Notes: a model not told the origin generated them from the sequence alone. DNA of 34,473 bases from Candidatus Cloacimonadota bacterium (GCA_021736135.1 JAIPGO010000147.1:1-34473), one strand, 5' to 3'; numbered from the stretch's first letter, positions 1 to 34,473 are shown. Program-made: numbers and translations.

Positions 1-2
1 AG

Positions 3-3000
3 CGAGAGAGTTTCCCGCGCCCGTGGGCAGTAGTTTACTATACCAATAGTACAATAGCCTACTGCGAAGTCACTATTGATGGTTTACCAGCCGAAACCGG
101 TGATGAGGTGGGAGCTTTTGTAGGTAGCGAGTGCCGGGCAATAGGAGCCGTAGTAGTTAATAATGGACAGGCTATCAGCACTATGAACATCCAGGGAGAG
201 ACTTCTGAGACGGTGAACTTTGCCGTATATGATAGCAGTGCCGATGTAGTATTTGATGTAAGTTACAGCACTATAACCAATCCGGGTAGTGATCTTGGTT
301 ATCCCCCGAATCTTCTTCCTATTGCAGCAGCCAGTATTGTAATACCCGATTTGATGAACTGCTTTAGCGGAGAGAGCTTTGATGTTCTATTCCCGATAGG
401 CGAATATGAAGTAACCCTGACGGTAACAGATGATGATGGAGCCACGGCGACAGAGACAACCATGGTGACTATTATAGAGTATAATGAAGCTCCCGTAGCC
501 GATGCCGGCGGACCTTATGAAGAGATAGCTGATGCAGAAACGGAACTGGGTACAGTCACTCTTGACGGTAGCGGATCTTATGATGTGGATGGAGAGATTG
601 TGAGCTGGGAATGGTGCTGGCTTGGAGAAGGTGCCGTATATTATTCCCGTCCGTGGACACCGGTAATCTACAGTAACAGTACCGTATGTTATGGCAAGGT
701 CAAGATAGATGGAGAACCTGCTTATGATGATGATGAAGTGGGAGCATTTATCGGAGACGAATGCCGTGGAGTTGGCTATGTTCAGCGCACCGGTACTGAA
801 GCCATAGTGACAATGAACATCCAGGGTGAAGAGCCCGAGATAGTTCACTTTGCCGTCTATGATATCAGCGAAGGTATTGTATGCACTGTATCCTACTATA
901 CTCAGACTAACCCCGGAGGTGATCTCGGTTATCCACCGAATGAACTTCCGATCTATGCCATATCAGGGACAAGTCCTGTTCCATCAATCTTCCCGCGTCC
1001 CTGGAATGTGGTTTACTACACTAACAGTACAGTAGCTTATTGCGATGTTCGGATTGACAACATTCCTGCTTCTGTGAATGACGAAATTGGTGCTTTTGTT
1101 GATGAAGAATGTAGAGCGGTAGGTAACATAGAATCTCTAGAGGGCTTATCAATATCAACAATTAATATCCAGGGTGAATCAACAGAATCAGTCCACTTTG
1201 CCGTTTGGGATGCAAGCTCAGGAACAGTTTTGAGTGTTGCATACACAACCTTAACTTCACCCGGAAATGATCTTGGGTATCCTCCCGACCTGCTACCTAT
1301 TTATGCAGTTAGTGAAAGACAATTAATTACAAATGTTATGGATAGAATTGAATTCCCACGCCCGTGGAGTGTTGTATATTATACTAATAGCACAGTAGCT
1401 TACTGTGAAGTAACTATTGATGATGAACCCGCAGCCGGGGGAGATGAAGTGGGAGCTTTTGTTGCTAATGAATGCAGAGGTATTGGAGCGGTTGTGGTCA
1501 ATAGGACACAATCAATTTGCACGATCAATATTCAGGGAGAAGTATCTGAAACAGTTCATTTTGCTGTATATGATGCAAGTGCAGATGAGGTTTTAACTGT
1601 CAGCTATTCAACTCAGTCTAATCCCGGTAATGATATCGGCTATCCACCGAATTTATTACCAATTGCTGCGGAAACAATCTCCATTCCAGAATATGAAAAC
1701 TGTTACACAGGAGAAATCCTGGAAATATTATTCCCAATTGGTGAATATGAATTAACTTTAACCGTAACTGATGATGATGGAGCTACAGCTTCTGAAACAA
1801 CAACAGTGACTATTATTGAATATAATGAAGGTCCAATCGCAGATGCTGACGGTCCTTACGAAACTGATGCGGAATATAATAATTTAGGTCAGATAACCCT
1901 TAATGGTAGTGGTTCATATGACATTGACGGAGAAATCACTAGCTGGGAGTGGTGCTGGTCTGGAGGTGGTTCAGAATATTATCCAAGACCATGGACGCCT
2001 GTTATTTATAGTAATAGTACTATAGCTTATGGAAGAGTAACAATTGATGGAGAACTTGCTTATGATAATGATGAAGTGGGCTCCTTTATTGCAGGTGAAT
2101 GTCGTGGAGTAGGTTATGTTCAAAGAGTAGGAAACGACGCATTTGTCACCATGAACATTCAGGGAGAATCTGTTGAAATTGTACATTTTGCTGTATACGA
2201 TATCAGCGAAGATGAGTTATGTCAGGTCTCATATTATACTTATACAAATCCAGGATTTGACATTGGGTATCCACCAGATAATCTGCCCATAGATGCCTTC
2301 ACATCAGGAAATCAACCTTCAGTGACTACATTCCCAAGACCCTGGAATGTAGTATACTATACAAACAGCACAGTAGCTTATGGTGAAGTAACAATTGATG
2401 GAGTTCCCGCTGACATCAATGATGAAGTGGGTGCATTTGTTAATGAAGAGTGCAGAGCTATTGGGATGGTTGTTGTGGATGAAACGCAATCAATCGTAAC
2501 TATGAATATCCAGGGTGAAACAACAGAGCTTGTGAGTTTTGCAGTCTGGGATGCAAGTATCGATGAGGTAATTAGTGTTGCCTTTACAACACTTACTTCA
2601 CCAGGTGGTGACATTGGGTATCCACCCAATCTCTTACCTATTGCCGCATTTAGTGGATCAGGTAGAGAAATATTCCCTCGTCCCTGGATATCTGTAACCT
2701 ATACAAATAGTACTGTTGCCTATGGTCTTGTAACAATTGATGGAGTTCCTGGTGCCTCAGGAGATGAAGTAGGAGCTTTTGTTAATGGTGAATGTCGGGG
2801 TATTGGATATGTTACCGATGCCACACGTGAATCCGTTGTCTCTATCAATATTCAGGGTGAATCTGTTGAAATTGTCCATTTTGCTGTGTGGGATGCCAGT
2901 GAAGATATTGTCCTTCAGGTCAATTACTCTACATTGACAAATCCTGGCGGTGATATCGGTTATCCACCGAATCTACTGCCTATAGCAGCAACTAGTGAAA

Positions 3001-6000
3001 TCATTCATGAACTGGAAAATTGCGTATATGGTGAATCCGTAGATGTATTCTTCCCGGTTGGAGTATACAATGTAACCTTAACGGTAACTGATGACGATGG
3101 CGCTACAGCAACAGATCAAACAACAGTAACCGTAAACACATATAATTATCCGCCAGTTGCTGATGGAAATGGCCCCTATGAAGAAATAGCTGAAGCTTCC
3201 GGAGTAGCAGGGATTATGCTTGATGGATCAGGATCTTATGATCTTGATGGTACCATTGTTAACTATGAATGGTGCTGGCAAGGTAGTGGTGGAATGATCT
3301 TCCCGCGTCCCTGGAATGTAGTTAATTATACAAATAGTACTGTTGCTTATGCCAGGGTTACTATTGATGGCGCAACTGCAACTGTGAGAGATGAAGTTGG
3401 TGCTTTTGTCGGTGGAGAATGCCGTGGAGTTGGATTAATTATCCTCAGTGAAGGTAACTCATATTCCACTTTCAACATTCAGGGAGAAGAAATTGAGTCG
3501 GTTAACTTTGCCGTCTATGAATATAGCGAAAACCAGGTATGGTCTGTTGCATATTATACAACAACAAATCCTGGAAATGATATCGGTTATCCTCCTGATT
3601 TTCTACCTATCAATGCCTCTACAACAGGGATAAACGCCAGTAACGTTTTCCCAAGACCGTGGGCTGTTGTTAACTATACAAATAGTACGGTTGCTTATGG
3701 TAGGGTAACTATTGATGGAGCATCTGCTTCAGCGGGTGACCAGGTAGGAGCCTTTGTGGGAGATGAATGTCGTAGTATTGGAAATGTTACTATAAACAGA
3801 ACAGAAGCAGTAGTAACAATGAATATTCAGGGAGAAACTGTGGAAACCGTATTCTTTGCTGTCTGGGATTCGAGCTCCGATATGGTTTACAATGTTTCGT
3901 ATTCAACCCTGACTAATCCAGGTGGAGATATTGGATATCCTCCTAACCTTATTCCTATTGCTGCTAGCTCTATTAGAGGAGGAATTTCCAAAGATGTAAG
4001 CAGAATAACATCGTTCCCGAGGCCTTGGATTGTAGAGAATTATACCAATAGTACTGTTGCTTATTGCCGTGTAACTATTGATGGTGAAAATGCTGTTGAT
4101 CTTGATGAAGTTGCCGCCTTTGTAGGCAACGAATGCCGAGGTATAGCCGGAATAGTTATTACAGGTAATGAATCAATTGCTACAATGAATATTCAGGGAG
4201 AATCTGTGGAAACAGTTAGTTTTGCTGTTTACGATGCCAGTGAAGATGAAGTGGTAAGCGTGAGTTATATTACACAAACTTCTCCAGGAAATGATATTGG
4301 CTATCCACCTAATCTCCTGCCAATAGCTGCCTATAGAAATCAAATCAGCAATTGTGTTTATGGTGAAACTCCACTTGTTTATTTCCCGGTAGGAACATAT
4401 AATGTTACTCTCACTGTTACTGATGATAGAGGTGCATCTGATACTGATGTCACCTTAGTAACTGTAATTGAATATAATAATCTGCCTGTCGCCAATGCTG
4501 GGGGACCCTACTTTGAAATGGCTCCTGTTGAAACAGGTTATGCCACGGTTACATTAGATGGTTCGGGTTCTTATGATTTAGATGGCGAAATTATCACCTA
4601 TGAATGGTGCTGGGGGGGCTCTTCAGGAGCCGGTACAATATTCCCCAGACCCTGGGATGTCGTCTATTATACTAATACTACGGTTGCTTATGGTTTAGTT
4701 ACTATAGATGGTCAGCCGGCTTTACCGGGAGATGAAGTTGGTGCTTTTGTAAATAATGAATGTCGGGGAATAGGTACTGTTGTTGATGCAACCAGAAATA
4801 GCATCGTTACAATGAATATTCAGGGTGAAACGGTTGAAAATGTTTACTTTGCTGTCTGGGATGCCAGCGAGAACACAGTTCTTGGTGTAAATTACTCAAC
4901 ACAAACCAATCCAGGTAATGATATTGGTTACCCACCCAATCTACTGCCTATTAATGCAATCTCTTCAGTCAGATTCAGGGATTCATTCCCCAGACCCTGG
5001 ATTGTTGTTAATTATACCAATACAACGGTTGCTTATGGTAATGTAACCATTGACGGCAATCCCGCCGCAACAGGTGACCAGGTCGGTGCTTTCGTTAATA
5101 ATGAGTGCCGGGGTGTTGGCAATGTTACCGATCAGACAAGGCAATCCATTGTAACGTTAAACATACAGGGAGAAACTGTAGAACTTGTACATTTTGCAGT
5201 ATATGATCTGAGCGAAGATCAGGTATTATCCGTGGGATATACTACTTACTCAAATCCCGGAAATGACATTGGTTATCCTCCTGATCTGTTGCCTATTGCC
5301 GCTTATTCCGAAACATTTGAAGAAATCTGTATTTATGGTATTTATCCGAGTTTCGATTTCACTCCTGGTGAATATGAAGTTACTTTGACAGTAACAGATA
5401 ATGATGGAGCAACCGACTCAGACGTTACTACTGTGACCGTTGAAATGGAAAATATTGCTCCAGTTGCAAACGCAGGTGAGGATTACTTCGAAATTGCAGA
5501 AAATGGATATGCCACAGTTACTCTTGATGGTTCTGATTCTTATGATTCTGATGGTGATATTATTAGCTATTACTGGAATTGGGAAGGCGGTGGCGTCGTG
5601 ATATTCCCCAGACCCTGGGTGCCTGTTGTTTATACAAACAGTACTATTGCTTATGGAATAGTCACTATCGATGGACAACCAGCAGGAACTGGCGATCAGG
5701 TAGCTGCATTTGTTGGAAATGAATGTCGCGGAGTGGCAAATGTAATTCTTGATAACAGTTCTAGTAGAGGTTTATTAAATTCCGGTTCAAGGAATAAAAC
5801 CAGATCAAGAGAACTTATTTCCAGAGTTACTCTTAACATTCAGGGCGAAGAGGTTGAAACTGTTCAGTTCGCAGTATGGGATTATAGTTTAAATGAGGTT
5901 TATGCTGTTGAGAACACAACCACTACTAATCCTGGGGGAGATATCGGTTATCCACCTAATGAAATTAATATTGATGCCAACTCGTTTGCCCGCAGTAGAA

Positions 6001-9000
6001 TATCTGCTACAGGTGTTACTGTCGATGTCGTTTTCCCCGTTGGTATTTATCTGGTAGATCTTACTGTAACTGATAATGTGGGAGCAACAGATACTGATGA
6101 AGCCCGGGTGACAGTTGGAACTCAGGGAATTCCCCCATACATATTCCCGAAACCCTGGAACATTGTTACTTATTCAAACAGTACCGTAGCTTATGGAATT
6201 GTCACAATAGATGCAGAACCAGCAGCAATTGGTGATGAAGTAGGGGCATTTGTTGGTAATGAATGTCGAGCAGTAGCAAGCGTTTATCATATTGATTCCA
6301 GACGTCAAAGAGAGATTTCTGCTCATGTAACAATGAACATTCAGGGTGAAGTTGTGGAACTTATTCAATTTGCAGTCTGGGATGCCAGCGAAGATGAAGT
6401 TCTCAGTGTTTCCTTTACAACATATTCTGATCCAGGAAATGATATAGGGTATCCCCCTGATGAATTACCAATAGCAGCTACCACTTATCAGCACCCAGTG
6501 ATTAGTGATTATCCCTGGTATGTTAATCCGGACGCCTTTGATGATTATACTACGGCAGTTTGCACCGTATTTATTGACGGAGAACCTGCTGCATCTGGTG
6601 ATATAGTTGGAGCATTCGATGTTAATGGAATCCCTCGAGGTGAAGGTACGGTTATAAACAACGGCAACGCTGCAAATACAACCTTCTATATTTATGGTAA
6701 TTATCCCGAACCAATATATTTTGCAGTCTGGGATATCAGCGAACAATTCCTATGCTATGTAGCCGAATTGACCTATTCTGCTCCAGGAAACACAATTTAC
6801 ATTACAATAAATGCCTGGACAAATATGCTTCCTATCGCCGTAACTGGTGGACCTTATGTTGCCCAGGCAGATCTTAGCGGATTTGCCGCAGTTGAACTTA
6901 ATGGCTCCGCTTCTTATGATCCAGATGGCGTTATTAGTTCATACCTTTGGACAGAAAATGACATTATTCTCTCTGAAACTCCAATATTTACGTTTAACTT
7001 CGCTGTTGGAAATCATACTCTTGTTCTTACTGTTACTGATGATGACGGTGGTGTTGGCATTGCTTCTACATCTGTGGAGATAATATCTATGGAGAATACT
7101 CCTCCCATTGCCGTTGGTGATAACTATGCAACTCAGGAAGATGTTATCTTAAATATTGCTGCAGAAAATGGTGTACTGATTAATGATACTGATACTGTTG
7201 CCGGAGGCTGGCCAGATGCACTGACAGCACAACTAACGGATAATGTAATCCATGGAACATTGTTATTGAATTCCGATGGTTCCTTTATCTACACTCCTGC
7301 TGAGAATTATTTCGGACAGGATAGATTCCGCTATCAAGCTTTTGATGGTTTGGATTACTCAAATGAAGTGCTCGTTCTGATTAATATTTCACCAATAAAT
7401 GATATGCCGGTAGCTGATGCTGATGGTCCTTATCCTGGGCAGGCGGATGCAACCGAAATGGCTGAGATTACGCTTGATGGCTCAGCCTCTTATGATCCAG
7501 ATGGCCAGATCATTACTTATCTCTGGACATGGAACGATACCATAAGCATTGAAGGGATTACAGCAACTGCCCTATTCCCTGTTGGACCGACGACGGTTAC
7601 TTTGACTGTAACAGATAATGACGGTGCAACAGACACGGATTCAACCCTGGTTGGCGTGGCTGATTATAATAATACAGCACCGGTAGCTTATCCTGATATG
7701 TTTACTGTCCTTGAAGATGAAACACTAATTGTAAGTTCTGCCGAAGGTCTCCTGGTGAATGATACAGATGATGGCTACCCAGGTAGAATTGTAGCCATTC
7801 TGGCTGATTCTACCAGTTCCGGTATTCTTGATTATAATCAAAATGACTGGGATGGTGCCTTTAGTTATACACCTGGAGTGAACTTCTTTGGTATTGATAT
7901 GTTCACTTATTTCCTCTTCGATGGCCAGACCTATTCTAATGAGGTCTCTGTAACCATTACTATAGAATCAGTTAATGATCTGCCTGTGGCTGATGCTGGT
8001 GGGATATACCAGGCAACTGCAAATCAGATGGGATTTGCTTCTGTTGTATTGAATGCCGGTAATAGTACTGATATTGACGGTTCAATCGTATTTTATCAGT
8101 GGACATGGAATAACAATGTTGCCACTGGTATGGTAGTCAATGCTTCCTTCCCAATTGGTACGACAACTGTCACTCTTACCGTTATAGATGATCAGGGAGG
8201 AACCGATACAGACACTGCTCTGGTTGGAGTTGCTCAGTATAATAACCTGTTCCCTGTTGCCTACAATGATAGTTACATCATTGATGAAGATAATGAACTA
8301 ATTGTTTCATTTGATGCGGGTATTCTTACTAACGATACTGATGATGGATATCCTCAAGTTTTAACGGCACTTCTTGATGAGGACGTTGAAAATGGAACTC
8401 TGAGTTTGAATGAAGATGGTTCTTTCACTTACATGCCTGATTTAAATTTCAGTGGAACTGATTTCTTCAGTTATATTGCTTTCGATGGTCAGGTTAATTC
8501 AGATATTGCCACAGTTAGCATTACTGTCACAGAAATTAATGACCTGCCCATTGCAGATGCCGGTGGACCTTATAATGGAGTTGCTGATAATACAGATACA
8601 GCGTTAATTACTCTTAATGCCAGTTCCAGTTATGACCCGGATGGCTCAATCGTTGAGTATTTATGGAACTGGGATGGCAATTCTGCCACGGGTATTGAGA
8701 TAACTGCTGCCTTCCCGATAGGTACAACTCAGGTTCTCCTTACAGTTACAGATGATGCGGGTGCAGTGGATACCGATCTGGCTCTGGTTGGAGTTGCTGA
8801 TTATACAAATGTGATGCCCATAGTAGTTGAAGATTATTATAATGTTGATGAAGATCAGCTTCTTGTTGTCGATGCTGTTTACGGTGTTCTGGCTAATGAT
8901 TCTGATGACGATTATCCAGAGCCCCTGCAGGCAGTTCTTATTGATTCAACGACAATGGGAGTGCTCTCATTTAATCCGGATGGATCTTTTACTTATCAGC

Positions 9001-11489
9001 CGGTATTAAACTACTTCGGACAGGATTTCTTCACTTATTCTGCCTTTGATGGACAATATTATTCAGGTATTGTGTCTGTCTACATAACAATTAATTCAGT
9101 TAATGATGATCCTGTTGCAGAGGCTGATGGACCTTACAATGCCGTTGCAGACACATCTGATACTGCATTGGTTACTCTTAATGGCAGCGGTTCTTATGAT
9201 TTGGATGGTACCATAATCAGCTGGACTTGGAGCTGGGATTCACGCCTTGCTTCCTTTACTCAAAGAAGCAGAGAAATTTTAGAAGGCGAATATGTTACTT
9301 TCAACTTCCCCACAGGTACTACTCCGGTCACACTGACTGTAACAGACAACGAAGGGGGCGTTAGCAGTGACGTAACTGTAGTTAGTGTCGCTTCATACTT
9401 GAATCAAACTCCAGTAGCTGTAATGGATACTTATTCTGTTCTTGAAGATGATATTCTCATTGTATCATCTTATGAGGGTGTTTTATCAAATGATACTGAT
9501 GACTTTTATCCTGAACCGCTGACAGCAGTGCTTTTTGATGGCCCCTATTTTGGAAATCTGAATCTGCAGCCTTCCGGTGCCTTTATATATACTCCAAATC
9601 CCGGATATGTGGGTTTTGATTACTTCACTTATATGGCTTATGATGGTGAAGTGAACTCACCAGCGGTGATTGTCTCTATTGAAGTTATCAATGTCAATGA
9701 TGCCCCTGTAATTGTATTGCCAGATGCCTTCACCTTTGCCGAAGATACTCAACTGATAGTAGATTTAACTCCTTATATCTATGATGCTGATGGAGATGAT
9801 CTTCTGATCAATGTCATGGGTAATATGCAGGTGAATGTGGTCATCAATGATTATTATGCTACCTTTACTGCTGCCGAAAACTGGTTCGGCAGTGAGGTGA
9901 TTTTCTTCGAAGTTGATGATCAGATTAACAGACTTGTAGCAATTGACAGCGTTATTGTGGAAGTTACGCCGGTAAATGATAGTCCGGTTCTACTCCAGGA
10001 AATTCCTGACTACTATGTCATTGAAAACTTCTTGGCTTTCGATATCGATCTGCAACTTTATTTTGATGATGTAGATAGCGAGCTCAGTTACATCGTGTTC
10101 AATGATATGCAGCAGGTTAACGCATCTGTAAACAATGAAATTCTAACAATTTCATCGGTTACCGGCTGGTTCGGTGATGCTCAGGTTATTGTTAATGCCG
10201 GAGATGGCATTTATAGAGCTTCGGTTTCAGATACATTTATGGTTTATGTAGCCATGGGTGATCAGCAGGAACTTGATCTGATTCAGAACTGGAACTGGAT
10301 CTCCTTCTATGTACATCCAGAAGATGTAAGCTTAAATGGTGTATTTGATCCACTTGGTGATAATGTCAACACGGTTAAATATCAAACACAATCTGCTCAG
10401 TATATTCCGGAATGGAATGACTGGATGGGTGATCTGGAGAATGTGGCTGATGGTCAAGGATATCTGGTTCAAATGAATAACAGTTTTGAAAACTTCCTGG
10501 TTAGCGGAGCAGCTATTCCTGCTTCCACACCTATTGAAATGAATGATGACTGGAACTGGATCGCTTATTATCCTCATACAGCAGACAGCCTTAACAGTGC
10601 TCTCGCCAGTATTCTGGATGATGTTGAAACGGTGAAAGACCAGCAGCATTCTGCTGATTATTATCTGGAATGGGATCTCTGGTTGGGTGATCTGGAATAT
10701 ATGTATCCGGGAATTGGTTATAAGATCAAGATGAGAAATCCTGCTACTCTGGTTTATCCTCAACTTGTTTCTGCAGCTCCTCAACAGCAACGTAAGATCA
10801 TAAATGATAATGGTCAAAGTAACAGGCACTGGGATGTAATACCCGGTACTGAAAATAATATGATAGTAATTTCTGAATTAAGAACTACTACAGGTAATAT
10901 TCTTCCCCTGAACAATATTAACTGTGGTATATTTGATATTAATGGAAATTGTCGCAGTAATGGAATATGGCAGTATGTGCCTCAACTCGATAGAGGGTTC
11001 TGGTACTTTACAGTTGTAGGAAACCTGGATAATGAACCACTGGTAATAGTTTATTCAGATCCGGAAGGAAATGAATTTACCAGTGATTATGAGTTTGTGT
11101 TCCAGAGTGATTCTCGATTGGGTGATCCTTATAATCCGATTGAAGTTATATTCTCTATTACTGAGGGTGATGAAGATCTGGATATTCCTCTTTCTTATAC
11201 ATTAGATCAAAATTATCCTAACCCATTCAATCTCAATTCAAGTCGTGGGGGTTACCTGACGACGATCAAATATGGTTTACCTGAAAGTGGACCTGTAACT
11301 GTTTCTATCTATAATATCAAAGGACAAAAAGTGTGTGATTTGGTTGATGAAGTTCAGGATGCCGGTTATCACAGTGTAACCTGGAATGGTAAAGATGCTA
11401 ATGATAATAAAATATCAGCAGGATTATATCTCTATCATTTGCAGGCAGTCCAAACTTCGATTTATCGTAAAATGATAATTATTAAGTAG
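3..11489 (+). CDS. Giant secreted repeat protein with PKD-nested PW/ECR modules and C-terminal sorting domain (5' partial)
   Basis: The reading frame is open to the left edge and codes for module sequence before the first in-frame start-like codon (GTG 108, the Val of a DEVGAF motif), so the true start lies upstream. At least 3828 aa are visible. Order: PW/ECR modules interleaved with split PKD domains (12-6830); five intact PKD domains alternating with tandem-95 cadherin-like repeats (about 6830-9705), then two further tandem-95 repeats (to 10260); a duplicated WNWIS domain (10270-10760); an ECR-like module with CGIFD and NCR motifs (10820-11170); and a sorting-type C-terminus with NYPNPFN and a closing KMIIIK (about 11205-11489). 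PKD and tandem-95 domains are known from extracellular adhesins and carbohydrate-associated proteins, and C-termini of this type direct type IX secretion in Bacteroidota. Role inferred: giant surface adhesin or scaffold. No enzymatic domain is visible. It is the first of four co-directional genes. Confidence 0.9.
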   Translation, partial: RESFPRPWAVVYYTNSTIAYCEVTIDGLPAETGDEVGAFVGSECRAIGAVVVNNGQAISTMNIQGETSETVNFAVYDSSADVVFDVSYSTITNPGSDLGYPPNLLPIAAASIVIPDLMNCFSGESFDVLFPIGEYEVTLTVTDDDGATATETTMVTIIEYNEAPVADAGGPYEEIADAETELGTVTLDGSGSYDVDGEIVSWEWCWLGEGAVYYSRPWTPVIYSNSTVCYGKVKIDGEPAYDDDEVGAFIGDECRGVGYVQRTGTEAIVTMNIQGEEPEIVHFAVYDISEGIVCTVSYYTQTNPGGDLGYPPNELPIYAISGTSPVPSIFPRPWNVVYYTNSTVAYCDVRIDNIPASVNDEIGAFVDEECRAVGNIESLEGLSISTINIQGESTESVHFAVWDASSGTVLSVAYTTLTSPGNDLGYPPDLLPIYAVSERQLITNVMDRIEFPRPWSVVYYTNSTVAYCEVTIDDEPAAGGDEVGAFVANECRGIGAVVVNRTQSICTINIQGEVSETVHFAVYDASADEVLTVSYSTQSNPGNDIGYPPNLLPIAAETISIPEYENCYTGEILEILFPIGEYELTLTVTDDDGATASETTTVTIIEYNEGPIADADGPYETDAEYNNLGQITLNGSGSYDIDGEITSWEWCWSGGGSEYYPRPWTPVIYSNSTIAYGRVTIDGELAYDNDEVGSFIAGECRGVGYVQRVGNDAFVTMNIQGESVEIVHFAVYDISEDELCQVSYYTYTNPGFDIGYPPDNLPIDAFTSGNQPSVTTFPRPWNVVYYTNSTVAYGEVTIDGVPADINDEVGAFVNEECRAIGMVVVDETQSIVTMNIQGETTELVSFAVWDASIDEVISVAFTTLTSPGGDIGYPPNLLPIAAFSGSGREIFPRPWISVTYTNSTVAYGLVTIDGVPGASGDEVGAFVNGECRGIGYVTDATRESVVSINIQGESVEIVHFAVWDASEDIVLQVNYSTLTNPGGDIGYPPNLLPIAATSEIIHELENCVYGESVDVFFPVGVYNVTLTVTDDDGATATDQTTVTVNTYNYPPVADGNGPYEEIAEASGVAGIMLDGSGSYDLDGTIVNYEWCWQGSGGMIFPRPWNVVNYTNSTVAYARVTIDGATATVRDEVGAFVGGECRGVGLIILSEGNSYSTFNIQGEEIESVNFAVYEYSENQVWSVAYYTTTNPGNDIGYPPDFLPINASTTGINASNVFPRPWAVVNYTNSTVAYGRVTIDGASASAGDQVGAFVGDECRSIGNVTINRTEAVVTMNIQGETVETVFFAVWDSSSDMVYNVSYSTLTNPGGDIGYPPNLIPIAASSIRGGISKDVSRITSFPRPWIVENYTNSTVAYCRVTIDGENAVDLDEVAAFVGNECRGIAGIVITGNESIATMNIQGESVETVSFAVYDASEDEVVSVSYITQTSPGNDIGYPPNLLPIAAYRNQISNCVYGETPLVYFPVGTYNVTLTVTDDRGASDTDVTLVTVIEYNNLPVANAGGPYFEMAPVETGYATVTLDGSGSYDLDGEIITYEWCWGGSSGAGTIFPRPWDVVYYTNTTVAYGLVTIDGQPALPGDEVGAFVNNECRGIGTVVDATRNSIVTMNIQGETVENVYFAVWDASENTVLGVNYSTQTNPGNDIGYPPNLLPINAISSVRFRDSFPRPWIVVNYTNTTVAYGNVTIDGNPAATGDQVGAFVNNECRGVGNVTDQTRQSIVTLNIQGETVELVHFAVYDLSEDQVLSVGYTTYSNPGNDIGYPPDLLPIAAYSETFEEICIYGIYPSFDFTPGEYEVTLTVTDNDGATDSDVTTVTVEMENIAPVANAGEDYFEIAENGYATVTLDGSDSYDSDGDIISYYWNWEGGGVVIFPRPWVPVVYTNSTIAYGIVTIDGQPAGTGDQVAAFVGNECRGVANVILDNSSSRGLLNSGSRNKTRSRELISRVTLNIQGEEVETVQFAVWDYSLNEVYAVENTTTTNPGGDIGYPPNEINIDANSFARSRISATGVTVDVVFPVGIYLVDLTVTDNVGATDTDEARVTVGTQGIPPYIFPKPWNIVTYSNSTVAYGIVTIDAEPAAIGDEVGAFVGNECRAVASVYHIDSRRQREISAHVTMNIQGEVVELIQFAVWDASEDEVLSVSFTTYSDPGNDIGYPPDELPIAATTYQHPVISDYPWYVNPDAFDDYTTAVCTVFIDGEPAASGDIVGAFDVNGIPRGEGTVINNGNAANTTFYIYGNYPEPIYFAVWDISEQFLCYVAELTYSAPGNTIYITINAWTNMLPIAVTGGPYVAQADLSGFAAVELNGSASYDPDGVISSYLWTENDIILSETPIFTFNFAVGNHTLVLTVTDDDGGVGIASTSVEIISMENTPPIAVGDNYATQEDVILNIAAENGVLINDTDTVAGGWPDALTAQLTDNVIHGTLLLNSDGSFIYTPAENYFGQDRFRYQAFDGLDYSNEVLVLINISPINDMPVADADGPYPGQADATEMAEITLDGSASYDPDGQIITYLWTWNDTISIEGITATALFPVGPTTVTLTVTDNDGATDTDSTLVGVADYNNTAPVAYPDMFTVLEDETLIVSSAEGLLVNDTDDGYPGRIVAILADSTSSGILDYNQNDWDGAFSYTPGVNFFGIDMFTYFLFDGQTYSNEVSVTITIESVNDLPVADAGGIYQATANQMGFASVVLNAGNSTDIDGSIVFYQWTWNNNVATGMVVNASFPIGTTTVTLTVIDDQGGTDTDTALVGVAQYNNLFPVAYNDSYIIDEDNELIVSFDAGILTNDTDDGYPQVLTALLDEDVENGTLSLNEDGSFTYMPDLNFSGTDFFSYIAFDGQVNSDIATVSITVTEINDLPIADAGGPYNGVADNTDTALITLNASSSYDPDGSIVEYLWNWDGNSATGIEITAAFPIGTTQVLLTVTDDAGAVDTDLALVGVADYTNVMPIVVEDYYNVDEDQLLVVDAVYGVLANDSDDDYPEPLQAVLIDSTTMGVLSFNPDGSFTYQPVLNYFGQDFFTYSAFDGQYYSGIVSVYITINSVNDDPVAEADGPYNAVADTSDTALVTLNGSGSYDLDGTIISWTWSWDSRLASFTQRSREILEGEYVTFNFPTGTTPVTLTVTDNEGGVSSDVTVVSVASYLNQTPVAVMDTYSVLEDDILIVSSYEGVLSNDTDDFYPEPLTAVLFDGPYFGNLNLQPSGAFIYTPNPGYVGFDYFTYMAYDGEVNSPAVIVSIEVINVNDAPVIVLPDAFTFAEDTQLIVDLTPYIYDADGDDLLINVMGNMQVNVVINDYYATFTAAENWFGSEVIFFEVDDQINRLVAIDSVIVEVTPVNDSPVLLQEIPDYYVIENFLAFDIDLQLYFDDVDSELSYIVFNDMQQVNASVNNEILTISSVTGWFGDAQVIVNAGDGIYRASVSDTFMVYVAMGDQQELDLIQNWNWISFYVHPEDVSLNGVFDPLGDNVNTVKYQTQSAQYIPEWNDWMGDLENVADGQGYLVQMNNSFENFLVSGAAIPASTPIEMNDDWNWIAYYPHTADSLNSALASILDDVETVKDQQHSADYYLEWDLWLGDLEYMYPGIGYKIKMRNPATLVYPQLVSAAPQQQRKIINDNGQSNRHWDVIPGTENNMIVISELRTTTGNILPLNNINCGIFDINGNCRSNGIWQYVPQLDRGFWYFTVVGNLDNEPLVIVYSDPEGNEFTSDYEFVFQSDSRLGDPYNPIEVIFSITEGDEDLDIPLSYTLDQNYPNPFNLNSSRGGYLTTIKYGLPESGPVTVSIYNIKGQKVCDLVDEVQDAGYHSVTWNGKDANDNKISAGLYLYHLQAVQTSIYRKMIIIK
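12..6830 (+). repeat. Array of 15 PW/ECR modules interleaved with split PKD domains
   Basis: Each module starts with FPRPW (or a variant) and carries YTNSTVAY, DEVGAFV, ECR, MNIQGE, FAVWDAS and GYPPNLLPI. FPRPW-type starts lie at 12, 642, 990, 1353, 1980, 2331, 2673, 3300, 3648, 4014, 4641, 4986, 5604, 6144 and 6510 (the last degenerate). Adjacent modules are 342-366 nt apart. Where PKD sequence intervenes the step is 618-630 nt (627 three times). The intervening sequence is the C-terminal half of one PKD (FPIGEYEVTLTVTDDDGAT) followed by the N-terminal half of the next (VADAGGPY, LDGSGSYDVDG, WEWCW). The modules therefore sit inside PKD domains. I do not recognise the PW/ECR module as a named family. 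Confidence 0.9.
6830..10260 (+). repeat. Alternating intact PKD and tandem-95 (cadherin-like) repeats
   Basis: Intact PKD domains begin near 6830, 7405, 7980, 8545 and 9106 (GGPY, LNGSASYDPDG, LWTW, VTLTVTDNDGATDTD). Each is followed by a repeat of about 100 aa with a DEDxxL start, GVLxNDTDD, GSFxYxPxxNYFGxDxF and FDGxxYS. This is the VCBS/tandem-95 type seen in giant surface proteins. The PKD-plus-repeat period is about 561-575 nt. The last two repeats (about 9706-10260) have no PKD between them and match the two subtypes that dominate the next two genes. The acidic DxDxDxL motifs resemble cadherin calcium sites; calcium binding is inferred. Confidence 0.85.
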
Positions 11490-11497
11490 AAATATTG

Positions 11498-11521
11498 GGC
11501 AGGTAACTACGGTTACCTGCC
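11498..11521 (+). terminator. Strong hairpin with UACG tetraloop between giant genes 1 and 2
   Basis: A perfect 10-bp stem (GGCAGGTAAC / GTTACCTGCC) closes a TACG loop with a C-G closing pair, which is the ultra-stable cUNCGg class. It begins 8 nt after the stop codon. The downstream sequence is TT followed by an A-run rather than a U-tract, so it is not a textbook intrinsic terminator. It could equally be an mRNA 3'-end stabiliser or a processing element. Confidence 0.6.
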
Positions 11522-11544
11522 TTAAAAAAAAATTATCAAAACTC

Positions 11545-11551
11545 GAGGGGG
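11545..11551 (+). promoter_or_regulatory. Ribosome binding site of giant gene 2
   Basis: GAGGGGG lies 9 nt before the ATG at 11561. This favours that ATG over the in-frame ATG two codons further on, which would have a 15-nt spacing. Confidence 0.6.
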
Positions 11552-11560
11552 TTTATTAAG

Positions 11561-14500
11561 ATGAAGATGAAGAAAAGCCTTGTATTTGTTTTTATGTTTT
11601 CCCTGCTAGTAAGTTTGCAGGCTGTTGCACCAGATTGGGAGGTTATTCCTGGTACACAATATAGTCTGCAAATGTATTCTCAAGTGGATTATCTGGGTGA
11701 TTTTTTCACAAACGATAATCCAGATAATATCGTAGCAGCATTTGGTCCCGGCGGTGAAACAGACTGTCGCTCAATTGCTTTCTGGAATGAGTATAATGAA
11801 TTCCAGCTTTGGTATATGACTATTGTAAGTAATGCTGCTGATTCTTTATCAGAAGTGATTTCATTTAAAATCTATGATGCGGCCATGGATCAGGTTCTTG
11901 ATTGCCGCGAATCTATCCTCTTCCAGGATAATGTTGTTATCGGTTCCTTCGACGATACTTTCCTGCTTACTATTCCTTATGTTATTGATGATTTGTATGG
12001 CACCTATGAGGATTCTCTCCTGATTATTCAGCTTGAATCCGGAGTTCTTATTAATGATTATATCTCTCAGGAATATATCGATGAATTCTGGGTTGTGCTT
12101 AACCAGGATGTCTCTCATGGTGTACTTAATTTCAATAGTGATGGTTCCTTTGATTACATGCCGACTCTGAATTATTTTGGCAGTGACTTCTTTGAATATT
12201 ATGCCACTGATGGAGTATATGTTACATCCAATGCTATTGTTGAAATACAGATACAACCAGTAAATGATCCTCCAAATATTGATCTGCCTGATGAAGGTTT
12301 TCAGTTCCCTGAAGACACGATATATCAGGTTGATTTTACACCCTATATCTCAGATGTTGATAATGCTGTATTAACCTTGACTTATAGTGGTAATAATTAT
12401 ATCCAGATCACTGTTTACGGATATTTTGTCACCTTTACTCCGGAAGCTGACTTTAACGGTACTGAATACATTCAATTTACAATTAACGATAATACTGCCC
12501 GGGCAATTGATTCTGAAACCATTCCTGTAACAGTGACTCCCATAAATGATCCACCAACCCTTGATAGTCCAATTGCTGATTTCTCATTTAATGAAGATCA
12601 GGTTGATAATCATATAAACCTTAATGAAGTATTTACAGATATTGATGGTGATTTCCTGTATTTTAATGTTCTGGATAATATCAATCTCAATGTGTTCATT
12701 GATAGTTATGGTTTAGTTACTATTTCTTCTAATCAACCGAACTGGAATGGTTCTGAAACTATAATTTTCTCCGCTGCAGATATGGAATACACCGTCTTTG
12801 ATACGGTTACCGTTACAGTTCTGCCAGTAAATGATCCTCCTTATATCATTACTGAGCTTCCTGATCTTGAACTTGTGGAAGATTTCGAAGATATCTTGGT
12901 AAATCTTGATGAGCATTTTGATGATATTGATGATGACGAACTTTATTATTCTGCCCAGTTCAATAATGATCATGTCCTTATAGGTATTGCTCAAAATATG
13001 ATGACGATCTATTCTGTCCTGAATTGGACTGGCATTACTCAGGTTGTAATATCTGCTCAGGATGATTTCAATATCAGATATACTGTCAGGGATACTTTTT
13101 TAATTACTGTCACTGGAGTTAACGATCCGCCCTTTGTTTTAACTCCCTTACCGGATACACAGATTCAGGAAGATGCAACTGCCATTCAGAGAAACCTCGA
13201 CAATTATTTTGATGATTACGATGATCCTATTCTTAATTATTCAGTAGAATTTGTGGATACTGAAATGACTGCCTGGGTTGAATATAATATCCTTTATTTC
13301 CATCCTGTTGCTGACTGGAATGGAGTTTCTATCATCACTGTAACAGCTTCTGATAATTATAACTATGTTTCGGATTCTTTCAATGTGACTGTTTTAGCAG
13401 TCAATGACGCTCCTATTGTATATATGGAAATACCTGATATGACCCTGGAGGAGAACTTCCCACCCTTCGATGTGAATCTTTATGACCATTTTGCTGATGT
13501 TGACAGCGAAAATCTGATCTTTACTTATTCTCTTAATGTTCAACCAAGTGTTATTGTCAGCATTACTGAGGAAATAATGACCATTTCATCTGTAGCCCAA
13601 TGGAACGGTTCCGTAGATGTAACCGTAACTGCTCAGGATGAAACTGGTGCTATTAGATTAACTGTCAGTGATGTTTTCAATATCAGTGTTGAACCTGTTA
13701 ATAATTCACCCTATCTGATCACTCCTTTTACGGATTTTAATGTTTCAGAAGATTTTGGCTCATTTGATGTTGATCTCACTGAATACTTCACTGATCCGGA
13801 AAATGATCCGCTTACTTATACTCTTGTTTATGATGAATATCAGATCTATGCTGTAGTTAACGGAGATATTCTGACTATAAGCTCTGTATTCAACTGGAAT
13901 GGAACTGCTCCGGTTACCATATATGCTTCAGATGAAGTGTTGGGGAATGATCCTGCTATGGATAGTTTCAACATCATAGTCCAGCCGGTCAATGATCCGC
14001 CTTATATAACCGTTCCTATTGATGATTATTATGTCCTGGAAGATTTTGATCCTATTGTTATTGATCTTAACCAGCACTTTGCTGATTATGACGATATCCT
14101 GAACTTCGCAGTTGATTATGACGCAGATGTAATTCAGGCTTCAATATCTATGGGCTTTTTGACAATTTACCCCAATCTTAATGTCTTTGGAGACACAGAG
14201 GTTCTCGTCAATGCCGGTGATGGTCATAGAGTTCAAATATACGATGCATTCTGGATTTATATTGCTCCGGTTAATGATCCGCCTGAAATTATGCTGCCGG
14301 ACTCTTTCGAGTTTTATGAAGATACATCTCTGGTATTGGATTTTGCTGATTATATAGAAGATATTGATAGTGAAACGCTGATTCTGACTGCTGAAGGTAA
14401 TACCAACGTCCTGATTGATATTAATGGTTTAACGGTTACTTTCACTAATGTATTGAACTGGAATGGCTCAGAAGTGGTCACATTCCACGTCTATGATGGT

Positions 14501-17500
14501 GAATTCCTGATTTCTGACGATGTTCTTGTGGTTGTTATTCCACAGGCTGATGTTTTAACTATTAGCCTGCCGCCAACATTTACTTTTGATGAAGATGAAT
14601 CACTGACAGTCAATTTTGCACCATATATTAGTAATCCCGACGGATTTGATATTGAACTTTCTTATGCTGGAGCAGATTGGGTTACGGTAGATATCAATAA
14701 CTTGATAGTTACTTTGGGAGCTTATCCTGACTGGAATGGAACGGATGATGTTACCTTTACTATTTCAAATATTTATGGACCTGAATTTTCTTCGGATATC
14801 GTTAATGTTATAGTACTACCTATAAATGATCCTCCAACTGTTACTCCAATTCCTGACCAATACATTATGGAGGATTCCGGAACCTCATCCATTAACCTCA
14901 ATACATATTTCAGCGATATTGATGGTGACGTTCTTCAATACTCAGCTAATTTTGATGATGATGCTCTCATAGTAGAAATAGCTTATCCGAACCTGTTCTT
15001 TGAACCACTTCCGGACTGGTTTGGTACTACGGCAGTGATAGTTACTGCTCAGGATGTTTATACGCGGTATACTGTAAGGGATACTTTCGACGTTATAGTG
15101 GAACCTGTAAATGATGCACCCTATATTGTTACTTATTTCAATGATAGAACTAAAAACGAGGATTTCCTGCCCTTCACTATTGATTTCACTGGCTATTTCA
15201 ACGATGTGGATAATGAAATGCTTTACTATAGTGTTGATTTCAATTCAGAAGAGATTAATGTTGTTTTAAATGGTACAGTGCTTGAAATCAGTTCTCTTTT
15301 AAACTGGAATGGAATTACAGCAATAGCTGTCACTGCCAGCGATCTGGAATACAGATTATCCGTAACTGATGAATTCCTGCTTACCGTAAATCCAGTCAAT
15401 GATCCTCCTGTTTTGATTTCACCATTAGAAGATTTAACTCTTCTCGAAGATTTCGAGCCTCAGTTCATTGATCTTTCCTATCACTTCTATGATCCTGATA
15501 ATACAATAACATATAGCGTAAATGCTTCAGCAGACGAAATCGGTGTATCCATAATTTCAGGGTATATTCTCAGATTAAACTCAATTAATGACTGGTATGG
15601 AACTACTACTGTGGAAGTAACTGCTAATGATCTTCAAGGTCGGGCTTATGTCATTGATGACTTTGATGTTATTGTCGAACCAGTTAATGATGCCCCGATT
15701 GTACTTAATCCCCTGGACGATCTGAACATTCTCGAAGATACAATATCGGAAGAAATCAATCTTAACCTTAATTTCTTCGATGTTGATGGTGATGTTCTCA
15801 TCTATTCTGCCGAAGTATCTGATCCAAATGGGATCGTAGTTATTGACCAGAATATTATGACTGTTTCTGCTCTTGAAAACTGGAATGGCAGCTTTGATGT
15901 GACAATTACTGCCGAGGATAATATGAACCGGCTTTTTGTTACAGACCTTTTCCAGGTTCTGGTCTCACCGGTTAATGATCCACCATTTATTGTTACACCA
16001 TTACCTGACCTGGAATTCCAGGAAGACTTTGAACCATATTTATATGATCTCTCTCAGAATTATGATGATATAGAGTGTGATGTCCTATATTATAATTCCG
16101 AATATAATTCTGACCACATCGCTCTGATGCTGGATGGTTCGATCATGCAGATCAATTCTATTAATGACTGGTCTGGAACAACACAGGTCATAATATTTAT
16201 CTCTGATCAGATTTGTCGCGAAGTGATCACCGATACTTTCCTGGTTACTGTCTATCCACTTAATGATCCTCCCTATGTAGCCAATCCTATTCCCAATCAG
16301 ACAAAATACGAGGATTTTGTTACTTTCTCTCTGAATTTAGATTTGTATTTTACCGATGTAGATGAAGACATCCTATACTACAGTGCTGTAGCTAATGACA
16401 CTATCGTAACTCTCGATATACAGGATAACCTGTTATTCATCAGTTCAGTGCCTGATCTGAATGGTTACGTCGATATCACGGTTACTGCCGATGATGGTTA
16501 TAACCGGCTTACAGCTTCAGATATTTTCACTCTTAATGTGATACCGGTCAATGATCCTCCCATGTTGATGTTACCTGACCAGTATGACTTTGACGAAGAC
16601 ACTTCACTTGTTCTTGATCTGGTTGAAACCGGCTGTATCTGTGATATTGATAATGATCCTGCAGATCTTGACCTTAATGTCTCTGGTGGAGTTAATGTTA
16701 TCATAGTTATCCAGGGTACTGTTGTTACATTCTCAGCAACAAATAACTGGTTCGGGCAGGAAGATCTGGTATTCTCTTTATCTGACGAAACTTATGTAGT
16801 CTTTGACACAGTGACCGTTATTGTCAACCCGGTTAATGATCCTCCCGTCTTCGTAATTAATATTCCTGACCAGCAGATACTTGAAGGAAACCTCTTTAAT
16901 ACTATCAATCTTAATTATTATGTCACCGACGTTGATGATCCCGATCCTACATTGCTCTGGAACTATTCAGGTAATGTGGATCTTATTGTTAATATCGATC
17001 CTGTTACTCACATTGCTATAGTATCAGCACCTGATCCTGATTGGAATGGTAATGAGAATATCACCTTCACTGTCACTGACCCTTATTATGCATCAGCTTC
17101 TGATGAAGTGAATTTCGAAATCGTTCCAGTAAATGATGCCCCTATTGTTATTATGCAGATTCCCGATCAATATGTAGAAATCAACTTTGCTCCATTTGAT
17201 ATCGATCTATCATATTATTTCTATGATGTTGACGGTGACCAGCTCACATATCAGGCTGCCTTTAACCCTGAAGAGATTATGATCTCTGAGCTGAATGGCA
17301 TAATCACAATTAACTCGATTGTGAACTGGTACGGTGTCTCAGAGGTCATTGTTGCGGCAAATGATAATGTTACTAGAGCTACCGTAACTGATACTTTCCT
17401 GGTTAACATTACACATACCATTACTCAGCCCGTACCCCTTGGCGTCATGTGGAACTGGATTTCATTCTATGTTCAGCCCGATGATTATTCACTGGAATAT

Positions 17501-18631
17501 GTCTTTGGTCCTTTAGGAGATAATGTTAATACCGTTAAATATCAATATGAGTCTGCAGATTATTATCCGGAGATTCCCGGCTGGTTTGGCGATCTTCAAG
17601 CTATTCAGGATGGGGGTGGTTATCTCGTAAACGTAGATGAACCGGTTTTTGATTTTTCACTTACTGGAAACCGGATCATGAGTGATACTCCTATTGACAT
17701 GATTACAGACTGGAACTGGATTGCCTACTATCCGCCGGATGCAGATTCATTATCTTCTGCCCTTTATTCAATTCTGGATAATGTGCATATTGTTAAGAAT
17801 CAGACTCAGTCTGCGGAATATTTCCCCGAAGTAGGTAACGGTATCTGGTTCGGTGATCTTGAAAGCATGGCACCTGGTATCGGGTACAAAGTTGATATGT
17901 TTAATTCAGATACTCTTATTTATCCTCTCTATCCGGTGATTACACGCAACCAGCCTGAGCAGGCACGATCACTGCCTGATAATGCTCCTGAAGACTGGGT
18001 AATAATGAAGGGTACTTCTGACAATATGATTGCTATGCTCAATACTGAAATTGATGGAGAAAACTATCTGTGGACTCCAGAAAATGCCGTTGGAGTCTTT
18101 GATGAAAATGGTATATGTCGTGCCCATGGTATCTGGCAGGAATCTGACGTCCTTGATCAGGGTTTCTGGTACTTTACTGTGGTTGGTAATAACAACGAAG
18201 TTCCACTAAGGCTTCGGATCTTATGCGAAAACGATGAAGAATTTGAAAGTTCTGAAACCTTTACTTTCCTGGCGGATTCCAAGATTGGTGATCCGTTTGA
18301 TCCGGTTGTATTTACTTTCAATCTTACTGCTGAAGATGAAAATGATATTGTAACAGTTAACTGCCTGGCTCAAAACTATCCGAATCCTTTCAATCCTGTT
18401 ACCACTATCAGTTTCTCATTAGCTCAAAATGATAATGTCGAAGTTAGTGTTTATAATTTAAGAGGAGAGATTGTTAAAGTTCTCGTTAGAGAACTTCGGG
18501 ATGCTGGATCATACTCAGTTATCTGGGATGGTTCTGATAATAAGGGAAATGATGTTGCAAGCGGCGTCTATTTCTATTCTATTAAAACTTCTACTTTTGC
18601 AGCGTCCCGTAAAATGGTGATGATCAAGTAA
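11561..18631 (+). CDS. Giant secreted tandem-95 (cadherin-like) repeat protein with C-terminal sorting domain
   Basis: This 2356-aa protein has an N-terminal signal peptide (MKMKKS basic start, hydrophobic core, cleavage probably near LQAVA/PDW). Next comes an ECR-type module (AFGPGGE, DCRSIAFW, KIYDAAMD) matching the start of gene 3. About 19 tandem-95 repeats follow, most with an EDFE start, NLDxHF, SSxxNWNGT and a VNDPP linker. The end consists of a duplicated WNWIS domain (17446-17935), an ECR-like module (VGVFD, ICRAHG, FWYFTVVGN; about 17990-18340) and a sorting domain with NYPNPFNPVTTI closing in RKMVMIK. Tandem-95 repeats belong to the Ig/cadherin-like folds of adhesins. Role inferred: long fibrous surface protein. 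It shares its whole C-terminal architecture with gene 1, implying duplication. No catalytic motif is seen. Confidence 0.9.
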   Translation: MKMKKSLVFVFMFSLLVSLQAVAPDWEVIPGTQYSLQMYSQVDYLGDFFTNDNPDNIVAAFGPGGETDCRSIAFWNEYNEFQLWYMTIVSNAADSLSEVISFKIYDAAMDQVLDCRESILFQDNVVIGSFDDTFLLTIPYVIDDLYGTYEDSLLIIQLESGVLINDYISQEYIDEFWVVLNQDVSHGVLNFNSDGSFDYMPTLNYFGSDFFEYYATDGVYVTSNAIVEIQIQPVNDPPNIDLPDEGFQFPEDTIYQVDFTPYISDVDNAVLTLTYSGNNYIQITVYGYFVTFTPEADFNGTEYIQFTINDNTARAIDSETIPVTVTPINDPPTLDSPIADFSFNEDQVDNHINLNEVFTDIDGDFLYFNVLDNINLNVFIDSYGLVTISSNQPNWNGSETIIFSAADMEYTVFDTVTVTVLPVNDPPYIITELPDLELVEDFEDILVNLDEHFDDIDDDELYYSAQFNNDHVLIGIAQNMMTIYSVLNWTGITQVVISAQDDFNIRYTVRDTFLITVTGVNDPPFVLTPLPDTQIQEDATAIQRNLDNYFDDYDDPILNYSVEFVDTEMTAWVEYNILYFHPVADWNGVSIITVTASDNYNYVSDSFNVTVLAVNDAPIVYMEIPDMTLEENFPPFDVNLYDHFADVDSENLIFTYSLNVQPSVIVSITEEIMTISSVAQWNGSVDVTVTAQDETGAIRLTVSDVFNISVEPVNNSPYLITPFTDFNVSEDFGSFDVDLTEYFTDPENDPLTYTLVYDEYQIYAVVNGDILTISSVFNWNGTAPVTIYASDEVLGNDPAMDSFNIIVQPVNDPPYITVPIDDYYVLEDFDPIVIDLNQHFADYDDILNFAVDYDADVIQASISMGFLTIYPNLNVFGDTEVLVNAGDGHRVQIYDAFWIYIAPVNDPPEIMLPDSFEFYEDTSLVLDFADYIEDIDSETLILTAEGNTNVLIDINGLTVTFTNVLNWNGSEVVTFHVYDGEFLISDDVLVVVIPQADVLTISLPPTFTFDEDESLTVNFAPYISNPDGFDIELSYAGADWVTVDINNLIVTLGAYPDWNGTDDVTFTISNIYGPEFSSDIVNVIVLPINDPPTVTPIPDQYIMEDSGTSSINLNTYFSDIDGDVLQYSANFDDDALIVEIAYPNLFFEPLPDWFGTTAVIVTAQDVYTRYTVRDTFDVIVEPVNDAPYIVTYFNDRTKNEDFLPFTIDFTGYFNDVDNEMLYYSVDFNSEEINVVLNGTVLEISSLLNWNGITAIAVTASDLEYRLSVTDEFLLTVNPVNDPPVLISPLEDLTLLEDFEPQFIDLSYHFYDPDNTITYSVNASADEIGVSIISGYILRLNSINDWYGTTTVEVTANDLQGRAYVIDDFDVIVEPVNDAPIVLNPLDDLNILEDTISEEINLNLNFFDVDGDVLIYSAEVSDPNGIVVIDQNIMTVSALENWNGSFDVTITAEDNMNRLFVTDLFQVLVSPVNDPPFIVTPLPDLEFQEDFEPYLYDLSQNYDDIECDVLYYNSEYNSDHIALMLDGSIMQINSINDWSGTTQVIIFISDQICREVITDTFLVTVYPLNDPPYVANPIPNQTKYEDFVTFSLNLDLYFTDVDEDILYYSAVANDTIVTLDIQDNLLFISSVPDLNGYVDITVTADDGYNRLTASDIFTLNVIPVNDPPMLMLPDQYDFDEDTSLVLDLVETGCICDIDNDPADLDLNVSGGVNVIIVIQGTVVTFSATNNWFGQEDLVFSLSDETYVVFDTVTVIVNPVNDPPVFVINIPDQQILEGNLFNTINLNYYVTDVDDPDPTLLWNYSGNVDLIVNIDPVTHIAIVSAPDPDWNGNENITFTVTDPYYASASDEVNFEIVPVNDAPIVIMQIPDQYVEINFAPFDIDLSYYFYDVDGDQLTYQAAFNPEEIMISELNGIITINSIVNWYGVSEVIVAANDNVTRATVTDTFLVNITHTITQPVPLGVMWNWISFYVQPDDYSLEYVFGPLGDNVNTVKYQYESADYYPEIPGWFGDLQAIQDGGGYLVNVDEPVFDFSLTGNRIMSDTPIDMITDWNWIAYYPPDADSLSSALYSILDNVHIVKNQTQSAEYFPEVGNGIWFGDLESMAPGIGYKVDMFNSDTLIYPLYPVITRNQPEQARSLPDNAPEDWVIMKGTSDNMIAMLNTEIDGENYLWTPENAVGVFDENGICRAHGIWQESDVLDQGFWYFTVVGNNNEVPLRLRILCENDEEFESSETFTFLADSKIGDPFDPVVFTFNLTAEDENDIVTVNCLAQNYPNPFNPVTTISFSLAQNDNVEVSVYNLRGEIVKVLVRELRDAGSYSVIWDGSDNKGNDVASGVYFYSIKTSTFAASRKMVMIK
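11970..17420 (+). repeat. About 19 tandem-95 repeats within giant gene 2
   Basis: Units of about 90-95 aa are joined by a VxPVNDPP or VNDAP linker. The first (from about 11985) is the longer VCBS-like form with GVLINDY and GSFDYMP. Most others are a subtype ending xLTISSxxNWNG. Units near 14290, 14560 and 16560 are the other subtype (LPDSFEFYED, VTFTN, FTVYD) that dominates gene 3. Sequence divergence between units is high, so this is an old array, unlike the PW array of gene 1. Confidence 0.85.
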
Positions 18632-18650
18632 TTTGATCAATCACCGATTT

Positions 18651-18678
18651 GTCTGGGCTGCCTGCGGGCAGCTCAGAC
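18651..18678 (+). terminator. Strong hairpin with UGCG tetraloop between giant genes 2 and 3
   Basis: A 12-bp stem (GTCTGGGCTGCC / GGCAGCTCAGAC, one G-U pair) closes a TGCG loop with a C-G closing pair, again the cUNCGg class. No U-tract follows. Like the hairpin after gene 1 it lies about 20 nt after a stop codon, which suggests a shared function in transcript processing, stability or attenuation. Confidence 0.6.
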
Positions 18679-18687
18679 TAATTGGAA

Positions 18688-18693
18688 TATAAT
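18688..18693 (+). promoter_or_regulatory. Possible -10 element upstream of giant gene 3
   Basis: A perfect TATAAT lies just after the intergenic hairpin. The expected -35 position falls inside the hairpin arm and does not resemble TTGACA, so this could be chance in AT-rich DNA or a weak internal promoter for genes 3 and 4. Confidence 0.2.
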
Positions 18694-18736
18694 AAAATGA
18701 AAATTAGAAAAAATATTTAGACTAAGGAACTTAATT

Positions 18737-18775
18737 ATGAAATTAAAAGAAGAAATATATGGAGGTACGGGATGA
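18737..18775 (+). CDS. Possible 12-codon leader ORF overlapping the start of giant gene 3
   Basis: ATG at 18737 opens a frame for MKLKEEIYGGTG whose TGA stop overlaps the gene 3 start in an ATGA arrangement (18772-18775). It has a plausible ribosome site (AAGGA, 18724-18728), and the GGAGG of gene 3 lies inside it. This geometry would allow translational coupling. It may be chance; no peptide function is proposed. Confidence 0.25.
   Translation: MKLKEEIYGGTG
18761..18765 (+). promoter_or_regulatory. Ribosome binding site of giant gene 3
   Basis: GGAGG lies 6 nt before the ATG at 18772, which is followed by a clear signal peptide. It supports this start. Confidence 0.7.
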
Positions 18776-21700
18776 ATAAACAAAAACTGATAATTTTATC
18801 CTTTGTTTTATTTGTCGCTTGTTTGCTCTTTGCCGATCCACCTGACTGGACACCTATGATTGGTAATCAGTATAATATGCAGGTATACGCTGAAGTCACA
18901 CTCTTCGAGCAACCTTTTACTAATGAAAATCCTGGTAATATCCTGGCTGCTTTCGGTCCCGGTGGTGAGCAGGATTGTCGGGCAATTGCTTTCTGGGATC
19001 AAGTAGGTCCTTATGCTATGTGGTATCTTACCATTCGAAGTAATGCCAGCGCCATTGAAATGGAACCTATTAATTTCTTGATTTATGATGCTGCTGCTGA
19101 TCAAATCTATGACACAGTGGGTGAGTTTCAGATTTACTTTGCTGATAATTCTGTGATTGGGTCTATTTATGATCCATATCAGCTTTCTGCTCCTGCAAAT
19201 CTGCCGCCGGTTGCAGTTACGGATCTATATCAGACCGATGAAGATATTTACCTGCAGGTTGATGCATTGCAGGGAGTTTTATCAAACGACTATGATCCGG
19301 AAGGTCTTGAACTCACGGCAGTTCTTGTCGATCAGACTCAGCATGGATCTCTGGAATTTTTTACTGATGGCTCCTTCAATTATCTGCCGGGATTTGACTA
19401 TTATGGTGCAGATATGTTTTCTTATCAGGCTTTTGATGGGGTATTATATAGTGATATCACTATTGTAAATATCACGATAAATCCAGTTAATGATCCACCT
19501 CGGTTCCAGTTCCCTCCCCTGGGATTCAGCTTCAATGAAGATGAAGACCTGATTGAAAATTTCTCTAACTGGATTTCTGACCCGGAAAATGATCCTATTA
19601 TCAATCTCACTGCTTCCGTAACCAACTATATTATTCTCGATATTGCCGGTATGGTTGTACAGTTTACTGCTCCCCTGAACTGGTTTGGGGAAGAGACCGT
19701 TACCTTTACCGCGACCGACAGCAATGGTGATTCCGCTTCCGAAGATGTTCTGGTTACTGTTATTTCGGTTAATGATCCTCCGGTTATTGATATCCCTTAT
19801 GATCAGTTCACAATGGAAGAAGACGATGTGCAGATCCTTGATCTTTCATTATTTATCTCTGATATTGATAATCAGGAATTGCTGCTTAGTGTTTTTGATA
19901 ATGATAATATTTCTGTTTCCGTTGATGGTTTCAGTGTTACTCTTATCCCGAATGAAAACTGGTTTGGCTCCGAAACTTTGAATTTCGTTGTTTCGGATGA
20001 TGTAACCAGGCTTACTGATAATGACTTCGTCGAGATCATTGTTCAGCCTGTCAATGACCCACCTGTGATCAATATTCCCGAAGATGAATATACTTTCCTG
20101 GAAGACGAAAGTCTTCTACTTGATCTTTCGGAATATATCAGCGACGTCGATGATACAATGCTGGATATCACTTATTCCGGTTATGAATATCTTATCTTTG
20201 AGGATTTAAGTCCTACAGTATTTTACATTACTGCTCCTCTTAACTGGTTTGGCAGTGAATTAATTACTTTCACGGTCATAGATACTGCCGGTCTGGAAGC
20301 CTCAGATGATGTCTTAATTACCGTGATTCCCGTTCCTGATCCTCCAGTTATAATGCTGCCTGACAGTTTCACGCTTGAAGAAGATTCCTTATTAATTGTT
20401 GATTTCGGGCTGGAAGGATACGTCTATGATGTTGATAGTGAAATACTCTCCCTAAGTAGCAATGGCAGCAACGTTGTGGTGAATATCACAGGTTTAAATG
20501 TGGAATTCATCCCTCTGCCGGACTGGAACGGTACCGAAACGATTACCTTTACTGTTTATGATGAGACCTTACAGGCTCAGGATGATGTTGATATCATTGT
20601 TACTCCGGTAAATGATGCCCCCCTTATTGATATTGAAGACTCCTATTCATTCCAGGAAGATGAAATTCTGCAGGTCGATTTTTCACAATATATTACTGAC
20701 GTTGACCTGGATGAGCTTACTTTGACTGCTGCCGGTAATATGAATATTCTTGTTGATATTGAACTACTGCAGGTTAGTTTCTCTGCTGTGCAGGATTGGT
20801 TTGGTTCTGAGATCATTACTTTTACAGTCAATGATAATCAGGGTAGAGCCATTGCCTCCGATTCTACGGAAGTTATTGTTACTCCGGCTAATGATGAACC
20901 GGTATTTATTCTTCCTAATGAAATATCTCTCTATGAAGACATCAATCTGACAGTAGATTTCGCTCAGTACATTACTGACGACAGCAGCTTTCTGGCACTC
21001 TCGGCAGGACCTGCAGTTAATCTTATGATCAATATTGATAGTCTCCTGGTTACTTTCATTCCTAATTCTAACTGGAATGGCGTGGAAAATATCAGTTTTA
21101 CTGTATTTGACGGTGAATTCTATGTTCCGGATGATGTTCTGATTAATGTTATTCCAGTCAATGATCCACCTCAAATTAATGTTCCGCTGGAATTCGTCTT
21201 CAATCCTAATCAAGTATATAATTACAATTTCCAGAATTTCGTCTTTGATCTGGATAGCAGCACTCTCTCTCTATCAGTAACAGGGAACCAGAATATTGAT
21301 ATCAGTATTTCAAATCTGATGGTTACTTTTACCACGGGTGACTGGCTGGGTGTGGAAACTGTTATCTTCACCGTTGATGATGGCACCGCTCGAGCTACTG
21401 CCTTTGACCAGATGGATCTTATTGTTACAGACGATACGCTTATGCCCGTGATCTATCTGCCGGTATCATTTACTTTCAACGAAGATAGCGCACGCAGTAT
21501 CGATTTTAACCCGTATATATATAATGATTCTCAAATCCAGGTCTATCTTTCTGCTTCAGGAAATGAGAATGTAATTGTAGAAATTGATACTTTAACTAAT
21601 TTTGTAAATTTATCTGCGCTTCCCAACTGGTTCGGTACAGAAGAGATTACTTTTACTATCCATGCTCCCGGATATGATTATTACAATTCTGATCAGACAA

Positions 21701-24700
21701 ATGTAATTGTTAATCCGGTTAATGATGCTCCCATTATTAACCTGCCTGTTGGAGGTTTCTCTTTCCTGGAAGATGCTTCACTTACGGTTGATTTTAACCT
21801 TGGAGAAGGATATATCTCAGATGTTGATAATGAAACCGTTTTTATGGATCTGATAGCAAACAGTCCCATGCCAAATATTATGGTGAATTTTACCGGTAAT
21901 ATTGCTTACTTCACGGCTCTCCCAGACTATAACGGTGCTGAAACATTCACGATTTATGTTAATGATGGCATTGCCTATGTTCAACAGGTATTCACGGTTA
22001 CGGTTATTCCCGTTAACGATGCTCCCGTTATAGATTTACCGGGTGCCGGATTCACTTTCCCGGAAAATGAAACACTGCTGGTAAATTTTGATCAATACAT
22101 CTTTGATGTTGATATGGATAACTGCCTGTTATCGCTGGTGAATGAAACTGATTATATCTTTGCCCAGATAAATGGTACTATGGTTTCTTTCAGCAGTATT
22201 ACTTACTGGAATGGTTCCGAAGCTTTGGTATTTTCTGTTAATGATCTGCACGGACGAGCTATTGATATCGATACTGTAATGGTTTATGTCTCTCCGGTTA
22301 ATAACCCGCCTTATATTGCTTATCCTATGCCTGATCTGCAGATTATGGAAAACCAGTCGAATAGTTCCATCAATCTCAATATTGTCTTTGCTGATTATGA
22401 TACTGATCCTGATTTGAATGCTGTAGTAAGTGATTCTTTATTCTTCTCTTCCTTTGAGCCAGGAGAAAGTAATTTTAATATTACTATTACGGATGGACTG
22501 GTTACCATTGCTCCTGTTCAAAACTGGTTTGGCAGTAAAACACTTTACTTTATTGCTACAGATACAATGGGCTTAACTGCTCAAGACAGCACTCTCGTTA
22601 CTGTTATTTCGGTCAACTATCCCCCCGAAGTAATCCTTTCGCTTCCTGATTACAATAAACAGGAGGATTTTACTGATTTTTCTTTGGATCTCGATCTGTA
22701 TTTTGATGATCAGGATGGTGATGTTCTAACTTATACGGTTCAGTATGATCCTGAACAGGTTTTTGCCCAGGTATTAAGTTCCACCCTGATAATATCTTCA
22801 TTGCCGAACTGGTATGGTCAGGCGGGTATTATAATTACAGCAACAGATCCGGATGAATTATCTGCTAATGACGGCTTTGTGATCAATGTGATTCCCGTTA
22901 ATGATCCTCCTCAAATCGCTCTACCCCCGGATTTTAATCTGCAGGAAGATATTGAGTCAGTTTTTAATTTTGCCAGTTATGCCAGTGATCCTGATAATAA
23001 CTCCTTGATCATTTTTAACGACAATCCCGAGAATCTGGTTATCACTTATGGGATTACTGCTCCCCTGGAAGTGCATATTATTAGCAATATTAACTGGTTT
23101 GGTTCAGAATTAGTTACTTTTTATGTCAGCGATCAAACCGGGAGACTTGTTGATTCGGACTCTGTTCTGGTAAATGTTGCTCCGGTTAATGATCCGCCTG
23201 TTATTAATGTGCCTAACGAAGGCTTTACTTTTGCTGAAGATGGCTCGCTGGTTGTGGATTTCACACCTTATGTTTCCGATGTGGATTCTCAGTTCTTGTC
23301 GGTCATCGTTTCCGATGGTGTAAATGTGCAGGCTGCTGTTGCTGGTTATCAGGTTACTTTTACTGCGATTCCTAACTGGTTCGGTACGGAAAACAATACA
23401 TTCACCGTTGGCGACGGTCAGTATTATGATTCTGAAATTGCACCGGTTATCGTTACCCCGGTTAATGATCCTCCTGTCATAAACCTGCCGATTTCTTTCA
23501 CTACACCGGAAGATACTCCCCTGGTGGTTGATTTTGCCGGTTATATTAGTGATATTGATAATCTGGTCACACAATTGTCGCTTTCTGTCGTTGGTACTTA
23601 TCCTGATGTGAACGTTAGTATTGCAGGTACTCAAGTAACCTTTACTCCCGGACCAAACTTCAATGGTACTGTTAATATCAGCTTTCTGGTTAACGATAAC
23701 AGCGGAGGTATTACTTCTGATGACGTTAATCTGATTGTCAGTCCTGTAAATGATCCGCCCACGATTATTCTGCCAGCCAGCTTCACATTCAATGAAGATG
23801 CCACACTTCCTGTAGATTTTACAGCTTATGTTAATGATGTTGATGGAAACCCGCTTACTCTTTCTGTTCAGAATAATGTGAATGTTACTGTAAACATCAC
23901 CGGTCTTATGGTTTCTTTCGGAGCCGTTCAAAACTGGAATGGTACCGAAAATCTTACGTTTATTGTGAATGACGGACAGGGCGCAACTGCTAATGATAAT
24001 GTGAATGTTATTGTCAATCCGGTTGGTGATGCTCCTACAATTAATCTACCTCCTGAGTTCAGATTTGATGAAGATAACTCCAGTGAAATTAATTTTATTC
24101 CCTTTATAACTGATATTGATACTCCTTTTGATCAACTCGCTTTGCAGGTCAGTGGTAACACGAATGTTATAGTCAATTTCGACATGTTACAAGTTAATCT
24201 CTCAGCTGTCCCTAACTGGAATGGTACCGAACTGCTCACCTTTACTGTTTACGAAACGGTAGGAGGACTTTCCGCCAGTGACGATGTTAATATTACAGTG
24301 AGACCCATTAATGACGCTCCTACAATCAATCTTCCCCTCAGCGTTAATATCAATGAAGGTGGCTCTTTAGTTATCGATATGAGTGATTTCATTGATGATA
24401 TTGATAATAACTATAATGATTTAACTCTTACTTGTGATGGGACAGATCATCTAACAGTTCAGATTGATAATCTTGTTGTTACTCTACTGGCTGAAACTGA
24501 CTGGGTGGGTAATGAAACCATCCAGTTTACTGTATATGATCTCACTCTGAGCAATACGGATAATATGAGAGTTTACATCCTGCCTACTAACGATCCTCCG
24601 GTAATTATCCTTCCTGATCAATTTGTACTCCAGGAAGATGTGCTCCAGACTTTAAATTTTGCTCTTTATGCCAGTGATGTTGATGGAGATCCTTTAACAC

Positions 24701-26454
24701 TTACAGCCTCTGGAAATGAGTTTATCCAGGTTTATATTCAAGGTCTGGCTGTGACTTTGATCGGAAACTTGAACTGGAATGGTGAAGAAGTAATCTATTT
24801 CACGGTAGATGATAATGTGAACCGTCTTACAGCCACAGATTCAGTTTTAGTAGTGGTTGAACCAGTCAACGACCCCCCCGTTATAAATATTCCACCAAGT
24901 ATTATCGCTGTACAGGGACAGCAGGAATCCTATGATTTAAGCAGCTTTATTTACAGCAATGATGGTGATTCTCTTACCCTTACTGCTGGTGGTTATGAGC
25001 TGATTGATGATATTCTTATCGATGGTTTTGTTGTAACTTTCGTTGATAGCACCTGGGATGTAAATGAAAATGTATTCTTCTATGTTACTGATGGCACCCT
25101 CATCAGCACAGATATAGTCAATGTTACTTTAATTCCGGTAGATCACACGCCTGATCCCGGGGATGTCGTAATTACATTACCCTTCCTCGATGGTCTGGAA
25201 CCAGGTGAGGAATTCTTACTGCCGGTTAATGTAAACATACTTCTTGAATATTGGGAAGTTTATGGTTTTGAGTTCTGGCTATTCTTTGATCCCGAGCTTC
25301 TCGAATTTCTTGGTTTTAACTTTGAGGGTACTATCGGGGATACTACCAGGGTCGTCGCCGGTGAAAGAGAAATCTTTATCGATCACGATTTCACCAATCC
25401 ACTCTTTGGTTCTGGTTCTTTGATCAACATTGAATTTAAATATATCTCTAATGAATATGAGCAGGCTGTAGTGGAACTGGATGATTTCGAATTCCATTCA
25501 CCCACTCCCTTCTATCCTGTTGTTTTACCAGGTACTATCAATAATGATTATCCGTCATTGATTCTTCCACTTTTAGATGCGTCTTTGGAGGAAGACTTTA
25601 GTATATACTCAGTTGACCTGGCTAATCATTTCTATGACAATTCACCCCAAAGCGATCTCGAATTCTCAGTAAGCTCTGCTTCTCAGGATTTTGCAGTTAC
25701 AATTGATAATTCTATGATGAATATCGTCTCTATACCGGATAGATATACAACCCAGACCTGGCCCGTTTATGTGGTCTGCTATGACCGTTTTCATTACTCC
25801 GTTCGGGATACATTCCTTGTGTATGTTGATCCCATAAACGACCCGCCCCGGATTTCTATTGAAAATGATTTCCAGATGGTTTCTGACGGAACCTTACATG
25901 TTGACTTTACAAATTATATTACTGATGTGGATAATGATGTTGGCACAGAAGTAACTATTTCTGTTGAAAATATATCCACAGGTATTGACCCCGATGACCT
26001 CATTGATATGGTTCTCGATGGTAAAATCGCTGATTTTACTGCCCCCCATAACTGGACTGGTATTAATAACTATGAAATTATTGCCTATGATCCGTTAGAC
26101 AGCTCGCAGGCTTTGTTCAATATCTTAGTGGTTTATACTGGTGGCTTTGACGTTCACTGCTACCCCAACCCGATGAATACCGATGATGGTACTAGATTTG
26201 TTATTAATTCAACCGCATCTTTAGCAGGTATTGAGATTTCCATTTACGACTTTGCCGGTAAAGAGGTTTGCTCTGAAAGCTTCGCAGGCAGGGGATCAAA
26301 TGAAATAACCTGGATGGGTTACACAGATGGCTGGAATGGTACCACGAATGGTACAAAACTCGCCCGTGGTGTTTACTTTGCGCGCGTCGTCGGAAAGGAC
26401 GGCTTTGATGAAATTGCCCTGGAGAAAGTCATCAAAGTTGTGATAAAGGATTAA
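18772..26454 (+). CDS. Giant secreted tandem-95 repeat protein with cohesin-like domain
   Basis: This 2560-aa protein begins with MNKQK, a hydrophobic stretch and a likely signal peptidase site near LLFA/DPPDW. An ECR-type module (AFGPGGEQ, DCRAIAFW, IYDAAADQ) pairs it with gene 2. One VCBS-like and about 20 tandem-95 repeats follow (19198-25140), mostly of the form LPxxFTFxED, VDFxxYISDVD, NWNGxExxTFTV, VNDPP. At about 25150-25545 (residues ~2126-2257) a different domain reads like a type I cohesin (LLPVNV, YGFEFWLFFDPELLEF, INIEFKY). Two further repeats precede a C-terminus with CYPNPMN and an FlgD-like tail (KLARGVYFARV). It lacks the WNWIS domain of genes 1 and 2. Role inferred: surface scaffold or adhesin; a cohesin would imply a docking partner. 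It is followed directly by the OmpA-fusion gene. Confidence 0.9.
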   Translation: MNKQKLIILSFVLFVACLLFADPPDWTPMIGNQYNMQVYAEVTLFEQPFTNENPGNILAAFGPGGEQDCRAIAFWDQVGPYAMWYLTIRSNASAIEMEPINFLIYDAAADQIYDTVGEFQIYFADNSVIGSIYDPYQLSAPANLPPVAVTDLYQTDEDIYLQVDALQGVLSNDYDPEGLELTAVLVDQTQHGSLEFFTDGSFNYLPGFDYYGADMFSYQAFDGVLYSDITIVNITINPVNDPPRFQFPPLGFSFNEDEDLIENFSNWISDPENDPIINLTASVTNYIILDIAGMVVQFTAPLNWFGEETVTFTATDSNGDSASEDVLVTVISVNDPPVIDIPYDQFTMEEDDVQILDLSLFISDIDNQELLLSVFDNDNISVSVDGFSVTLIPNENWFGSETLNFVVSDDVTRLTDNDFVEIIVQPVNDPPVINIPEDEYTFLEDESLLLDLSEYISDVDDTMLDITYSGYEYLIFEDLSPTVFYITAPLNWFGSELITFTVIDTAGLEASDDVLITVIPVPDPPVIMLPDSFTLEEDSLLIVDFGLEGYVYDVDSEILSLSSNGSNVVVNITGLNVEFIPLPDWNGTETITFTVYDETLQAQDDVDIIVTPVNDAPLIDIEDSYSFQEDEILQVDFSQYITDVDLDELTLTAAGNMNILVDIELLQVSFSAVQDWFGSEIITFTVNDNQGRAIASDSTEVIVTPANDEPVFILPNEISLYEDINLTVDFAQYITDDSSFLALSAGPAVNLMINIDSLLVTFIPNSNWNGVENISFTVFDGEFYVPDDVLINVIPVNDPPQINVPLEFVFNPNQVYNYNFQNFVFDLDSSTLSLSVTGNQNIDISISNLMVTFTTGDWLGVETVIFTVDDGTARATAFDQMDLIVTDDTLMPVIYLPVSFTFNEDSARSIDFNPYIYNDSQIQVYLSASGNENVIVEIDTLTNFVNLSALPNWFGTEEITFTIHAPGYDYYNSDQTNVIVNPVNDAPIINLPVGGFSFLEDASLTVDFNLGEGYISDVDNETVFMDLIANSPMPNIMVNFTGNIAYFTALPDYNGAETFTIYVNDGIAYVQQVFTVTVIPVNDAPVIDLPGAGFTFPENETLLVNFDQYIFDVDMDNCLLSLVNETDYIFAQINGTMVSFSSITYWNGSEALVFSVNDLHGRAIDIDTVMVYVSPVNNPPYIAYPMPDLQIMENQSNSSINLNIVFADYDTDPDLNAVVSDSLFFSSFEPGESNFNITITDGLVTIAPVQNWFGSKTLYFIATDTMGLTAQDSTLVTVISVNYPPEVILSLPDYNKQEDFTDFSLDLDLYFDDQDGDVLTYTVQYDPEQVFAQVLSSTLIISSLPNWYGQAGIIITATDPDELSANDGFVINVIPVNDPPQIALPPDFNLQEDIESVFNFASYASDPDNNSLIIFNDNPENLVITYGITAPLEVHIISNINWFGSELVTFYVSDQTGRLVDSDSVLVNVAPVNDPPVINVPNEGFTFAEDGSLVVDFTPYVSDVDSQFLSVIVSDGVNVQAAVAGYQVTFTAIPNWFGTENNTFTVGDGQYYDSEIAPVIVTPVNDPPVINLPISFTTPEDTPLVVDFAGYISDIDNLVTQLSLSVVGTYPDVNVSIAGTQVTFTPGPNFNGTVNISFLVNDNSGGITSDDVNLIVSPVNDPPTIILPASFTFNEDATLPVDFTAYVNDVDGNPLTLSVQNNVNVTVNITGLMVSFGAVQNWNGTENLTFIVNDGQGATANDNVNVIVNPVGDAPTINLPPEFRFDEDNSSEINFIPFITDIDTPFDQLALQVSGNTNVIVNFDMLQVNLSAVPNWNGTELLTFTVYETVGGLSASDDVNITVRPINDAPTINLPLSVNINEGGSLVIDMSDFIDDIDNNYNDLTLTCDGTDHLTVQIDNLVVTLLAETDWVGNETIQFTVYDLTLSNTDNMRVYILPTNDPPVIILPDQFVLQEDVLQTLNFALYASDVDGDPLTLTASGNEFIQVYIQGLAVTLIGNLNWNGEEVIYFTVDDNVNRLTATDSVLVVVEPVNDPPVINIPPSIIAVQGQQESYDLSSFIYSNDGDSLTLTAGGYELIDDILIDGFVVTFVDSTWDVNENVFFYVTDGTLISTDIVNVTLIPVDHTPDPGDVVITLPFLDGLEPGEEFLLPVNVNILLEYWEVYGFEFWLFFDPELLEFLGFNFEGTIGDTTRVVAGEREIFIDHDFTNPLFGSGSLINIEFKYISNEYEQAVVELDDFEFHSPTPFYPVVLPGTINNDYPSLILPLLDASLEEDFSIYSVDLANHFYDNSPQSDLEFSVSSASQDFAVTIDNSMMNIVSIPDRYTTQTWPVYVVCYDRFHYSVRDTFLVYVDPINDPPRISIENDFQMVSDGTLHVDFTNYITDVDNDVGTEVTISVENISTGIDPDDLIDMVLDGKIADFTAPHNWTGINNYEIIAYDPLDSSQALFNILVVYTGGFDVHCYPNPMNTDDGTRFVINSTASLAGIEISIYDFAGKEVCSESFAGRGSNEITWMGYTDGWNGTTNGTKLARGVYFARVVGKDGFDEIALEKVIKVVIKD
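19198..26140 (+). repeat. About 22 tandem-95 repeats in giant gene 3, interrupted by a cohesin-like domain
   Basis: Units of about 90-95 aa end in VNDPP or VNDAP linkers. They occupy 19198-25140, and two more lie at about 25545-26140 after the cohesin-like insert. Most follow the LPxxFTFxED subtype. A few (near 22320, 22620 and 25555) follow the LPDxxLxEDF subtype typical of gene 2. Aspartate-rich YISDVDxxxL segments recur in nearly every unit and resemble cadherin calcium-linker motifs. Confidence 0.85.
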
Positions 26455-26460
26455 GGAGGT
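26454..26460 (+). promoter_or_regulatory. Ribosome binding site that decides the start of the OmpA-fusion gene
   Basis: AGGAGGT begins on the last base of the gene 3 stop codon. Two ATGs follow, at 26463 (2 nt after the site) and 26466 (5 nt after). The second has the more usual spacing, so I place the start there. The arrangement shows that genes 3 and 4 are on one transcript. Confidence 0.7.
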
Positions 26461-26465
26461 GCATG

Positions 26466-28766
26466 ATGAAAAAGACAATAAACATTATCTTAGTTATCCT
26501 GATTGTTGCCAGTGTTGCCTTACTTGCCGCAGATAATAATCATGCTGCCGCCTATATGAGAATGGGTACAGATGCCAAAGCTATGGGGATGGGTGGTGCA
26601 GTTACTGCCAGCATTAATAATATCAACGCTGCCTACTGGAACCCCGCTAACCTCAATTTCCTTCAAACTCCTGAGCTGGGCACTACTTATAATGATCTTG
26701 GGCTTGATCGAAAGTTGAATTACTTTGCTCTAGGACAGCATTTATCTTTCGGTACACTGGCTCTTAGCTGGATGAATTCCTCTGTTGACGGTATTGTCGG
26801 TTATGATGAAAATGATCTTCCTACTGGCAACTTTGGTGTGGGTGATAATAATATTTCTCTTTCCTATGCTAATGCCTGGTATGGTGTAAATGCCGGATTG
26901 AATTTGAAATTCTATATTTCTGATATAGAAGGTGAGGATACTGAAAGCGGTTTTGGAGTTGATCTTGGTTTTAACTATCCTTTAGCTGCATACGACTTGA
27001 AACTCGGATTAATGCTTCGTGATCTTTATAGCTCTGAAATTGCCGGTGAAGCTCCCCCTATGCAATACAATCTTGGTATTGCCTGGCTGCCTTATGACTA
27101 TCTTACAACAGCCATTGACCTGCGGGGTGAGCAGAATGGCGATTTCGAATATGCTCTCGGTGCCGAATACTGGAACTGGATTATGCCCGATTATGACAAA
27201 ACTGACTTCTTTAACGAAACACAGGGCGGTTTGAGATTAGGCTTAGACAATGGTAATTTTACTGCCGGTTTCGGCATTAAAGTACGCTGGATTGAATTTA
27301 ATTATGCTTATATCAACGAAGAATTTGATAATGTTTTCGGAGATACTCACCAGTTCTCACTCGTTTTCCGCCCCTGGGATCAGGTTTCCAGACCAGAACC
27401 GGAGAAGGTTATTGTTTATGAAACCATTATGGATACAACATATCTGGAAACGGTTATTACAGAAGAAGAAGTTACGATTGTTCGCCTTTCAGGTACTTTG
27501 ATGGATGAATTTGGTGAACCCGTTTCTCTGCAGATTGCCTGGAAACAAACTGGTGAACCAGAGTATTCTGAATTTATACTCACTGATGTTGACGGATATT
27601 TTGAAGTATATCTGGAGAAAAATACTTCCTATGATTACTTGATCAGCGCTGATGATTATTTCGTGGAAAAAGGCTCTGTCTCCGTAGGTGAAGAAGATAT
27701 TGATTACTTTGATATTATGCTTTCCAAGCTCGATTTCAGTCGCTATATTATCAATTTTGACTATAATAGCGCCGTTATTAAAGAAGCTTCATATCCGATT
27801 CTCGATAACGTTGCTTCCGTTCTGCTTTCCTATCCCGGGACAAAGGTTGAAATAGCCGGGCATTGTGATAACCGGGGCGAAGACAATTATAATAAGAACC
27901 TTGCCCTGGATCGTGCTGAAGCAGTGAGAGATTACATCGTTAAAAAAGGCGTTCACTCTGATCAGATACATGCCGTGGGTTATGGCTACGATTATCCGCT
28001 TTATTCCAATGATACCGAAGAAGGAAGAGCAGGAAACCGCCGCATTGAGCTCAAGATTCTGGAAAGCGGCTCCATAAGCGAAGGCGTTCTGGGATGTGTG
28101 GGCTTCACTTCCGGCAGCACAAAAATCAACGAATACAGCGCTGCCTGTCTTGATATGCTGGCTGAACAACTGCGCGATAATGATAACATTAAAATTGAAA
28201 TTGCCGCCTTTACGGATAATGTCGGCTCAGCTGCTAATAATCTTACACTTTCTCAGGAAAGAGCTCAGTCTGTTGTCGATTACCTCATTACCAAAGGGGT
28301 GAAAGCTACTAAACTTACGGCAAGAGGATATGGTGAAACTCAGCCGGTTGCTACTAATGATAACGCTGCCGGAAGAGAAAAGAACCGCCGCATTGAAGTT
28401 CGGATACTGGAAGTGGAATCAATGAAGACTGGTGTTCTGGAAAATATCTTCTTCGAAACCGGTAAAGCTGCGCTTTCAAGGGAATCATATCCCGCCTTGA
28501 ACGCCCTGGCTGCCAGAATGATGGCTAATCCACAGATGAAAATAGAACTCTGCGGTTATACAGATAATGTCGGGACTGAAGCTGATAACCTTGAACTGTC
28601 GCAAAATCGTGCCGAAGCTGTTGTTGACTATCTTATTTCTGCCGGTATTTCGGAAGAAAGACTCATTGCCACCGGCTACGGTTCAGCAAGTCCAATTGCA
28701 GATAACGCCACTTTTGAAGGTCGTGCCCGTAACCGGCGCATTGAAGTAAAAATCCTCGCTCAATAA
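26466..28766 (+). CDS. PorV/UPF0164-like outer-membrane barrel fused to three OmpA peptidoglycan-binding domains
   Basis: This 766-aa protein (767 from the alternative ATG at 26463) has a signal peptide (MKKTINIILVILIVASVALLA). The region to about residue 305 has alternating beta-strand character and opens with MRMGTDAKAMGMGG and YWNPANL, the hallmark of the PorV/PorQ/UPF0164 outer-membrane proteins. PorV is the type IX secretion component that shuttles CTD-bearing substrates. A carboxypeptidase-regulatory-like domain (about 339-412, SGTLMDEFGEPV) follows. Three OmpA-like domains (about 429-532, 542-649, 658-767) each keep the Asp (GHCDNRG, AFTDNVG, GYTDNVG) and Arg (LALDRAEA, LSQERAQS, LSQNRAEA) that bind diaminopimelate, plus the NRRIE end. 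Lying 8-11 nt after a giant secreted protein, it is probably a wall-tethered outer-membrane partner of genes 1-3; that role is inferred. Confidence 0.85.
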   Translation: MKKTINIILVILIVASVALLAADNNHAAAYMRMGTDAKAMGMGGAVTASINNINAAYWNPANLNFLQTPELGTTYNDLGLDRKLNYFALGQHLSFGTLALSWMNSSVDGIVGYDENDLPTGNFGVGDNNISLSYANAWYGVNAGLNLKFYISDIEGEDTESGFGVDLGFNYPLAAYDLKLGLMLRDLYSSEIAGEAPPMQYNLGIAWLPYDYLTTAIDLRGEQNGDFEYALGAEYWNWIMPDYDKTDFFNETQGGLRLGLDNGNFTAGFGIKVRWIEFNYAYINEEFDNVFGDTHQFSLVFRPWDQVSRPEPEKVIVYETIMDTTYLETVITEEEVTIVRLSGTLMDEFGEPVSLQIAWKQTGEPEYSEFILTDVDGYFEVYLEKNTSYDYLISADDYFVEKGSVSVGEEDIDYFDIMLSKLDFSRYIINFDYNSAVIKEASYPILDNVASVLLSYPGTKVEIAGHCDNRGEDNYNKNLALDRAEAVRDYIVKKGVHSDQIHAVGYGYDYPLYSNDTEEGRAGNRRIELKILESGSISEGVLGCVGFTSGSTKINEYSAACLDMLAEQLRDNDNIKIEIAAFTDNVGSAANNLTLSQERAQSVVDYLITKGVKATKLTARGYGETQPVATNDNAAGREKNRRIEVRILEVESMKTGVLENIFFETGKAALSRESYPALNALAARMMANPQMKIELCGYTDNVGTEADNLELSQNRAEAVVDYLISAGISEERLIATGYGSASPIADNATFEGRARNRRIEVKILAQ

Positions 28767-28791
28767 ACTGCTTGAGGAGAGAGAGAGAAAG

Positions 28792-28817
28792 AAGCCGGGG
28801 TGTTAGCATCCCGGCTT
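28792..28817. terminator. Bidirectional hairpin terminator between convergent genes
   Basis: An 11-bp stem (AAGCCGGGGTG / CATCCCGGCTT, one G-U) closes a TTAG loop. It lies 25 nt after the OmpA-fusion stop and 47 nt from the end of the minus-strand comEC. TACTTT follows on the + strand and a pyrimidine tract (CTTTCTCTC) on the - strand, so it could serve both directions. Confidence 0.7.
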
Positions 28818-28864
28818 TACTTTGAAGCTACCTTCATTTATAATTCAAAATTCATAATTATTCA

Positions 28865-31165
28865 CTATTCTCTCAACATTACTTTCATTTTGACTTCGTT
28901 ACTATCTGTCTCCAGCAGCATTGCTCCGTCTTCGGCAGCAACTATTCTCCCTTTTCCCAGTTTACCATATCTCTCTCGCACCAGGCGATCTGGGAAACCA
29001 AAATGGTTCCCCTTCCCTGCCGGAATATAACAGATATCTGGATTCACGGCTTTCACAAATTCCGGTGTGCTTGAGCTCAGACTCCCATGATGCGGGACTT
29101 TTAAAAAATCTGAATCCAGTCTGCTTCCATATTCTTTCAGTAGCAGAGCTTCTGCCTCTTTCTCAATATCTCCCGTGAACAGAGCTTGAAAATTTCCGTA
29201 TTCCACTTTGATTACTAATGAGTTATTGTTTACTTTTTCTCCCTGAAAATCTCTGTTCGGATGCAGGAATTGCAATCGGGTATTCCCCAGCAGCATACTG
29301 AATGTATCCTGCAGGATTATCTGCCGGCAGTCTTCCTCAAAGACGCTCTTTTCCAGAGCAATATCTTCCAGATCATTCCAGAAGGAGGCTGCGGTTATCA
29401 GGCATTTCACTCTCAGGGCGTCAAAAACCTCGGGGATGCCACCATAATGATCATTATGGGCGTGCGTTATCATTACGTAATCAAGTGACTTAATTCCCCG
29501 CTTTTGCAGCCAGGGAACTAAAGCTTCAGCTCCGCCTCCTCTGGCTCCCGCAGGCGGACCGGCATCAATCAATATCTTCTCTCCGCCTGCTAATTCCAGT
29601 AATGCCAGATCCCCCTGTCCGCAGTCCAGACAACTTATGCGCATAATACCTGTTGCCGGTTCATCTTTGTAAAACGGGTATAATAGCACCAGGGTCAGTG
29701 CTATTATCAGCAAAATCAACAGAAGTGTTTTTTTCTTCATTAGCAGGTAATAACCTGCTGCTGCTCCGGCATATATCGCTAAGACCTTTATCAGGTGCAG
29801 GTACAGACCGTCTCTATATAATGGAAAGGAAGCTGCCGTTTGCAGCCAGCGGTTGAAAAGTTCTAACAGAAAGTGATATGCGCTGGCAAATGGTTCCCAG
29901 CCTATCGGCAAAAAGAGGATCAGAAAAAGCATTGGTAAAAGCAGACTGAATAAAAAAGAAGCCGGTATAACAGCCAGAATGGCATTGGCAGAAAAACAGC
30001 CAAAAACTGCGCTTGTTAGAGCTGCAAGAAATATTACGATTGCTATGGTCAACAGCAGTGAAACACAGATTCCTTTCAGCAGCGGTTTTCCTGAAACTCC
30101 CGGCAATGAAAGATTTTCCAGGCTGGGTAGAAGATTGATGATTACCAGCATTGCTCCCGCGGATAACTGCAACCCGACGGAAAAGACCTGTTCCGGCCGA
30201 ATGAAAGTTATTATAAATATACTTACTGCCAGAGTCTGGTTTAAATTTACCAGCCTTTCTCCCAGGCTGCTGAGACGGTAAAGTATATACATTACTATTG
30301 ACCGCGTTACCGCTGCCGCCCAGTTGCATAGATAACCGTATATAATTAGAATAATCAGCAGGAGATTATGGGCTGTCCTTCTTCTAAAGATCAAACGTAA
30401 CAGGTTATATAAAATTAAGGCGATGATGCCCACATGCAATCCGCTGATGGCAAATAAATGGCTAAGGCCTGATTTTCGCAGATATTGCCGATACTCAGAG
30501 GAAATTTCACTCGTATCACCTGCAAACATTGCTGCCGCATAAACACCGTCCCTGCCCAGTCTCCTCTGCAGGCGCTTTAGTAAATATTCCCTTATTACCT
30601 GCCATACATTCTGTCTGTGGCTGGTTATATCAAGCCTACCGACGCTGTTGGCTGTGGCATATATGTTCTGTACGCGGTAGTTTAACCGCCAGTCTCTGGC
30701 TCCGGGATTTCTTGCACCTTCCACTTTTTCCAGGATGACCATACCCCTTATCATATCTCCGATATTCATTTCCTGTGAACTGAATAACCTGATGCCGCCC
30801 TCGCAATATGCTCCTCGCAGAGTGTCCAGTTCACAGCGGTAAGTATTCATTGCCTTGCCTTTCCTGGTTTTTTCAGTGATCAGTCCATGAATTTCCACCT
30901 TCAGAGGTACGTTCTTTGGCAGTAAATTTGAGATATGCCGGGGTGGAAAGGTGTTGGCTGTATTCATACGCAGCATACCAGTCAAAAGAACCATTAACAG
31001 TAACAGCAGATAATTTTTCCTGAATAATAGAAATAATCCTGCTCCCAACAGAAATAGTATGATATAATAAGTAAGGTTAAAAACCAGATAATATCCAATT
31101 GCCAGTCCCGCCAGCCAGAAAACCGTTGGTAATACCAAAGCCGCCGGTGCCCCCCTGACAATCAT
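28865..31165 (-). CDS. comEC: ComEC/Rec2-type competence DNA-uptake channel
   Basis: This 766-aa protein is of normal length for the full three-part family. The N-terminal region has two or three membrane helices and a soluble DUF4131-like domain containing ARNPGARDW (~residues 20-170). The competence membrane domain carries GLSHLFAISGLHVG (~232-245) and several hydrophobic helices to ~490. The C-terminal metallo-beta-lactamase-like domain starts at LDCGQGD and shows ILIDAG, THAHNDHYGG (~566-575), FTGDI and PHHGS (~695), so the metal-binding set looks intact. ComEC forms the inner-membrane channel for single-stranded DNA in natural transformation. The start is supported by GAGGAG just upstream, with short spacing. 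It lies 53 nt after pgi in the same direction, probably in one operon. No other competence gene is in view. Confidence 0.93.
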   Translation of the reverse strand: MIVRGAPAALVLPTVFWLAGLAIGYYLVFNLTYYIILFLLGAGLFLLFRKNYLLLLLMVLLTGMLRMNTANTFPPRHISNLLPKNVPLKVEIHGLITEKTRKGKAMNTYRCELDTLRGAYCEGGIRLFSSQEMNIGDMIRGMVILEKVEGARNPGARDWRLNYRVQNIYATANSVGRLDITSHRQNVWQVIREYLLKRLQRRLGRDGVYAAAMFAGDTSEISSEYRQYLRKSGLSHLFAISGLHVGIIALILYNLLRLIFRRRTAHNLLLIILIIYGYLCNWAAAVTRSIVMYILYRLSSLGERLVNLNQTLAVSIFIITFIRPEQVFSVGLQLSAGAMLVIINLLPSLENLSLPGVSGKPLLKGICVSLLLTIAIVIFLAALTSAVFGCFSANAILAVIPASFLFSLLLPMLFLILFLPIGWEPFASAYHFLLELFNRWLQTAASFPLYRDGLYLHLIKVLAIYAGAAAGYYLLMKKKTLLLILLIIALTLVLLYPFYKDEPATGIMRISCLDCGQGDLALLELAGGEKILIDAGPPAGARGGGAEALVPWLQKRGIKSLDYVMITHAHNDHYGGIPEVFDALRVKCLITAASFWNDLEDIALEKSVFEEDCRQIILQDTFSMLLGNTRLQFLHPNRDFQGEKVNNNSLVIKVEYGNFQALFTGDIEKEAEALLLKEYGSRLDSDFLKVPHHGSLSSSTPEFVKAVNPDICYIPAGKGNHFGFPDRLVRERYGKLGKGRIVAAEDGAMLLETDSNEVKMKVMLRE

Positions 31166-31218
31166 TTTCTCCTCTTATTCTTATTAATATTTGTATTTTA
31201 ATCTTTCATTTTTCATCT

Positions 31219-32883
31219 TCAATCTTTCATCTTCTTCCAGCAGTTGAGCAATCCGTTTGTCGACCCGTCATGGTTATCAACCGGTTTATCATCTTCCAGT
31301 TCCGGCAATATTTTTTCTGCCAGTTGTTTTCCTAGCTCCACTCCCCACTGGTCAAAGCTGAAGATATTCCAGATCACGCCCTGCACGAATATTTTATGCT
31401 CATACATGGCGATAAGACTTCCTAACACCTTCGGTGTCAGTTTTTTATAAAGTATGGAATTAGTTGGTTTATTCCCAGGGAACACTTTGAAGGGTATCAG
31501 GCGTTTAAGCTCATCTTCGGGTATTCCGGTTTTCTTCAGTTCCTTTCTGACCTCTGCCTCCGTTTTTCCCATCATCAGCGCTTCTGTCTGGGCAAAAAAA
31601 TTTGCCAGTAGTTTCTTATGATGATCACTCCGTGGGTTCAAACTCTCAGCACCCGCCAGAAAATCACAAGGTATCAGCTTTGTTCCCTGATGCAGCAATT
31701 GATAAAAGGCGTGCTGCCCGTTCGTACCGGGCTCTCCCCAGATGACGGGACCTGTCTGCCAGGTAACCGGCTTGCCGTCCCTTGCTGTATTCTTGCCGTT
31801 ACTTTCCATATTACTCTGTTGAAAATATGCCGGAAAACGGTGTAGATATTGCTCATAAGGTAGCAACGCTTCACTCTCCGCTCCCCAGAAATTGTTATAC
31901 CAGATGCCCAGTAACGCCAGGATTACCGGTATGTTCTCGTGAAATTCCGATGTCTTGAAATGGTTGTCCATTTCCCAGGCACCTTCTAGAAGACTGATGT
32001 AGTTATCATACCCGATATAGCACATTATGGATAATCCAATGGCTGACCACAGCGAGTATCTGCCGCCTACCCAGTCCCAGAATGTGAACACGTTAGATGT
32101 ATCTATTCCAAAGGCTTTCACTTTGGCAGCATTTGTGGAAATCGCTGCAAAATGAAGGCTTACTGCCTTTTCATCTCCGGCCTTTTGTAAAAGCCAGGAT
32201 TTGGCTGTCTCGGCATTAGTCATTGTTTCCTGAGTAGTAAAAGTTTTAGAAGCTATTAAAAACAGGGTTGTCTCGGGATTCAGTGACCTGAGGGTTTCTG
32301 TGATCTGGGTGCCGTCTATATTTGAAACAAAATGAACCTGTATTTCGCGATTGCCATAATGCCGTAAAGCTTCCGTAACCATTACTGGTCCCAGATCCGA
32401 ACCACCAATGCCTATGTTGACGATGTCCTTTATCGGCATTCCTGAAAATCCCTGCCAGGTCCCATTACTGATTCTTTCTGTAAAGATGCGCATCCTGTCC
32501 AGTTCCAGAAGTATCTGCGGCATCACGTCAATGCCGTCTAAGAGGACAGGTTTTCCACTGCGGTTACGCAAGGCGGTATGTAACACGGACCGGTTCTCCG
32601 TCTCATTTATTTTCTCACCTCTGAAAAACGCTTCCCGGGCTTCAGCTAAATGGCATTCCTGAGCCAGGTCCAGAAGCAGCTCCCTCGTGCGTTCTGTTAT
32701 CAGATTCTTGGAATAGTCCAGCAGGATGTCCCCCCTCCTGATACTGAAACATTCAAACCTGTCTTTATCAGTGGCAAATTGCTCCCGTAATGAAATATCT
32801 TTTATTTCTGTGTAATGACGTGTCAGGGCTGCCCAGGCAGTCGTTTCGTCTGGTCTTATTCTTGGTAGTTTATATTTCACCAT
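31219..32883 (-). CDS. pgi: Glucose-6-phosphate isomerase
   Basis: This 554-aa protein has normal family length. It interconverts glucose 6-phosphate and fructose 6-phosphate in the cytoplasm (glycolysis and gluconeogenesis). Visible motifs: GIGGSDLGP (sugar-phosphate binding), [12 protein letters not shown] (signature 1), MESNGK with catalytic Glu at residue 360, GTNGQHAF with catalytic His at 391, and [15 protein letters not shown] (signature 2) with Lys at 519. These match Glu357, His388 and Lys518 of the mammalian enzyme. The ATG start overlaps closely with its upstream site (GAGGAC-ATG). The next codon is GTG, with better spacing, so the real start may be one codon later. It begins 9 nt after the stop of the upstream 362-aa gene, indicating an operon. 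Confidence 0.97.
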
Positions 32884-32892
32884 GTCCTCGTT

Positions 32893-33981
32893 CTATTCTT
32901 TTTCCTCACTTAAAAGCCGGTTAAGCATTAATGCAAAGATGTCCGATTCTTCTTCTGACAGTTCAACCAGTGGGGATTTTCCCTTCCTTCGTTGAATCAA
33001 TACTGCATCATTGTAAGGAATGAGACCGCTGATATTTTCCAGAAGTATTACCATTCTTCCCATTTTGCCCATATAAATAAGACGCTGATTCGTCAGCAGC
33101 ATTGTACCGCTGTCTATTGCCTTCCAGTCACTGGCGGAAAGTCCGCTCAAATTCTCATTGTCACTGCGCCAGAATGCCCCCCGTGGTACGCGGATGCGCC
33201 CCTGCAGTTCCCCTGTTTCCAGATTTGCTGTGCTTTTTTCGGTTTCATACCAGTTCGCTTCCGCTTGAAAATGGCATCTCTCGTCAACCTGCAGGTGTAT
33301 TCCCGGTTCGATGCGCGGTAATTCTCCATTTTCCACCTGCCAGTACATTTTATAACGCTCAAAGTTTGCTTCCGTTCTTTCATCGAGTCCCGGTTTGAAT
33401 CCCAGGTTTTCCGATAGCAGATTGAAATCCCTTTCTTCTTCTGGTGTTATCCGTTTATCGCCCATTATTTCCAACAGCTTACGGGTTAATTTCTTTCCTG
33501 CTTTCTCTTCCTGGATTCGCTGCGCCAGCTCTTCCGGTAAATATAAATTACGGCAGAGTTCTTCCAGAAATGATTGTTCTTTATGGTCTATCTTTCTGTC
33601 ATTCATCGTTTTTTCCAGTTCCTGCCCATATATTGCCGTAGCCAGCGATTGATGAACCTCTTTCACTGTTCTATCCGATAATCCCAGAAGACCTTTGAGA
33701 TGCGATAGTTCCTGGATTTCATCGTTACTCAATTTTCGATCTTCCAGACAATATTGCAGATAGCTGTGATAAAAACCAGCCAGCCTCCGGGAAAATTGAG
33801 AAATATTACTTACTTTATAACGACGGCATAGACGGTTTACTTCTTCCAGCCTGATTTGCAGCAACGGCTTATCTGCCAGTAAATTATTAAGTTCTATCAG
33901 AAAATTCTCGCTGATTCGCTTCCCCCATAATTTTTGCCAGATATCCCTATCCTGCAATGGCTTTTTCCTGAATACATTCAA
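32893..33981 (-). CDS. Uncharacterised protein with 47-residue TerB-like helical repeats and GRAM/PH-like C-terminus
   Basis: This 362-aa protein has no signal peptide or membrane helix. Its N-terminal two thirds are helical and contain three units spaced exactly 47 residues apart: D81-R-K-L with E88, D128-R-K-I with E135, and D175-K-R-I with E182. Each is followed by a helix ending LLGLS, LYLPE or LGFKP. A weaker fourth unit starts at D37. The DxxIxxxE pattern resembles TerB/tellurite-resistance-like or EF-hand-like helical repeats. Residues ~222-345 look like a GRAM or bacterial PH domain (GTMLLTNQRLIYMGK, then a hydrophobic ILLENISGLIPY stretch), which often binds lipid or protein. The function is unknown. 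The start is TTG, supported by a strong ribosome site. It is first in the operon with pgi and comEC, with no obvious functional link to either. Confidence 0.85.
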   Translation of the reverse strand: MNVFRKKPLQDRDIWQKLWGKRISENFLIELNNLLADKPLLQIRLEEVNRLCRRYKVSNISQFSRRLAGFYHSYLQYCLEDRKLSNDEIQELSHLKGLLGLSDRTVKEVHQSLATAIYGQELEKTMNDRKIDHKEQSFLEELCRNLYLPEELAQRIQEEKAGKKLTRKLLEIMGDKRITPEEERDFNLLSENLGFKPGLDERTEANFERYKMYWQVENGELPRIEPGIHLQVDERCHFQAEANWYETEKSTANLETGELQGRIRVPRGAFWRSDNENLSGLSASDWKAIDSGTMLLTNQRLIYMGKMGRMVILLENISGLIPYNDAVLIQRRKGKSPLVELSEEESDIFALMLNRLLSEEKE

Positions 33982-33987
33982 AGTTTA

Positions 33988-33993
33988 CCTCCC
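33988..33993 (-). promoter_or_regulatory. Ribosome binding site for the TTG start of the 362-aa gene
   Basis: On the minus strand GGGAGG lies 6 nt before TTG at 33981-33979. No in-frame ATG or GTG is near, so the site fixes the unusual TTG start. Confidence 0.7.
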
Positions 33994-34473
33994 AATTATT
34001 CAAAAATACTGCTAATTAATAAAATCTTTTTGACTTAACCAGAAATAATGCCGTATATCCTTTAGGCAAGAAAAATCAAATATCCCCCCTTCTTCTCCCC
34101 TGGAAATAATACGGATATACTATGAAAACACATAAATCATTGGAATCCAGTGGAACAGTGTTCACCCGTGTTTGTCTGTGTAAGTTTATACTATCTGGCT
34201 GTTTTCCTCTCTGGTTCAATTATTCGTGACTAACCTGTGAAATACACCGGCGTAGTACGACCACATAGCAGGTTTAAAGATACTGTTCAGTGTAACTCTT
34301 TATATAATTACCAAAATTCTTAAAATGAAGATGAAATGTGCACATCTGCTACGCTTTAGGCAGGATTATTGTAATTGACAAAACTAAATTTCCTGAGATA
34401 GTTTAGGGAATGTTAATTAGTCCGTAGGACTTATCTATTTGTAGAATATAATATCATCCCCCCCCACCCCAAC
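33994..34473. other. Gene-free end region
   Basis: No reading frame with coding character was found on either strand. The region should hold the promoter for the minus-strand 362-aa/pgi/comEC operon, but I could not place a convincing -35/-10 pair. It contains CACCCGTGTTTGTCTGTG (about 34162-34179), which resembles phrases that recur in intergenic DNA of many environmental genomes, and a loose inverted repeat ACCTG...CAGGT (34233-34273). It ends in an 8-base C-run. Confidence 0.5.
34414..34456. repeat. REP-like palindromic element
   Basis: The perfect palindrome AGTCC-GTA-GGACT (34419-34431) is followed by TTATCTATTTGTAGAATA. The combination of a GTCC-GTA-GGAC core with an ATTTGTAGAA tail resembles a short interspersed element that I recall from Bacteroidota-group genomes; this is from memory and unchecked. 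A single copy is visible here. Confidence 0.35.

Follow-up and report, generated by a model that had tools for sequence, protein, structure and literature searches.

The window analysed here, a stretch of 34,473 nt, is a complete contig (C29) of a Candidatus Cloacimonadota genome (G000; 4.1 Mb, 98% complete). It opens with P0001 (nt 3–11489), a protein of 3828 aa whose N-terminus is missing at the contig end and in which residue i corresponds to nt 3i. An N-terminal region made up of modules and PKD halves is followed by five intact PKDs that alternate with Big_9/cadherin-like domains, and then by a T9SS type A sorting domain. The Pfam profile PKD_4 matches P0001 at 1.5e-64. SprA, the T9SS translocon, is found in the same genome (TIGR04189, above cut-off); with a C-terminal sorting domain and SprA encoded in the genome, P0001 has the features of a T9SS cargo protein. 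Short Arg-rich loop stretches lie at nt ~5760–5830, ~6300–6320 and ~9250–9290 and at the C-terminal NYPNPFN motif near nt 11240. The stretches read SSRGLLNSGSRNKTRSREL, DSRRQREIS, TQRSREILEG and NLNSSRGGYL, with mixed Arg codons, and the positions of the first three are common to orthologues (e.g. SRDRNRES). Downstream, P0002 and P0003 open with an AAFGPGGExDCRxIA domain (nt 11561–12000 and 18772–19200) that is similar to the module family, and a domain like it in L055 is a weak match of the module HMM.

HMMs made from the window's own PKD halves and modules located all features of the N-terminal array (Table 1). Its repeating pattern is a C-half, an N-half and one or more modules, with successive inserts of 3, 3, 3, 2 and 1 modules. 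The array holds six C-halves; the partner N-half of C0 would sit upstream of the contig end. An earlier note, made from the DNA sequence alone, had proposed that these PKDs are split after their WxW strand by one to three modules, and that four of the split PKDs carry a Cys in both halves while the fifth and the five intact PKDs have none. The HMMs confirm the coordinates and motifs behind this description, and the Cys distribution is as it had been described. A mobile or DNA-level cassette was also considered and rejected: synonymous sites show no conservation at the module starts and boundaries, which argues for a design at the protein level rather than a DNA element, and the window holds no Rfam or tRNA feature.

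Table 1. Features of the split PKD array and of the C-terminal part of P0001, and inserts at a second PKD loop in other ORFs. Residues are start positions in P0001 unless an ORF is named.
Feature	Window position (nt)	Strand	Residue(s)	Basis and remarks
C0, PKD C-half	357..485	+	119	HMM match; MNC (MNCFSGE...), Cys120
N1, PKD N-half	492..620	+	164	HMM; PKD_4 positions 3–39; ends WEWCW, Cys205
Insert 1, three PW/ECR modules	642..1670 (642–959, 990–1307, 1353–1670)	+	214, 330, 451	Module HMM
C1, C-half, closes N1	1695..1826	+	565	HMM; PKD_4 positions 60–85; ENC, Cys567
N2, N-half	1833..1958	+	611	HMM; ends WEWCW, Cys651
Insert 2, three modules	1980..2990 (1980–2297, 2331–2648, 2673–2990)	+	660, 777, 891	HMM
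C2, C-half, closes N2	3015..3146	+	1005	HMM; ENC, Cys1007
N3, N-half	3153..3278	+	1051	HMM; ends YEWCW, Cys1091
Insert 3, three modules	3300..4331 (3300–3617, 3648–3965, 4014–4331)	+	1100, 1216, 1338	HMM
C3, C-half, closes N3	4347..4478	+	1449	HMM; SNC, Cys1451
N4, N-half	4485..4613	+	1495	HMM; strands in AF2 model; ends YEWCW, Cys1536
Insert 4, two modules	4641..5303 (4641–4958, 4986–5303)	+	1547, 1662	HMM
C4, C-half, closes N4	5322..5453	+	1774	HMM; strands in AF2 model; EIC, Cys1776
N5, N-half	5460..5582	+	1820	HMM; ends YYWNW, no Cys
Insert 5, one module	5604..5978	+	1868	HMM
C5, C-half, closes N5, ends nested array	5997..6128	+	1999	HMM; RISATG, no Cys
Module outside any PKD (6144–6479) and divergent module (6513–6800)	6144..6800	+		HMM
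Five intact PKDs with alternating Big_9 domains	6831..9410 (PKD starts 6831, 7407, 7983, 8547, 9111)	+	2277, 2469, 2661, 2849, 3037	No Cys at either position
T9SS type A sorting domain, C-terminus	11214..11480	+		TIGR04183, 25.4 bits (cut-off 23)
Second-site insert			741–1160 (ORF of L012)	
Second-site insert			2249–2400 (ORF of L059)	
Second-site insert			223–450 (ORF of L013)	
Second-site insert			832–1040 (ORF of L052)	
Second-site insert			1037–1164 (ORF of L058)	Sequence pattern

The inserted module spans about 106 aa and is marked by the near-invariant residues W5, Y10, T14, Y17, D31, E40-C41-R42, G62, F70, P91 and G92. No convincing sequence match to it was found in Pfam, NCBIfam or the PDB. 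AF2 predicts it to be all-beta (second module of insert 4 modelled alone, pLDDT 96.3). The best Foldseek matches of this model are CBM20 starch-binding domains (e.g. PDB 1cqy), which are likewise all-beta and of similar length; the match is too weak to assign (E 0.018, TM ~0.37–0.47, ~10% identity), and no Pfam CBM profile matched. The predicted resemblance to CBM20 may serve as a weak lead to carbohydrate binding, and no more. Modules also occur free-standing or in tandem in many other proteins, so the module does not need the PKD; this and the confident model of a single copy are what is expected of an independent domain. Among 125 Cloacimonadota genomes, 40 match at E <= 1e-10, mostly over the module part of the profile that includes it, and the module is a widespread Cloacimonadota domain family without a Pfam or NCBIfam entry. 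The family (100–106 aa, 'VGAFVxxECRG ... NIQG ... GYPPNLLPI') has 187 matches in the window together with loci L009–L018 and L045–L064. Among 181 distinct modules, 175 retain the ECR Cys, although 58 of the 181 possess just a single Cys; the secreted protein thus carries a thiol that is conserved and apparently without a partner. A clamp within the modules like that proposed for the PKDs was rejected, as the ECR Cys (175/181) and the AYC Cys (80/181) show no association (p = 1).

The relatives in the genome collection searched belong to Candidatus Cloacimonadota and Ca. Stygibacter. Nested units were found in four ORFs from three genomes: P0001 itself, L045 in G024, and L046 and L047 in G026. 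The ORF of L045 (5438 aa) carries inserts of 4, 4, 4, 3, 3, 3, 2 and 1 modules and that of L046 (3569 aa) inserts of 3, 3, 2 and 1, while L047 holds two complete nested units (2 and 3 modules) and one cut by the contig end. The recurrence of the same design in two further genomes, and once more in another ORF of G026, places the architecture far beyond chance. Full-span matches of an N-half plus module are confined to these three genomes among the matches listed in order- and phylum-level searches, and a wider taxonomic search returned Cloacimonadota plus one Verrucomicrobiaceae match confined to the PKD part. The earlier note had suggested looking for other PKD-with-insert proteins to see whether the Cys go together; in those of G024 and G026, they co-occur throughout.

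Two adjoining 560-aa blocks of L045 (residues 654–1213 and 1214–1773), each a nested PKD with four modules, are 98.8% identical, which points to a recent block duplication. Most first modules have their nearest relative among the first modules of other units. On these two grounds, the arrays would have grown by duplication of whole blocks (halves together with modules), with the number of modules changing inside the loops.

Other proteins encoded in these genomes have K319L-like PKDs that are broken by a related module at another position, between DPDG and the next strand. L012 has two such copies, and L013, L052 and L059 also belong here; L058 shares the start pattern of these inserts. In one example, SYDPDG is followed by a module and then by DLEFLWSAPAG, versus SYDPDGQDLDYEWIVPDG in an intact copy. 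The halves at this second site match PKD_4 positions 3–34 and K319L-like positions 33–84. Since this is a different PKD loop, insertion of this type of module into PKD loops happened at two sites.

The N-halves of the array match positions 3–42 of PKD_4 and the C-halves positions 58–85, i.e. complementary parts of the profile. In the nested reading, an N-half is completed by the C-half that follows its modules. Alternatively, the contiguous C-half and N-half could form one domain, a circularly permuted PKD, which would turn the protein into a plain linear string with modules. The contiguity of these two halves agrees with permutation, and most Cys pairs fit it too, but the array ends do not. 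The array of L047 opens on an N-half that has a module but no C-half in front of it. Those of the window, L045 and L046 finish on a C-half, and a module comes next; no completing half was found at any HMM score at the visible ends of these four arrays. Nesting leaves no orphan half at such an end and permutation leaves one at each, so the balanced, bracket-like order favours nesting. The order N-half, module(s), C-half is that of a domain insertion (A1-B-A2), while neither a C5 without a following N-half (in three genomes) nor an array that starts with an N-half (L047) is expected of permuted PKDs. Besides, the halves run in unpermuted order in the intact PKDs of these proteins.

Structure prediction points the same way. 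An AF2 construct, C3-N4-M-M-C4-N5 (14 aligned rows), put the pairings in competition, and its choice is informative because both permuted pairings were available. Strands were predicted in N4 (59–63, 70–73 and 86–93) and in C4 (331–334, 339–342, 345–355 and 360–371), whereas the outer halves were left unformed: N5 had no strand of three residues, and C3 formed its last hairpin only. The predicted N4–C4 pairing is deduced from the set of strands that appear, rather than from contacts or distances, in a model with pLDDT 77 and pTM 0.45 (two of the five models at 54–57). A contiguous C-half and N-half folding as one domain, which the earlier note had named as the observation that would speak against nesting, was not seen. 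A Foldseek search with the whole construct was uninformative: all it returned were tandem beta-sandwich chains such as Aureispira GhpA, at rmsd values in the tens of angstroms. The construct also bears on a domain-swapped chain, in which an N-half would pair with the C-half of a neighbouring molecule or of a farther repeat and thereby link subunits. The near identity of some repeats would suit such a swap, but the predicted strand pattern is satisfied within one chain, and the 6–9 aa linkers of single-module units suit local closure; we consider swapping highly improbable.

The earlier note had let the pairing of Cys decide for nesting. It does favour nesting, but not decisively, since a permutant would also bring both Cys side by side; only units at a boundary between PKDs with and without Cys discriminate. 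One orthologous boundary (C4/N5, in three genomes) and one in L047 (C4988/N5031) are of this kind, and permutation would leave one unpaired Cys in each of these four units. Taken with the array ends and the AF2 strands, nesting is the likely arrangement, and we regard a permuted PKD as improbable.

Within the nested arrangement, the two Cys are strictly coupled. Both are present in 14 of the 19 complete nested pairs and both absent in the other five; a homologue keeping one Cys alone, which the earlier note would have counted against nesting, is not among them (0/19). With the 27 intact PKDs included, the two positions agree in all 46 PKDs (both Cys in 14, neither in 32). On a tree built from the PKD halves with the Cys columns left out, the Cys label changes three times; the 2–3 independent contrasts all agree and are too few for significance. 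Cys92 and Cys332 of the AF2 construct (Cys1536 and Cys1776 of P0001) are placed in the strands adjoining the insert.

The Cys pair marks the base of most loops; formation of a disulfide there is doubtful, and we hold the odds of such a bond to be roughly even. Searches for DsbA, DsbB, VKOR and Thioredoxin_4 found none of these known oxidative folding enzymes in the 98%-complete genome of the window, while the same searches were positive in control genomes, and DsbA and VKOR were also not found in five relatives. Their absence speaks against a regular disulfide. It is an even call whether nesting is real and the Cys pair nevertheless stays reduced, maintained for reasons of packing or simply through the duplication of blocks; the small number of independent Cys changes would agree with this, as would the single-Cys modules, which indicate that P0001 tolerates unpaired Cys. 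On the other hand, the two PKD Cys co-occur without exception while those of the modules are free to vary, and the bond could be formed by other oxidants or by enzymes not recognised as such. Of the earlier proposal that PKDs are nested with a disulfide clamp, the nesting has good support from bracket order, Cys matching, AF2 strands and PKD_4 halves, and the clamp is unproven.

The hosts resemble known PKDs (PKD_4, PF18911; K319L-like_PKD, PF22352) in the complementary profile matches of their halves, and intact copies lie in P0001 itself; they differ in being broken after about profile position 42 by one to four foreign, larger domains, repeated in tandem. Domain insertion of the A1-B-A2 type occurs in about 20% of multidomain proteins, and the insert is the smaller of the two domains in 77% of these events, with medians of 115 residues for inserts and 199 for hosts (PMC13114784). 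As in such cases, the host is completed after the inserted domain. In contrast, inserts of ~115–475 aa here occupy a host of ~90 aa, the longest being roughly five times as long as the host; a single module is already larger than the host, and it is the complete nested unit that repeats in tandem. The text of that survey makes no mention of PKD (PMC13114784), and no description of a split or nested PKD was found in the open-licence literature searched. The claim that no repeat of this design has been described thus holds for that literature, although the insertion of one domain into another is in itself widespread (PMC13114784). The biological context closest to this one is a scaffoldin-like giant surface protein of Ca. 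Stygibacter with cohesin and CBM2/CBM3 domains (PMC8542988). It, too, is a giant Cloacimonadota surface protein with repeated domains and a C-terminal domain for surface attachment; nested PKDs are not described there (PMC8542988).

We consider it very probable that nested PKDs, T9SS export, block growth and multivalent display belong to one explanation, a spine with side arms. P0001 would be a giant, T9SS-exported surface protein of a Cloacimonadota bacterium, in which each N-terminal PKD acts as a host, interrupted in the hairpin loop between its WxW strand and the next strand. The loop would carry one to three (elsewhere up to four) copies of the 106-aa all-beta module before the PKD is completed. 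Directly consecutive PKDs would make up the spine, and the modules, leaving and re-entering at one hairpin, would form looped side arms without lengthening the string. Such an array could grow both by copying whole blocks and by changing the number of modules within a loop. Its most likely role would be the multivalent display of a binding module in adhesion or substrate attachment, with the Cys pair on the strands adjoining the insert probably tightening the base of the loop, either through a disulfide or by the packing of two thiols. A more far-reaching version, which we think rather unlikely, is a comb-like surface fibre with loops, in which Ig-like spine domains are opened for one to four larger, undescribed binding modules and a covalent Cys staple holds the base of every loop; this design would have arisen at least twice in one bacterial family, in different PKD loops.

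As a rule, giant surface proteins of bacteria are interpreted as beads on a straight string. If PKDs do open up to take in arrays larger than themselves, the length and the branching of such proteins can evolve separately, and the nested design escapes automated annotation, to which weak partial PKDs alone are visible.
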